A stretch of DNA of 56,264 nt from Anaerolineae bacterium (GTDB lineage Bacteria; Chloroflexota; Anaerolineae; UBA4142; SHND01): assembly GCA_021463195.1 (NCBI GenBank), contig JAJTXZ010000024.1, forward strand, positions 1 to 56,264. The letters run 5' to 3'. Of the stretch, positions 1-56,264 are shown in pieces. A program made the translations under genes and the position numbers. Every line of letters begins with the position of its first letter. Positions within the stretch are counted from its first letter, which is position 1. The notes beneath the pieces were generated by a model that searched no databases, was not told where the DNA came from, and was given only the letters and a program-made list of their open reading frames with translations.

Positions 1-87
1 TTACCCGGCTTTCCAGACCCCAAGGGTTTTCGAAAACCCTTGGGGTCTGGAAAGCCGCTACGTTTTCGAGATATGGATAATCACTAG
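1..87. repeat. MITE-like palindromic element, copy 1 (left end cut by the window)
   Basis: A perfect 48-bp palindrome spans 8-55, centred on TTCGAA. It is followed by the asymmetric arm containing GTTTTCGAGATATGG and ends in GGATAATCACTAG. The left terminal repeat is cut by the window edge. The element ends five bases before the stop codon of the leftward potA-like gene, so the palindrome could also act as its transcription terminator. The same element recurs near 1791, 17360 and 37658. Confidence 0.8.
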
Positions 88-91
88 AAAA

Positions 92-1189
92 TTACCCGGT
101 CAAAATTCGCGCATTCTCTGGAGACCAGTACGCGTACACCTCGTCGTTTGCTTTCAAGTCGCTTGTCGCGTCGGCGCGTCCCGCGTTGTTTTCGCGTACA
201 GTGAACAGCACGCGCTCGCCCAGCCGCACTTGATACGCCGTCGTCGAACCTGTGTACACCAAATTTTCAATTCGGCCGCGAAATTGATTGGGCATTCCTT
301 CAAACGGCTCGCGCACCAACAAAATCCGTTCGGGACGCACCGCCACAAATACTTGCGCGCCAACGCTGAGCGGCTTGTCACTGCTCGCCTGAACGTTCGC
401 CAAACCTTCCGTCTCCACGTTCACGCGCTGCCCCTCTTGCGCTTTGACCCGCGCATTCAAAAAATTCGATTCGCCGATAAAATCCGCGACAAATTTCGAC
501 GCCGGGCGTTCGTAAATCGCTTCGGGCTTGTCGAGCTGCAACACTTTGCCCGCGTTCATTACGGCAATATAGTCGCTCATCGTCAACGCTTCTTCTTGGT
601 CGTGCGTGACGTAAATGAACGTGATGCCCACCTGCGTTTGCAGCGTTTTTAATTCCAACTGCATCTGCTTGCGCAGTTTCAAATCCAACGCGCCGAGCGG
701 TTCGTCGAGCAACAACACTTGCGGACGATTCACCAACGCGCGCGCCAACGCGACGCGCTGCTGCTGCCCGCCCGACATTTGTTTCGGAAACGATTTCTCG
801 CGTCCCGTCAAGCGCACCATCGCCAACGCTTCGAGCGTGCGCTGACCGAGCTCCGCCGCCGGTGTCTTTTTTTGTTTCAAACCATACGCGACATTATCGT
901 ACACCGTCATGTGCGGAAAGAGCGCGTAATGTTGAAACACCGTATTGACGTTGCGCTTGTAGGGCGGCAGTCCTTCGACATTCGCGCCCGCAATCCGAAT
1001 CTCGCCTTGGGTGGGGTCCTCAAAACCCGCAATCATGCGCAGCGTCGTCGTCTTGCCGCAGCCCGACGGTCCAAGAAACGAATAAAATTTGCCGCGTTCG
1101 ATACGCAGCGTCAAATCGTCAACCGCTTTGGTGTCACCAAATTGTTTCGTGACGTTTAGAATTTCGACATCGTATTGAGAATCAGGCAT
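92..1189 (-). CDS. potA: Spermidine/putrescine-type ABC transporter ATP-binding protein (PotA-like)
   Basis: This is the cytoplasmic ATPase of an ABC importer, most like PotA of the polyamine system. Visible features: Walker A GPSGCGKTT (residues 40-48), Q-loop in VFQHYALFP, signature SGGQQQR (139-145), Walker B LLLDEP (159-164), H-loop YVTHDQEEA, and a C-terminal TOBE-like region with VRPERI. Its 365-aa length is usual for CUT1/polyamine ATPases. It starts 7 bp after the stop of the PRC-barrel gene, and the GAGGG ribosome site overlaps that stop, so the two are co-transcribed. Permease and binding-protein genes are not in the window; as the gene reads leftwards they may lie off the edge. Substrate is inferred from family resemblance, and other CUT1 substrates remain possible. 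Confidence 0.85.
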   Translation of the reverse strand: MPDSQYDVEILNVTKQFGDTKAVDDLTLRIERGKFYSFLGPSGCGKTTTLRMIAGFEDPTQGEIRIAGANVEGLPPYKRNVNTVFQHYALFPHMTVYDNVAYGLKQKKTPAAELGQRTLEALAMVRLTGREKSFPKQMSGGQQQRVALARALVNRPQVLLLDEPLGALDLKLRKQMQLELKTLQTQVGITFIYVTHDQEEALTMSDYIAVMNAGKVLQLDKPEAIYERPASKFVADFIGESNFLNARVKAQEGQRVNVETEGLANVQASSDKPLSVGAQVFVAVRPERILLVREPFEGMPNQFRGRIENLVYTGSTTAYQVRLGERVLFTVRENNAGRADATSDLKANDEVYAYWSPENARILTG

Positions 1190-1196
1190 TACACCC

Positions 1197-1721
1197 TCAC
1201 TCGCCGGTGATTTCAGTCGGGACCTCTGCCGTTTCGGCTTGCGCCATATTAACCGTCATTGCCGCCGTTTTGCTGCCAAGCGTCGTAAACGCGGACCGCG
1301 CAATCGCTTTGCGTTCCGCCAATGTGCCTTTGACTTGGATTTTGCTCAAAGTAAAACCAAGCACATCGCCATCATTGTCAAAGATAACATCCTCAACCGC
1401 GCCAATGTGAGTGCCGCCTTCGCTCACAATTTCGCGTCCACGCAGATCGCTCAACAAAAGAAAGGTCGCGTTGTCGGGAATATTTTCCGGCGCGACCGCC
1501 GCATTCGGCTCTTTGACGAGCCACGCGTCAATCCCCATCAACTGAATCGCATCGCGCGCGACCGCCGAACTTTTACGATTGATGATGCCTTCGCTGCCCA
1601 GAAACGCGGCAGCCACTTTTTTCAGCGGCTCATCCAAATACAAATCTTTGATACGGCCGATTTCTTTGCCGTCGGTCAAACTGATGAGCGCTTTATTTTG
1701 GGTTTGTTTACCTGTGAGCAT
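1197..1721 (-). CDS. PRC-barrel domain protein
   Basis: About 174 aa with two PRC-barrel-like halves: residues ~1-65 contain KALISLTDGKEIGRIKDLYLD and ~85-150 contain GREIVSEGGTHIGAVEDVIFD. PRC barrels are small beta-barrel modules found in RimM, photosynthetic reaction-centre H subunits and stress proteins; the precise role here is unknown. The start at 1721 is chosen because AGAGGAGA lies about 5 nt upstream; an in-frame ATG at 1739 is upstream of that site and less likely. No signal peptide or membrane segment is seen. It is the first gene of a two-gene unit with the potA-like gene. Confidence 0.8.
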   Translation of the reverse strand: MLTGKQTQNKALISLTDGKEIGRIKDLYLDEPLKKVAAAFLGSEGIINRKSSAVARDAIQLMGIDAWLVKEPNAAVAPENIPDNATFLLLSDLRGREIVSEGGTHIGAVEDVIFDNDGDVLGFTLSKIQVKGTLAERKAIARSAFTTLGSKTAAMTVNMAQAETAEVPTEITGE

Positions 1722-1782
1722 GATTTTTCTCCTCTGCATAGAATAGAGCGATTATACGATAAAATCGTTAATTCGCGCACAC

Positions 1783-1892
1783 GAATTTTTCTGATGATTA
1801 TCCACATCTCGAAAACGCAGCAGGTTTCCAGACCCTAAAGGTTTTCGAAAATCCTTGGGGTCTGGAAATCCGAATAATCATTAGGAATTTTT
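1783..1892. mobile_element. MITE-like palindromic element, copy 2, with 8-bp target duplication
   Basis: The element proper is 1791-1884 (94 bp), bounded by CTGATGATTATCC and GAATAATCATTAG, which are inverted repeats matching at 11 of 13 positions. Its core is an imperfect palindrome (about 1822-1870) around TTTTCGAAAA. It is flanked by identical 8-bp direct repeats GAATTTTT at 1783-1790 and 1885-1892, the footprint expected from transposition. Orientation is opposite to copies 1 and 3. Confidence 0.8.
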
Positions 1893-1895
1893 TCG

Positions 1896-3242
1896 TCAAG
1901 CCAAAAGCGTCGCGACCGCTTCGCCAAACACCAACGTATGATAATTCACATCGCTCAACGTCGTCGCGGGCGACATCAATGCCATGTTGTGAAACGGCGT
2001 CATCAAAATTCCGCGATTCAGCGCGAACAAGTGCATGTATTGTTCCAATGCTTCGTCGTGCGCCGCCGCAGCTTGACCGCCATTGCGTGGCGGTTGCGAC
2101 ATGAAACGATACTCTGCGCGCGCGCCCAACTGCGTCACATGCCAAGATAATTGGAATTCCTCGATCACACCCGCGACGCCGCGCGCCCACTTTTCCGCAA
2201 GCGGGATCATCCGCGCGAACGCGTCGGCGGTCAAAACATTTTCCAATGTCGCGCGCATCGCCGCAACCGAAAGCGCATTCCCCGCAAGCGTGCCGCCAAT
2301 GCCGCCAACGTCAATGTAATCCGCGTTCTCGCGCGTAAACATTCTTTCCGCGACATTTTTCGTCACGCCGAACGCGCCCGCCGGCATTCCGCCTGCAATC
2401 GCTTTGCCAATGGTGAGAATGTCGGGCTGCAAGTCATACGCGCGCGTGTAACCGCCTTCGCCCGCGCAAAACGTATGCGTCTCGTCAATCACCAACAACG
2501 TGTCCGTCGCGCGCGTCAATTCGCGCAGCGCGGCATGATACCCTTCATCGGGCAAAACAATGCCAATGTTCGTCAGCGCCGGTTCGAGCAGCACGCACGC
2601 GACATCGCGCGGCGCAAGCGCGCGTTCCAGCGCGTTTAGATCATTGAACTCGATCACTTTGGTTGTGACGGTTGGGTCAACGGGCGGACCCACATTTCCT
2701 TCGCGCGCGCCTGCCACGCCATCATGCAGCGCAATCAACGTTTCGTCCACGCTGCCGTGATAGCAATAATTCATCACCAAAATTTTGGGGCGCTGCGTGA
2801 TTTCGCGCGCGATGCGAATGACGAAACGATTCGCGTCCGTCGCCGTCAACGTGAACTGCCAAAAGTCCAGACCGAAACGCCGCGTCAATTCATTGCCAAC
2901 CCAAAGCGCGTCTTCAGTGGGCAGCATCGCCGTAATGCCGCGCGCCCCTTGCCGTGCCAGCGCATCTGCCGTTGCTTGCGGCGAATGACCGGGCATCGCG
3001 CCCGTGTCGCCCAGACAAAAATCAATGTACGAAATGTCGTCCACATCAACGACGCGCGCGCCCTTTGCCTCGCGCATGAAAACAGGAAAGCCGCCCGCCC
3101 ATTTCATCATCCACGTCATTGGCACGCCGCCGAGAAGCGACGCTTGCGCGCGGGCATAGAGTTCGTACGAACGCGGATGTTGGGCGCGAAAGAGTTCGCG
3201 CTCATGTTCGAGGAGATGCGAGAGTTGATGACGGTCAATCAT
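1896..3242 (-). CDS. Class III PLP-dependent aminotransferase (glutamate-1-semialdehyde aminomutase-like)
   Basis: A 448-aa fold-type I PLP enzyme. The PLP lysine is K280 in ILTIGKAIAGGMPAGAFG, the cofactor-nitrogen aspartate is D253 in VIDETHTF, and a glycine-rich GGIGGTLAGNALS segment follows. GHSP near residue 85 and NYCYHGSVDE near 160 match the HemL/aspartate aminotransferase-like branch. HemL itself usually has a shorter N-terminus and a FGTTLSGNP-type motif, so a transaminase of an omega-amino or beta-amino acid is equally possible. Transcribed alone, leftward; the MITE-like copy 2 lies just after its stop. Confidence 0.75.
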   Translation of the reverse strand: MIDRHQLSHLLEHERELFRAQHPRSYELYARAQASLLGGVPMTWMMKWAGGFPVFMREAKGARVVDVDDISYIDFCLGDTGAMPGHSPQATADALARQGARGITAMLPTEDALWVGNELTRRFGLDFWQFTLTATDANRFVIRIAREITQRPKILVMNYCYHGSVDETLIALHDGVAGAREGNVGPPVDPTVTTKVIEFNDLNALERALAPRDVACVLLEPALTNIGIVLPDEGYHAALRELTRATDTLLVIDETHTFCAGEGGYTRAYDLQPDILTIGKAIAGGMPAGAFGVTKNVAERMFTRENADYIDVGGIGGTLAGNALSVAAMRATLENVLTADAFARMIPLAEKWARGVAGVIEEFQLSWHVTQLGARAEYRFMSQPPRNGGQAAAAHDEALEQYMHLFALNRGILMTPFHNMALMSPATTLSDVNYHTLVFGEAVATLLA

Positions 3243-3274
3243 TCGCTTCGTGGGGATCCTTGATGAATTAATTA

Positions 3275-3356
3275 CTCACGTTACGCACGTGCGCTAAAAA
3301 ATAGCGCGCAAACGTGCGGCAAATTTGAAATTTGCCCTACCACTGCGTAACATCAG
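3275..3356. repeat. Nested-hairpin intergenic element
   Basis: Imperfect 13-bp inverted repeats (11 of 13 match; inner GTTACGCA / TGCGTAAC at 3280-3287 and 3344-3351) enclose two further palindromes: GCGCTAAAAAATAGCGC (about 3291-3307) and GGCAAATTTGAAATTTGCC (3318-3336). It fills the gap after the leftward hydrolase gene. The 19-bp inner palindrome recurs exactly at 17335-17353. It may act as a terminator or be a small mobile palindrome. Confidence 0.55.
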
Positions 3357-3360
3357 TTAA

Positions 3361-4875
3361 TTATTCTTTTTCCTTGACGCGCGTGAATACGCCCCATCCT
3401 TCATGCGTAAAACTATCGGCGGTCCCATCCGCGCCCAGATTGAATGTGACCAGCGAAGGCGCTTGCGTCGCGCCGGGAAACTGCATTGCGAAGGCGCCAT
3501 TATTCCAATGCGTTAGCGTCGCCGTATATTTTGCGGGGCCGCATTCGACGCGCATAGCTTGGCCGTCCAGTTTGATTTCGCAGCGCCCGTGATAAGCATT
3601 TTCGTACACGCCGACCAGCGCTTCCAATGCGCCGAGAAATTTTCCGGGATTGGTCGGCGCGCTTGGCGGCTGGACGAGTTTTTGGATTTGATTGTTCAAT
3701 TCAAAAATTTCTTTTTCGTCCGCTGACGAATCGGTCCCAACCAGTTGATGCAGATAAAACGCGCGCACCGCCTCGGGAAACACGGTGAGATTGAGATTCG
3801 AGAGGACGACAATGCCCGCGTTCAGGTCCGGCACAAGCACAATCACGGTGCGAACGCCCGCGAGCGCGCCGCCTTTTTCAATCACCTGATGCCCCGCGAA
3901 ATCGTAACTGCCGACGCCAAGCCCGTAATAAAAACCCGTCGCCTCGCTAATCGGCGGCGTTTCACTGAAAGAGAGTTCGGCGACCATGCTGCGTTTGAAC
4001 ATTTCCGCGACGCTCTCGGGTTTCAAAACGGGCGCGCCGTTGTACGTTCCTTTGTTCAAAAGCATCAGCATAAATTTCGACATGTCCGCAGCGGTGGACG
4101 TGCCCGAGCTCGCCGCGCCGGTGGTGTCGAGAACGCTCGGCGCGACCACTTTAATTTTTCCGTCCACGAACGCGTGCGGCGCAAACATATTCGGGTCGTT
4201 CAAACCTTTGACCACTGTGCCCGAACGCGTCATGTCCAACGGCGCGAACAAATTCTTTGCCACCAAATCATTCCACGACATGCCCGCCGCGCGCGCGGCG
4301 ACCTCGCCCGCGGTGAAAAAGCCCATGTTGGAATATTGCGCCACCTCGCGCAAACTGTAACGCGGTTTGAAATAGCGCAAGCGGCGCAAAATTTCCGCGC
4401 GGTCATAACCGAAATTGTCAATCTCATCGCCGCTGAATTCTTGCCAGCCCGTTCGCATCGCCAACAAATCGCGCGTGGTGAGCCAACGCGTCATGTACGG
4501 GTCATAGCCGACGAATTCGGGCAGATAATTGAAAATCGGCGTGTCCAAGTCGAGTTTGCCCGCGTCCACCACCGTTGACGCCGCCGCGCTCGTCAAGGTT
4601 TTGGTCACCGACGCAAGTTGAAAAATCGTGTTCTCGTCCACCTTGTCAGGTTTGTTGATGTCGCGGACGCCATATCCTTTTGCCAAAACGACTTTGCCAT
4701 CCTGCACAACCGCGATGGCGGCGCCTGGCACTTGGTACTCTTTTAGCGCTTTTTCAATGAACGCATCTAAATCGGCAATGTTATCGCGCGTGGGCGCGGC
4801 AGAAATGGAAAGTGTGGACATAAGCATTAACGCGATGAGTGCGCTAACGCATACGACCCAACGCACGACTTGCAT
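3361..4875 (-). CDS. Secreted serine hydrolase, class C beta-lactamase/DD-peptidase family
   Basis: A 504-aa protein with an N-terminal signal peptide (hydrophobic residues ~5-25, cleavage near SAA). The beta-lactamase family motifs are present: nucleophile SxxK as S89-VTK, second motif YSN at 181-183, and third-motif EKGG in QVIEKGGALAG. The extra ~150 residues after the catalytic domain resemble the C-terminal beta domain (DUF3471-like) of EstB/AmpC-type esterases and peptidases. Expected to act outside the membrane on peptides, esters or cell-wall fragments; substrate unknown. AGGAG lies a few bases before the ATG. Monocistronic. Confidence 0.85.
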   Translation of the reverse strand: MQVVRWVVCVSALIALMLMSTLSISAAPTRDNIADLDAFIEKALKEYQVPGAAIAVVQDGKVVLAKGYGVRDINKPDKVDENTIFQLASVTKTLTSAAASTVVDAGKLDLDTPIFNYLPEFVGYDPYMTRWLTTRDLLAMRTGWQEFSGDEIDNFGYDRAEILRRLRYFKPRYSLREVAQYSNMGFFTAGEVAARAAGMSWNDLVAKNLFAPLDMTRSGTVVKGLNDPNMFAPHAFVDGKIKVVAPSVLDTTGAASSGTSTAADMSKFMLMLLNKGTYNGAPVLKPESVAEMFKRSMVAELSFSETPPISEATGFYYGLGVGSYDFAGHQVIEKGGALAGVRTVIVLVPDLNAGIVVLSNLNLTVFPEAVRAFYLHQLVGTDSSADEKEIFELNNQIQKLVQPPSAPTNPGKFLGALEALVGVYENAYHGRCEIKLDGQAMRVECGPAKYTATLTHWNNGAFAMQFPGATQAPSLVTFNLGADGTADSFTHEGWGVFTRVKEKE

Positions 4876-4999
4876 ATTCGTCTCCTAAATGTTTGATGGT
4901 CACGCCCGCACATTCCAAGAATATGGCAACGCGTCCCATCTCTTGAATAACTGCTTGTTTCAGATTGGCGTTCGGTTTTTCAAACCAATCAATGTTCAC
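4844..4999 (-). CDS. Possible small ORF or gene remnant upstream of the serine hydrolase
   Basis: A GTG-initiated frame of 51 codons reads VNIDWFEKPNANLKQAVIQ and continues as a soluble, mixed-charge sequence (…GRVAIFLECAGVTIKHLG) before ending inside the hydrolase signal-peptide region in another frame. Composition looks protein-like, but no ribosome site was seen and the family is not recognised. It could be the 3' remnant of a decayed gene or chance. It fills most of the ~190-bp gap. Confidence 0.25.
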   Translation of the reverse strand: MNIDWFEKPNANLKQAVIQEMGRVAIFLECAGVTIKHLGDEYASRALGRMR

Positions 5000-5065
5000 A
5001 TCCAAAATATTTTGTATTGGATGTCGACCACATGAAATCTTTACATTTCAAAAATTTGTGATGCG

Positions 5066-5290
5066 CTATTTGCGTTTTTCAGATGGCTTGAACTTTAAGC
5101 CCCGCGCCTTCATTTCTGCTTTTATTGTGGCCAACGCTTTTGGTCCCATGCCGTGTAAATTCGACAAATCGGCTTCCGTAATTTTCGTGAGTTGCTTGAG
5201 ACGCGTGTACCCCGCGTGGGTGAGCGCGCGGCGCGCAGGCGCGCCCGGCACAAAATCAAATTCGTTCTTTGCTTGTTTTTGGTCTGCCAT
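5066..5290 (-). CDS. Helix-hairpin-helix domain small protein
   Basis: About 74 aa. Residues ~20-65 (RRALTHAGYTRLKQLTKIT, then DLSNLHGMGPKALATIKAEM) match a helix-hairpin-helix with the HGMGPKA hairpin, as in the RNA polymerase alpha C-terminal domain and in many small DNA-binding proteins of this type. It ends in a basic tail KFKPSEKRK. The start at 5290 is preferred because GGAG lies 8 nt upstream; an ATG two codons earlier is too close. It is the last gene of the aminotransferase-DUF1801-VOC operon, 30 bp after the VOC gene. Nucleic-acid binding is likely. Confidence 0.75.
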   Translation of the reverse strand: MADQKQAKNEFDFVPGAPARRALTHAGYTRLKQLTKITEADLSNLHGMGPKALATIKAEMKARGLKFKPSEKRK

Positions 5291-5320
5291 GTTCATGCTC
5301 CGTTCAAACCGAATCCGCTC

Positions 5321-6028
5321 TTAGTTGAGTGTATCAAGCAAAGGAAATTCACGATGCAAGTTACACCGTTGTGTTTTCGTCAAACGCATCGTTTGAAATT
5401 GTGCATAGAGTTGATTGGCGCGCGGGGTATCGTCCGACGCAACGGCTAAATCAATGCGCGCGGCGAGCGCACGCGCATAGTCCGCTGATGTAGTATCTTT
5501 TTCGCGCGCCAACGCATTGTCGAGCGCACGCGCGGCGGCGGCATCATCGTTTTTGAAATCGCGCAAACGCGTGGCAACAGCAACTGCGCGTTGGATGGAT
5601 GAGAGTCCCGCTTTTTTGTATTCCTCTGCGGCTTGTTCGTCTTCCGCCCCGCGCTTGATAAAGATGACGGAATTTCCCGCGACATCGGTCAACGTGAAAC
5701 GCGTTTGCCCGGGTCTCATGCGAGAGATACGCGGAAAGCCCTGCCCCGGCACTCGACCCAAATGGGTGCGCAATCGTTCTGTAAATTTCTGGTGAAGTTG
5801 TTCCACTTCCGTAACAATCACGAGGCAGGTGCTGAAATTGTCGTGCGGTGAGAGTTGCTTGAGACCGAAAAAGTGAATATCAAAATCGCCAAAATGGGCT
5901 GCCGCGTAGGGATTCGGAGATTGTTGCTTGTACGTCACGCGAAATCCCATCGCTTGCCAAAAATCAACTGTTGCATCCAGCGATTCGCACGGCAAACACG
6001 GAATGGTAGTCGAGGTTTTTTGGCTCAT
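5321..6028 (-). CDS. VOC (glyoxalase/bleomycin-resistance) family protein with C-terminal extension
   Basis: Residues ~1-125 form a VOC fold: TIPCLPCESLDATVDFWQAMGF is the typical first strand-helix, and FTLTDVAGNSVIFI the last strand with the D-x-x-G-N motif of the bleomycin-resistance group. A helical, alanine-rich extension of ~100 residues follows (AVAVATRLRDFKNDDAAAARA…), resembling an alpha-solenoid. Family members bind bleomycin-like ligands or catalyse glyoxalase or dioxygenase chemistry; metal ligands cannot be assigned confidently here. It begins 12 bp after the upstream DUF1801 gene with no clear ribosome site, suggesting dependence on the operon. Confidence 0.75.
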   Translation of the reverse strand: MSQKTSTTIPCLPCESLDATVDFWQAMGFRVTYKQQSPNPYAAAHFGDFDIHFFGLKQLSPHDNFSTCLVIVTEVEQLHQKFTERLRTHLGRVPGQGFPRISRMRPGQTRFTLTDVAGNSVIFIKRGAEDEQAAEEYKKAGLSSIQRAVAVATRLRDFKNDDAAAARALDNALAREKDTTSADYARALAARIDLAVASDDTPRANQLYAQFQTMRLTKTQRCNLHREFPLLDTLN

Positions 6029-6040
6029 TGACTATTTTTT

Positions 6041-6502
6041 CTAATGCGCTTTCTGGACGTCCAGCGCTGCGATTTTCTTTGCGCGCTGGGTCGCATTCGC
6101 GATCAACTTTTTCAACGTGCGCTTGTCCACATCGTCGAGGCGCTTGATGTACAAGCATACCTTTCCGAGCGAGTGCTTGCCCAAGGATTGAAGCAATTCA
6201 GAATCTTGTTCCCAGCCGCCCCACGCATAGAGCGTAAGATTCTGTTTGCGCGGGGAAAAACCGATGAGCGCGGAATCCCCCTCACGTCCGCTCGCATACA
6301 CATAATGAAAATCAACAAAGCCGACCATGTTGCCGCCCCACATTTTGGGTTCCGCTTTCGTCGCCTTTTGCATCATGTCGAGAATCTCGTACGCATCCGC
6401 GCGTTTTTTTTCATCCGCGACCCTGTCGAGGAATTGTGTCACACTTGCGCCCGTCGGTTTAGTTTTGTTTGCCGCCATTTGTGCGCGCCCCTTTTTCGTC
6501 AT
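6041..6502 (-). CDS. DUF1801 family protein (second of a tandem pair)
   Basis: About 153 aa. The body (ASVTQFLDRVADEKKRADAY … MWGGNMVGFVDFHYVYASGREGD … IGFSPRKQNLTLY … LYIKRLDDVDKRTLKKLI) matches DUF1801, a small alpha/beta family of unknown biochemistry. The ATG at 6502 overlaps the stop of the upstream paralogue as ATGA, indicating translational coupling; an internal ATG at MAANKTKP is an alternative start. It arose by tandem duplication, since the neighbouring gene shares the same motifs throughout. Confidence 0.8.
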   Translation of the reverse strand: MTKKGRAQMAANKTKPTGASVTQFLDRVADEKKRADAYEILDMMQKATKAEPKMWGGNMVGFVDFHYVYASGREGDSALIGFSPRKQNLTLYAWGGWEQDSELLQSLGKHSLGKVCLYIKRLDDVDKRTLKKLIANATQRAKKIAALDVQKAH

Positions 6503-6957
6503 GCTTTTTTGGGTTTTGTTTTTTTCGCGTTCACCGCGGCTTGTTTTTTTGTTTCCTTTACAGATTGCGCGATCATTTTGCGGAGCGTGGGCAAATCTAC
6601 ATCATCCAGCTTCTTGATATACAAACAGCCGACACCGAGCGTGTATTTGCCCAAACTCTTGATTTCAGGATATTTTTCCCAACCACCGCTCATTCCGTAC
6701 ACCGTGAGATTTGCTTTGCGCGGCGAAAAGCCCGTGATGAACCAATCGCCTTCGCGCCCGGTGCGTTCAGAGATGTAGTGATAATCTCCGAAACCGACGA
6801 TTGTGCCGCCCCAGAGCTTCGGCTCCAGCTTGGTCACTTTTTTTATCATCTCCAAAAGCGTGTACGCATCGGCGCGTTTTTTCTCGTCTGCAATGCCGTC
6901 GAGAAATTTTGTGACGCTCGCGTCAGTTTTTTTGGTTTTGAGTTCTGCGGTTGCCAT
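6499..6957 (-). CDS. DUF1801 family protein (first of a tandem pair)
   Basis: A 152-aa paralogue of the next gene, with the same landmarks (ASVTKFLDGIADEKKRADAY, KLWGGTIVGFGDYHY, ITGFSPRKANLTVY, CLYIKKLDDVDLPTLRKMI) and a lysine-rich C-terminal tail KKTKPKKA. Its ribosome site AGGAGG lies inside the last codons of the upstream aminotransferase gene, whose stop is three bases before this ATG. DUF1801 function is unknown; coupling to an aminotransferase does not by itself define it. Confidence 0.8.
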   Translation of the reverse strand: MATAELKTKKTDASVTKFLDGIADEKKRADAYTLLEMIKKVTKLEPKLWGGTIVGFGDYHYISERTGREGDWFITGFSPRKANLTVYGMSGGWEKYPEIKSLGKYTLGVGCLYIKKLDDVDLPTLRKMIAQSVKETKKQAAVNAKKTKPKKA

Positions 6958-6959
6958 CT

Positions 6960-8240
6960 TTAACCTCCTGCTTGCTTGACCGCGTTTCGAAACACCCCCA
7001 ACGCGTCGCCGATTTGCGCCTCATTCACAATCAACGGCGGAATCCAACGAATCACATTGTCGTACGGTCCGCACGTGAGCAGCATCAAATTGCCGTCGTC
7101 CATACATTTTTGCCGCACCGCGTTCGCGATTTTTTTCGACTCATGCCAATCGCCCGACGGATGCGTAAATTCTGTTGCCGCCATCAAGCCGAGCCCGCGC
7201 ACATCGCCGATGATTGGAAATTCCTCTTGAATATCTTTTAGTCCGCCGAGCAGCACGGGTCTCATTTGCGCCGCGTTCTCTATCATCGCTTCGTCTTTCA
7301 TCGCGCGAATCGTCGCCGCGCCCGCCGCGCACGCGACCGCATTGCCGCCATAGGTGCCGCCGTGCGAACCGGGGGGCCATTTCGCCATGATGTCTTTGCG
7401 CGCGGCAATTCCCGAAAGTGGAAATCCGGATGCGAGACCTTTTGCCATCACCATAATATCGGGCGTCACGTCCCAATGTTGATGTCCGAACCATTTGCCC
7501 GTGCGTCCGAAACCGCTTTGCACTTCGTCGGCAATCAATAGGATGCCGTGCTTGTCTGCCAGCGCGCGTAATCCTTGCAAAAATCCATCGGGCGGGACGA
7601 GATAGCCGCCTTCGCCCATCACCGGTTCAATCAAAATGCCCGCGACTTGATCGGGCGACGTTTGCGTCTCAAACATGTATTCCAACTCATTCAAACAAAA
7701 TTGCGCGGCTTGTTCGGGAGACATTCCCATTCGATAAGCGTAAGGATAAGGAGCGATATGAATGCCCGATGCGAGCGGCGCGTAGCGCGAACGATATGCG
7801 GCTTTGGACGAGGTAAGCGCCATCGTCGCGTTGGTGCGCCCGTGAAAACTGCCGACGAATGAAATTATGTTTGGGCGGCCCGTCGCGGCGCGCGCAAGTT
7901 TGACGCTCGCTTCAATCGCCTCTGCGCCGGAATTGGAAAAGAAAAATGTGTCGAGCGCTACGGGGACGACAGTGAGTAATTGCTCCACAAGTTCGAGCAT
8001 CGGTTTGTGATAGACGATGTTCGCTTGCCCGTGAATCAATTTGCCAACCTGCGCTTGCGCGGCGGCGACGACTTGAGGATGGCAGTGTCCGGTATTCGTG
8101 ACGCCGATGCCGCAGGTGAAATCGAGATAGCGCGCGCCGTCATCGGCGTAAATGTACGCGCCCTCGGCATGGTCAACGAGAATGTTGGAATAACGCGCCC
8201 AGACGGGCGAGAGATGTTCGACAGTATTTGGCAGCATCAT
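6960..8240 (-). CDS. Class III aminotransferase (4-aminobutyrate/acetylornithine type)
   Basis: About 426 aa from the chosen start. Motifs: YLDFTCGIGVTNTGHCHP near the N-terminus, FFSNSGAEAIEASVKLARAA, FHGRTNATMALTSSK, the PLP aspartate in LLIADEVQSGFGRTGKWFGHQ, the PLP lysine in VMAKGLASGFPLSGI, and GGTYGGNAVACAAG. This is typical of GabT/ArgD-like enzymes transferring omega-amino groups to 2-oxoglutarate. The start at 8240 (or 8237, ATGATG) has AGGAG just upstream; the open frame extends further to 8390 but lacks a ribosome site. First gene of a five-gene leftward operon. Confidence 0.85.
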   Translation of the reverse strand: MMLPNTVEHLSPVWARYSNILVDHAEGAYIYADDGARYLDFTCGIGVTNTGHCHPQVVAAAQAQVGKLIHGQANIVYHKPMLELVEQLLTVVPVALDTFFFSNSGAEAIEASVKLARAATGRPNIISFVGSFHGRTNATMALTSSKAAYRSRYAPLASGIHIAPYPYAYRMGMSPEQAAQFCLNELEYMFETQTSPDQVAGILIEPVMGEGGYLVPPDGFLQGLRALADKHGILLIADEVQSGFGRTGKWFGHQHWDVTPDIMVMAKGLASGFPLSGIAARKDIMAKWPPGSHGGTYGGNAVACAAGAATIRAMKDEAMIENAAQMRPVLLGGLKDIQEEFPIIGDVRGLGLMAATEFTHPSGDWHESKKIANAVRQKCMDDGNLMLLTCGPYDNVIRWIPPLIVNEAQIGDALGVFRNAVKQAGG

Positions 8241-8416
8241 CGCTCCTATTTCTATTTTGCGAGTAATTGGATTGGCGTGGATACGCAAGCCCATTGTTTT
8301 CATCACGTCTTGCGCTGACAGTGAATTCAATTCAATGGCGCGCCGCGCGCGCGGGGCAAAACGATAATAGCACAAGCGATATAAAAACAAAAGAGACGCG
8401 CGTAGCGCAACGCGCT

Positions 8417-8445
8417 TTGATAAGCGTCAACGTTTATGCTAAGAT
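8417..8445 (+). promoter_or_regulatory. Predicted sigma-70 promoter TTGATA-17-TAAGAT
   Basis: TTGATA at 8417-8422 and TAAGAT at 8440-8445 with 17-bp spacing. The expected transcription start, near 8452, is only about three bases before the ATG at 8455, which suggests a nearly leaderless message for the small gene and probably transcription into pepF. Confidence 0.5.
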
Positions 8446-8454
8446 AATGATGCA

Positions 8455-8724
8455 ATGTCGCAGATTGACGCGGCGCTGCGACAAGCGGCGCGCACCCAAC
8501 CCGATGCCTTGTTCCCCGTCATCGTCCGGGTGGAGGGCGATTTGGACGCGCGTCAAACGCAGTTGGAAGCCAACGGTTTGACGGTAACGCGACGCCTCTG
8601 GTTGATTCGCGGCTTTGCTTGTTCCGCCACCGGCAGCGCGATCGAAGCTGCCGCCGCGTGCGAATGGATTATTTCGATTGAACCCGATATGCAAATACGA
8701 ACAATGGATTCGGGTTCCGGGTAA
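8455..8724 (+). CDS. Small conserved-looking hypothetical protein
   Basis: 89 aa, family not recognised. The sequence starts with a helix (SQIDAALRQAARTQPDALFP) followed by a beta-rich part (VIVRVEGDLDARQTQLEANG, LTVTRRLWLIRGFACSATG, EWIISIEPD). That arrangement recalls the propeptide-like fold of subtilisin-associated inhibitors (I9), but this is only a resemblance. No signal peptide. Codon use matches neighbours. Upstream is a good promoter with almost no leader; pepF begins 58 bp downstream. Confidence 0.55.
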   Translation: MSQIDAALRQAARTQPDALFPVIVRVEGDLDARQTQLEANGLTVTRRLWLIRGFACSATGSAIEAAAACEWIISIEPDMQIRTMDSGSG

Positions 8725-8730
8725 AGGATT

Positions 8731-8754
8731 TATAGACGTTCTTGGATGTCTATA
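8731..8754. repeat. Inverted repeat TATAGAC / GTCTATA upstream of pepF
   Basis: TATAGAC at 8731-8737 and GTCTATA at 8748-8754 are separated by 10 bases, in the gap between the small ORF and pepF. This is a candidate operator or small hairpin. The string GGATGTCTATA also occurs at about 37646-37656 beside MITE-like copy 4. Confidence 0.35.
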
Positions 8755-8782
8755 GTTCGCGCCAGATACAGGAGCGATTCGA

Positions 8783-10591
8783 TTGTCAACCCTTATAACG
8801 CTTCCCGCGCGTTCTGAAATCGCGGACAAATATAAATGGAACGACACGAGCGTTTTTCCCGACCAAGCCGCCTGGCAAGTTGAATATCAAGCCCTCCGCG
8901 CGGACTTGGATCAACTGGATGTTTATCGCGGACGCTTGCATGAAAACGCGTCAACGCTCGCCGACGCGCTAGACGTGGCGCAAGCGCTGCAAAAACGCGC
9001 GTGGATTGCGATTGTCTATGCAGGCATGCAACACTCGGTGGACACGCTCGACCAAAACGCGGCGGCGCTGAACGGCCAAGCCAACAGCTTGATGGGTCAA
9101 ATCGGCGCGGCATTCGCTTTTCTCGAACCGGAAATTCTCGCCATCGGCCAAGCCACGCTCGCAACTTGGCTTGAGCAAGAACCGCGCCTCGCGGGCGCGC
9201 GCCAATATATTGACAATCTATTTCGCAAACAAAAACATATCCGTTCCGCCGAAGTGGAACAGCTGCTCGGTTTGCTCGCCGATCCCTTTACAGGCGCGGG
9301 ACAGAGCTATGGCATGTTAACCAGCGCGGATATGCGTTTTCAACCTGCCACCGCGTCAGATGGAACACCGCGCCAAGTTTCGCAAGGCACAATTTATACA
9401 TTAATGGATTCGCCTGACCGCGCGACGCGTCAAACCGCGTGGGAAAATTATCGCGACGAATATCTGCGTTTCAAAAATACGCTCGCCGCGCAGCTCGAGA
9501 CTTCGATTAAACAAAATGTTTTTACGATGCGCGCGCGCCGCTTTGAAAATACGCTCACAATGGCGCTCGACGAACAAAATCTTCCGCCGCGCATTTTTCA
9601 CAATCTCATCGCCGCGTTCAAAAAGAATCTGCCAACCTGGCAGCGTTACTGGCGCTTGCGTAAAAAAGCGTTGGGCGTCGCCTCGCTCCACACGTACGAC
9701 ATTTGGACGCCCTTGTCGTCCCAGTCGCGCGCGATTCCGTATCAAGAGGCAGTGGATTGGATTTGCGCGGGCCTCGAGCCAATGGGCAAGGATTATGTGG
9801 ACGTGGTGCGCCGCGCCTGTTTGCAAGAGCGCTGGGTGGATGTAATGCCAAATCAAGGCAAACGCGAAGGCGCGTTCTCGTCCGGCGCGCCCGGCACCCA
9901 CCCCTTTATCGTGATGAGTTACGATGACAATATCGGCGCGCTTTCGACGCTGGCGCACGAACTCGGACATTCGATGCACTCGTATTTGACGTGGCAAAAT
10001 CAGCCGATGATGTATTCGAATTATGGCATGTTCGCCGCCGAAGTCGCGTCGAATTTCCATCAAGCGTTAGTGCGCGCGCACATGCTGCGCGAAATCACCG
10101 ACCGCGCGTTCCGCCTCAATCTCTTGGAAGAAGCGCTGCAAAATTATCATCGTTATTTTTTCATCATGCCCACGCTAGCGCGCTTGGAATTAATCGCGCA
10201 CGAACGCGTCGAACGCGGCGAAGCGTTGACCGCCGACACGCTAAATGAATTGTGCGCCGATTTGTTTGCCGAAGGATATGGCGACGATTTGCAAATTGAC
10301 CGCGCCCGTGACGGGGTGACGTGGGCGACGTTCGGACATTTGTATGTGGACTATTACGTATTCCAATACGCCACCGGCATTTCCGCGGCGAACGCGCTCT
10401 CGCAGCGCATTCTAAACGGCGCGCCGCACGCGGTGGAGGATTATCTCGGCTTTTTACGCGCGGGCAGTAGCAAATATCCGTTAGACGCTTTGCGCGGCGC
10501 AGGCGTGGATATGTCACAGCCCGAACCGGTGGACACCGCGTTCCAAGTTTTGGCAGAATACGTTAATCAACTAGAAGAATTGGTCGGATAA
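8783..10591 (+). CDS. pepF: Oligoendopeptidase F (M3B zinc metallopeptidase)
   Basis: A 602-aa cytoplasmic peptidase that cleaves oligopeptides. The zinc motif HELGH is at residues 392-396 (LAHELGHSMHSYL) and the third ligand region is AAEVASNFHQALV, typical of M3B. The N-terminal helical domain and GAFSSGAPGTHPFIVMSYDD precede the active site as in PepF. Length fits the family (~600). The start is TTG at 8783 with CAGGAG about 9 nt upstream. Likely constitutive peptide recycling. Confidence 0.92.
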   Translation: MSTLITLPARSEIADKYKWNDTSVFPDQAAWQVEYQALRADLDQLDVYRGRLHENASTLADALDVAQALQKRAWIAIVYAGMQHSVDTLDQNAAALNGQANSLMGQIGAAFAFLEPEILAIGQATLATWLEQEPRLAGARQYIDNLFRKQKHIRSAEVEQLLGLLADPFTGAGQSYGMLTSADMRFQPATASDGTPRQVSQGTIYTLMDSPDRATRQTAWENYRDEYLRFKNTLAAQLETSIKQNVFTMRARRFENTLTMALDEQNLPPRIFHNLIAAFKKNLPTWQRYWRLRKKALGVASLHTYDIWTPLSSQSRAIPYQEAVDWICAGLEPMGKDYVDVVRRACLQERWVDVMPNQGKREGAFSSGAPGTHPFIVMSYDDNIGALSTLAHELGHSMHSYLTWQNQPMMYSNYGMFAAEVASNFHQALVRAHMLREITDRAFRLNLLEEALQNYHRYFFIMPTLARLELIAHERVERGEALTADTLNELCADLFAEGYGDDLQIDRARDGVTWATFGHLYVDYYVFQYATGISAANALSQRILNGAPHAVEDYLGFLRAGSSKYPLDALRGAGVDMSQPEPVDTAFQVLAEYVNQLEELVG

Positions 10592-10592
10592 A

Positions 10593-10628
10593 TTTCTCGA
10601 CACGCAAAGCAATTTGCGCGGCGAGAAA
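10593..10628 (+). terminator. Stable intergenic hairpin with GCAA tetraloop after pepF
   Basis: Outer arms TTTCTCG (10593-10599) and CGAGAAA (10622-10628) enclose an inner stem CGCAAA / TTTGCG capped by the GNRA-type loop GCAA. No clear U-tract follows (AATAAG), so this may be a partial terminator or an mRNA-stability hairpin rather than a strong terminator. Confidence 0.4.
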
Positions 10629-10636
10629 AATAAGCT

Positions 10637-10906
10637 ATGACAACGCCCAATCTGAATCAGAGTCTCGACAATCTCAATCACGAGCTGAATCAGGCGGAAG
10701 CGACGGATAAATCGCAGCCCGTCATCAATGATTTGAAAACGCAAATTCAACCGTTGGTGGAACACCCCCCCGCCGACCATTCGGAAGATTATCAATCGCT
10801 GGGCGAACGACTGAATTTGGCGCTCGTGGACTTGGATGTAGATCACCCGCGCCTCTCCGCCGCGATTCGCGTCGTGCTGGATGAATTGGCGGCGGTCGGA
10901 ATTTAA
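10637..10906 (+). CDS. DUF4404 family small protein
   Basis: 89 aa, mostly alpha-helical: an N-terminal coiled-coil-like helix (LNQSLDNLNHELNQAEATDK), a second helical region around the Pro-rich turn EHPPADHS, and the family's characteristic C-terminus DLDVDHPRLSAAIRVVLDEL-AAVGI, comparable to the HPTLA…L..MGI ending of DUF4404. Function unknown. It sits between pepF and the Bax-inhibitor-1 gene on the same strand and may be co-transcribed with either. Confidence 0.7.
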   Translation: MTTPNLNQSLDNLNHELNQAEATDKSQPVINDLKTQIQPLVEHPPADHSEDYQSLGERLNLALVDLDVDHPRLSAAIRVVLDELAAVGI

Positions 10907-10974
10907 ACGCGTCCAATCGAACGCGCGTCAAAAAAAACAAAGCGAAAAATTTCACTCATCTCAGGAGGACAAAA

Positions 10975-11667
10975 ATGAATCAACCGTTATCGCTCGCGCA
11001 GCAAGAACAAGCCATCAAAGGTTTTTTGCCGCGCGTCTATCTGTGGATGGTTACGGCGTTACTCGTCACCGCCGTCGTGGCGTGGAACGTCGCGGGCAGC
11101 GCAGCCATTCAACAACTGCTCTTTAGCAATGGCTGGGTCGTCTTTGGTCTATTCATCGCGCAAATTGGTCTCGTCATTGCGCTCTCTGCCGCAATCAATA
11201 AACTTTCGCCGCCGGTGGCGATGCTCCTCTTTTTCGGTTACGCCGCGCTCACGGGCGTCGTGTTCTCGAGCATCTTTCTCGTCTATACCGGCACCTCTAT
11301 CGCCGCCACCTTTGTCGCGACCGCGGGCATGTTTGGCATCATGAGCATCATCGGTTTCACCACCGGCATGGATTTGACCAAAGTCGGCAACATCGCATTT
11401 ATGGCGCTCATCGGCATCATCGTCGCCTCGCTCATCAATTTCTTTTTACGCAGCGCGGCGCTCGATTGGATTATTTCTATCGTCGGCGTGTTGGTATTCG
11501 TCGTCTTGATTGCGCGCGACACCCAAAAATTGAAACGCATGGCAACGCAAGTGGATGTCAATTCCGAACAAGGCAGCCGCGCGTCCATCATGGGCGCGTT
11601 GATGCTCTATCTCGATTTCATCAACCTATTTCTGTTTCTGCTTCGATTATTCGGCAATCGCCGCTAA
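10975..11667 (+). CDS. Bax inhibitor-1 / YccA-YbhL family membrane protein
   Basis: 230 aa with seven predicted membrane segments: YLWMVTALLVTAVVAW, VVFGLFIAQIGLVIALS, VAMLLFFGYAALTGVVFS, IAATFVATAGMFGIMSIIG, IAFMALIGIIVASLINFF, WIISIVGVLVFVVLIARDT and a final LYLDFINLFLFLLRLFG. The C-terminal D-T-Q and ALMLYLDFINLFLFLLR signatures are diagnostic of the BI-1 family, which forms pH-sensitive calcium-leak channels in characterised members. A strong CAGGAGG site precedes the ATG. Confidence 0.9.
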   Translation: MNQPLSLAQQEQAIKGFLPRVYLWMVTALLVTAVVAWNVAGSAAIQQLLFSNGWVVFGLFIAQIGLVIALSAAINKLSPPVAMLLFFGYAALTGVVFSSIFLVYTGTSIAATFVATAGMFGIMSIIGFTTGMDLTKVGNIAFMALIGIIVASLINFFLRSAALDWIISIVGVLVFVVLIARDTQKLKRMATQVDVNSEQGSRASIMGALMLYLDFINLFLFLLRLFGNRR

Positions 11668-11683
11668 CCGCGCTTTAAAGATT

Positions 11684-11724
11684 CGAAGGGTTTGGCGATG
11701 AACTCTATCGCAGAAAACCCTTCG
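11684..11724. repeat. Long hairpin after the BI-1 gene
   Basis: CGAAGGGTTT (11684-11693) pairs with AAACCCTTCG (11715-11724), with an inner stem GCGAT / ATCGC (11695-11699, 11707-11711). There is no U-tract; the following bases are GGTCTA. The AAGGGTTT…AAACCCTT arms echo the core of the dispersed MITE-like palindrome, so it may be a diverged relative or a terminator. Confidence 0.45.
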
Positions 11725-11775
11725 GGTCTAGCGTCTTGATCAAATCGGAATCCGTCATAGCTTGAGGGTCATCCC

Positions 11776-12135
11776 ATGCCCGATACGCCTTCCAATCTCA
11801 ACGCGCTTTTCACGCTTTCAAGTCTCTTGTCGCTGCAAGGCGCCACAGCGGCTTCGCTGCTCATACCGAATGTTCTCACCTATCTCATCGGTCTCCAATT
11901 CAAACCGTATGAAAAATGGACCGCGTTCGCGATTGCGCTGCTCTTGGCGCTCGTGACCGCGTTCCTCGCCACCGACGCGAACAATTTGAAATGGCTCGTC
12001 GCCATATTCAACGGCTTTTTAATTTTCGCGTCCGCCGTCGGTTTGAACGAAATGGCGGCGCGGACGCGCCAGACGCCCGGCATATTTTCGAAGACCTCGA
12101 CCCGCGCATCGTTTTTTCACAGTTGGCTGCCCTAG
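11776..12135 (+). CDS. Small membrane protein of unknown function
   Basis: 119 aa, family not recognised. Three hydrophobic stretches are visible: TLSSLLSLQGATAASLLIP…LTYLIGL, WTAFAIALLLALVTAFLA, and WLVAIFNGFLIFASAVGL, followed by a short basic/Ser-rich tail. No signal peptide distinct from the first segment and no clear ribosome site before the ATG. A U-rich terminator follows at 12165-12200, so transcription ends here before the aldehyde dehydrogenase gene. Confidence 0.6.
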   Translation: MPDTPSNLNALFTLSSLLSLQGATAASLLIPNVLTYLIGLQFKPYEKWTAFAIALLLALVTAFLATDANNLKWLVAIFNGFLIFASAVGLNEMAARTRQTPGIFSKTSTRASFFHSWLP

Positions 12136-12164
12136 AGCAAATTCCGATTCGCTTAAAGGGACAG

Positions 12165-12200
12165 ACCTTTCGGATTTTCAAAAACCCGAAAGGTTTTTTT
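12165..12200 (+). terminator. Rho-independent terminator
   Basis: ACCTTTCGG (12165-12173) pairs with CCGAAAGGT (12086+100 to 12194, i.e. 12186-12194), the stem extending through TTTT/AAAA with one mismatch, followed by a run of seven T. It separates the small membrane protein gene from the aldehyde dehydrogenase gene. Confidence 0.75.
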
Positions 12201-12247
12201 AGCTCGAACCAAATAGGAACTAGTCCGAACCTTTCAATGGAGTGACA

Positions 12248-13687
12248 ATGGCGTACAAACTTTGGCTCAATGGCGAATGGCAAGACAGCGATGGCGGCGC
12301 GCTGATGGACATTGAAAATCCCGCGACCGGTGAAATCATCGCGCAAGTGACCGAAGCGACGCGCTCGGATGTTGACCGCGCCGCGCAAGCCGCGCATGCC
12401 GCGTTTTATGATGGCCGCTGGTCGCGGCTCACGCCGGGCGATCGCAGTCAAGCGTTGTGGCGACTCGCGGACTTGATCAATGCGCGCATTGAAGAATTTT
12501 CACGCGCGGAAACGGACAACACCGGCAAGCCGTACAAATTTTTATCGCTCGGCGGCGACTTGCCCTTTGCGGTAGACAATTTGCGCTTTTTCGCGGCGGC
12601 GGCGCGCGACACGCACGGCAGTCACGCGGGCGAATTTTTGAGCGGTTATACGTCAATGTATCGCCGCGAACCCGTCGGCGTCGTCGGACAAATCGCGCCG
12701 TGGAATTATCCGCTGCTGATGGCGATCTGGAAAATCGGGCCCGCGCTCGCGGCGGGCTGCACGGTCATTTTAAAACCCGCGCCCACGACGCCGCTCACAA
12801 CGTTGATGCTCGCGGAATTGTCCGCCGAAGCGGGGATTCCGCCGGGCGTTTTGAATATCGTCACCGGCGGCAACGATGTCGGGCAAGCCATCGTCGAACA
12901 TCCGCTCGTGCGAATGGTCTCGCTCACCGGTTCTGCCAACACCGGCAAGAAAATTATGCGCACGGCGGCAGACACCCTGAAACGCGTGCATCTCGAACTC
13001 GGCGGCAAAGCGCCGTTCATCGTTTTCGACGACGCGGACCCCGCAGCGGTCGCGGATATCGCCGCGTTCGCCGCGACCGTGAACACGGGCCAAGATTGCA
13101 CCGCCGCGACGCGCGTGTACGTTTCGCAAGACAAGCTAACACGCGTTCAAGACGCGCTGGTCGCAGCGATGCGCGCAACGCCCGTCGGCGCGCCGTATGA
13201 TGACGCGGTAAAGATGGGTCCGCTGATTTCGCGCGCGCAGCGCGAACGCGTGATGGGTTTCGTCGAGCGCGCGAAAAACGACGGCGCGAAAATTTTGACC
13301 GGCGGCAACATTCCCGCGCACTGGCAGCAAGGATATTATTTCGAACCGACCGTAATCGCGCAAGCCGACCAAACTTCTGAAATTATTCAGAACGAAGTTT
13401 TTGGTCCGGTCATTACGGTCAGCGCGTTCCAAGACGAAGCCGCGGCGATTCGTTTGGCGAACGATGTGGTGTACGGCCTCGCCGCGTCAGTGTGGACAAA
13501 TGATGTCGGGCGCGCGCTGCGCGTCTCGCGCGACTTGGAATTCGGCACCGTGTGGATTAACGACCATTTGCCCTTGACCTCCGAGACGCCGCACGGCGGT
13601 TTCAAACAATCGGGTTTCGGCAAAGACCTGTCGGCGGAAGCGCTGGGCGATTATCAAATCACTAAACATGTGATGTTCAAACAGTAA
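12248..13687 (+). CDS. NAD(P)-dependent aldehyde dehydrogenase (betaine-aldehyde/phenylacetaldehyde group)
   Basis: 479 aa, the usual ALDH length. Catalytic cysteine is about residue 284 in NTGQDCTAATRVYVS; the general-base glutamate is in HLELGGKAPFIVFDDAD; the cofactor-binding segment is VGQIAPWNYPLLMAIWKIGPALAAGC and SLTGSANTGKKI; the C-terminal PHGGFKQSGFGKDLS motif is the ALDH family oligomerisation signature of the BADH/ALDH9 group. The start at 12248 has GGAG five bases upstream; an in-frame GTG at 12242 overlaps that site. Oxidises an aldehyde to an acid; exact substrate unknown. Directly followed by a ferredoxin-dependent aldehyde oxidoreductase. Confidence 0.88.
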   Translation: MAYKLWLNGEWQDSDGGALMDIENPATGEIIAQVTEATRSDVDRAAQAAHAAFYDGRWSRLTPGDRSQALWRLADLINARIEEFSRAETDNTGKPYKFLSLGGDLPFAVDNLRFFAAAARDTHGSHAGEFLSGYTSMYRREPVGVVGQIAPWNYPLLMAIWKIGPALAAGCTVILKPAPTTPLTTLMLAELSAEAGIPPGVLNIVTGGNDVGQAIVEHPLVRMVSLTGSANTGKKIMRTAADTLKRVHLELGGKAPFIVFDDADPAAVADIAAFAATVNTGQDCTAATRVYVSQDKLTRVQDALVAAMRATPVGAPYDDAVKMGPLISRAQRERVMGFVERAKNDGAKILTGGNIPAHWQQGYYFEPTVIAQADQTSEIIQNEVFGPVITVSAFQDEAAAIRLANDVVYGLAASVWTNDVGRALRVSRDLEFGTVWINDHLPLTSETPHGGFKQSGFGKDLSAEALGDYQITKHVMFKQ

Positions 13688-13728
13688 AACAAATTTGAAA
13701 TTTATTTTACTGTTTTTCGGGATGGCTC

Positions 13729-15681
13729 ATGGTTTACGGTTACAATGGAAAAATTTTACACGTCAATCTTTCCAAGCGCGTTTGGGAAGTAGAAGAGCCG
13801 AACGCGACGTTCTATCGCTTGTACGGCGGCGGCAGCGCGTTCGGCCTGTACTATATTTTGCGCGACATGCCCGCGCAGGTGGATGCATTCAGTCCCGAAA
13901 ATATTTTGACGTTTGCGTTGAGCCCGCTGACGGGCGCGCCCGTTTCGGGACAATCGCGTATGATGGCAAACGCGAAATCGCCGCTAACCGACGCGATTGG
14001 CGATTCGCAGTGCGGCGGTTATTTTCCCGCCGAAATGAAATTCGCGGGCTATGACGCGATTATTTTTCGCGGACGCGCGCCGCATCCGATGTATTTGTAT
14101 ATTCGCGACGGCGAAGTGGAATTGCGCGACGCGTCGCATTTGTGGGGCAAGACCACGCATCACGTCGAAGAACTGTTGAAACACGAATTGGATGACGCGA
14201 ATATTGAAATCGCGCAATGCGGTATCGCGGGCGAAAAGTTGGTGCGCTTTGCCGCGATTATCAACATGGCGACGCGCGCCAACGGCCGCACCGGTCTCGG
14301 CGCGGTGATGGGCTCGAAAAATTTAAAAGCGGTGGTCGTGCGCGGAACAAAAGGCGCCAAAGCGATTCAATGGGCGGACCCCAAAGCCATCATCGAACTG
14401 GCGAAAATGGGACCGAAAATTATGCCCGACAATGCCGACATGGCGTCGCTCGCGAAATACGGCACCGCGGGCGTAATCGCGTACCAAAACACCATCGGTT
14501 CGCTGCCAACCTACAATTACGACAGCGGCGATTTTCGCGGCTGGGAAAAAATTTCGGGCGAGACGTTGTACGACACCCTGTTAAAGGGCGCGGCGGAAGG
14601 GCGCCAAAATACCGCCGGCCGCGATTCGTGTTACGCGTGTTCGGTGCGCTGCAAACGCGTCGTTGAATCGGAATGGAAAGGGCGCAAAATCGAACCGCAT
14701 TATGGCGGCGCGGAATACGAAACGCTTTCGACCTTTGGTTCGTACTGCGGCGTAGACGATTTGCAAGCGGTCTCGCTCGCGTCGCAAATGTGCAACGAGT
14801 ACGGCGTGGATACCATCAGCGCAGGCGCGACGCTCGCGTTCGCGATGGATTGTTATGAACATGAGATTTTGTCCTATCAAGATACAAACGGCATTGAATT
14901 GCGCTTTGGCAACGCCGACGCGATGATTCAAGTTTTAAAAGATATGCTCACGCGCGCGACGCCCTTGGGCGAACTGCTCGCGGAAGGTTCAGCGCGCGCC
15001 GCGCAAAAAATCGGCGACGGCGCGGCAGATTTGGTCGTGGCGACCAAGAAACAAGAATTGCCCGCGCACATGCCGCAAGCGAAACGTTCGCTCGGTTTGA
15101 TTTACGCGGTCAATCCATTCGGCGCCGATCATCAATCGTCCGAACATGATCCAATGTACGAAGAAGGCAACACGAGCGATTTGTACATGGAACGGTTGAA
15201 TCAACTCGGCTTGTACGAACCGCAGCCGCAGCGTTCGCTCACAAACGAAAAAGTGCGCTTTGCGCTCGTGACTCAATATTTTTATTCGGGGTTGGACACG
15301 TTCGGTCTGTGCCAATTTGTTTTTGGCCCCGCGTGGACGTTGTATGGCCCCAGTCACGCGGTGGATTTGATTCGCGCGACGACGGGCTGGAACTATTCCT
15401 TGTACGAATACATGAAAGCGGGCGAACGCCGTTTGAACATGTTGCGCGCGTTCAACGCGCGCGAAGGCATGACGCGCGACGCGGACGCGCTGCCCAAAAA
15501 ATTGTACAAAGCGCTGCGCGGCGGCGCGACCGACGGCGTGAAACTGGACGAAGCCGAAATCGAACGCGCCAAAGATTTGTATTATGCAATGAGCGGTTGG
15601 AATGTCGAGACCGGCAACCCAACGCGCGCGAAATTGGAAGAATTAGGCATCGGTTGGGTGGCGGACGCGCTTGAAATTTAA
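13729..15681 (+). CDS. Aldehyde ferredoxin oxidoreductase family (tungsten/molybdo-bispterin) enzyme
   Basis: 650 aa. Landmarks of the AOR family: N-terminal GKILHVNLSKRVWEVEE and YGGGSAFGLYYILRD; pterin-binding SPLTGAPVSGQSRMMANAKSP and NGRTGLGAVMGSKNLKAVVV; Fe4S4 ligands C301-x2-C304-x3-C308 in SCYACSVRCKR, with a fourth cysteine at about 528 in FGLCQFVFG. Such enzymes oxidise aldehydes to acids with ferredoxin as acceptor, or reduce acids in reverse. It begins 41 bp after the NAD-linked aldehyde dehydrogenase, so the organism carries two aldehyde-oxidising systems side by side. moaA lies 21 kb downstream. Tungsten rather than molybdenum is presumed from the family. Confidence 0.88.
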   Translation: MVYGYNGKILHVNLSKRVWEVEEPNATFYRLYGGGSAFGLYYILRDMPAQVDAFSPENILTFALSPLTGAPVSGQSRMMANAKSPLTDAIGDSQCGGYFPAEMKFAGYDAIIFRGRAPHPMYLYIRDGEVELRDASHLWGKTTHHVEELLKHELDDANIEIAQCGIAGEKLVRFAAIINMATRANGRTGLGAVMGSKNLKAVVVRGTKGAKAIQWADPKAIIELAKMGPKIMPDNADMASLAKYGTAGVIAYQNTIGSLPTYNYDSGDFRGWEKISGETLYDTLLKGAAEGRQNTAGRDSCYACSVRCKRVVESEWKGRKIEPHYGGAEYETLSTFGSYCGVDDLQAVSLASQMCNEYGVDTISAGATLAFAMDCYEHEILSYQDTNGIELRFGNADAMIQVLKDMLTRATPLGELLAEGSARAAQKIGDGAADLVVATKKQELPAHMPQAKRSLGLIYAVNPFGADHQSSEHDPMYEEGNTSDLYMERLNQLGLYEPQPQRSLTNEKVRFALVTQYFYSGLDTFGLCQFVFGPAWTLYGPSHAVDLIRATTGWNYSLYEYMKAGERRLNMLRAFNAREGMTRDADALPKKLYKALRGGATDGVKLDEAEIERAKDLYYAMSGWNVETGNPTRAKLEELGIGWVADALEI

Positions 15682-15742
15682 AATTCGCAAAGGAACTCTG
15701 CGCCGCGTAACCGACGCGCAGACGCGACAAATTCCAATTCCT

Positions 15743-17074
15743 TTATACGCGCTGGCGCCGCGTCTCGGGCACACGCGGCAACAGCGCCAAGGTGACAAGT
15801 AACCACACCGCGCTCGTCATAAAAACGAGCGTATAACCAAACCCCATAGTCTGCGCGTTGCCCCAATCAATGAGCGGTCCGCCCAACGCCGCCAGAATGC
15901 CCGCGCCCGCCGTCGCCAAATTGGAAATGCCGAGATAGCGCGCCGCTTGGTCGGATGACACCAAATCCGTCGCCCACGCCCAATTCACCGCATAAAAAAT
16001 CCCCGCGCCCATTCCCAAGAGCGTTCCCGCTGCCATCAAATCCGAAACGACCAAATTGCCGAACTGAACGAGCGGCGCATTGCGTATCAACAGCAGCGCC
16101 GCCGCGCCGCTCATCGCCAGCACGCTGCCTACCGCCGATACGGCGCGGCGGCCGAAACGGTCCGACAACAAACCTGCCGGCAGCGAGACCACCACCAACA
16201 TCATCGCGACAACAACCAAGAGCTGTCCCGTCAACTGCGGCGCGCGCTGCGCCGCGTTCGCTTCGCCCGCCAAAATAATATCCTTGAAATAAAATTGCGC
16301 GTAATTCGCGACGATTTGCACGCCCGCCAAAAATAACAGGCGCACGCCCAACAACCACGCGAACGGACGATTGTCGCGCCACACTTGGCGCACATTACCC
16401 ACAATCGAGAGCGAACTCAACACGGACGCGCGCAGCGATTCCTGCGGCAGCGCGGCGCGCGACAGCGGCGTTTCGCGCGTGGTAATAATCGTGACGCACA
16501 AAAACAAGACGAGCGCCGCCACCAGCGTCAATAACGCGCCGCGCGCGGCGATTAACAAATCAGGCGAAAGCTGCAGCAAAAAATTGCCCGTGACCAAACC
16601 CGCCAGGACCAACGAAAAATTATCGAGCAAACTTTTGACGCCGCCCGCCGCGCCACGCCGCGCCTGCGGCACAAGATCGGGAATCAAACCCTGCGCGGGT
16701 CCGTGCGCCATATTCGACGCGACTTGGAGCAAAGCATATAGCGCAAACAATATGGCATAATTCGGCGCGAACGCGAGCGCGCCCAACAACGCGGCGCTGA
16801 CCAATGTCCACTGCGTCATCATCGGGCGCCGCCGCCCAAAGCGCGACAAAGAACGGTCGCTGAGCGCGCCCGCAATCGGTTGAACAATAATCGCGATAAT
16901 CAAACCCACTGTCGTCAACGCGCTCAATGCCGTCGCCTGCAAACTGATGCCAACAAACAGCGGCAAGGTCGCGGGTAAAATAAAACGGTGCAGCGAATTC
17001 CACATGAATCCCAAACCCAAAAACCACGCGTTCATCGCGAAAAAATCGCGCCAGCGCGCTCGATTTATTTGCAT
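15743..17074 (-). CDS. MFS transporter (GPH/sugar-symporter-like)
   Basis: About 443 aa with twelve hydrophobic segments. The cytoplasmic loop between segments 2 and 3 reads GALSDRSLSRFGRRRPMM and the equivalent in the second half is GLLSDRFGRRAVSAVG, both the classical MFS loop motif. The pattern resembles GPH/sucrose-type symporters. The start at 17074 (MQINRARW) has GAGG five bases before it; an ATG at 17095 lacks such a site. Convergent with the AOR gene 61 bp away. Substrate unknown. Confidence 0.8.
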   Translation of the reverse strand: MQINRARWRDFFAMNAWFLGLGFMWNSLHRFILPATLPLFVGISLQATALSALTTVGLIIAIIVQPIAGALSDRSLSRFGRRRPMMTQWTLVSAALLGALAFAPNYAILFALYALLQVASNMAHGPAQGLIPDLVPQARRGAAGGVKSLLDNFSLVLAGLVTGNFLLQLSPDLLIAARGALLTLVAALVLFLCVTIITTRETPLSRAALPQESLRASVLSSLSIVGNVRQVWRDNRPFAWLLGVRLLFLAGVQIVANYAQFYFKDIILAGEANAAQRAPQLTGQLLVVVAMMLVVVSLPAGLLSDRFGRRAVSAVGSVLAMSGAAALLLIRNAPLVQFGNLVVSDLMAAGTLLGMGAGIFYAVNWAWATDLVSSDQAARYLGISNLATAGAGILAALGGPLIDWGNAQTMGFGYTLVFMTSAVWLLVTLALLPRVPETRRQRV

Positions 17075-17229
17075 ACACGCCTCGCTTTCGTTCATAAATT
17101 AATCCGCATTATCCAACGCGCAATCTCGATGCGCTTGAAAGCGCTTTGGCGCAAAAACTATTCTGGGCGCGGGCGCAATTCATTTTTGGGCGCAACGCGA
17201 ACTATTACTCGCTCAACTGTTCGCGCAAG

Positions 17230-17260
17230 TTGAACATTAGATTCCGTATTATATAATACG
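17230..17260 (+). promoter_or_regulatory. Predicted promoter with palindromic -10 region
   Basis: TTGAAC (17230-17235) and TATAAT (17252-17257) are 16 bp apart. The -10 lies inside the perfect palindrome CGTATTATATAATACG (17245-17260), so a second TATAAT reads on the opposite strand toward the MFS gene. This is consistent with a divergent or symmetric promoter between the two flanking genes. Confidence 0.45.
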
Positions 17261-17330
17261 CGTCACGCGTCAGCGCGCCGCTTTTCAACGACCGCGCGCC
17301 AAAAAGTTATATGGCTGACCTTGGGCCGTT

Positions 17331-17357
17331 GTATGGCAAATTTGAAATTTGCCATAC
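17331..17357. repeat. Palindrome GGCAAATTTGAAATTTGCC, second occurrence
   Basis: The perfect 19-base palindrome at 17335-17353, extended by GTAT/ATAC on both sides (17331-17357), is identical in its core to the one at 3318-3336. It lies directly next to MITE-like copy 3. Confidence 0.6.
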
Positions 17358-17359
17358 GC

Positions 17360-17453
17360 GTGGTGATTACCTGAATTTCCAGACCCCAAGGGTTTTCGAA
17401 AACCCTTGGGGTCTGAAAATCCGCCGCGTTTTCGAGATGTGGGTAATCACCAG
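17360..17453. mobile_element. MITE-like palindromic element, copy 3
   Basis: The best-preserved copy: terminal inverted repeats TGGTGATTACC (17361-17371) and GGTAATCACCA (17442-17452) match perfectly; the core palindrome runs from about 17377 to 17418 around TTTTCGAAAA, with the asymmetric arm CGCGTTTTCGAGATGTG on the right. No target duplication was found around this copy. Confidence 0.8.
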
Positions 17454-17546
17454 AAACAATCTGATTGTTTTGGTGTAAAATAATGACCAACGCGCAAACA
17501 ACCCGATCATTTCGCAAGACCAATCGCGTTTTGACGCCTCCCCAAG

Positions 17547-18314
17547 ATGAACATGAAAATGAATTTGCTCCGTTGTCCCGCGTGCGGCGCGACTGCGCCC
17601 GCCGACATTCAACCGAACGCGCAATTTCGCTGTCCCGCGTGCGGCTCTGTCCTGGTCTTGACCGATACACAATCAGTTGACCAGCTCTTGTGCGCGCGCT
17701 GTCAAACGATTAATGACGCGGCGAATCGTTTTTGCGTCAGCTGCGGTAGCGCGCTTCAAGTCAACTGTCCCTTTTGCTACACGCCCAATGAAACGAATGC
17801 CGTGTACTGCATTCGCTGCGGCGCGCACATTCAAAAAGCGTTACAGCGCAAAAACGCTTGGCTGGCGGAGAAAAAACAAAACGATGTCGAACGCCGCGCG
17901 GCTTGGCAGCAAGCGCTCGCGCAAGAACGGCGCGCGGATTTGGAGCGTTTGCTCGAACAACTCGATGAACCATCGCAGCACACATTCGCGATTTATTGTC
18001 TGCGCGAATATGGCAGCGACGCGGTAGAACCATTGATAAAACTCTTGCGCGATGATGACCCTGACGCGCGCTTTGGCGCCGCGCACACGCTCGGACTCAT
18101 CGGCGATACGCGCGCGATCCCCGAACTGGTCAAAGCATTGTCCGACCCCGAACCCGCCGTGCGCTGGTGGGCAACCGATGCGCTGGGCAAGCTGAACGCC
18201 ACAAACGTCCTCGAACCGATTCGCAAGCTCTTGAAAGATCGCCACTCTGGTGTCCGCGAACACGCCGCGCGCGTTTTGAAACAACTCACCGCCGCACACG
18301 CATCGGACAGCTAG
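17547..18314 (+). CDS. Zinc-ribbon and HEAT-repeat protein
   Basis: 255 aa. The first ~95 residues contain CxxC pairs of two to three zinc ribbons (CPACGAT … CPACGSV, CARCQTI … CVSCGSA, CPFCYTP … CIRCGAH). A charged helical linker follows (NAWLAEKKQNDVERRAAW). The last ~130 residues are HEAT/PBS-lyase-like repeats: AVEPLIKLLRDDDPDARFGA, AIPELVKALSDPEPAVRWWA, VLEPIRKLLKDRHSGVREHA. Probably a cytoplasmic protein-interaction scaffold; partner unknown. The start is one of three closely spaced in-frame ATGs with no clear ribosome site. Confidence 0.8.
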   Translation: MNMKMNLLRCPACGATAPADIQPNAQFRCPACGSVLVLTDTQSVDQLLCARCQTINDAANRFCVSCGSALQVNCPFCYTPNETNAVYCIRCGAHIQKALQRKNAWLAEKKQNDVERRAAWQQALAQERRADLERLLEQLDEPSQHTFAIYCLREYGSDAVEPLIKLLRDDDPDARFGAAHTLGLIGDTRAIPELVKALSDPEPAVRWWATDALGKLNATNVLEPIRKLLKDRHSGVREHAARVLKQLTAAHASDS

Positions 18315-18326
18315 CCAAAACACAAT

Positions 18327-20753
18327 ATGAACCTTCCCTCCCACGCGCGCGTCGTCGTCATTGGCGGCGGCGCCATCGGCTGTTCCGTTTTGTATCATCT
18401 CGTCAAATACGGTTGGCGCGACGCGGTTTTATTGGAACGCGCGGAACTCACCTCCGGCTCTACGTGGCGCGCCGCGGGCAACACGCCCCACTATAGCGGC
18501 AGCATGGTCATGAGCCGCGTGCATCAATACAGTGTCGCGCTTTACCAAACTCTCGAACAGGAAACCGGGCAGCCCGTTGGATTCCATAAAACGGGCAGCT
18601 TGCGTCTGGCGAGCGTGCCAGACCGCATGGACGAGTATCGGTATCATGCCGCCAAAGCGCGCTATCTCAATTTGCCCTTTGAAATCATCGGCGCGGAGGA
18701 AATCACAAAACTGAATCCGCTCGTGAACACAGATGGGATTCTCGGCGCAGTGTGGAATCCCGACGATGGCTATATTGACCCTTCGATGCTGACCAACGCG
18801 CTCGCGCAAGGCGCGCGCAACGGCGGCGCGCAAATCTTGCGTCACACGCCCGTTACCGCCATTCAGCAACGCGCGTCCGGCGAATGGCAAGTGGACACCG
18901 CGCAAGGTTCGATTGTCGCGGAGCATGTCGTCAATGCGGCGGGCGTGTGGACGCGCGAGGTCGGCTTGCTCGCGGGACTCGCTTTGCCCATCGTTGCGAT
19001 GCAGCACCAGTACGTCGTTTTCGACCGCGTGCCCGAACTCGCCGCGCTCGGGCGCCGCGTGCCGATTGTGCGCGAAGTGGATGTTTCCTATTACTGTCGC
19101 CAAGAAGTGGACGGCTTGCTCGTCGGGCCGTACGAAAAAAACGCGCGTCCGTTCGGCGCGTACGGCATTCCAAAAGATTTTGGCGCCGAGCCGCTGGCTC
19201 CCGACATGGAGCGTTTGCAGCCCATCCTGCAAGGCGCGATGTTTCGCATTCCCGTCCTCGCGCACACCGGGATCAAACGCGTCGTCAACGGGCCCATCAC
19301 GTACACGCCCGACGAAAATCCGCTGCTCGGACCCGCGCCGGGCTTGAAAAATTTTTGGCTCGCCTGCGGTTTCAGTTTTGGCATCACGCAAGCGGGCGGC
19401 AGCGGAAAAATTCTCGCCGAATGGATTACGCAAGCCAGCCCCGAATTCGATACACTGGAAACCGATCCGCGCCGCTTTAGCAGCTATGCCACGTTACCGT
19501 ACGCGATTGCGCGCGGCATAGACAATTACGAGCACGAATACGTCATTGGCTATCCGTACGAGGAACGCGACGCCGGACGCCCCGCGCGCACATCCGCGCT
19601 GTATCATCGCTTGCGCGAACGCGGCGCGTTTTTCAACACGCGCAACGGCTGGGAACGCGCGGGTTGGTTTGGCGAACCCGGCGAGCGTCCGGTGGAACAT
19701 TACAGTTTTCGCCGCAGCAACGCGTTTGCGGCAGTCGCCCGCGAAGTGGCGCGCGTTCGCGGCGCCGTCGGCATTCTCGACATGACGAGTTTCAGTAAAT
19801 ATCTCGTTTCGGGACGCGACGCGGCGGCGCTGCTGAATTATCTTGTGGCGAATCGTTTGCCCCAGCGCGACGGCGGAATTATTTTGGCGCACGCGTTGAA
19901 CGAACGCGGCGGTGTGTTGGCGGAATGGACGATTACGCGTTTGGCAGCCGACTGCTTTTTCATCGCGGCAGCAGCGGCGGCGGAATTGCGCGACTTGGAC
20001 ATTTTGACGCACGCGGTTCGAGCGGGTCAAGACGCGCGCGTGGAAAACATCACGGCCGCGTGGGGCGCGCTCTCTGTCGCCGGACCGAACGCGCGCGCAT
20101 TATTGTCGCGCGTCACGCACGCGGATTTGACCAACGCCGCGTTCCCTTGGCGCACCGCGCAGTGGCTCGAAATCGGCGCGGCGCGCGTGCTGGCATTGCG
20201 CTTGAGTTACGCGGGCGAACTCGGCTGGGAATTATTTCATCCGCTGGAAGCACAAGTCGGTTTGTACGAACGACTATTGAACGCGGGCGCGGACCTCGGC
20301 GCGGACGATTACGGATTCCGCGCGCTCGACGCGATGCGTTTGGAAAAAGGTTTTCGCGCGTGGGGCAGCGAACTCGTGTGCGAAATTACGCCGCTTGAAG
20401 CGGGGCTAGACCGATTCGTCGCGTTCGACAAACAAGATTTTTGCGGACGCGACGCGCTGCTGAAACAAAAAGCAAAAGGCATCCAACAGCGCATCGTCAC
20501 CTTGCAAGTGGACGCGCAAGACGTGGATTGTCGCGGCAACGAACCGGTTTTTCGCGCGGGGCGCTTGTGTGGAATTACGACATCGGGCGGTTACGGGCAT
20601 ACGCTCAAGACGAGCATCGCGCTCGCGTATCTTGACATCGCGCACACGCAGGTCGGCGCGGAACTCCAAGTCGAACTATTGGGCGAATTGCGCAAGGCGC
20701 GCGTCATCCCTGATTGTCCGTTTGACGCGGAGAATGTAAATGCGCGCGCGTGA
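18327..20753 (+). CDS. Dimethylglycine/sarcosine dehydrogenase-like FAD oxidoreductase with GcvT domain
   Basis: 808 aa in two halves: an FAD-binding DAO domain (VVVIGGGAIGCSVLYHL, residues 8-25) to about 390, and a folate-binding GcvT-like half (VTDLSPFGKF-like VGILDMTSFSKYLV, then LSYAGELGWELFHPLEAQ, ALRLEKGFRAWG-like AMRLEKGFRAWGSEL). The order matches mitochondrial dimethylglycine dehydrogenase, including VGFHKTGSLRLA, DGYIDPSMLTNALAQGARNGG and HQYVVFDRVPE. In DMGDH the FAD is covalently linked to the His of WHAAG; here the motif is TWRAAG with R48, so covalent attachment through that His is absent. It probably demethylates an N-methyl amino acid and passes formaldehyde to tetrahydrofolate. 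Groups with the next two genes. Confidence 0.85.
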   Translation: MNLPSHARVVVIGGGAIGCSVLYHLVKYGWRDAVLLERAELTSGSTWRAAGNTPHYSGSMVMSRVHQYSVALYQTLEQETGQPVGFHKTGSLRLASVPDRMDEYRYHAAKARYLNLPFEIIGAEEITKLNPLVNTDGILGAVWNPDDGYIDPSMLTNALAQGARNGGAQILRHTPVTAIQQRASGEWQVDTAQGSIVAEHVVNAAGVWTREVGLLAGLALPIVAMQHQYVVFDRVPELAALGRRVPIVREVDVSYYCRQEVDGLLVGPYEKNARPFGAYGIPKDFGAEPLAPDMERLQPILQGAMFRIPVLAHTGIKRVVNGPITYTPDENPLLGPAPGLKNFWLACGFSFGITQAGGSGKILAEWITQASPEFDTLETDPRRFSSYATLPYAIARGIDNYEHEYVIGYPYEERDAGRPARTSALYHRLRERGAFFNTRNGWERAGWFGEPGERPVEHYSFRRSNAFAAVAREVARVRGAVGILDMTSFSKYLVSGRDAAALLNYLVANRLPQRDGGIILAHALNERGGVLAEWTITRLAADCFFIAAAAAAELRDLDILTHAVRAGQDARVENITAAWGALSVAGPNARALLSRVTHADLTNAAFPWRTAQWLEIGAARVLALRLSYAGELGWELFHPLEAQVGLYERLLNAGADLGADDYGFRALDAMRLEKGFRAWGSELVCEITPLEAGLDRFVAFDKQDFCGRDALLKQKAKGIQQRIVTLQVDAQDVDCRGNEPVFRAGRLCGITTSGGYGHTLKTSIALAYLDIAHTQVGAELQVELLGELRKARVIPDCPFDAENVNARA

Positions 20754-20795
20754 GGAGCGCGCGCAAATTTTTCGACGTTGCAACATATTTAATTT

Positions 20796-21629
20796 ATGAA
20801 CATTGGAATTCTTCACCCCGGCGCGATGGGCGTTTCCGTCGCCGCCGCCGCGCGCAATAGCGGACAGACCGTTTATTGGGCATCCGCAGATCGCAGTCAA
20901 GCCACGCGCCAACGCGCAGCCGAACACAAGCTCCAAGACATCGAAACACTCGCCAAGCTCTGCGCGCAATGCGACATGATTTTTTCCATTTGTCCGCCGC
21001 GCGCGGCGGAAGAAATCGCGCGCCAAGTCATTGCGTATAATTTTCGCGGCTTGTATTGCGACGCGAACGCGATTTCGCCGCAGCGCGCCAAACGCATTGG
21101 CGAAATATTGGGCGCGGCAGGCATTGATTTGGTGGACGGCGGCATCATCGGCGGACCCGCGTGGGCGCGCGGCGAAACGTGGCTCTATCTATCGGGCGAA
21201 CGCGCGACAGAGATTGCGAATTGTTTTGCAAACGGTCCATTGGAAACGCAGATCATCGGCAGTGAAATTGGCAAGGCGTCCGCGTTGAAAATGTGTTATG
21301 CCGCATACACCAAAGGGACGACCGCGTTATTGTGCGCGATTCTCGGCGCGGCGGAGCAGTTGGGCGTGCGCGAAGATTTGTATGGCCAATGGGCGCGCGA
21401 CGATGAAAATTTTACGCGCCAAGTGGAACAGCGCGCGCGCGAGGTTACAAAAAAAGCGTGGCGCTTTGAAGATGAGATGCGCGAAATCGCCGCAACGTTC
21501 GCGTCCGTTGAAATGCCAAGCGAGTTTCATCTCGGCGCGGCGGAAATTTATCGGCGGCTCGCGCCGTTAAAAGAATCAAGCCGCAATGTTTCGGTCCAAG
21601 ATGTTTTGCAAGCGTTGACGAACGAATGA
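20796..21629 (+). CDS. NAD(P)-binding 6-phosphogluconate dehydrogenase-like protein with DUF1932 domain
   Basis: 277 aa. The N-terminus MNIGILHPGAMGVSVAAAA carries a GxxGxxG-like dinucleotide motif (GAMGVS). The middle LVDGGIIGGPAWARGETWLYLSG corresponds to the substrate-binding region of beta-hydroxyacid dehydrogenases, and K with KMCYAAYTKGTTALL is where the catalytic lysine region lies; the C-terminal part matches DUF1932. Substrate unknown. The stop overlaps the next start as ATGA (21626-21629), so it is translationally coupled to the homocysteine methyltransferase. Confidence 0.75.
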   Translation: MNIGILHPGAMGVSVAAAARNSGQTVYWASADRSQATRQRAAEHKLQDIETLAKLCAQCDMIFSICPPRAAEEIARQVIAYNFRGLYCDANAISPQRAKRIGEILGAAGIDLVDGGIIGGPAWARGETWLYLSGERATEIANCFANGPLETQIIGSEIGKASALKMCYAAYTKGTTALLCAILGAAEQLGVREDLYGQWARDDENFTRQVEQRAREVTKKAWRFEDEMREIAATFASVEMPSEFHLGAAEIYRRLAPLKESSRNVSVQDVLQALTNE

Positions 21630-22577
21630 GCAAGCCCCTCTCTACCATCCTCGCCGCGCACCCCCTTGTCATTCTCGACGGCGCGCTGGCGACGGAATTG
21701 GAACGACGCGGCGCGGATTTGAACGACCCGCTGTGGTCGGCGAAAATCTTGCTCGAGCAGCCCGAACTGATTTATCAAATTCACTTGGATTATTTTCGCG
21801 CGGGCGCGGATTGCGCCACAACCGCGAGTTATCAAGCCACGTTCGCGGGTTTTGAAAAACGCGGGCTGACACATGACGCGGCGCACGCGGCGCTTCAAAA
21901 ATCTGTTGCCATCGCAAAACAAGCGCGTGATGATTTTTGGCGCGATGAAACAAATCGTCTAGACCGCGCGCGTCCGTTTGTCGCGGCTTCGATTGGACCG
22001 TACGGCGCGTTCTTGCACGACGGTTCCGAATATCGCGGAGACTATACGTTGAACGAAAACGAACTAATGGACTTTCACCGCGAACGCATGGCGGCGCTGA
22101 TTGACGCGGGCGCGGACATGCTCGCCTGCGAAACGATTCCGACGTTGGTCGAGGCGCGCGCGCTCGCGCGTTTGCTGAATGAATTTCCAACGATGACCGC
22201 GTGGTTCAGTTTTACCGCGCGCGATGAAATTCATATTTCGCGCGGCGAACGCTTTGCGGATTGCGTCGCCGAAATCGCGCCGCATCCGCAAGTCGCGGCG
22301 ATTGGCATTAATTGTTCCGCGCCGCGTTTTATCGCGGCGTTGATTCACGTCGCGCGCCGTGTGACCGACAAACCGATTGTCGTCTATCCCAATTCGGGCG
22401 AGACGTTTGATGCGGCAACCAACCGCTGGCAAGGGACAATCGCGTGCGCGGATTTTGGACCGCAGGCGCGCGCATGGTACGATCTCGGCGCGCGCGTCAT
22501 CGGCGGCTGCTGCCGCACAACGCCGGAGCATATTCGCGCAATCGCAATGCGGGCGCGCTCGGACGAAAAAAAATCCG

Positions 22578-22588
<11 letters not shown>
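21626..22588 (+). CDS. mmuM: Homocysteine S-methyltransferase
   Basis: 320 aa of the zinc-dependent homocysteine methyltransferase family. N-terminal LVILDGALATELERRGADL; zinc-ligand cysteines in IGINCSAPRF (about residue 230) and GGCCRTTPEHI (about 295). Typical length for MmuM (~310). Transfers a methyl group from S-methylmethionine or another methyl donor to homocysteine, making methionine. Coupled to the dehydrogenase upstream and close to a dimethylglycine dehydrogenase-like gene, which suggests a methylated-amine/one-carbon context. Its last five residues before Leu (KKSVT) are encoded by the shared terminator stem. Confidence 0.85.
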
Positions 22589-24836
<2,248 letters not shown>

Positions 24837-24845
24837 GAAAAAATC

Positions 24846-25166
24846 CTATTCCGGTTCCATCGTGCAAAGCAATGGAAATTCCGCTTGCCGCGCCATTTCC
24901 GCCACTCGCGCCACTTTGGTCTCGGCGACCGCATAAGTGTATGCGCCAACAACGCCGATACCTTTGCGATGCACATCCAACATGATGCGAATGGCTTCGG
25001 TCTCTTTTTTGCGAAAGACACTGACCAGCACCAGCACGACAAAGTCCATCGTCGTGTAATTATCGTTGTGCAAAAGAATTTTCCACAGGCGCGGTTTGGC
25101 GATTTTTTCGCGCGTTTCTTGTTCAACCGCAACGCCGCCCGCGGGGTCCTCCCAACGTTGGGGCAT
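24846..25166 (-). CDS. clpS: ClpS adaptor protein
   Basis: 106 aa from the chosen start. The core LWKILLHNDNYTTMDFVVLVLVSVF is the ClpS signature (NDD/N-motif HNDNYTTMDFV), followed by EAIRIMLDVHRKGIGVVGAYTYAVAETKV. ClpS delivers N-degron substrates to ClpA. The start at 25166 has GGAG about 9 nt before the ATG; the frame stays open upstream to 25262 without a good site. Operon with clpA. Confidence 0.93.
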   Translation of the reverse strand: MPQRWEDPAGGVAVEQETREKIAKPRLWKILLHNDNYTTMDFVVLVLVSVFRKKETEAIRIMLDVHRKGIGVVGAYTYAVAETKVARVAEMARQAEFPLLCTMEPE

Positions 25167-25358
25167 CTGGTCATTCTCCGTAAAAAATTTTTTATCCGCG
25201 AACTTGCGCCTGTATCCGCCGCGAACCGCGAGCGCGAACAGTCGTCTTTTAGAATACGGCAAGCGCGTCCAGTCAAATTATAGCATACGGCGCGCGGCCG
25301 CCGCAGGATAACGAACATAGGACATGCGCTATAGGACAAATGGCGTCCCAGTCGAGTT

Positions 25359-25386
25359 TTGTCAGAATTTCCGAATCCTCTATAAT
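25359..25386 (+). promoter_or_regulatory. Predicted promoter TTGTCA-16-TATAAT for the VanW-like gene
   Basis: TTGTCA at 25359-25364 and TATAAT at 25381-25386. A transcription start near 25393 would leave a leader of about 33 nt containing GGAGG at 25416-25420, which supports the TTG start at 25426. Confidence 0.65.
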
Positions 25387-25425
25387 CATCATCTCATTCT
25401 CAGCATATGGAACGTGGAGGTTTTT

Positions 25426-26235
25426 TTGCGTCGTCTTATTTTCGCGTTTTTCGCGTCGCTCCCATTGTTAATTGCCGCGCCAGTCGCGCGCGCGGACACT
25501 TGCGCGCTGGCGCCGATTTTCTCCGAAGCGCCGACGAGCGAAGTCAAAACTATGGCGCGACATTGGTGCGCCAATATCGCGCCCGCTCCTTCTGCCGCGC
25601 CGCTCGGCAAAGTTATCGGCGGCGGCATTATCTATTTGCATGCCAACGACGAAGCCAAAAATAGTTCGCTCAATAATGTGCTGCACGCCATCAATCAACT
25701 GAATGGCAAGCTGATTTATCCCGGCGAAATTTTTTCATTTAATCGTCAAGCCAATTTGTTGGAAAAAGATATTCCCTACGATTTGGGTCCGGATGTGCGG
25801 AATAATCTCGTCAAAGCGGGCGGCGTTTGCATGGTCTCGACCTTGATTGCGACGGCAGCGCACGACGCGGGTTTGCCCTTTATCAACGAACGCGGCAAAC
25901 CCATCAAAGCGCCCGCGCCGCACAGCCGCTTTTACAAATATTATCATCAAGAGAATTGGTATAATGGGCGCGTCGTGCCGATTGTGGAAGCCGCCGTCGC
26001 GATTCGCAAAGATGAAATCGAACAACCGTGGCGCACGGTGCAAGATATGCAATTTATCAACACAAGCGGTCAAATTCTCATGCTGCGCCTCACCCCGTCT
26101 TTTACGGTGGACGAATTGGATTTGACGCAGCCGTTCGGCCTAATTCAACGCGAGCAAAGCATTCAGGTCGAATTGCGCGCGCTGCCGGCGGGGTTGGATG
26201 CCTGGTTCTTTCGTCTCGACGCGCCGTCAAATTGA
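25426..26235 (+). CDS. VanW-like secreted protein
   Basis: 269 aa from a TTG start with GGAGG spaced 5 nt. Begins with a signal peptide (LRRLIFAFFASLPLLIAAP, cleavage near VARA-DT). The body matches VanW: NQLNGKLIYPGEIFSFNRQ, then KAGGVCMVSTLIATAAHDAG (usually GGGICQVSTT…) and PHSRFYKYYHQENWYNG. VanW proteins accompany vancomycin resistance in some bacteria but are widespread and of unclear function, probably acting on the cell envelope. Its own promoter precedes it; no terminator seen before the next gene. Confidence 0.8.
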   Translation: MRRLIFAFFASLPLLIAAPVARADTCALAPIFSEAPTSEVKTMARHWCANIAPAPSAAPLGKVIGGGIIYLHANDEAKNSSLNNVLHAINQLNGKLIYPGEIFSFNRQANLLEKDIPYDLGPDVRNNLVKAGGVCMVSTLIATAAHDAGLPFINERGKPIKAPAPHSRFYKYYHQENWYNGRVVPIVEAAVAIRKDEIEQPWRTVQDMQFINTSGQILMLRLTPSFTVDELDLTQPFGLIQREQSIQVELRALPAGLDAWFFRLDAPSN

Positions 26236-26373
26236 GACCGCGCGTTTGGCGACGCAACGCGCCGAGATATTCGCGCGTCGCGATTTTTCAAGACATATTA
26301 TTTATCGGCGCGTCCTTTAAGCGCGTCACGGCGCGCGTAAACCGCGCCGATTTTTATTTCTCAGGAGTCGCGT

Positions 26374-27627
26374 GTGTTCCTTGAACCCAAATGGGTGCGT
26401 TCGCATTTTCCCTCTGTTCAAAATTCTAAAACCATCTTTCTCGACAATCCCGGCGGCACCCAAGTCACCCAAACGGTGATTGATGCCGTCGCCGAATATT
26501 TTTTGACCGCGAACGCGAATCACGGCGGCGTCTTTCCGACAAGCGAACGCAACGACGAAATGATTCAACGCGCGCGTCACGCCTTTGCCGATTTTCTCAA
26601 CGCCGCGCGTCCCGAAGAAATCGTTTTCGGTCCGAACATGACGACGCTCACATTTTCGATTGCGCGCGCGTTGGGACGCTGGTTGCGCGCGGGCGATGAA
26701 ATCATCGTCACGCGCCTCGACCATGATGCCAATATCGCGCCGTGGGTCGCCTTGGAAGAACGCGGCGCCGTCATCAAACACGTGGACATTCATATAGACG
26801 ACTGCACGCTCGACATGAGCGATTTTGAAAAACAGTTGTCGAATAAAACGCGCATTGTCGCCGTCGGGCTGGCGTCGAACGCGGTCGGTTCCGTCAATCC
26901 CGTTCGCACGATTGCAGATTTGGCGCACATGGCAGGCGCGTTCGTGTACGCGGACGCGGTGGCGTATGCGCCGCACTTTCCGCTGGACGTACAAGAGCTC
27001 GGCGTAGATTTTCTCGCGTGTTCGGCGTACAAATTTTACGGTCCGCATTTGGGAATTTTGTACGGCAAGTATGAACAGCTTGAACGCTTGCAGGCGTACA
27101 AAGTGCGTCCGTCAGAAAATACGCCGCCATACAAATTTGAAACCGGGACGCCAACGTTCGAAAATATTCACGCCGCCGCCGCCGCCGTAAATTATCTCGC
27201 GTCCGTCGGCGAAAAATTCGGCGCGGCGTTTGCAAACGACTATCGCGCGTTCGCGGACCGGCGCGCGCATTTGAAAACAGGACTGCGCGCGATTCAACAG
27301 TACGAAAAAGATCTTTTCGTCCGCTTGATGAACGGTTTGCGCGAATTGCCGGGCATTCGCATCTATGGCATCACCGACTTTGCGCGCTTTGATTCTCGCG
27401 CGCCGACGGCGGCATTCAATTTCGATGGGCAACATCCGCGCGATGTCGCCGCGAAATTGGGCGAACAAAATATCAACGTCTGGGATGGAAATTATTACGC
27501 GCTGGCGCTGATGGAACGTTTGGATTTAGAAGCGACGGGCGGCGCAGTGCGCGTCGGTTTAGCGCATTACAATACGAATGAGGAAATTGACGCGCTGCTT
27601 GCGGCTTTGCGCGAGATTGCGGGTTAA
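26374..27627 (+). CDS. Cysteine desulfurase-like class V aminotransferase
   Basis: 417 aa, fold-type I PLP enzyme of the SufS/CsdA-like branch (IscS-like protein of the VC1184 group). FLDNPGGTQVTQTVIDAV at the N-terminus, ATP-like PLP contacts FGPNMTTLTFSIARAL, PLP lysine in CSAYKFYGPHLGILYG, and AGAFVYADAVAYAPH with the PLP aspartate. No cysteine is evident in the usual catalytic loop position, so desulfurase activity is not assured; an isopenicillin-epimerase-like role is possible. GTG start with AGGAG upstream. ftcD follows after 10 bp. Confidence 0.75.
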   Translation: MFLEPKWVRSHFPSVQNSKTIFLDNPGGTQVTQTVIDAVAEYFLTANANHGGVFPTSERNDEMIQRARHAFADFLNAARPEEIVFGPNMTTLTFSIARALGRWLRAGDEIIVTRLDHDANIAPWVALEERGAVIKHVDIHIDDCTLDMSDFEKQLSNKTRIVAVGLASNAVGSVNPVRTIADLAHMAGAFVYADAVAYAPHFPLDVQELGVDFLACSAYKFYGPHLGILYGKYEQLERLQAYKVRPSENTPPYKFETGTPTFENIHAAAAAVNYLASVGEKFGAAFANDYRAFADRRAHLKTGLRAIQQYEKDLFVRLMNGLRELPGIRIYGITDFARFDSRAPTAAFNFDGQHPRDVAAKLGEQNINVWDGNYYALALMERLDLEATGGAVRVGLAHYNTNEEIDALLAALREIAG

Positions 27628-27637
27628 ATAATCCACT

Positions 27638-28543
27638 ATGAATCAAATTATCGAATGTGTTCCGAATTTTTCCGAAGGTCGCCGCGCCGACGTGTTGGAC
27701 GAAATCGTCAACGCGATGTTGACAACGGGCGTGATGCTGCTCGATCGCGAAATGGACGCGAGCCACAACCGCGCGGTGGTGACGATTGCGGGCGAACCCG
27801 ACGCGGTGGCGGAAGCCGCGTTTCGCGGCTGTCAACGCGCCGCGCAGTTGATTGATTTAGAAACGCATCGCGGCGAACATCCGCGCATGGGCGCGACGGA
27901 TGTGATTCCATTCATTCCGATTCGCAATGTGACGATGGACGAATGTGTTGCGCTCGCGCGGCGCGTGGGCGAACGCATCGGGCGCGAGTTGGAAATTCCC
28001 GTGTATTTGTACGAACGCGCGGCAACGCGTCCTGAACGCCGCGATTTGGCGTATGTGCGGCGCGGCGAGTACGAGACCATCCGCGCTGAAATCGCCACGC
28101 AGTCCGAACGCGCACCCGATTTTGGTCCGCGCCGCGTCGGCAAAGCGGGCGCGGTCGCCGTCGGTGCGCGTCCGTTTTTGATTGCCTATAATGTCAATTT
28201 GGATACGCGCGATGTTCAAATCGCCAAAGATATCGCGAAAATCACGCGCGAAAAAGGCGGCGGTCTGCCTTCGGTAAAAGCATTGGGCTTTGCGTTAGAA
28301 GATCAAGGCATCGTTCAAGTTTCGATGAATCTCACCGATTTCAACGTGACGGGGATGTTGACCGCGTTTCAACACGTGCGCGCCGAAGCGGAAAAACGCG
28401 GCGTGCGCGTGTTGGGGAGTGAATTAGTCGGACTCGTGCCACTCGAAGCGTTGGCGCAAATCGCGCGCGAGGCGTTGCAGTTAGAAGGATTCAGTTCGCG
28501 GCAAGTGGTCGAAGTAAAACTCGCCGAAGCGGGAAATGCATAA
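27638..28543 (+). CDS. ftcD: Glutamate formiminotransferase
   Basis: 301 aa corresponding to the formiminotransferase half of FTCD without a cyclodeaminase domain. IIECVPNFSEGRR at the N-terminus, DASHNRAVVT, and the conserved HRGEHPRMGATDVIPFIPI segment with the active-site histidine. Transfers the formimino group of N-formimino-glutamate to tetrahydrofolate in histidine degradation. hutI lies 0.3 kb away on the opposite strand; hutH and hutU are not in the window. Separated from hutI by a 44-aa ORF cassette. Confidence 0.9.
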   Translation: MNQIIECVPNFSEGRRADVLDEIVNAMLTTGVMLLDREMDASHNRAVVTIAGEPDAVAEAAFRGCQRAAQLIDLETHRGEHPRMGATDVIPFIPIRNVTMDECVALARRVGERIGRELEIPVYLYERAATRPERRDLAYVRRGEYETIRAEIATQSERAPDFGPRRVGKAGAVAVGARPFLIAYNVNLDTRDVQIAKDIAKITREKGGGLPSVKALGFALEDQGIVQVSMNLTDFNVTGMLTAFQHVRAEAEKRGVRVLGSELVGLVPLEALAQIAREALQLEGFSSRQVVEVKLAEAGNA

Positions 28544-28592
28544 GCGTCGCGCGCGGGCAACCTTTTCTAACGAAAATTAGACTATTTTGGAA

Positions 28593-28621
28593 TTGACGCG
28601 CTGCGTCATAAAACGTATAAT
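28593..28621 (+). promoter_or_regulatory. Near-consensus sigma-70 promoter TTGACG-17-TATAAT
   Basis: TTGACG at 28593-28598 and TATAAT at 28616-28621 with ideal 17-bp spacing, the best promoter seen in the window. It drives the 44-aa ORF, whose ATG is about 18 nt after the expected transcription start. Confidence 0.8.
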
Positions 28622-28645
28622 AGAGTTGTAGAAGGGAGTAGGATT

Positions 28646-28780
28646 ATGAATCCATTGTTATCGGTTGCGCTGGTCTGGACAATTCTCGTGGCGGGCATGT
28701 TTCTCTTTGGGGTCGCTTGCATCAAGTATGGAGTTTATACCACCGGAGATAGAGCGCCGCATTCGGGGATTGAACTTTAG
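28646..28780 (+). CDS. 44-aa single-span membrane peptide
   Basis: Reads MNPLLSVALVWTILVAGMFL then FGVACIKYGVYTTGDRAPHS and a short tail ending IEL. Residues ~4-26 form one membrane segment, the rest a short polar tail, presumably outside or in the cytoplasm. GGGAG lies 7 nt before the ATG. It has its own near-consensus promoter and its own terminator, so it is an independent transcription unit between ftcD and hutI. Family not recognised; candidates include a small regulatory membrane protein or type I toxin. Confidence 0.7.
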   Translation: MNPLLSVALVWTILVAGMFLFGVACIKYGVYTTGDRAPHSGIEL

Positions 28781-28801
28781 AGTCAAGATACAGCATCAAA
28801 A

Positions 28802-28838
28802 AAACCGCGTCGTGTTCGGCGCGGTTTCTTTTTTTTTT
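28802..28838 (+). terminator. Rho-independent terminator of the 44-aa cassette
   Basis: AAACCGCG (28802-28809) pairs with CGCGGTTT (28820-28827), followed by CTTTTTTTTTT. It lies 22 nt after the small ORF and also faces the end of the convergent hutI gene. Confidence 0.85.
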
Positions 28839-28848
28839 GCGCGGCAAT

Positions 28849-30108
28849 TTATATCGCGTAAACCACGCGCCCGCGTTTAATCACCATCCGAATCGGATTG
28901 GCGCCGTAACGATACGCGAGATAGCGATAATCAGGCACATCCGCAATCAACACATCCGCGAGTTTCCCTGTTTGCAAAGAACCCACGCGTTCGCCCACGC
29001 CCGACGCGTACGCGGCATTCAACGTCGCGGCGACAATCGCTTCCGCCGTCGTCAATTTTTCATAGCGCGTCGCAATCGCCATCGCCATCGGCATGGATTC
29101 GCACCAACTTGTGCCGGGATTCATATCGCTGCCCAACGCGACGGGAACATTTTCCTCGACGAACGCGCGCCCGTTCGCAAAATCGTGTTTCCCCAAACCG
29201 AACGTCGTCCCCGGCAGCAACACCGCAATCACATTCGCGTCCGCCATCAATTTCATTTCGTCGCGCCGCGTCACCATCAAATGGTCTGCGCTCACCGCGC
29301 CCAATTCCGCCGCCAACGCCGCGCCGCCGAGATTCGCAAATTCGTCCGCGTGAATTTTCAGCGGCATTCCCAATGCGCGCGCGCGTTCCAAAATTCTACG
29401 CGACTGCGCCAAATCAAACGCGCCGTCGTCGCAAAAGGCATCGCAAAACAAATTTCGAATTTCGAATTTCGAATCCCGAATGGCGGGAAGCATTTCTTCC
29501 ACAACCACATCCACAAACTCGTCCGCGCGTCCTTTGTATTCTTCGGGAATCGCGTGCGCGCCGATAAAGGTGGGAATCAAATCGAGCGGATGCGCCGCGT
29601 CGAGTTCGTAAATCGCTTGCAGCATTTTCAATTCCGTCGCGGTGTCGAGACCGTAACCCGTTTTCGCTTCGACAGTGGTCGTGCCGTGCGCCAACATGCG
29701 GTCGAGACGCGCGCGCGTTTCGGCGACGATTTGTTCGAGCGACGCGGCGCGCGTATTCCGCACCGTATTCATAATGCCGCCGCCCGCTTTCAACAATTCC
29801 AAATACGACGCACCGCGCAAACGCATTTCAAATTCATTCGCGCGGTCGCCTGCGAATACGACGTGCGTGTGCGCGTCCACAAAACCGGGCAAAACAATTC
29901 TTCCGCGCGCATCGAGCAATTTCGTTTCGTTTGTCGCCAGCGTGCGAATTTCTTCCGTCGCGCCGACGGCGACAATTTCGCCATCGCGTATCGCCAGCGC
30001 GCCATTTTCGATGATGCCCAATTCGCTTTGCGTTTCGCCGCGTTTCGGCGCGTCGCCCGCGACGGTTACGAGTTGAGAAGCAGAATGGATGATGAGAGAG
30101 TTAGACAT
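28849..30108 (-). CDS. hutI: Imidazolonepropionase
   Basis: 419 aa amidohydrolase. Metal-binding HxH in GFVDAHTHVVFAGDRANEFE; substrate-binding TTTVEAKTGYGLDTATELKML; metal His in KIHADEFANLGGAALA and SADHLMVT; ALGSDMNPGTS near the end. Converts imidazolone-5-propionate to N-formimino-glutamate, the substrate of FtcD in the neighbouring gene. Codons for IRDSKFEIRN (around 29451-29485) come from a heptanucleotide array and insert extra residues into a surface loop before FCDAFCDD. Last gene of a leftward cluster with the PLP decarboxylase (8 bp upstream). Confidence 0.9.
   Translation of the reverse strand: MSNSLIIHSASQLVTVAGDAPKRGETQSELGIIENGALAIRDGEIVAVGATEEIRTLATNETKLLDARGRIVLPGFVDAHTHVVFAGDRANEFEMRLRGASYLELLKAGGGIMNTVRNTRAASLEQIVAETRARLDRMLAHGTTTVEAKTGYGLDTATELKMLQAIYELDAAHPLDLIPTFIGAHAIPEEYKGRADEFVDVVVEEMLPAIRDSKFEIRNLFCDAFCDDGAFDLAQSRRILERARALGMPLKIHADEFANLGGAALAAELGAVSADHLMVTRRDEMKLMADANVIAVLLPGTTFGLGKHDFANGRAFVEENVPVALGSDMNPGTSWCESMPMAMAIATRYEKLTTAEAIVAATLNAAYASGVGERVGSLQTGKLADVLIADVPDYRYLAYRYGANPIRMVIKRGRVVYAI
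29451..29485 (-). repeat. Heptanucleotide array inside hutI
   Basis: Five 7-bp units (plus strand AATTTCG three times, AATCCCG, AATGGCG), i.e. GAAATTC-type units on the coding strand. The 35-bp array is in frame and encodes IRDSKFEIRN-like residues, an insertion relative to typical HutI. Confidence 0.7.
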
Positions 30109-30116
30109 AGGAAAAA

Positions 30117-31556
30117 TTATTTTTCGCCTTCAAGTTCGCGCGCGACCTGTTGAATCAAACGCCACGCTTCCGCGACATGCCGTGCTTGCGTGTTCGTCTG
30201 TCCGACGCACAAGCGCAGCGTGTATTGACCATTCAAGATGGTGTGCGTGAGATAAATGCGCCCGCTGGCGTTCAAGCGTTCCAACAGCTGCCGATTGAAC
30301 GCATCGCCGTTGACGTGACGAAAGCAAACGAGATTGAGCGGCGACGGCGCGACCAATTCAAATTTTTCTGATGCGCGAATCTGCGCCGCGAAATTTTGCG
30401 CCAACGCAATGTGCTGCCGCACGTGATACCGCAAACCTTCGATGCCATAATAGCGCAGCACGAACCACAACTTGAGCGAACGAAAACGCCGCCCGAGCGA
30501 AATTTGCCAATCGCGATAATCAAACACCGCGCCCGATTCGGTCGCTTGATTGCGAAGATATTCCGGCAAGATACTCAGCGCGTTGATCAAGGCAGCACGG
30601 TCGGCGACATAAAAACAATTACAGTCAAAATTCGTAAACATCCACTTGTGCGGATTGAAACTATAGCTGTCGGCAAATTCGACGCCATCGTTCAGAGTTT
30701 GGTACTCGGGACAAATCGCGGCGGTGCCAGACATTGCCGCGTCCACATGCAGCCAAACGCCCGCGTCCCGACAAATTCTGCCGATTTCGGGCAGCGGGTC
30801 GAGCGCGTTCGACGAAGTAGTGCCGATGGTGGCGCACACAAAAAAGGGCACGAGTCCCGCGGCGCGGTCGGTTTGGATTTGTTTTGCGAGTTCATCGGCG
30901 CGCATGGCGAAATTTTCGTCCACCGCGATCAAGCGCAAATTTTCGCGCCCGATGCCGATAATGCCCACGCCTTTTTCGACGGACGAATGAGTTTGCGTCG
31001 AAGCGTACGCGACGAGACGCTCGTTCACGCCGCGCGCGTTGATTTGATATTGCGTAATGCGTTCGCGCGCCGCCAGCAGCGCGCACAGCGCCGCGCTCGA
31101 CGCCGAATCTTGAATCGTGCCGCCGCCCGCAGAATCGGATTTGAATTTACGCGGCAGCGCCAGCGCATCCACCAGCCAATCCAAAACATGCGTCTCGAGT
31201 TCAGTGCACGCCGGACTCGTCGCCCACAACATTCCCTGCACGCCCAAACCGGCGGAAAGCAATTCGGCGAGAATCGAGGGTCCCGATGTGTTGGCGGGAA
31301 AATACGCGAAAAAATTTGGCGACTGCCAATGCGTCACGCCGGGCAATAAATTCTCCACATCGGCGAGAATTTTTTCAAATGCTTCGCCCTGCATCGGCGG
31401 CTCTGGATTCAAGCACGCGCGAATTTCGCCGGGTTTGACCTGCGACAATACCGGAAACGATTCCACGCGCTCGTAATAATCCGCAATCCAATCCACCACC
31501 GCGCGCCCTTGCCGCCGAAATTCGTCGGGGGTCATGTGAAAACTTTTTTGTTCCAT
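30117..31556 (-). CDS. Pyridoxal-dependent decarboxylase (aromatic L-amino acid decarboxylase family)
   Basis: 479 aa from the chosen ATG (an ATG seven codons later is also possible). Group II PLP decarboxylase: LPGVTHWQSPNFFAYFPAN near the N-terminus, TSPACTELETHVLDWLV, and the PLP lysine in FNPHKWMFTNFDCNCFYVAD, closely like aromatic amino acid decarboxylases (NPHKWLLVNFDC). Removes the carboxyl group from Trp, Tyr, Dopa, Phe or possibly His. A GGAG site lies 13 nt before the ATG. It is 22 bp after the cytochrome b5-like frame and 8 bp before hutI; histidine could therefore be a substrate, but the motif favours aromatic amino acids. Confidence 0.85.
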   Translation of the reverse strand: MEQKSFHMTPDEFRRQGRAVVDWIADYYERVESFPVLSQVKPGEIRACLNPEPPMQGEAFEKILADVENLLPGVTHWQSPNFFAYFPANTSGPSILAELLSAGLGVQGMLWATSPACTELETHVLDWLVDALALPRKFKSDSAGGGTIQDSASSAALCALLAARERITQYQINARGVNERLVAYASTQTHSSVEKGVGIIGIGRENLRLIAVDENFAMRADELAKQIQTDRAAGLVPFFVCATIGTTSSNALDPLPEIGRICRDAGVWLHVDAAMSGTAAICPEYQTLNDGVEFADSYSFNPHKWMFTNFDCNCFYVADRAALINALSILPEYLRNQATESGAVFDYRDWQISLGRRFRSLKLWFVLRYYGIEGLRYHVRQHIALAQNFAAQIRASEKFELVAPSPLNLVCFRHVNGDAFNRQLLERLNASGRIYLTHTILNGQYTLRLCVGQTNTQARHVAEAWRLIQQVARELEGEK

Positions 31557-31578
31557 TATCGAAAATTCACTCCACGTA

Positions 31579-31791
31579 TCATATTTTGAGACGTCCGACG
31601 ATTGGGAATTTATGAAACACCAATTCAGTGTGCGGCGCGTCGGCAATCTCATCCGTCAAATCTTGTCCCGCCCAATGCAAATCACGATGCAGCCCGGTGC
31701 GCCAAAACGAGCTCGTCGTTACGTCGTACACCAGACCTTTGTACGCAACTCTCCAGTCTCCAATCGCCAATCTCCAGTCTCCAATCGCCAA
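31579..31791 (-). CDS. Cytochrome b5-like heme-binding domain protein, N-terminally truncated
   Basis: The C-terminal ~55 residues (VAYKGLVYDVTTSSFWRTGL, then HRDLHWAGQDLTDEIADAPH and a final FPIVGRL) match the small bacterial cytochrome b5-like heme/steroid-binding family, including the H-x3-H and APH histidines. The usual first ~20 residues (FTREELAKYNGKDG-type) are missing and replaced by residues encoded by a 7-bp tandem array (LAIGDWRLAIGDW-type). In-frame TTG codons at 31791 and 31770 are preceded by array-derived GGAGA at about 7 nt, so the array may supply both ribosome site and start. Otherwise this is a decaying remnant. Confidence 0.55.
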   Translation of the reverse strand: MAIGDWRLAIGDWRVAYKGLVYDVTTSSFWRTGLHRDLHWAGQDLTDEIADAPHTELVFHKFPIVGRLKI

Positions 31792-31799
31792 TCTCCAGT
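31751..31799 (-). repeat. Heptanucleotide array between DUF1786 and cytochrome b5-like frames
   Basis: Seven perfect-phase units on the plus strand: CTCCAGT, CTCCAAT, CGCCAAT, CTCCAGT, CTCCAAT, CGCCAAT, CTCCAGT (a 21-bp superunit repeated twice and a third). On the coding strand they read GGAGATT / GGCGATT / GGAGACT. The array starts three bases after the DUF1786 stop. Confidence 0.85.
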
Positions 31800-31801
31800 C
31801 T

Positions 31802-32902
31802 CTACGCAACCACCCGCGATTTCGCCAACGCGTTTTCAATCTCATCGCGCGCGTTCGGATTCAAGTCCGCGTACGCGTGCAGCAATCCAAAGTTTCCCGC
31901 CTGCATCATCGCGCCATAGGGGACGGCAAAATACGGTTTCAATTTCGAATGTAACAGCATTGAACGACGCGGACCGGTGACGGCGAGAAAATTCAAATCC
32001 TGCGCGCGTGCGTCAAAGATGACCGCGCCGTGGCCTTGCGAATCAAACACCGCCTCGTTCGTCAATGTGCCGTTCGCCAATTCGCGTAGAAAATTTTCCA
32101 ACTGCGCCGGTTTCAATTCGCCGCTATGATGTTCAAAGACGCCCGTAATTTTTCCGTCGGTGAAACGAAACGCGAGCGCGTGAAAATTTCCCAGATTCGC
32201 AACGATTGCGTTTTTGTGACCGGCAACAACATCATCATCCATCGCGCCGCGCACAGCCGCGGGCGCCGTGTCCATCACCATCAACGGCGCGTCCGCATTC
32301 ACGCTATTTGCGACTGCGTACATCCGCGTCAAGCGTTCGGGAATATCATCGCGCATGAACGCAAAGCCCGAAAGTTTTCCCGTCGCGCGGATTCGCTCCG
32401 CGAGAAATTCAAAACGAAAAATGCGGTCGCTCACGCCCGGCGGCGCGTTGCCGTGATCGAAAACGGCGACCGCGAGCGCGTCAAATTCCAACGCGACGCC
32501 AAACGCTTCGAACGCGCGCTGAATCGCTTCCAAATCCACATCGCGCATTTCGACACGCGCCGCATTTATTTTTTTTGCTTCATCGTCGCTCACAACACGA
32601 ATGCCCGACGCTTCCACTTTGTCCAATTCGTCATTGAAACTCAACGCGGCATCACGCGTCGCATAGATTGGCAGTCCCGCGCGGATATGCGCTTCCGCCG
32701 CCCAACTGTTTGGACCGCCACCCATGATTGAACCTGTTAGCAAAACTGTTTCGCCGCGTTGCGTCGCCGCGCGAATCTGATTCGCCACCAATACCGTTGG
32801 CGATGGCATGATGAGTTGCAAACAATTTTCGATTTCGGTGGTGGAATCGAACAACAAAATATCTTGCGTGCCGGTGCCAATATCAATGCAGAGAATTTTC
32901 AT
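31802..32902 (-). CDS. DUF1786 family protein (ASKHA-like fold)
   Basis: 366 aa. MKILCIDIGTGTQDILLFD is the phosphate-1-like loop of an actin/hexokinase-type ATPase, and IVANLGNFHALAFRF resembles the phosphate-2 region. GSIMGGGPNSWAA and FDHGNAPPGVSDR are landmarks of DUF1786, which databases sometimes label pyruvate-formate-lyase-activating-like without evidence. Function unknown; a nucleotide-dependent role is plausible. First gene of the leftward cluster with the cytochrome b5-like frame, the decarboxylase and hutI. Confidence 0.75.
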   Translation of the reverse strand: MKILCIDIGTGTQDILLFDSTTEIENCLQLIMPSPTVLVANQIRAATQRGETVLLTGSIMGGGPNSWAAEAHIRAGLPIYATRDAALSFNDELDKVEASGIRVVSDDEAKKINAARVEMRDVDLEAIQRAFEAFGVALEFDALAVAVFDHGNAPPGVSDRIFRFEFLAERIRATGKLSGFAFMRDDIPERLTRMYAVANSVNADAPLMVMDTAPAAVRGAMDDDVVAGHKNAIVANLGNFHALAFRFTDGKITGVFEHHSGELKPAQLENFLRELANGTLTNEAVFDSQGHGAVIFDARAQDLNFLAVTGPRRSMLLHSKLKPYFAVPYGAMMQAGNFGLLHAYADLNPNARDEIENALAKSRVVA

Positions 32903-32959
32903 ACAAAGACATTATATCCAAAAAAGAGATAAAGGTTGTGTTGTTTCCTTGCGTTCAAT

Positions 32960-32987
32960 TTGACGCGATTCGCAAAGGGGATAGAAT
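32960..32987 (+). promoter_or_regulatory. Predicted promoter TTGACG-16-TAGAAT for the ABC importer
   Basis: TTGACG at 32960-32965 and TAGAAT at 32982-32987. Inverted ATTCGC / GCGAAT copies flank the spacer (about 32968-32973 and 32988-32993), a possible operator. The expected start near 32994 coincides with the ATG of a 33-codon ORF. Confidence 0.5.
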
Positions 32988-32992
32988 CGCGA

Positions 32993-33094
32993 ATGTTTCG
33001 ACCTATGCAAGAATCCAATCTAGCCGAAGCAGATAGTACCAATCCGCAGCGCGGAACGTTTGCCGCGCGCCTCCTCGTCCGTAAGCTCTCTTGA
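32993..33094 (+). CDS. Possible 33-aa leader peptide before the ABC importer
   Basis: ATG TTT CGA CCT… encodes MFRPMQESNLAEADSTNPQR then GTFAARLLVRKLS. It would be translated from a leaderless transcript because the -10 box is only five bases upstream. It ends 47 bp before the permease start. It could be a leader peptide, a fortuitous frame, or part of an untranslated regulatory leader. Confidence 0.3.
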   Translation: MFRPMQESNLAEADSTNPQRGTFAARLLVRKLS

Positions 33095-33141
33095 CGCACG
33101 GGCGCCGCGCGACGTTTGCGCGCTGCGTTCAAGGAGGTCTC

Positions 33142-34866
33142 GTGCGTCGTCGAATCCTTACGCCCTCTGTCATACCGGGTCCTGCGCTCAACGTATCGGA
33201 TGCGCTCATCGTCGTCGGTGTTCTCGCGCTCCTCGCGTTTGGCATTTTTCTCGCGCTCGGCGCGCCTGCCGAGGTGCAAGGACCCGAAATCAATCTCTCG
33301 CCTGCCTATTTGCCTTGGTACGCGACGTTTTCATTGACGCGCATGTTTGTCGCGTACGTTTTGTCCATCTTGTTCACGCTGGGAGTAGCATCCGCCGCCG
33401 CGCGCAACCAGACGGCGGAAAAAATCATCTTGCCGATTTTGGATATTTTGCAATCGGTTCCCATTCTTTCCTTTCTCCCCGTTGTCGTCTTGTCGCTCAC
33501 CGCGCTTTTGCCCGAAAATTTCGCGTTGGAATTGGGCGCGGTGATTTTGATTTTCACCAGTCAGGTGTGGAACCTCACCTTTAGTTTTTATCAATCGCTC
33601 AAAACATCGCCGACCGATTTGGGCGAAGCGTCAACAATTTTTCGTTTTAATCCATGGCAGCGCTTTCGGACGCTCGGCTTGCCCTTTGGCGCGATTCCGT
33701 TGGTGTGGAACAGCATGATGAGTTGGGCGGGCGGCTGGTTCTTTTTAATGGCGGCGGAAACTTTTACCGTCGGCGAACGCGATTATCGCCTCCCGGGCTT
33801 GGGTTCGTACTTGCAATCCGCCGCCGACCAAGCAAACATCGGAGCGATTTTATGGGGTCTCGTCGCGTTGATTGGAATTATCATCGTTCTCGACCAATTT
33901 ATTTGGCGCCCGCTTTTGGCATGGGCAGATCGTTTCAAAGTCGAGATGGTCGAATCGGATGACCCGCCGACGGCATGGTTTTATGATGTGTGGCAGCGCG
34001 CGCGCGTGGCGAAATGGTGGCGGCAAAGCGTGGTCAATCCTCTGACAGAACGGTTCGACCAACGCGTCGCGCAAAGTCTGCGCGCGCGCGAGGAAAACGC
34101 AAGCGCCGCCAATGTATCAAAGAATCGGATAGTTCGATGGGTTCTGCTCGCGCTCGTCGCGGGATTTTTGCTGTGGGGCGCGTACAGCGCGCTGCTATTG
34201 CTCGCGCGCGTGACGCCGACAGAATGGAGTCAAATCGCCATTGGCGCGGGCGCGTCGTTCCTGCGCGTATTGGTGGCATTGACCATCGCGTTGATTTGGA
34301 CCGTTCCTGTCGGCGTCGCGATTGGGATGAATCCGCGTCTCGCGCGTGTGCTACAGCCGATTGTTCAAGTAACCGCATCGGTTCCGGCGACGGCGCTATT
34401 TCCCGTCATCGTTTTGATGTTGATTCAAAGCGGCGGCGGTTTGAATCTTGCCGCGATTTTGTTAATGCTCTTGGGAACGCAATGGTATCTCTTGTTCAAT
34501 ATCATCGCCGGCGCGGCAGCCATTCCGCGCGATTTAGTGTACACCGCCGAGACGTTGGGTTTGCGCGGGTGGGAACGCTGGCGCACGATGATTTTGCCCG
34601 CGATTTTTCCGTACTTGATTACAGGCATGATTACCGCCGCGGGCGGTTGTTGGAACGCCACCATCGTCGCCGAATATGTGACCTTTGGCGGCGAAACGTA
34701 TTACGCGACAGGGCTTGGCGCGGAAATCGCGCGCGCGACGGCAGCGGGAAATTATCCAATGTTGTTCGGCGCGACCTTGACGATGATTCTGATTGTCGTC
34801 GCGTTCAATCGGCTTTTTTGGCGGCGCTTGTACCGCATTGCGGAAGAACGGTATCGGATGGATTGA
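33142..34866 (+). CDS. ABC transporter permease with two fused membrane domains (NitT/TauT type)
   Basis: 574 aa. GTG start with AAGGAGG 5 nt upstream. Two homologous permease halves, each with the cytoplasmic coupling (EAA) loop: LGEASTIFRFNPWQRFRTLGLP in the first and YTAETLGLRGWERWRTMILP in the second. Roughly six membrane segments per half are separated by a charged linker (around residues 260-345, DRFKVEMVESDDPPTAWF…). Such double permeases belong to the nitrate/sulfonate/taurine branch and pair with one ATPase. No substrate-binding protein gene lies nearby. Confidence 0.88.
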   Translation: MRRRILTPSVIPGPALNVSDALIVVGVLALLAFGIFLALGAPAEVQGPEINLSPAYLPWYATFSLTRMFVAYVLSILFTLGVASAAARNQTAEKIILPILDILQSVPILSFLPVVVLSLTALLPENFALELGAVILIFTSQVWNLTFSFYQSLKTSPTDLGEASTIFRFNPWQRFRTLGLPFGAIPLVWNSMMSWAGGWFFLMAAETFTVGERDYRLPGLGSYLQSAADQANIGAILWGLVALIGIIIVLDQFIWRPLLAWADRFKVEMVESDDPPTAWFYDVWQRARVAKWWRQSVVNPLTERFDQRVAQSLRAREENASAANVSKNRIVRWVLLALVAGFLLWGAYSALLLLARVTPTEWSQIAIGAGASFLRVLVALTIALIWTVPVGVAIGMNPRLARVLQPIVQVTASVPATALFPVIVLMLIQSGGGLNLAAILLMLLGTQWYLLFNIIAGAAAIPRDLVYTAETLGLRGWERWRTMILPAIFPYLITGMITAAGGCWNATIVAEYVTFGGETYYATGLGAEIARATAAGNYPMLFGATLTMILIVVAFNRLFWRRLYRIAEERYRMD

Positions 34867-34956
34867 GATTAGAGATTAGAGATTGGAGATTTTGGATTTA
34901 TGATTTGCGATTTTTAAATTGAAATCAAAAATCATAAATCTAAAATCAAAAATTTA
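34865..34956. repeat. Two opposed heptanucleotide arrays between the permease and ATPase genes
   Basis: Plus-strand units 34865-34913: GAGATTA, GAGATTA, GAGATTG, GAGATTT, TGGATTT, ATGATTT, GCGATTT. Opposite-strand units 34922-34956 read TTGATTT, ATGATTT, TAGATTT, TTGATTT and a partial unit. The two arrays form a long imperfect hairpin (GATTTATGATT against AATCATAAATC). The array starts at the last base pair of the permease stop codon. Confidence 0.8.
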
Positions 34957-34970
34957 CTTGCGAATATAAC

Positions 34971-36287
34971 ATGATGAATCAAAACAACGTTCTCGTCGAA
35001 CTCAAAGGCATTAGCAAAAATTATGGGCAGGGACAACGCGAGACGCGCGCGGTCGAAAATGTCAATTTCAATATTCACGACGGCGAATTCGTCGCGCTGT
35101 TGGGACCATCGGGCTGCGGCAAATCCACTTTGCTCCGCATGATTACGGGGCTGATGCCGCCGAGCGAAGGCGAAATTTTGTATCGCGGCGAACCGTTGCG
35201 CGGGGTGAATGAACACGCGACGATTGTGTTCCAAACGTTTGCGTTATTTCCGTGGCTCACGGTGCAAACCAATGTCGAAGTCGCGCTGAAAGCGCGCGAC
35301 GTGGAACCAAACGCGCGCCGCGAACGCGCGCTCAAGCTGCTCGATCTTGTGGGGCTGGACGGTTTCGAATCGGCGTATCCGCGCGAACTTTCGGGCGGGA
35401 TGCGCCAAAAGGTTGGCTTTGCGCGCGCGTTGGCGGTGGAACCCGAACTGCTGTGTTTGGATGAACCATTCAGCGCGCTCGATGTGCTTTCCGCTGAATC
35501 GCTGCGCGGCGAGTTGATGGAGTTGTGGTCGAGCAAGGCGCTGCCGACGCGCGCGATCTTGTTGGTGAGCCACAATATCGAAGAGGCAGTGTTGATGGCG
35601 GACCGCATTATTGTGATGGACAAAGACCCGGGACGCGTTGTCGCAGAGATACCCGTCAACTTGGCGCAGCCGCGTCAACGCAAAGCTTTGCATGTTCTCG
35701 CGATGGTGGACCGCGTGTATGCGGCGGTCGCAGGCGAAACGCCGAGCGAATCGAAAGAGCTCATCGGGACCGCGCCGGGCGAAGGGGGCAAGACACAAAT
35801 GCTGCCGCACGCGCCGATTAACGCGATCGCGGGTTTGATGGAGTTTCTCGCGGAAGAGGGCAAGCGCGCGGATTTGTATATTGTCGGAGAAAAATTGGGG
35901 ATGGAGCTGGACGAATTTTTGCCCGCCGTCGAAGCCGTCGAACTGTTGGGCATGGCGACGCTGCGCGGCGGCGACATCGAACTCACGTCATTGGGCGAAA
36001 CATTCGCGGCGACGACGATTTTGGCGCGCAAAGAAATTTTCGCGCAACGCATTCGGCATCTGCCCATGTTCCAGTGGATCGAACAAGAATTACGCAAAGT
36101 GTCCAGCCAGCGGTTGCCGCAAGAATTTTTTCTGGACGTGTTGGAAAAAGAATTCACGCCGGTCGAAGCCGAACGGCAGCTGGATTTCGCCATCAACTGG
36201 GGACGCTATGCCGAACTCTTTGAATTTGACGATGACCGCGACGAGCTGTATCTCACGACAAATGGCGCGCAAGAGCTGCCCGTATAA
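34971..36287 (+). CDS. ABC transporter ATPase with C-terminal AAA-associated domain
   Basis: 438 aa. Residues 1-250: nitrate/sulfonate-type ATPase with Walker A GPSGCGKST, Q-loop FQTFALFPWLTV, signature ELSGGMRQKVG, Walker B LLCLDEPFSALD and H-loop VSHNIEEA. Residues ~290-430 form an extra domain (INAIAGLMEFLAEEGKRADLY … LPMFQWIEQELRKVSS … LDFAINWGRYAELFEFD) known as the AAA-associated C-terminal domain of this branch, probably regulatory. Partner of the fused permease immediately upstream. Substrate cannot be deduced. Confidence 0.88.
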   Translation: MMNQNNVLVELKGISKNYGQGQRETRAVENVNFNIHDGEFVALLGPSGCGKSTLLRMITGLMPPSEGEILYRGEPLRGVNEHATIVFQTFALFPWLTVQTNVEVALKARDVEPNARRERALKLLDLVGLDGFESAYPRELSGGMRQKVGFARALAVEPELLCLDEPFSALDVLSAESLRGELMELWSSKALPTRAILLVSHNIEEAVLMADRIIVMDKDPGRVVAEIPVNLAQPRQRKALHVLAMVDRVYAAVAGETPSESKELIGTAPGEGGKTQMLPHAPINAIAGLMEFLAEEGKRADLYIVGEKLGMELDEFLPAVEAVELLGMATLRGGDIELTSLGETFAATTILARKEIFAQRIRHLPMFQWIEQELRKVSSQRLPQEFFLDVLEKEFTPVEAERQLDFAINWGRYAELFEFDDDRDELYLTTNGAQELPV

Positions 36288-36293
36288 AAAAAT

Positions 36294-36470
36294 TTAGGGC
36301 GCAGCTTGGCGCTCATCTTCATTTTGGCTTGGCGGCGGACGCGTTTCACGCAGCGCCGCCGCCAAGCGTTCCAGCTTGGCGTTCAATGCGCGCAATGCGC
36401 GCCAGGCGCGCCATACGACAATCAAGGCGCCTAATGACAGCGCCGCCGAGCCAAGTTCAAGCCAGGGCAT
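36294..36470 (-). CDS. 58-aa membrane-anchored small protein
   Basis: Reads MPWLELGSAALSLGALIVVW as an N-terminal membrane segment, then an amphipathic basic helix (RAWRALRALNAKLERLAAAL) and a Pro/Glu-rich tail. AAGGA lies 6 nt before the ATG. The topology resembles small single-span coiled-coil proteins; family not recognised. Antisense to nothing and convergent with the ABC ATPase gene, whose stop is 7 bp away. Confidence 0.6.
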   Translation of the reverse strand: MPWLELGSAALSLGALIVVWRAWRALRALNAKLERLAAALRETRPPPSQNEDERQAAP

Positions 36471-36608
36471 CTTTATTCCTTGCAGGTATGATTCGTCGAA
36501 ATTCTAAAACAAAGAAATACACCATGCAAATAGACTTGCGCGTCACAAGGCGCGTTAGACGATTATTTTAACGTTTTACATGGCGCGCGACGCGTATCTT
36601 ATAATCTT

Positions 36609-36641
36609 TTGACGTTCAGCGCGCCGCGCGCATGTTATAAT
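36609..36641 (+). promoter_or_regulatory. Predicted extended -10 promoter of moaA
   Basis: TGTTATAAT (36633-36641) is a TGn extended -10. TTGACG at 36609-36614 is 21 bp upstream, too far for a normal -35. A second TATAAT lies at 36600-36605. The expected start, about 36648, is only four bases before the ATG of moaA. Confidence 0.5.
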
Positions 36642-36651
36642 TTTGAACGCT

Positions 36652-37629
36652 ATGCGTGATTCGTACGGACGAGACATTCATTATCTGCGCGTGTCATTGA
36701 CTGACCGCTGTAACTTTCGCTGCGTTTATTGTATGCCCGAACACGGCGTCATTTTTCATCCGCATGAACATCATTTGAGCGATGCGGAATTGACACGCCT
36801 TATTGGTCTGGCGGCGACGCTTGGCATTGACCGCATTCGCTTGACCGGCGGCGAGCCGACGGTGCGTCCAAATCTGGTGTCCATTGTGCAAGCTATTTCG
36901 GCTGTGCCGGGCATCAAAGAAATCGCCATGACGACCAACGCGCTGCGTTTGGAAAAAATCGCGGAACCGCTCGCGCGCGCGGGGATGCAGCGCGTCAACA
37001 TCAGCATTGACACGCTCGATGCGGAACGCTTTACGCGCATTACGCGCATCGGCAAACTGGACGCGGTGTGGCGCGGCATCCTCGCCGCCGAACGCGCGGG
37101 TTTGACGCCCATTAAACTCAATTCCGTCATTGTGCGCGGCTTTAACGAACAAGATATTGTGGATTTGGCGCGTTTGACGATAGACTATGCGTGGGAATTG
37201 CGTTTTATTGAAATGATGCCGCTGGGTTCGATTTCCACGTTTCAAAGCGACAGCATTGTGACCGCGCAAGAAATTCAAGCGCGCGTGCAAGACGCGTTTG
37301 GCGAATTGATTCCGCTGGCATGGAACGAACATGATCCCGCGCGCCCCTATCAGATTCGCGGCGGACGCGGCGTTCTCGGTTTTATCAGTTCCGTGAGCGC
37401 GCCATTTTGCGCCGGCTGCGACCGCGTGCGTTTAACTTCGGATGGACGCTTGCGGCTGTGTCTTTTGCGCGATGACGAAGTGGATTTATTGACGCCATTG
37501 CGCGAGGGCGCGAGCGACGCGACCTTGACCGACTTGATTGCGCGCGGCATTTATCGCAAACCTTGGGGACATGGTCTCGCCGAAAATATAATTCCAACGT
37601 CACGTATCATGAGTCAAATCGGCGGTTAG
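36652..37629 (+). CDS. moaA: GTP 3',8-cyclase MoaA
   Basis: 325 aa radical SAM enzyme, first step of molybdopterin synthesis. N-terminal cluster C20-x3-C24-x2-C27 (TDRCNFRCVYCMP); SAM/GTP contacts RLTGGEPTVRPNLVSIV; C-terminal cluster cysteines in FCAGCDRVRLTSDGRLRLCLL; and the essential C-terminal Gly-Gly (MSQIGG). ATG at 36652 is preferred to the TTG at 36643. No ribosome site is visible, consistent with a leaderless message. Other moa/moe genes are not in the window; the product would serve the AOR-type enzyme at 13.7 kb. Confidence 0.93.
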   Translation: MRDSYGRDIHYLRVSLTDRCNFRCVYCMPEHGVIFHPHEHHLSDAELTRLIGLAATLGIDRIRLTGGEPTVRPNLVSIVQAISAVPGIKEIAMTTNALRLEKIAEPLARAGMQRVNISIDTLDAERFTRITRIGKLDAVWRGILAAERAGLTPIKLNSVIVRGFNEQDIVDLARLTIDYAWELRFIEMMPLGSISTFQSDSIVTAQEIQARVQDAFGELIPLAWNEHDPARPYQIRGGRGVLGFISSVSAPFCAGCDRVRLTSDGRLRLCLLRDDEVDLLTPLREGASDATLTDLIARGIYRKPWGHGLAENIIPTSRIMSQIGG

Positions 37630-37657
37630 ACGCAATCCTCGATAGGATGTCTATACG

Positions 37658-37754
37658 TCTGGTAATGACTCGCGTTTCGAAATCGCGGCGAATTTCCAGA
37701 CCCTAAGGGTTTTCGAAAACCCTTAGGGTCTGGAAATCCGGGCAATCACCCAGA
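37658..37754. mobile_element. MITE-like palindromic element, copy 4
   Basis: Core palindrome TTTCCAGACCCTAAGGG… around TTTTCGAAAA spans about 37692-37737; the asymmetric arm CGCGTTTCGAAATCGCGG is on the left, so the orientation is that of copy 2. Ends CTGGTAATGAC and GGCAATCACCCAG are degenerate terminal repeats. No target duplication was found. Confidence 0.75.
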
Positions 37755-37761
37755 TTTCTGA

Positions 37762-37789
37762 TTGACAAAATCGAGATTTTTTGTACCAT
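37762..37789 (+). promoter_or_regulatory. Predicted promoter TTGACA-16-TACCAT for the Fe-S carrier gene
   Basis: TTGACA at 37762-37767 and TACCAT at 37784-37789, just after MITE-like copy 4. The leader then carries AAGGAG and GAGGAG before the ATG pair at 37839/37842. Confidence 0.5.
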
Positions 37790-37838
37790 AGGAGAATGGT
37801 AGTTATCGAGAACCCTACCACAAGGAGAGGCAGAGGAG

Positions 37839-38330
37839 ATGATGTCGGAAACACAAACAGTCCAAACTATAAATAATTTGCCAATGACCGCTGAACTTGT
37901 CGCATTGACCCCGTCGGCGGCAGAAAAACTGCACGCACTCATGCAAGAAAAAAATCTGACGACGCACGGTTTGCGCGTATTTATCGCCGGGGGCGGTTGC
38001 TCCGGTTTTCAATATGGCATGGCGTTCGAGAATCAGATGGAAGACGGCGATTTGGTGTTTGAATCCAAAGGGGTTCGCTTGTATGTGGACCCGGCGAGCG
38101 CAATGTACTTGGAAGGCGCATCGGTAGACTATGTAGATTCATTAATGGGCGGCGGTTTCCGCATCGAAAATCCGAATGCCGTTTCCACTTGCTCGTGCGG
38201 CCAATCGTTTGACGCGGGCGCGGACGCGCAAGGCGGCGGCTGCGGCGGTGGCGGCTGCGGTTGCGGTGGCGGCGGTGGCGGCTGCGGTTGCGGTGGCGGC
38301 GGTGGTGGTTGCGGCTGCGGTGGGCATTAG
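37839..38330 (+). CDS. erpA: A-type Fe-S carrier (ErpA/HesB family) with Gly/Cys-rich tail
   Basis: 163 aa. Residues ~20-122 are a standard A-type carrier: LTPSAAEKLHALMQEKN, then the cluster cysteines C54 (AGGGCSGFQYGMAF) and C118/C120 (STCSCGQSF). Residues 131-163 are an unusual tail made almost only of Gly and seven Cys with a 9-residue period (CGC followed by six Gly), encoded by a 27-bp DNA repeat. The tail could bind metal or be a repeat-expansion product. Standalone gene with its own promoter and terminator. ErpA is chosen over IscA/SufA on resemblance only. Confidence 0.85.
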   Translation: MMSETQTVQTINNLPMTAELVALTPSAAEKLHALMQEKNLTTHGLRVFIAGGGCSGFQYGMAFENQMEDGDLVFESKGVRLYVDPASAMYLEGASVDYVDSLMGGGFRIENPNAVSTCSCGQSFDAGADAQGGGCGGGGCGCGGGGGGCGCGGGGGGCGCGGH

Positions 38331-38348
38331 AGTTTGCGAACGTCACAC

Positions 38349-38388
38349 GGGCGATTTGGAATCGAGATTCCATGTCGCCCTTTTTTTT
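38349..38388 (+). terminator. Rho-independent terminator of the Fe-S carrier gene
   Basis: GGGCGA (38349-38354) and TCGCCC (38375-38380) with an inner stem TGGAAT / ATTCCA, followed by eight T. The next gene's ATG is at 38394, only five bases after the T-run, leaving no space for an independent ribosome site. Confidence 0.9.
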
Positions 38389-38393
38389 ATCCT

Positions 38394-39308
38394 ATGCGCG
38401 CGCGTTTATTTTTATTTTTGTGTCTCGTCGCGATTTTGAGCGCCTGCGTTAATCCGATAACCGCTCCCGTCATTCCATCGCCCGCGCCGACAACGTCGCC
38501 ATCGCGCGCGCGCGGCGAAAAAATTCCGGTCGCGAAATTGAGCATCGCGCCCGTAACCGACGCGCAACCGGGAAATCGCGTGAGCGTCACCGCGCGCGTC
38601 GAACCGATGATTTTGGAAACCGGCCTAACGCCGAGCGGCGCGACCTTTGTCAGTCTGACGAAATGGGAAAATGCCAATCTGACGCAAATGCGGTTTTGTA
38701 TCGAACTGGCAAGAGCTTGCGCGCCAGAAGGCGAATGGCACGCGTTCCAAGCAGAATGGCAGACAACGTTTGACGTAGATTGGTTGGGCGAACGCGTCTT
38801 TTGGCTCGGCGCGCAATTCCGCGACGCCAACGGACAACCGATTCGCGCATACATTTCTTCCAGCGCGCGGCCGGACGAATCTGCCAGCACGCCCATTGTC
38901 ATCAATAGCGCAATAGATGAGCGCACGCCCATGGCGGCGCAACCCGCGTTCGCGCAGACGGCGGTGGCGGCGACGCGTCGCGCGTACCCCGTCAGCGGCG
39001 CGCTGGTCCTGCAAAATGGCTTGTGTTGCGCGGGCGGCAAGGTCGGGACGACGATTGAGATTGACGCGGCGTTTGAAGCATCCAGCCCGTATACCACCGT
39101 GACACAAATGCGCTGGCTCGAGCGCTGCGGTTCGCAAACCGAAATGAACACCGCGCCGTGGACGCCGTTCGTCAAACAAAAAATATTTCGCTATCCCATT
39201 ACGACGGCGAATTGGGTTGGCTGGACTTTGGCGGTCCAATATCGCGACGCGAACGGAAATTTATCGCCGATTTATTGCGCGGATATTTCAATCGAGGGCA
39301 TGCCCTAA
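38394..39308 (+). CDS. Secreted lipoprotein of unknown function
   Basis: 304 aa. MRARLFLFLCLVAILSAC is a lipoprotein signal with lipobox LSAC (lipidated Cys ~18), then a Pro/Ser/Thr linker (NPITAPVIPSPAPTTSPS). Two repeats of a beta-sandwich-like unit are visible, each with a cysteine pattern and VxLxAQFRDANGQPI / TLAVQYRDANGNLSPIY, the type seen in Ig-like or peptidoglycan-associated extracellular modules. No enzyme motif recognised. The frame is open for 20 further codons upstream across the terminator, but the ATG at 38394 gives the signal peptide. Confidence 0.75.
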   Translation: MRARLFLFLCLVAILSACVNPITAPVIPSPAPTTSPSRARGEKIPVAKLSIAPVTDAQPGNRVSVTARVEPMILETGLTPSGATFVSLTKWENANLTQMRFCIELARACAPEGEWHAFQAEWQTTFDVDWLGERVFWLGAQFRDANGQPIRAYISSSARPDESASTPIVINSAIDERTPMAAQPAFAQTAVAATRRAYPVSGALVLQNGLCCAGGKVGTTIEIDAAFEASSPYTTVTQMRWLERCGSQTEMNTAPWTPFVKQKIFRYPITTANWVGWTLAVQYRDANGNLSPIYCADISIEGMP

Positions 39309-39330
39309 GCGCGCGGCGCGCGCAAAATAA

Positions 39331-40710
39331 TCAAATCAAAGGCGGGTCTGTCGCGTACGCCAAACCGAATGCGGCGCGCGCCAGCGCGGCGATGGACAAT
39401 GAACCGGTAAGACAAATCAAATCGCGCGGCGCGGCGACGGCGCGCGCCGCCGTCAAGGCGGCAGACATATCCGACGCGGCATCCGCCGCAATCCCGCGCG
39501 CGTTCAAGGCGCGCGCCAACGCGTCCGCGCTCCAGCTGCGCGGATGCCGCGTCTCGAGCGTCCACGCGTGCGCGACCTTGAACGCCAAAGGCGCGAGTAA
39601 TTCATCCAAATTTTTATCGCGCAGCGCGCCAAAAATCAAATATAATTTTTCAAATTCAAAATACATTTCAAGCGCGGCGGCCAATTTTTCCATCGCGGCG
39701 CCATTGTGCGCGCCGTCGGTTACGATGAACGGCTGCGCCGCGCTGCGCGTCTGTAAAATCTCCAAACGCCCGAACCATTGCGTCGCCGCCAAACCCTGCC
39801 GCGCCGCCGTCGCGCCAAGCTCTTGCTTCAAACTCTCGGTCCAAGTCTTGGCTGCCGCAACCGCCAAACCCGCGTTGATAAATTGATGCTGTCCTAAAAG
39901 CGGCATATGCAAATCAGCATAATGCCAATAATCGTTCCACACACCCGCGCGCGGCGCGCCCGCGACCATAAAATCATCCTGTCCGCCGAGCCATAACCAA
40001 TCGCGTTCGGCGACGGCAAGGTTCGCGTCCTTTGCGCGCGCCGCGCGCTCAATCACGGCGAGCGCGTCAGGCGGCTGCGGCGCGGTCAAAACAATTTTCC
40101 TCTGTTTGATAATGCCCGCTTTCTCGAACGCAATCTTGGGTAACGAATCGCCTAGCACAGCGGTATGGTCAAAACTAAGCTGCGTAATGAGAGACAAATC
40201 TGCGTCTACCACATTCGTCGCGTCGAGCCGCCCGCCTAACCCGACTTCTAAAATCGCGACATCAATTTTTTCGCGCGCAAAATGACGCAGCGCGAGCGCG
40301 GTCATCGCTTCAAAGGTTGTGAACGATTCGAAAGCGGAATGAGTTGAAACCAATTCGGCGAGTAACGGCTGAATCGCCCCTACCCCGCGCGCGAAATCAT
40401 TTTCCGAAATCAATGCGCCATTTACGCGGATTCGTTCGCGATAGATATGCAAATGCGGCGATGTATACAATCCAGTTTTATATCCTGCCGCGCGTAAAAT
40501 GCTTTCGAGCATCGCGGCGGTCGAACCCTTGCCTTTTGTGCCAGCAATCAATATGGAATGATACCGCGTCTGCGGATTGCCGAGCGCGTCCAACAACGCG
40601 ACAGGACGTTCGAGCAAAATTTGCGCGCGCGTCGGACGCGAACCTACGCCGCGCTCCCAATCGGGGAGCGTCAAAAGATAATCGAGCGCGCGCGCGTATT
40701 CGTTCGTCAT
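39331..40710 (-). CDS. folC: Folylpolyglutamate / dihydrofolate synthase
   Basis: 459 aa Mur-ligase-type enzyme. P-loop GTKGKGSTAAMLESIL; YTSPHLHIYRERIRVNG; VGLGGRLDATNVVDADLS; FDHTAVLGDSLPKIAFEKAGI; and C-terminal FIVTDGAHNGAAMEKL. Adds glutamate to dihydropteroate or folates. Its ATG overlaps the folP stop as ATGA, so folP and folC are coupled. Confidence 0.92.
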   Translation of the reverse strand: MTNEYARALDYLLTLPDWERGVGSRPTRAQILLERPVALLDALGNPQTRYHSILIAGTKGKGSTAAMLESILRAAGYKTGLYTSPHLHIYRERIRVNGALISENDFARGVGAIQPLLAELVSTHSAFESFTTFEAMTALALRHFAREKIDVAILEVGLGGRLDATNVVDADLSLITQLSFDHTAVLGDSLPKIAFEKAGIIKQRKIVLTAPQPPDALAVIERAARAKDANLAVAERDWLWLGGQDDFMVAGAPRAGVWNDYWHYADLHMPLLGQHQFINAGLAVAAAKTWTESLKQELGATAARQGLAATQWFGRLEILQTRSAAQPFIVTDGAHNGAAMEKLAAALEMYFEFEKLYLIFGALRDKNLDELLAPLAFKVAHAWTLETRHPRSWSADALARALNARGIAADAASDMSAALTAARAVAAPRDLICLTGSLSIAALARAAFGLAYATDPPLI

Positions 40711-41579
40711 TCGTCGCGAGGCGTCGGCTGCCGCGCAAGCGCATCTGCCATGCGACACGCGCGCGCGGCGGCTTGCACATCATGCACGCGCACAATGTCC
40801 ACGCCTTGCGCGATAGCTAACGCCAAGATGGCAAGCGTGCCTTCGAGACGCTCGGACGGCGGCAGATTTAAAGTGAGACCGATGACGCTTTTGCGCGAGA
40901 CGCCCAACAGCAGCGGTAAATCGCGCAGCGCGGGATGCGTTTTGAATTCATGCAAGCGCCGCAGCAATTCCAGATTCTGCGCCAATCCTTTGCCAAAGCC
41001 GATGCCCGGGTCAATAATGATCTTGGCGCGCGCCACACCCGCGCGTTCTGCGGCAGCGACGCGCGCCGCGAGTTCCGTCGCGACCGCTTGAACAATATCC
41101 GCCTGTTCGTACACTACATTATCGTAATGACCGCCAAGTTTGCTGACGATGGCGGACGCAGCGCGATTGTGCATCAACACGACAAACGCGTTGTGTTGCG
41201 CCGCGACGCGTCCGATATCGGGGTCGCGCGTGAACGCCCAAACATCGTTCACCCAAGTCGCGCCTGCGGCGACCGCGCACGCCGCCACCGCCGCGCGATA
41301 CGTGTCCACTGAAAGCGGAATCGCCACGCGCTGCGCCAGTTGTTCAATCACAGGCAGCACGCGCGCGCATTCTTGCGTCGCGTCAAGCGGCGCGGAACCG
41401 GGGCGCGTGGATTCGCCGCCTATGTCCAAAATATCCGCGCCCTCTTGCGCAAAACGTATCCCTTGCGCGACCGCCGCATCCGTATCCATCACGCCATCCC
41501 CCGAAAATGAGTCCGGCGTGACATTCACAATTCCCATGATGTAGGTGCGCGAACCCCACTGAAAATTTTGCGTTGCCAT
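40707..41579 (-). CDS. folP: Dihydropteroate synthase
   Basis: 290 aa. Canonical motifs IMGIVNVTPDSFSGDG, ADILDIGGESTRPGS, PLSVDTYRAAVA, WVNDVWAF, IIDPGIGFGKGLAQNLELLR and LLLGVSRKSVIG. Condenses aminobenzoate with the pterin pyrophosphate. The ATG at 41579 follows the T-run of the upstream terminator directly, so it has no ribosome site; a TTG three codons earlier lies in the T-run itself. Confidence 0.93.
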   Translation of the reverse strand: MATQNFQWGSRTYIMGIVNVTPDSFSGDGVMDTDAAVAQGIRFAQEGADILDIGGESTRPGSAPLDATQECARVLPVIEQLAQRVAIPLSVDTYRAAVAACAVAAGATWVNDVWAFTRDPDIGRVAAQHNAFVVLMHNRAASAIVSKLGGHYDNVVYEQADIVQAVATELAARVAAAERAGVARAKIIIDPGIGFGKGLAQNLELLRRLHEFKTHPALRDLPLLLGVSRKSVIGLTLNLPPSERLEGTLAILALAIAQGVDIVRVHDVQAAARACRMADALARQPTPRDE

Positions 41580-41625
41580 AAAAAACAAAACGATGATTTT
41601 TAACCTCTGGCTTAAAAATCATCGT
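41580..41625 (-). terminator. Rho-independent terminator between the MBL gene and folP
   Basis: Reading leftward: ACGATGATTTTTAA pairs with TTAAAAATCATCGT (14-bp stem, 41590-41625, 8-base loop), followed by TTTGTTTTTT that runs directly into the folP ATG. It ends the MBL/kinase transcript and abuts folP. Confidence 0.85.
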
Positions 41626-41651
41626 CCCAGCTACAATCAGAAATCCGTAAT

Positions 41652-42569
41652 CTATAGCTCGATCGTCATGCCCTCGCGCGCCATAAAAGTATCGGGCCGA
41701 ACTTGACGCGCGCGTCCTTCAATCTCTTGCAGCGCATCGTCGTCGTGTTCCGGTTCATGATGAAATAACGCCAACTGTTTGATGTTCGCCGCGTTCGCGA
41801 GATCCACCGCCATACGCCAGGTGGAATGACCCCATCCTTGACGCGGCACGGGCGCGCGCAAATATAGCGCGTCGGTGTACTGCGCGTCGTGCGCGAGCAA
41901 ATCCGCGTCGCGCGCGAATTGGATGAGCTGTTGATCATTGCCCACATAGGATTCCACATCGGTCGCAAAGACAAACGCGCGCCCCTGAAAATTTACGCGA
42001 TAAATAAAAACGCCGTGCGGATGCGCCGCCGATTTCATCACCTGCACATTCAGCGCGTCCGAATAGCGCGCTAACTCGGCGGCGTCACGCTGCGACCACA
42101 GCACACGCGGTCCGTCGTCGGCGCGCGGAAATAAAATAACTTGGCCCTCGTTCAAATTCCGCACCACACGTTCACACGGCAATTCATCCACCGCAATCGG
42201 AAAGACGGGCGGCAGCATCGCAAGCGAGAGAACGCGCGCCAAATCTTCATTCAAACTTTTGGGTCCGAAAATATAAAGCGTGGTCAACTGAAAACGCGCG
42301 GGCGCGAAAAACGGAAACCCTTGCGTGTGGTCGTGATGCGTGTGCGTAAAAAATATAGTGAGATTAAGCGGATTCGTTTCGGGCTTGCGCGCTTGAGCCA
42401 AAAGTTTGCCAAGCCGTATAATGCCGGTGCCGGCGTCGAAAATTAGGTCGTGCGCGCCAGCGCGCACATGCACGCAGGGAGTGTTGCCGCCATAGCGCGC
42501 GGTCTGCGCGCCCGGAGTCGGATAGCTGCCACGTACGCCCCAAAAAGTCACTTGAAAAGGTTCAGCCAT
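41652..42569 (-). CDS. Metallo-beta-lactamase-fold hydrolase
   Basis: 305 aa. FWGVRGSYPTPG and YGGNTPCVHVRAG at the N-terminus, and the zinc motif THTHHDHTQGFPFF. Later ligand positions are ATDVES-type (FVFATDVESYVGND), LAHDAQYTD and LFHHEPEHDDD. This is the RNase Z/phosphodiesterase-like branch, probably hydrolysing a phosphodiester or cyclic nucleotide; substrate unknown. ATG at 42569 has AAGGAT 6 nt upstream and the gene follows the histidine kinase stop by 10 bp. Confidence 0.85.
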   Translation of the reverse strand: MAEPFQVTFWGVRGSYPTPGAQTARYGGNTPCVHVRAGAHDLIFDAGTGIIRLGKLLAQARKPETNPLNLTIFFTHTHHDHTQGFPFFAPARFQLTTLYIFGPKSLNEDLARVLSLAMLPPVFPIAVDELPCERVVRNLNEGQVILFPRADDGPRVLWSQRDAAELARYSDALNVQVMKSAAHPHGVFIYRVNFQGRAFVFATDVESYVGNDQQLIQFARDADLLAHDAQYTDALYLRAPVPRQGWGHSTWRMAVDLANAANIKQLALFHHEPEHDDDALQEIEGRARQVRPDTFMAREGMTIEL

Positions 42570-42579
42570 TTTTTCATCC

Positions 42580-43683
42580 TTACGCAAGCTTGTCCGTCTC
42601 TGTCAAGGCCGCGTCCGTGACAATCGGCAAGGTAAAACGAAAGACGCTGCCGCGCTCGGGCATCGGTTCAACCCAAATCGCGCCGTGATGCGCCGCGATG
42701 ATCCCTTTGACAATCGCCAAGCCCAAACCACTGCCGCCGACGCCACGCGTGCTTGAACCGTCCACCTGAAAGAACGGGTCAAAGACGCGCGCGCGCAGCG
42801 CGGGCGGAATTCCGACGCCGCGGTCGGCGATGCTCACAATCACCCGCGTCGCTTCCACTTCGCAGCGCACTGAAATTTCGCCGCCGTCCGGCGAATATTT
42901 GATCGCATTCTCTAATAAATTATTCAACACTTGGCGAATGCGGCGCGGGTCCGCCCACACGCGCGGCAGCTCGGACGGCAAATCTACGACGAACCAATGC
43001 GCTTCAGTGCGCCGCTGCGCGTTTTCCACCGCCTCGCGCAACAGTCCGCGCAACTGCACGGGCTCGCGCTGAATTCGCAGCGCGCCCGCTTCCATTTGCG
43101 ACATGTCGAGCAAATTGTCAATCAGTTCTTCGAGGCGATTGCTCTCTTCTTCAATGATCCGCAAAAATTCGCGCTGCGTCGCGTCATCCCAGCGCACGTC
43201 TTGACGCAGCAGCGTCGTCGCGAATCCTTTGATGGACGCCAACGGCGTGCGCAATTCATGCGATACAGTGGCGAGCAGCTGCTTTTGCATTTGCTCGGTC
43301 GCTTGCGCGCGCGTCAGGTCGCGCCACATAACGCCATACGCGCACGCGCGCGGAGCGATTGGCGCGAGACAGAACCATTGCGTCTCCAATACGCGCAGCG
43401 TCGGCGTCTGGAGCGTAAATTCCAAGCGCGGCAGCTCTGCCGCGCGCTGCGCGTGATTTTCAAACTGACGCGCCAAATCCGCGTCTGACGCGCAGCGCGC
43501 GGCGAGCGCGCGATAAAAATCCGATGCGGGCGCGCCGCGCCACGCGTCCGCATCCATCTCGAACATTTCTTGCGCGCGCCGATTCAATAATACAATCTGC
43601 CCCGCGTCGTCCACCAATAGAACCGCGTCGGCAAAATTGAGCCAGCCCGCTGCCGCTAAAGAATCAAGCTGCGTCGGCATCAC
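42580..43683 (-). CDS. PAS-domain sensor histidine kinase
   Basis: 367 aa, soluble (no membrane segment). PAS-like region ~15-125 (FADAVLLVDDAGQIVLLNRRAQEMF), dimerisation/phospho-acceptor H142 in SHELRTPLASIKGF, then N-box LNNLLENAIKYSPDGG, G1 IADRGVGIPP, F-box RVFDPFFQVD and G2 GGSGLGLAIVKGI. No adjacent response regulator, so it is an orphan. Upstream is a phosphoribosyltransferase, downstream an MBL hydrolase, which could suggest a nucleotide-related signal, but this is inference. Confidence 0.88.
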   Translation of the reverse strand: MMPTQLDSLAAAGWLNFADAVLLVDDAGQIVLLNRRAQEMFEMDADAWRGAPASDFYRALAARCASDADLARQFENHAQRAAELPRLEFTLQTPTLRVLETQWFCLAPIAPRACAYGVMWRDLTRAQATEQMQKQLLATVSHELRTPLASIKGFATTLLRQDVRWDDATQREFLRIIEEESNRLEELIDNLLDMSQMEAGALRIQREPVQLRGLLREAVENAQRRTEAHWFVVDLPSELPRVWADPRRIRQVLNNLLENAIKYSPDGGEISVRCEVEATRVIVSIADRGVGIPPALRARVFDPFFQVDGSSTRGVGGSGLGLAIVKGIIAAHHGAIWVEPMPERGSVFRFTLPIVTDAALTETDKLA

Positions 43684-43704
43684 AAATCCATTGCCTGCGC
43701 GGCT

Positions 43705-44334
43705 CTATTCCGCCGGCGGCGCGTTCGATTTCGCGACATTCTTTGGCTTGGCGTTTTTTTTGGATTTCGATTCTTTTTTTTCGATGCCCGTGAACAGCGG
43801 CAAATGTCCGAGCGCCATAATATGGCCCCACTGCGCGCGTTCGCCTTCGGTGAACACGGCGGCTTCGGCGACCACATGCGCGCCCGCGCGGTCCATTAGC
43901 AAACGCATTCCTTGCAGCGTGCTGCCGGTGCTGATTACATCGTCCACCAGAATCACGCGCTTGCCGCGCACCGCGTTGTGATCTTTTTCATCAAGATAAA
44001 GCGTTTGCGGTTTGCCGGTGGTGATGGAAAGGGTTTCCGCGCTGAGCGCGCTGCCCATATATGGTTTGTACTCTTTGCGCAGCACCACATACGGCTTGTT
44101 CAATTCGATGGAAAGATGATACGCCAGCGGGATACTTTTCGCTTCGGCGGTCACCAAAATATCCGCCGTCACTTTTGCCAATTTTTTGGCGAGACCATGC
44201 GCGGCGGCGATGGTAATTTCGGTATCGCCCAATAAATTGAAAACAGCAATGCGCAACTGCGGGCTGACGGCGAACACGGGCAGATGCCGCGTGACGCCTT
44301 CGATACGAACGGTATAAGTATCGCGTTTCGCCAT
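43705..44334 (-). CDS. Purine/pyrimidine phosphoribosyltransferase family protein
   Basis: 209 aa. The PRPP-binding motif is VILVDDVISTGSTLQGM; the N-terminal half has VTAEAKSIPLAYHLSIELNKPYVVLRKEYKPYMG, like adenine (Apt) or xanthine phosphoribosyltransferase. About 30 residues of Lys-rich tail (IEKKESKSKKNAKPKNVAKS…) follow the usual end. It could salvage a purine base or, like PurR, regulate. First of three co-directional genes with the kinase and the MBL hydrolase. Confidence 0.78.
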   Translation of the reverse strand: MAKRDTYTVRIEGVTRHLPVFAVSPQLRIAVFNLLGDTEITIAAAHGLAKKLAKVTADILVTAEAKSIPLAYHLSIELNKPYVVLRKEYKPYMGSALSAETLSITTGKPQTLYLDEKDHNAVRGKRVILVDDVISTGSTLQGMRLLMDRAGAHVVAEAAVFTEGERAQWGHIMALGHLPLFTGIEKKESKSKKNAKPKNVAKSNAPPAE

Positions 44335-44372
44335 AATAATTTATGTCCGGGCGCGCGCAATGCGGACGCGTC

Positions 44373-45638
44373 TCAGTCCAAGGACGCGGCAGCCGCGCGC
44401 GAACCCGTTTCCTCTCCTTGATTCGAATCTGGCACAAAAAAAATCAAAAGCGCCAAAGTAACGAGCGCGAACGCAAGATTGCCGATGAATGGCGCGTAAA
44501 AGCCAAAGTTGTCGTACAAATAGCCGCCGATGAATGGGGAGGGAAACGCCAACACGCCGCCGAACGCGGACAGCCGTCCAAAAATTTCGGCGCGCCGCGC
44601 TGGCTCCACCGCTTGCGTCACATACACATTGCGCGCCGGGACCCACGAGGCGGCGTTTAACGCAAAGAGACTCATCGAGGCGGCGAGAACGATAAAATTT
44701 GATTGTGTCGCCCAAATGAGCATCAACGGCGGCGCCAAACTCTCGGAAAAAATCAAAAGCGGTTTCGCGCCATAACGGTCCACAAGCCGTCCCAACGGCA
44801 GCGAAGTCGTCGCCCATGTAATGCTGCTCACCGCCGACATAATGCCCAACTGCGTTGTGGAGAAATCATATTCTTTGCGCAGCAGCCCATAGAGCAAACC
44901 GAAACCGATGCCCCACGCAAACATATCCATCGCAATCGCCAAAAAAAACCAACGCAGCGCATACGGCGGAACCCACGCGCGTTTCAAGAAATCGAATACA
45001 GCGCGCGAACGCGTGGAAACGGAATCGGATTCCATTCCTACCCGTTTCGGTTTGTCGCGCAGATATTTCCAAATCACCAAAAAGGCAATTACTTCAAAAA
45101 AAATCGCGGCGGGGAAAATAAATTCAAAGCCATAGCGATCTGCCACCATTCCCGCGAGAATCGGCGCGACGATTCCTGGCGCAATCATCACAACCATCAC
45201 GAGTGAATACGCGCTGCCGCGTCTTTTGACGCTCACGGTCTCGCCCACCAACGCGGTGTTGACCGGTTGATACACTTGCGAAATGCCGAGCAAGATAATG
45301 CCGGGCAGTAACATCAGCAGCGCGCCGAACCAGCCCGCGACCGTGTATATTCCGAACGCGCCCATCGCGCACAATGACGCGGCGAGCAAAACAATTTTGC
45401 GCCCGCGTTGGTCGGCAATCCAACCGCCCCACGGATACGCCAGCGTCGGAATCAAGCCGCTAAATCCGCCAAGCGAATTGAGCAACCCCAACTGCGACAT
45501 GCTCGCGCCGAGCGACAAGACGAATGGCTGAAACACGACGCCAATCATGCTTTGTTCAATGCCACTGATGAATGAACGCGCCAAGACGACGATCAATGTA
45601 TTGTTAAGGGACAAACGCGCGCGCAAATTAGTCAACAT
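44373..45638 (-). CDS. MFS transporter (multidrug-efflux-like)
   Basis: 421 aa with twelve hydrophobic segments. Loop 2-3 motif GGWIADQRGRKIVLLAA and loop 8-9 GRLVDRYGAKPLLI are classical MFS motifs, and motif C-like GIILLGISQVYQPVNTALVG lies in segment 5. Start M at 45638 (MLTNLRARLSL). Substrate unknown. Transcribed alone; the next gene downstream is 39 bp away on the same strand. Confidence 0.82.
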   Translation of the reverse strand: MLTNLRARLSLNNTLIVVLARSFISGIEQSMIGVVFQPFVLSLGASMSQLGLLNSLGGFSGLIPTLAYPWGGWIADQRGRKIVLLAASLCAMGAFGIYTVAGWFGALLMLLPGIILLGISQVYQPVNTALVGETVSVKRRGSAYSLVMVVMIAPGIVAPILAGMVADRYGFEFIFPAAIFFEVIAFLVIWKYLRDKPKRVGMESDSVSTRSRAVFDFLKRAWVPPYALRWFFLAIAMDMFAWGIGFGLLYGLLRKEYDFSTTQLGIMSAVSSITWATTSLPLGRLVDRYGAKPLLIFSESLAPPLMLIWATQSNFIVLAASMSLFALNAASWVPARNVYVTQAVEPARRAEIFGRLSAFGGVLAFPSPFIGGYLYDNFGFYAPFIGNLAFALVTLALLIFFVPDSNQGEETGSRAAAASLD

Positions 45639-45715
45639 GGGTATGACAATGTTTCCGAAACCGCGCAAATCATTATAACGGAAAGGCAGTATCGTGTAAA
45701 AAGGGGCTTGGCATT

Positions 45716-45857
45716 GGGGTGCAGTTCAGTTTGGGGGTAGGTTTTTTCCCAAGTGCTAAAATCGAAAAAGTGCCTGCCGCGGTTTCCCACTGAAAACGGG
45801 ATTCAGACTGCGCGGGTTCGCTTGACATAAAAGTCACCCCGAAAGTGAACTACACCC
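45716..45857. mobile_element. Candidate MITE or IS remnant with ~23-bp terminal inverted repeats
   Basis: The left end GGGGTGCAGTTCAGTTTGGG (45716-45735 and following) and the reverse complement of the right end GGGTGTAGTTCACTTTCGGG match at about 20 of 24 positions. The 142-bp interval has no coding frame. It resembles the two ends of an insertion sequence brought together by internal deletion. The family is not recognised and no target duplication was confirmed. Confidence 0.6.
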
Positions 45858-45882
45858 TTGGCTGTCAGTTCCGCTTTTTCTT

Positions 45883-45911
45883 TTGCCAATTCCCCCTCGC
45901 TATGCTAATAT
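45883..45911 (+). promoter_or_regulatory. lon: Predicted lon promoter TTGCCA-17-TAATAT
   Basis: TTGCCA at 45883-45888 and TAATAT at 45906-45911. The expected start near 45918 gives a leader of about 74 nt. Confidence 0.55.
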
Positions 45912-45927
45912 CCTAAATCAATACACC

Positions 45928-45969
45928 ATGGACAATGTACAATGGACAGATTTTTTATTCATTGTCCAT
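45928..45969. promoter_or_regulatory. Inverted repeat ATGGACAATG / CATTGTCCAT in the lon leader
   Basis: A perfect 10-bp inverted repeat (45928-45937 and 45960-45969) with an extra direct copy ATGGACA at 45942-45948 between the arms. As RNA it forms a hairpin upstream of the lon start; as DNA it is a candidate operator. It is not the CIRCE heat-shock sequence. Confidence 0.5.
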
Positions 45970-45991
45970 TCGCTATTGTTCATTCAACTCC

Positions 45992-48412
45992 ATGTCTCGA
46001 CGCCAAGCGCAAACCGCGCCACCCATTCCTGTAATTGAAATCGAAAATGAAAACACGCGCGTATATCCGCTCGTTCCCGCGCGCGATACGGTCGTTTTTC
46101 CGCGCCTGATTTCGCCCATCACCGCCGGACGCGAACGCAGCGTACGCGCCATCGAAGAAGCGATGCTGCGCGACCAAAAAGTCGTCGTGTTCGCGCAACG
46201 CGACCCCGAATTGCAAGAACCCGGAATGGACGATTTGCACACCATCGGCACCGTCCTTTCCATCGGACGGATGCTGCGAATGCCCGACGGCACGACGAGC
46301 GTCTTGGGGCAAGGCGAAACGCGTGCGCGCTTGCTCGAAATTGTCCAGACCGACCCATTCGTCAAAGTGCGCGTAGAGGAAATCATCGAAGCCAGAGACA
46401 CTTCGGTTGAAATCCAAGCGCTCTGCCGCATGGCGCTCGCGCAGTTTGAAAAAATCGTGCGACTCAATTCCAATCTGCCCGAAGAGGTGTACATCGCCGC
46501 GATGAACACCGAAGGCGCGGGCGCGCTCGCCGATTTAATCGCGTCGTCGCTCAATCTCGAACTCGGCAAACGGCAGGAAATTTTAGAGACGCTGAATGGG
46601 GTCGAGCGGCTCAATCAGATTTCACGCTTGTTGGCGAACGAGCTCCAAGTCCTCGAACTGCAAAGTCAAATCCATAATCAAGTGCAGGAAGAGGTGGACA
46701 AAAATCAGCGCGAATATTATTTGCGCGAACAGATGCGCGTGATTCAACACGAGCTCGGCGAAATGGACGCGCAGACGCGCGAAATTCACGAGCTGCGCGA
46801 AAAAATCGCCGCCGCCGAAATGCCCGACGAAGCGCGCGCGCGCGCCGAACACGAGCTCGAACGCATTCAACAAACACCCTTCGGCTCGCCCGAACTTGGC
46901 ATCATCCGCACTTATCTCGATTGGCTGATTCAACTGCCATGGAAAAACGCGTCGCCGGACAATCTCGATATTCCCGCCGCCGCGAAATTATTGGACGAGC
47001 AACATTACGGCTTGAAACGCGCCAAAGAAAGAATTTTAGAATACATCGCCGTCCGCAAACTCGCAGGCAATAAAATGGCGTCGCCTGTGCTGTGCTTCGT
47101 CGGACCGCCCGGCACGGGCAAAACTTCGATGGGGCGCAGCATCGCGCAAGCGTTGGGGCGCAATTTTGTGCGCGTATCGCTCGGCGGCATTCGCGACGAA
47201 GCGGAAATTCGCGGCCACCGCCGCACCTACATCGGCGCGCTGCCGGGACGCATCATTCAGACGATGAAACGCGCCAAATCCATCAATCCCGTTTTCATGC
47301 TCGACGAGATTGACAAGGTTGGCGCGGATTTTCGCGGCGACCCGAGCGCGGCATTGTTAGAAGTGTTGGACCCCGAACAAAACAATGCGTTCAGCGACCA
47401 TTATCTCGAAGTCGCGTACAATTTGAGCCAAGTCATTTTTGTCACGACGGCGAACCTCCTCGACCCGATTCCGCCCGCGCTGCTTGACCGTATGGAAGTC
47501 ATCGAATTTCCGGGGTATATCGAAGAAGAAAAACTCGCCATCGCGAAACAATTCATTATTCCGCGCCAACTCGAACAACATGGCCTCGTCGGCAAACCAA
47601 AATTTTCGGACGAATCCATTCGCGGACTGATTCGCGATTACTCGTACGAAGCGGGGGTCCGCAATCTCGAACGCGAAATCGCGCAAGTCTGCCGTAAAAT
47701 CGCGCGTCAGGTCGCCGAAGACAAACCCGCGCCCGCGAGCGTCTCCAAAGAAACGCTCAACAAATATCTGGGGCCCGCGAAATTCATGTATGGCGTGAAA
47801 GAAGAGCAAGACCAAATCGGCGTCGCCACGGGCCTTGCCGTCACTGGCGCGGGCGGCGACACGATGGCAATCGAAGTGACGCTGATGCCGGGCAAAGGCG
47901 GATTGATGCTCACCGGACAACTCGGCGAGGTGATGCAAGAGTCCGCGCAAGCCGCGCTCTCGTACGCGCGCACCAACGCGAAACAACTCGGTCTGCGCGC
48001 CGATTTTGAAAAACTCGATATTCACATTCACGTCCCCGAAGGCGCGATTCCCAAAGACGGGCCTTCGGCGGGCATCACGATCGCGACGGCGTTGATTAGC
48101 GCCTTGTCGCAGCGCGCTGTTTACAAAGATGTCGGTTTTACGGGCGAGATTACTTTGCGCGGGCGCGTGCTGCCCATCGGCGGCGTGCGCGAGAAAATTC
48201 TCGCCGCGCACCGCGCGGGTTTAAAAACACTCATCCTGCCCAAAAAGAACAAAAAAGATTTGGTGGATTTGCCGCGCAAAGTCCAGCGCAATTTGAATCT
48301 TGTCCTCGTCGAAAACATGGATGAAGTTTTACCGGTGGCGTTGACCAAAAACAATGCCGCCCGCAAAACTACGCATCGCCATAAATCGCCCCCGCGCGCT
48401 GCCGCGCGTTGA
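45992..48412 (+). CDS. lon: ATP-dependent protease Lon
   Basis: 806 aa. N-terminal LON substrate domain ([22 protein letters not shown]), coiled-coil linker ([20 protein letters not shown]), AAA+ module with Walker [10 protein letters not shown] near residue 370 and Walker [19 protein letters not shown], and the protease domain with catalytic S692 ([10 protein letters not shown]) and K735 ([10 protein letters not shown]). Degrades misfolded and regulatory proteins. The start at 45992 follows a good promoter and leader; the frame is open for 19 more codons upstream into the leader. Basic C-terminal tail [15 protein letters not shown]. Confidence 0.95.
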
Positions 48413-48432
48413 CCTCATTTTGGAGTTTTGTT

Positions 48433-48765
48433 TTGAACAATTATCCGAATCAACCGCCGCAGCTGCCGCCCGGCAATTACAACCCATTCAATCCCTATGG
48501 CGGTTATGACCCGAGCGCGGATTACGTGCCGTGGCTGCCCGGCAAACAGAGTCCGCGTTTTATTCCCATCGCCATCATCGTCGCGCTGCTGTTGGTATGC
48601 AGCTGCTGCGCGTTCTTTGCCGGCACGCTTTTTGGCATCGAACTGCCGGGGATACTCGGCGTGGACGCGGCGTCACCAGCTGCGCCGTCCGATGAACTGC
48701 CACCCGAAGAAGAACCCACGCCCGAAACCTTTCATTATCGCGTCAACTATCATTTCAATTCCTGA
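48433..48765 (+). CDS. Proline-rich small membrane protein
   Basis: 110 aa from a TTG start with GGAG 7 nt upstream. N-terminal ~40 residues are rich in Asn, Pro and Gly (NNYPNQPPQLPPGNYNPFNP), followed by one membrane segment (IPIAIIVALLLVCSCCAFFA) and an acidic Pro-rich exterior tail. Function unknown. It follows lon by 20 bp and is probably in its operon. Confidence 0.6.
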   Translation: MNNYPNQPPQLPPGNYNPFNPYGGYDPSADYVPWLPGKQSPRFIPIAIIVALLLVCSCCAFFAGTLFGIELPGILGVDAASPAAPSDELPPEEEPTPETFHYRVNYHFNS

Positions 48766-48804
48766 TTTCAAAACCCGCTCTCGTTCGAGAACGGGTTTTG
48801 AAAT
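48765..48804. terminator. Long perfect hairpin between two genes
   Basis: ATTTCAAAACCCG (48765-48777) pairs with CGGGTTTTGAAAT (48792-48804), with further pairing TCTCG / CGAGA towards a small loop. No T-run follows. The next gene's ATG is only 7 bases after the stem. Likely an attenuator, terminator or mRNA-processing hairpin. Confidence 0.6.
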
Positions 48805-48811
48805 TCCGCCG

Positions 48812-50212
48812 ATGCAAGCTACCGACCTTTATCAAAGTTACGCGCAAGGCGCGAGCGAAACACTCGCCTTTGAACTCGAAAGCGCGGCGGCGCTCAAACT
48901 CGCCGAAACTTTTTCCGCGTTAGCAAACACACACGGCGGCGGCGTGCTGCTCGGCATTGACGCCGCCAGCAATCTCATCAAAGGTGTCCGCGACCTCGAT
49001 GCCGCGCGCGACAAAGCGCTCGCCGCGGGTTTGCGCTGCGATCCGCCGCTCGTTCTGCCGCGTCCGACCACCGTGATGCTCGAAGGCAAGCCGTTATTGT
49101 ACGTCACCATTCCATCCGGGTTGCCGCACGCGTACGCGCTGCGCGGCAAATACATGGCGCGCGAAGGCAAAAAAAATCGCGCGCTCGGGCCGCGTCAATT
49201 GCGCGATTTATTGCGTCAGCGCGGCGAAGGCAATTTTGAAGCGACCGTTTTACAAGGCGCGACGTTAGATGACCTCGATCGCGAACGCGTGGAGCAATAC
49301 GCGAAATTATTTTTAAGCGACGTCAGCGCGCGCCATCGCTGGAATGAAGAGACGCTCGATTTATTGTTTCGGCGCGGTTGTCTCGTTAAAGAATCAAGCA
49401 CGTATCGTCCCACCGTCGCGGGTTTGTTATTGTTCGGACGCGAACCGCAACGCTTGCTGCCGAGCGCGGAAATTTTGTTGGCGCGCTATGTTGGCGCGGA
49501 AATGTCCGACACGTTCATTCGCGAAACCGCGCGCGGCGCTTTGCCCGAACAAATTCGCGCGGCAGAAGCGTTTCTCACAACTAACATGCGCAAAGGCGCG
49601 CGCATTGCCGATTTCAAGCGCGAGGAAAAACCGGAATATCCATTGTCCGCCGTGCGCGAAGTAATGGTCAACGCAGTCGCGCATCGGGACTATCAAATTC
49701 GCGGCGAAGAAATTCGCGTATTGATGTTCAATGATCGCATCGAAGTGTATTCGCCCGGACGCTTGCCCGGTCATATCACGGTGGAAAATATCGTCGAGGA
49801 ACGCTTTGCGCGCAACGAGGTGATTGTCCAAGTCTTGACGGACTTGGGTTTTGTGGAACGCCTTGGATACGGCATTGATCGCATTTTGCGCCAAATGAAT
49901 GAGGCGGGTCTGCCGCAGCCAAAATTTCAGGAAACCACTAATGGATTTCGCGTCACGCTGCGCGGCGCGGGCGATAATTTTGTCTCGGGCGAATTCGACC
50001 ACGCCAAATATCGCAATCTGCCGTTGAACGAACGTCAAAGCGCCGCGCTCAACATCTTGCGCAAGGCGGGGCGCGTCGGCAATCGCGACTTGAAAGAATT
50101 GTATCCCGATGTGAGCGAAGAAACGATTCGCCGCGATTTAGCGGACCTTGTGGACGCGGGTCTTGTCATCAAGATGGGCGACCGCAGAGGGACGTACTAT
50201 ATTTTGAAATAA
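48812..50212 (+). CDS. AlbA_2 / HATPase_c_4 regulator with C-terminal HTH (RecG-like putative transcriptional regulator)
   Basis: 466 aa. N-terminal AlbA_2 (Schlafen-like) domain ~15-130 with ETLAFELESAAALKLAETFS and ALANTHGGGVLLGID. Middle HATPase_c_4 region with PLSAVREVMVNAVAHRDYQI, MFNDRIEVYSPGRLPG and VEERFARNEVIVQVLTDLG-FVERLGYGIDRI. C-terminal winged HTH (ALNILRKAGRVGNRDLKELY, then EETIRRDLADLVDAGLVIKMG). This domain set is annotated as ATP-dependent DNA helicase RecG-related or DNA-binding protein; role in regulation is inferred. The ATG at 48812 is preferred over longer frames. Confidence 0.82.
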   Translation: MQATDLYQSYAQGASETLAFELESAAALKLAETFSALANTHGGGVLLGIDAASNLIKGVRDLDAARDKALAAGLRCDPPLVLPRPTTVMLEGKPLLYVTIPSGLPHAYALRGKYMAREGKKNRALGPRQLRDLLRQRGEGNFEATVLQGATLDDLDRERVEQYAKLFLSDVSARHRWNEETLDLLFRRGCLVKESSTYRPTVAGLLLFGREPQRLLPSAEILLARYVGAEMSDTFIRETARGALPEQIRAAEAFLTTNMRKGARIADFKREEKPEYPLSAVREVMVNAVAHRDYQIRGEEIRVLMFNDRIEVYSPGRLPGHITVENIVEERFARNEVIVQVLTDLGFVERLGYGIDRILRQMNEAGLPQPKFQETTNGFRVTLRGAGDNFVSGEFDHAKYRNLPLNERQSAALNILRKAGRVGNRDLKELYPDVSEETIRRDLADLVDAGLVIKMGDRRGTYYILK

Positions 50213-50814
50213 GCATTGACGCGCGCGTATTCCGCCATCACGAGCGGCAATAAAATTTCGCGCGCGGGCGTTTCCAGGTCGGTCATCACGCCTTCGCATT
50301 TTTGCAGCGCCCATAACGCGTCGGGCGCGTTATTTTGAAAACAATACAGTCGCGCTAACGCGAGCCACACCGCCGCCGCGCGGTCAGGAAAAGTGAACGC
50401 GAGTTGTTCCGCGCACTCGGTCAAATTCGCGTATGCGCTGTCCCAAGCTTGTTTGCCCACACGCACCGCGCCGCAATAATATTGCGCCACCGCGCCCGCC
50501 AACGTCACATTCACGCCGCCGCGATACAATGCGCCTAATTCCCGCACGCGCAGCGCGGCAGCGCACCATTCTTCCGCCTGCGTCCACTCGCGTTTGCCCG
50601 CGCACATTGTCGCCCGCGTCAACATTTCGCACACGCCGCGTCCGAGTTCGGGATTCACCAATACGCGCGGCAGCGGAGTCGTCAAGCCATTCGCGCCGCG
50701 CACGCGATACGGCACCAGTTCCAGCGAAAACGCGGAACGCTGCGCGACCTTGAACAAAAACACGCGGCCCAGCGCCAAGAGGTCGAGCGCCAACGCGTAT
50801 TCACTGCCCCACAT
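50197..50814 (-). CDS. TPR-like helical protein of unknown function
   Basis: 205 aa, mostly helical with TPR-like spacing (EYALALDLLALGRVFLF, ATMCAGKREWTQAEEWCAAA, AVWLALARLYCFQNNAPDAL). No enzyme motif. Its start shares one base with the SPFH gene stop (TAATG), so the two are coupled. Its 3' end overlaps the convergent AlbA_2 gene by 16 bp. Confidence 0.6.
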   Translation of the reverse strand: MWGSEYALALDLLALGRVFLFKVAQRSAFSLELVPYRVRGANGLTTPLPRVLVNPELGRGVCEMLTRATMCAGKREWTQAEEWCAAALRVRELGALYRGGVNVTLAGAVAQYYCGAVRVGKQAWDSAYANLTECAEQLAFTFPDRAAAVWLALARLYCFQNNAPDALWALQKCEGVMTDLETPAREILLPLVMAEYARVNAYFKI

Positions 50815-52268
50815 TATTCTTCTGTCTCTTCCGCATCGGCGCGTCCAAACATGTCGAGAATGGAACGCGGGTCGCGGTCGTAACGACGTTCGTACACCAG
50901 CAGACCCAACGCGCGCATCAATTCGCGCATCGTGCCTTCGTCCAAACGATCGCCAAACGCCTGCCGCACTAATTCCATCCGCCGCGCGAATTCCACCGCG
51001 CTCGCCGCGCGCGCTTTCATGCGCGTTTCCAAACCGAGCGCTTCAGCTTCGGCTTTGAGTCGCTCCACCTCTTTGTCGGTCTCGGCTTTGATAATGCGCG
51101 TCTTGTGTTCCAACTGCGCCAGTTGATGCTGTTTGTTGGCTTGCTCCAATTCAGCGCGCGATTGCCGCTCCAGCTCGGCTTCTTTTTCCAACGCCACCAT
51201 CCATTGGTCGTACATGCGTTTCGTTTTTTCCGCAAAATCGGGCGGCGGCGCGAGATGGTCAATCATCATCATTCGCACCGCGACGCCGGAATCGGCGAGG
51301 CGGTCGCGTGTTTCATTGATTAAACGCGCGCGAATTTCTTCTATCGCCGGTTTCGACGCTTGCTGGGAATAGAACCGACGCAGCGTTTCGGTCAAATCCA
51401 AATGCTGCAACTGATCGGGCGTCACGAAAAAATCCGAGAGCGCGAATTGACGCATAATTTCGCGCAATTTTTGCATCAGCGCGCGCGCTGCTTTTTCGCG
51501 CCAATCGGGCGAGGGAATTAACGCGCGGCGCACATTTTCCAATTTCACCAAATGCGCTTGGCCGTCCTTGAGCGCCGAACCATCTTGAATAATCCAAAAC
51601 GAAATCACGCCTTTGAGTTGAACCTTCATCCCATCGGCGGTCCAAAACGAATCGTCTATGGGCAAAGATTGCGGTTTCAAATCCACCGCGCCGACGTATT
51701 GCTGATTCCATTCGTACAGATGCAAGCCAAATTGGCGCAGGACATATCCACCCGGCTGCCAAATCAGCGCCGCGCTGGAACGGTCAATATCCAGATACGC
51801 GGGGCCACGCCCTGTTGTGCGTTGGTACGAAAGATCGAGCTGGTCGCGGCGGCGCAATAGAGACATGTCCGTCCCTTCGGCGATTTGGCCTTGCCGTATC
51901 GGAATCGTCGGCAAATATTCTTGGCTCAAGTAATCTTCCAACAGCGCTTGCGCCGCCGCGGGATCTTGAACGCTATACGGCGCCAACAGCAATATTGCGC
52001 TGCGCCCAAGCAACGCGCGCAGAACGTAACGCGTCGCCAAAACGCCCGCGCCCGCCATGCCAAACGCAAACGCTAACGCGAGCCAGCGCATCACGCCGAT
52101 AAAAAATAATCCCGCCACCGCCGCCGCGCCGACCGCGAGCAAAAAAAGCGCGCTGACCAGCATGACGCCAGAATCGGGAGCAAGTGAAGAGGGTTTGGAT
52201 TTGGGTTGTCTCGAGAGAGCCGGGGGCCGCTTGGCAAGCAACGTAAATTTAGCCAAAAGTTTTTCCAT
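50814..52268 (-). CDS. SPFH/Band 7 domain membrane protein
   Basis: 484 aa. Two membrane segments near the N-terminus (VMLVSALFLLAVGAAAVAGL and WLALAFAFGMAGAGVLATRYV), an SPFH/band-7-like domain (~160-330, ending AVRMMMIDHLAPPPDF), then a long charged coiled coil (KEAELERQSRAELEQANKQH … KAEAEALGLETRM). Flotillin/stomatin-like scaffold organising membrane domains or a protease. Coupled with the TPR-like gene. The predicted promoter is at 52385-52413. ATG at 52268 has AAGGAT upstream. Confidence 0.75.
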   Translation of the reverse strand: MEKLLAKFTLLAKRPPALSRQPKSKPSSLAPDSGVMLVSALFLLAVGAAAVAGLFFIGVMRWLALAFAFGMAGAGVLATRYVLRALLGRSAILLLAPYSVQDPAAAQALLEDYLSQEYLPTIPIRQGQIAEGTDMSLLRRRDQLDLSYQRTTGRGPAYLDIDRSSAALIWQPGGYVLRQFGLHLYEWNQQYVGAVDLKPQSLPIDDSFWTADGMKVQLKGVISFWIIQDGSALKDGQAHLVKLENVRRALIPSPDWREKAARALMQKLREIMRQFALSDFFVTPDQLQHLDLTETLRRFYSQQASKPAIEEIRARLINETRDRLADSGVAVRMMMIDHLAPPPDFAEKTKRMYDQWMVALEKEAELERQSRAELEQANKQHQLAQLEHKTRIIKAETDKEVERLKAEAEALGLETRMKARAASAVEFARRMELVRQAFGDRLDEGTMRELMRALGLLVYERRYDRDPRSILDMFGRADAEETEE

Positions 52269-52384
52269 ACCACATCCTTGTGGAAGCGTGCGGCACGCCC
52301 ATCCAGCGCGTGTCACCGCGTTATCGCTTGAGAAAATATTCGCGCGAGAACATTATTGGTGGAACAACCGGCTGCAACGCGGAC

Positions 52385-52413
52385 AGGATAACATAATTAA
52401 AAATTCTTTACAA
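52385..52413 (-). promoter_or_regulatory. Predicted promoter of the SPFH operon (TTGTAA-17-TATCCT)
   Basis: On the minus strand TTGTAA (52413-52408) and TATCCT (52390-52385) are 17 bp apart, giving a leader of about 110 nt before the SPFH ATG. Confidence 0.45.
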
Positions 52414-52454
52414 ACAAAGAGCGCGCAACGCGCAGCAAGCATAACATTTTTGGT

Positions 52455-52484
52455 TATCCCACACTATCCCACATTTATCCCACA
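52455..52484. promoter_or_regulatory. Three helically phased direct repeats TATCCCACA
   Basis: TATCCCACA starts at 52455, 52465 and 52476, i.e. spaced 10 and 11 bp, one turn of the helix each. Resembles a cooperative protein-binding array (compare DnaA-box-like TTATCCACA) between divergent transcription units. Confidence 0.55.
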
Positions 52485-52572
52485 CACCGCATAGCAAGAT
52501 TCGCACGCTTGTTCTACGCCTGCTTTTTCGTTTTTTTTGCGGCGTGCGCGTTCACGATACAGCGTCGCGCTA

Positions 52573-52600
52573 TTGCAAGCATAACCGTTTTGCATATGAT
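52573..52600 (+). promoter_or_regulatory. Predicted promoter TTGCAA-16-TATGAT of the HTH-only gene
   Basis: TTGCAA at 52573-52578 and TATGAT at 52595-52600; the expected start near 52607 is about 8 bases before the candidate TTG start at 52615. Confidence 0.4.
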
Positions 52601-52614
52601 CACGCCAGCAAAAA

Positions 52615-52887
52615 TTGTTCGCTCGAAATACTCGCTTGGAGCTTCAGGTTGAAATAGTTGCTTCGCCTCCCCCACACACACATTTCTTCATCCATACAAA
52701 ATTGACGCCGCGCGAAATGGAAATCTTGAAACTGGTCGCGCAAAACCGGAGCGACAAGGAAATCGCGCAGACCCTGCAAATAAGCGTCAACACAATGCGC
52801 AATCACATGCAAAACATCCTGCGAAAATTGAAAGTGTGTAATCGAGAGGCGGCGGTGTGGCTAGCGAATCATTTGAGGTGGATTTGA
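52615..52887 (+). CDS. LuxR-type HTH protein (HTH domain only)
   Basis: 90 aa. The C-terminal ~60 residues are a LuxR/GerE HTH (KLTPREMEILKLVAQNRSDK, then EIAQTLQISVNTMRNHMQNI and LRKLKVCNREAAVWLANH). No receiver or sensor domain is present; the first ~28 residues are unlike any domain and the TTG start is uncertain. The HTH half is nearly identical at DNA level to the gene at 53880-54488, so one arose by duplication, probably with loss of the N-terminal domain here. Next to a matching palindromic operator. GerE-type HTH-only proteins are known, so it may still be functional. Confidence 0.7.
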   Translation: MFARNTRLELQVEIVASPPPHTHFFIHTKLTPREMEILKLVAQNRSDKEIAQTLQISVNTMRNHMQNILRKLKVCNREAAVWLANHLRWI

Positions 52888-52908
52888 GAGCAAAGGCGTT
52901 TAGAAAAA

Positions 52909-52953
52909 ATAGTGCATGCACTATTGTATTACGCCTGTTTAAATCCGTATAAT
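52909..52953 (+). promoter_or_regulatory. Operator-promoter A: palindrome ATAGTGCATGCACTAT and TATAAT
   Basis: Perfect 16-bp palindrome ATAGTGCATGCACTAT at 52909-52924, centre 31.5 bp before the first base of TATAAT (52948-52953). Predicted position of the centre is about -43.5. The overlapping -35 (TTGTAT, 52924-52929) is weak. Same arrangement as site B at 54510. Consistent with a LuxR-type activator site of class II. Confidence 0.75.
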
Positions 52954-52981
52954 AGAAATAAATTCGAAAGGAGATTGTTCG

Positions 52982-53086
52982 ATGCGCACCCTCACACAGC
53001 ATAATTTGAACGGACGCACAAGCCAACAATACGGCGGTGGTTCATGTGCTGGGGATGGAGAAAGCGCGACCCTTCTCCCACAGTAA
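52982..53086 (+). CDS. 34-aa peptide under operator-promoter A
   Basis: Reads MRTLTQHNLNGRTSQQYGGG then SCAGDGESATLLPQ and stop. AAGGAG lies 9 nt before the ATG, a strong site. No signal peptide or membrane segment; Gly-rich middle with one Cys. First reading frame of the transcript. Could be a signalling peptide, a leader, or a fragment of a degraded gene. Confidence 0.5.
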   Translation: MRTLTQHNLNGRTSQQYGGGSCAGDGESATLLPQ

Positions 53087-53110
53087 GAATACGCTAAAAA
53101 GGGGTGTTCC

Positions 53111-53758
53111 ATGAAGCAACATCGGCTGAAAGTTACAACGATTTTTTGCGTGCTCCTTCTGGCAGCTGTATTGGGAGGTTGACTAATCATATCCAATGCG
53201 CACAGCGCCCCACGTCGAAATGACTGGCCTAGCTTCAAGATGACATACAAGGACTGGCAGTTATATAATGGGCAAGAACGTGCCCCTCGTCACAGAGTAG
53301 AACAGCTTGTGTATCAAGACCAACTGCATTGGAGTTCGGAGGTCTTGGAAGAGACTGCCGCACCGGATTATGTGGGGAGCTACATGCAAGTCAACGACGA
53401 CATTATCAAAGGCGCAAATAAAAAGCTTCGCGCCTTTGATGAACGAAAAATAGATCTAAGCGAAGGATTTTATGCCCCGGCTGAATGGCTCGTCCCCATC
53501 CGCATCAGCAAATACAAACAGGTCCCGGGGGCGGAGATTCGTCCTGCCGACAAGCCGGGTTTAATGGATCTCACCTTTACTGAGCAAGCGCCTTGCGACC
53601 CCGATACATGGCCGTGCGAAAAAGAGGTCTATGATGTTACGACGCGCATTCGCTATTGGGCAGACTCGGAATTGCCGATGGGCATGACCGTGACAAGCAA
53701 TGGAGAACTTGTACGAGAGATCACCGTGACCGCTTTCGAGTGGTTATCTTTAAAATAA
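53111..53758 (+). pseudogene. Secreted protein with an in-frame TGA at the signal-peptide end
   Basis: An ATG at 53111 begins MKQHRLKVTTIFCVLLLAAV-LGG, a lipoprotein-like signal sequence, followed by TGA (53180-53182) and then 191 further in-frame codons to the stop after 53755. The protein after the stop (LIISNAHSAPRRNDW…, then DWQLYNGQERAPRHRVEQLV … RYWADSELPMGMTVTSNGEL) looks well maintained. The TGA sits where a lipobox Cys (TGC/TGT) would be expected (L-G-G-C). If no readthrough occurs, translation might restart at the ATG at 53240, giving 172 aa without a signal. Family not recognised. Confidence 0.6.
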
Positions 53759-53817
53759 TTAGCGCCACCAAAACGCCACTTTGCGGCAAAAGCGTTTCAT
53801 TCTGAACTGAATTGGAA

Positions 53818-53844
53818 GAACCTTTCTATCAAAAAGAAAGGTTC
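53818..53844 (+). terminator. Hairpin GAACCTTTCT / AGAAAGGTTC
   Basis: A perfect 10-bp stem (53818-53827 and 53835-53844) with a 7-base loop follows the secreted-protein gene; the downstream T-tract is weak (GCTTGATTTT). Possible terminator or processing signal before the pseudo-receiver regulator. Confidence 0.55.
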
Positions 53845-53879
53845 GCTTGATTTTCTGACGGGTATTTTTTGGAGGCATC

Positions 53880-54488
53880 ATGGCTGACATCGCAGTCACG
53901 CGCGTCTTGGTGATTGACTCGAGCTTTTTGTTTTATCAAGGTGTCTCCCAAGCCCTCCCTGCCAAGCGCTGGCATGTCGTCGGCTGGACACAAGATTTGG
54001 ACTGTGCCATGCAGCGCTGCACAACGGACGCGATAGACCTCGCCCTCATCGGACATGCTTTGTCTCCTCGTAACGCGCTCGCCATTTGTCGCGCGCTGCA
54101 TCAAGCATTTCCACAACTCAAAATTATCCTCCTTTGCGCTTTTGCTGCCAACCCGCTGTTGCAGCACGACGCGCTTTACGCAGGCGCAGACGTTTGCTTG
54201 CCGCCCTCGATCAATCACGACGAGTTTCTGACCGCGTGCGCTGATGTACTAAATGATAGATACGCGCGCAATGTTTGTCGGAAAAATGCAGCGCTGTCGC
54301 AGCTGACGGCGCGCGAAATCGAAATTCTGCAGCTCGCGACGGATGGCAAGCCGGACAAGGAAATCGCGCAGACCCTGCAAATAAGCGTCAACACAGTGCG
54401 CAATCACATGCAAAATATCTTGCGGAAACTAGAGGTAGATAACCGCGAGGATGCAGTCTGGCGAGCGAAACATCGCGGCTGGATTTGA
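53880..54488 (+). CDS. LuxR-family regulator with degenerate receiver domain
   Basis: 202 aa. Residues ~7-125 have the receiver fold (RVLVIDSSFLFYQGVSQALP, then IILLCAFA and AGADVCLPPS) but lack the phosphorylation site: the usual D in the second motif is replaced in DLALIGHALSP (G58/H59), and the conserved lysine is replaced by P108-P109. Residues ~140-200 are a LuxR HTH (QLTAREIEILQLATDGKPDK, then EIAQTLQISVNTVRNHMQNI). So it is probably phosphorylation-independent or senses a ligand. GGAGG lies 5 nt before the ATG. Its HTH is almost identical to that of the HTH-only gene, so both should bind the same operator type. Confidence 0.85.
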   Translation: MADIAVTRVLVIDSSFLFYQGVSQALPAKRWHVVGWTQDLDCAMQRCTTDAIDLALIGHALSPRNALAICRALHQAFPQLKIILLCAFAANPLLQHDALYAGADVCLPPSINHDEFLTACADVLNDRYARNVCRKNAALSQLTAREIEILQLATDGKPDKEIAQTLQISVNTVRNHMQNILRKLEVDNREDAVWRAKHRGWI

Positions 54489-54509
54489 AGGGATGCGAGT
54501 TTTGAAAAA

Positions 54510-54554
54510 ATAGCGCCTGCACTATGGATTTTTCCGTTGACAAACAAGTATAAT
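54510..54554 (+). promoter_or_regulatory. Operator-promoter B: ATAGCGCCTGCACTAT and TATAAT
   Basis: ATAGCGCCTGCACTAT at 54510-54525 differs from site A at two positions. Its centre is again exactly 31.5 bp before the first base of TATAAT (54549-54554). No proper -35 exists at 17 bp (GGATTT), and TTGACA at 54537-54542 is only 6 bp from the -10, so activation by the palindrome-binding protein is likely. Confidence 0.75.
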
Positions 54555-54585
54555 AATGAAAAACAAAATTTAGCGAGGAGACAAG

Positions 54586-55149
54586 ATGCGTTCCGCAACC
54601 CGATTCTTCAAGTAGCTACCGTTCATTGCAGGATTAGCTCTTGCGCTATGGATGGCTGAAACTGCTTTTGCTCACCTGTCAGACAGACGAAAATGGGCGA
54701 ATCCAACGGTGACTTTTTACATTGGTGGCGGGCCCGAGTCCGTGCCAGTGAATTGAAAACAGCAATATCGCGATTCAGCCCAAACGTGGACAAATGCGCC
54801 GGGATCCTTTGCACTCGTTGAAACCTCACCCACTTCTGCGCAGGGGAATTTTGGAGCGCGACATTTCAGTCAAGACCCGGCATTCCCCGACAGCTGGTAT
54901 GGAATTACACTGTTGACGGGTCAAGGCACGATAACCTCAGCATCGTCCTATCTGAATCTGGATTATTCGTGGAATACAGATGGCACACAATTTCCAGACG
55001 TTCGAACAGTAGCAACACATGAACTAGGACACTGGGTTTTCTTTATTGACAATTGTTCTCCACAAAAACTGGTTATGTGCGCCACAGGACAGATAAAATG
55101 GAAATTGACAAAACACGAAAAGAACGAGTTGCAACAACTCTATCCGTAA
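54586..55149 (+). pseudogene. Secreted zinc metalloprotease (matrixin-like) with two in-frame stops
   Basis: One frame of 187 codons reads MRSATRFFK, stop TAG (54613-54615), LPFIAGLALALWMAETAFAH (signal peptide with cleavage near AFA-H), …PTVTFYIGGGPESVPVN, stop TGA (54754-54756), KQQYRDSAQTW…, then the metzincin/gluzincin-like motif VATHELGHWVFFIDN. HELGH followed by W rather than the usual Gly-x2-His spacer leaves the third ligand unclear. No frameshift occurs in the whole frame. AGGAG lies upstream of the ATG and the gene sits directly behind operator B. Without suppression only a 9-aa peptide is made; a re-start at the ATG at 54652 (MAETAFAH) is possible. The frame downstream of the second stop is open from 54913. 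Confidence 0.65.
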
Positions 55150-55194
55150 ACTGTGCTTATGCATGCAACCACTCAAGACCAGAAGGAGCCATCC

Positions 55195-55830
55195 ATGTCT
55201 CTGCGAACTCTATCCCTGAACACGAAATTGCGAACGATTTTGCTTTTGGGTTGTGCCCTCATTCTTGGAACAATTCTTACTACTCTCTACACCAAAGAAT
55301 CAAGCAAGACTGGGATATCACCCGAAACAATGAACAATGTAGAAAGCGCGCAAAATCCTCTGGATGCGCAACAAGCCCATGGATATGTTTTGCCCCAAAC
55401 CCCTGCGCAACGCACTCTACAAGCCCATAGCATTATAGTGGGGACTATCGAGACTGTAAGCCAAGTTCAATGGAACACTCCGGACGGGCACGCGCCCAAA
55501 TCCATGCAAGAAGAGACGCGACAGGGCAAAATTCCCTATGCATTCCGTACTGTAACTCTATCAGTCGCACGATATCTCAAGAACCCGCAACCTGAATTTA
55601 CAATCACCATCCAACAGCTGGAAGGGTTAGCAGAAGGGATGGACGTCACTTCAGATTTGGTCCCGGGTCGCCGAGTTGTGTTATTCCTCAGCAAAAAACA
55701 ACAGACGGCGGTTAAATGGGGGTACTATACAATGTACATTATCGAGGGCGACACTGCAACAAGCAAATTTGACCGCCAAGCTCTTCCCGTCACCGAGCTG
55801 ATATCAAATATCGAACAGCATGCAAAATAG
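55195..55830 (+). CDS. Secreted or membrane-anchored protein of unknown function
   Basis: 211 aa. AAGGAG is 7 nt before the ATG at 55195. Residues ~10-30 (LRTILLLGCALILGTILTTL) form a signal anchor; the rest is a predicted extracellular beta-rich domain (IIVGTIETVSQVQW, RTVTLSVARYLKNPQPEF, DLVPGRRVVLFLSKK, YYTMYIIEGDTATSKF). Family not recognised; the fold recalls small beta domains next to secreted peptidases. It follows the protease frame by 45 bp and is probably co-transcribed from promoter B. Confidence 0.65.
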   Translation: MSLRTLSLNTKLRTILLLGCALILGTILTTLYTKESSKTGISPETMNNVESAQNPLDAQQAHGYVLPQTPAQRTLQAHSIIVGTIETVSQVQWNTPDGHAPKSMQEETRQGKIPYAFRTVTLSVARYLKNPQPEFTITIQQLEGLAEGMDVTSDLVPGRRVVLFLSKKQQTAVKWGYYTMYIIEGDTATSKFDRQALPVTELISNIEQHAK

Positions 55831-55859
55831 GCGCATGGCATTCTGAATCCGTCTATCAC

Positions 55860-55899
55860 GAGAAAAGCCATGTCTGACGCGACATGGCTTTTCTCTTTT
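55860..55899. terminator. Rho-independent terminator, possibly bidirectional
   Basis: GAGAAAAGCCATGTC (55860-55874) pairs perfectly with GACATGGCTTTTCTC (55881-55895), loop TGACGC, followed by TTTT. It lies between the convergent secreted-protein gene and the VIT/VWA-like gene. Confidence 0.85.
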
Positions 55900-55906
55900 G
55901 GCGGCT

Positions 55907-56264
55907 TTACGATGATAGCGCCGTAATCTCGTACGCCATCCCATTCACCACAAAAATCACTTGCGCGCCGACGGCGATATATTTGCTCCATTCGGGATGC
56001 TGTTTCAGCAGGTCAAAGTATTCTGCGCCGCCGAATGGAATTTTCGTCGTCGTCATTTTTTCGGGAACGAAAGTTGTGTCCGTCCACACGCCGTTGCGCA
56101 GGATGAACGCCTTGTCGCCCGCGTGTTTAATCTTGCCTTCACTCGACGATGGCGCGGCATCCGCTTCTTGCAGCGCTTTGTTCGCTTGACTGGCAGCCAC
56201 CGCGCCCGCGCCGGAGGTTGACGCCGCGACGGGCGGCGGCGCGTTTTGTTGCACAGAATCGCTC
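55907..56264 (-). CDS. C-terminal part of a VIT/VWA-type protein (cut by the window)
   Basis: The frame is open to the window edge, so only the last ~119 residues are seen. The end reads TTKIPFGGAEYFDLLKQHPE, WSKYIAVGAQVIFVVNGMAY and EITALSS, preceded by an Ala/Ser/Gln-rich linker and GDKAFILRNGVWTDTTFVPE. This matches the C-terminal tail common in bacterial VIT plus von Willebrand factor A proteins (PFGS..YF.LL..HPE.W..YLALG…Y). Role of such proteins is unknown; probably extracytoplasmic. Confidence 0.55.
   Translation of the reverse strand, partial: SDSVQQNAPPPVAASTSGAGAVAASQANKALQEADAAPSSSEGKIKHAGDKAFILRNGVWTDTTFVPEKMTTTKIPFGGAEYFDLLKQHPEWSKYIAVGAQVIFVVNGMAYEITALSS

Follow-up and report, generated by a model that had tools for sequence, protein, structure and literature searches.

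Two exported-protein genes of an Anaerolineae bacterium, interrupted by in-frame stop codons, are probably recent losses in a hypervariable LuxR-linked slot

In-frame stop codons in bacterial genes that retain dN/dS < 1 are widespread, and in constrained genes they are short-lived (Belinky et al. 2021, PMC7918605). These nonsense pseudogenes and short-lived stops are the closest described counterparts of the locus reported here, which likewise shows single-base stops, in selected frames, in one lineage. It differs from them in that the stops affect two cargo genes of a single locus and that neighbouring genes are deleted. The window, that is, the whole stretch of DNA that was analysed, comprises 56,264 nucleotides. 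The region of interest (52607-55920) is flanked by a Band-7-domain gene and a VWA-domain gene and holds the following features:

52703-52887, forward strand: remnant of a first LuxR gene (LuxR1), GerE DNA-binding domain only, receiver deleted (from DNA, Pfam and amino-acid comparison)
52910-52923, forward strand: operator 1, the perfect palindrome TAGTGCATGCACTA, 24 bp from the TATAAT at 52948-52953, upstream of the gene A remnant and gene B
52982-53086, forward strand: 34-codon open reading frame, remnant of the exported cargo gene A (its start codon and last codons), from a match to A of the congener G003
53111-53758, forward strand: gene B, exported or membrane-anchored protein with a predicted LolA/RseB-like fold, interrupted by TGA (from translation, ortholog and model)
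53880-54488, forward strand: second LuxR gene (LuxR2), intact, with a receiver lacking the phospho-acceptor Asp and a GerE domain (from Pfam and sequence)
54511-54524, forward strand: operator 2, TAGCGCCTGCACTA, 24 bp from the TATAAT at 54549-54554, upstream of gene M
54586-55149, forward strand: gene M, putative small secreted matrixin-like metalloprotease (HELGHWVFFID) with TAG and TGA inside (from translation, Pfam and homologs)
55153-55830, forward strand: intact gene for an exported protein of unknown family, with a probable ATG start at 55195; weakly similar proteins lie near M-like proteases

Translation places the TGA of gene B at codon 24 (53180-53182) and the two stops of gene M at codon 10 (TAG, 54613) and codon 57 (TGA, 54754). 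All three lesions are single-base, and no frameshift was found in either gene from start to final stop (approximately 400 codons), just as an earlier note on this DNA had claimed. Its figure of 190 open codons for each gene holds for B, with 191 open codons after the TGA, and does not hold for M, which has 188 codons in total, two interruptions and a longest open part of approximately 130 codons. The frame of B is not a chance opening because the congener G002 has an uninterrupted, full-length ortholog with 65% amino-acid identity, and that of M is not because it matches matrixin-type proteases.

The B locus of G002 is syntenic on both sides, with window positions 45876-52607 and 55920-56264 matching at 82-83% DNA identity. 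Relative to this intact ortholog the stop in B is premature. The G002 residue aligned to the TGA is a tryptophan within the hydrophobic N-terminal signal/anchor helix, so the comparison with relatives that the earlier note had proposed yields a sense codon at this site. The TGA had been described as occupying a lipobox position; the orthologs carry no lipobox Cys there, and B therefore has no lipobox. No other genome carrying the stop of B was found. More distant, intact homologs are present in G003 (C243) and in G005, the latter in the same syntenic slot. A class-wide sample of 396 genomes gave one further weak match only, and B is thus nearly confined to the genus. An internal restart in B was considered and rejected, as the in-frame ATG at 53240 has no clear ribosome-binding site and its product would miss the export signal.

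B matches no Pfam or NCBIfam family. A model of the G002 protein, built from a three-sequence alignment (pLDDT 79), shows eleven strands and a single long helix at the N-terminus. Among PDB structures, Foldseek ranks LolA and RseB as its best matches (E 4e-7 to 1e-5, TM approximately 0.5). The fold is thus predicted to be LolA/RseB-like, sharing the half-barrel and the membrane helix at the N-terminus, but the sequence identity is only approximately 10%.

The product of gene M appears to begin with a signal peptide and to continue into a small catalytic domain, which we class as metzincin-like by its motif and alignment only. Against the Pfam Matrixin family (PF00413) it scores E 9e-4 and 19.6 bits, below the curated cut-off of 24. 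M shares with matrixins the HExxH motif and an overall alignment to the catalytic domain, but it departs from HExxHxxGxxH in that the third His is replaced by Asp and the Gly after HExxH is lost, and it contains two stops. The best genome match of M has an E value of 9e-9, and the match to solved matrix metalloproteinases is weak. Its relatives across the class are longer and intact, and in several, as in M, the third ligand is apparently Asp. The stops of M are premature relative to these homologs, which are distant, with partial-length identities of 23-44%. The residues at the position of its TGA vary among them (Trp in L004, Leu, Phe and others). Any internal start before the TGA still terminates at codon 57, so a restart in M was dismissed. 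A hairpin after the TAG (z −2.2) was judged incidental because of the second stop. A scan of genome contigs for M turned up nothing beyond a chance hit to a repeat-like protein with no relation to it. Distant relatives of the 55153-55830 product are encoded close to matrixin-like proteases in L004, L006, L007 and L029 of the same class.

The surroundings of both genes show decay of a different kind. The LuxR1 remnant has 76% DNA identity to the helix-turn-helix part of LuxR2 and 70% amino-acid identity to LuxR2 residues 140-202; it has no N-terminal match, and Pfam recognizes GerE only. In the 34-codon frame, 10 of 17 residues (positions 6-22) are identical to the C-terminus of gene A of G003 (tblastn E 2.4e-4, 700 bases), and the frame is placed just before B, as gene A is in G005 and G003. 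These two deletions answer the argument that ordinary pseudogenes usually also gain indels, which had made the stops look odd: large deletions are present, in the neighbouring genes of the locus. The slot of G002 is damaged as well, with its LuxR cut to 26 residues and running straight into the operator. That of G003 (C238) holds a LuxR, an unrelated exported protein and possibly a truncated second one. In G004 the VWA gene lies only about 450 bp from the Band-7 gene, and neither a LuxR nor any known cargo was detected between them. Since the contents differ in G002, G003, G005 and G004, the Band-7/VWA interval reads as a slot whose species-specific cargo is gained and lost. Elsewhere in the window, the mechanically called 571-residue frame at 48497-50212 is an upstream extension of a 466-residue gene; the homolog of the upstream 110-residue gene (48433-48759) is intact and lies in a different frame.

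The regulators of the slot resemble NarL/LuxR-type response regulators in their receiver-like and GerE DNA-binding domains. They differ in one point. The place of the phospho-acceptor Asp in receiver domains is well established, and this residue is missing (DLALIGHALSP) from all three intact congeneric LuxR copies (53880-54488, L014:4667-5275 and L108:2064-2672). The LuxR2 receiver is therefore probably not phosphorylated.

Without mismatch, AATAGYGCMTGCACTAT occurs at two sites only in the 4.7-Mb genome, at 52908-52924 and 54509-54525, and in both cases exactly 24 bp lie between the end of the palindrome and a perfect TATAAT. The twin promoters proposed earlier thus look real. The reversed pattern yields a similar count at two mismatches, so weight can be given only to exact or near-exact matches. 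In the syntenic locus of G005, an identical palindrome stands at the same 24-bp spacing, with TAAAAT as the −10 element. The spacing is also unchanged in G003 and G002, where the palindrome has diverged and the −10 element is TAACCT and CACAAT, respectively. Together with the adjacent LuxR gene, the operator spacing suggests that LuxR would directly activate the promoter, bound at a site that overlaps the −35 region. The LuxR-cassette operator at its fixed 24-bp distance occurs in four congeners, in one syntenic slot; besides the two sites in the window, its copies are at L014:5297-5310, L108:2682-2695 and G002:C99:6401-6418. An operator-like match in G004 (C144) was set aside; the region around it has no LuxR or cargo homolog.

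With an intact congeneric B and gene remnants nearby, ordinary recent gene loss is the most likely explanation. We regard B and M as probably recently nonsense-inactivated, or still polymorphic, cargo genes in the hypervariable Band-7/VWA slot. Of the four options the earlier note had offered, very recent inactivation is the best supported, by the intact B ortholog and the decaying neighbourhood. The dN/dS of B against G002 is 0.12 with saturated dS, so the divergence took place mostly under constraint and the loss would be recent relative to the G002 split. Private amino-acid changes in the window copy and in G002 stand at 15:4 with G003 as outgroup (p 0.02) and at 7:8 with G005. The constrained divergence and the perfect-looking promoters suggest a recent loss, with polymorphism perhaps still present. 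Counted against recent loss are the same perfect-looking promoters and low dN/dS of B, the lack of any frameshift in approximately 400 codons, the intact catalytic motif of M, the flat relative-rate result with G005 as outgroup, and the absence of an M ortholog from the congeners. The nonsense-only pattern is not remarkable in itself. With nonsense changes as 5-7% of substitutions and an indel:substitution ratio of 0.03-0.15, the probability of three nonsense lesions and zero frameshifts is about 0.02-0.4; the ratio is an assumption, as a literature search gave nothing usable. TGG codons make up 26-45% of the expected nonsense hits.

The strongest competitor, still unlikely, is that the stops arose as an error of assembly or consensus calling, or that the assembler picked a minority allele from a mixed population in which most cells carry intact genes. 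The genome is a fragmented draft (4.72 Mb, 143 contigs), each lesion is a single base, and assembly error is known to leave pseudogenes with internal stops as its mark (PMC11017572). Against this, three stops fall within approximately 400 codons, compared with no internal stop in five adjacent syntenic genes compared with G002 (approximately 2,100 codons), which makes the sequencing error that the earlier note had listed less likely. The sole stop aligned in the lon comparison precedes the start codon of lon in the window. The deletions in LuxR1 and gene A, moreover, are real decay in the same place.

It is more doubtful that readthrough of UGA, regulated or basal through the near-cognate tRNA-Trp, holds B at a low level, with the stop acting as a "volume knob". 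UGA is the leakiest stop in E. coli and is misread mainly as Trp, at about one to a few per cent (PMC11126739), and Trp is the congener residue at the stop of B. The low dN/dS of B would also fit the widespread constrained genes with in-frame stops (PMC7918605). However, such stops were found to persist only briefly in the same study, and that of B is known in one genome only, with a sense codon in the ortholog, so that conservation of the stop across species with downstream constraint is absent. RNA folding 3′ of the TGAs is no better than in shuffled sequences (z −0.23 for B, +0.56 for M), no suppressor tRNA is among the tRNAs found in the genome, and M would demand readthrough of UAG and UGA together. 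The programmed readthrough suggested earlier is thus unsupported. A change of genetic code was rejected, as the genome encodes prfB (above the cut-off), its only tRNA-Trp has the anticodon CCA, and 8 of the 28 long open reading frames in the window end in TGA; a further 5 of the 28 end in TAG.

We consider it quite improbable that the stops form a selected, reversible off-switch, acting through readthrough of UGA and UAG or through stop-to-sense polymorphism within the population, with promoters and frames kept.

Little credit can be given to the idea, also raised earlier, that the 23-residue signal peptide left by truncation of B serves as a pheromone. With an apparently intact promoter and ribosome-binding site upstream, the peptide would be made. 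The intact protein has no lipobox, though: the Cys that follows the signal peptide in lipoprotein-derived pheromones is absent from B and its orthologs, the peptide segment is among the least conserved regions of B, and no pheromone receptor was identified.

Insertion of selenocysteine at the TGAs deserves almost no weight: the genome has tRNA-Sec(UCA) and SelB, but the homologs carry Trp (B) or Trp, Leu, Phe and others (M) and never Sec or Cys, the RNA downstream, where a SECIS would lie, folds no better than shuffled sequence, and M contains a UAG besides. The two components are encoded at G000:C56:113998-114090 and G000:C17:8393-10261, so the organism may have true selenoproteins at other loci.

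Recent loss by nonsense substitution, the reading we prefer, would fit the following course. In the relatives, the LuxR of the slot and its palindromic operator appear placed to activate the promoter of at least one exported protein, and this cargo would change between species, being quickly gained and lost. In the present genome, one LuxR and cargo A would have been lost through deletion, and B and M through nonsense substitutions. The TGA of B probably arose on a codon that is Trp in the congener, the commonest type of nonsense change. At present B would yield a 23-residue anchor peptide and M a 9-residue one, with traces of full-length B perhaps made by ordinary misreading of UGA. B and M would thus no longer function in this genome.

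As pseudogenes, B and M are ordinary, and the architecture of the slot is more interesting than the stops. We could not match the combination of a LuxR with an atypical receiver, an operator at a fixed distance and changing exported proteins to any described system. The locus also carries a caution: where close relatives and the surrounding genes point to decay, a frame broken by stop codons only is no evidence for recoding. For these bacteria, the LuxR-linked slots show the swapping and loss of surface or secreted functions.
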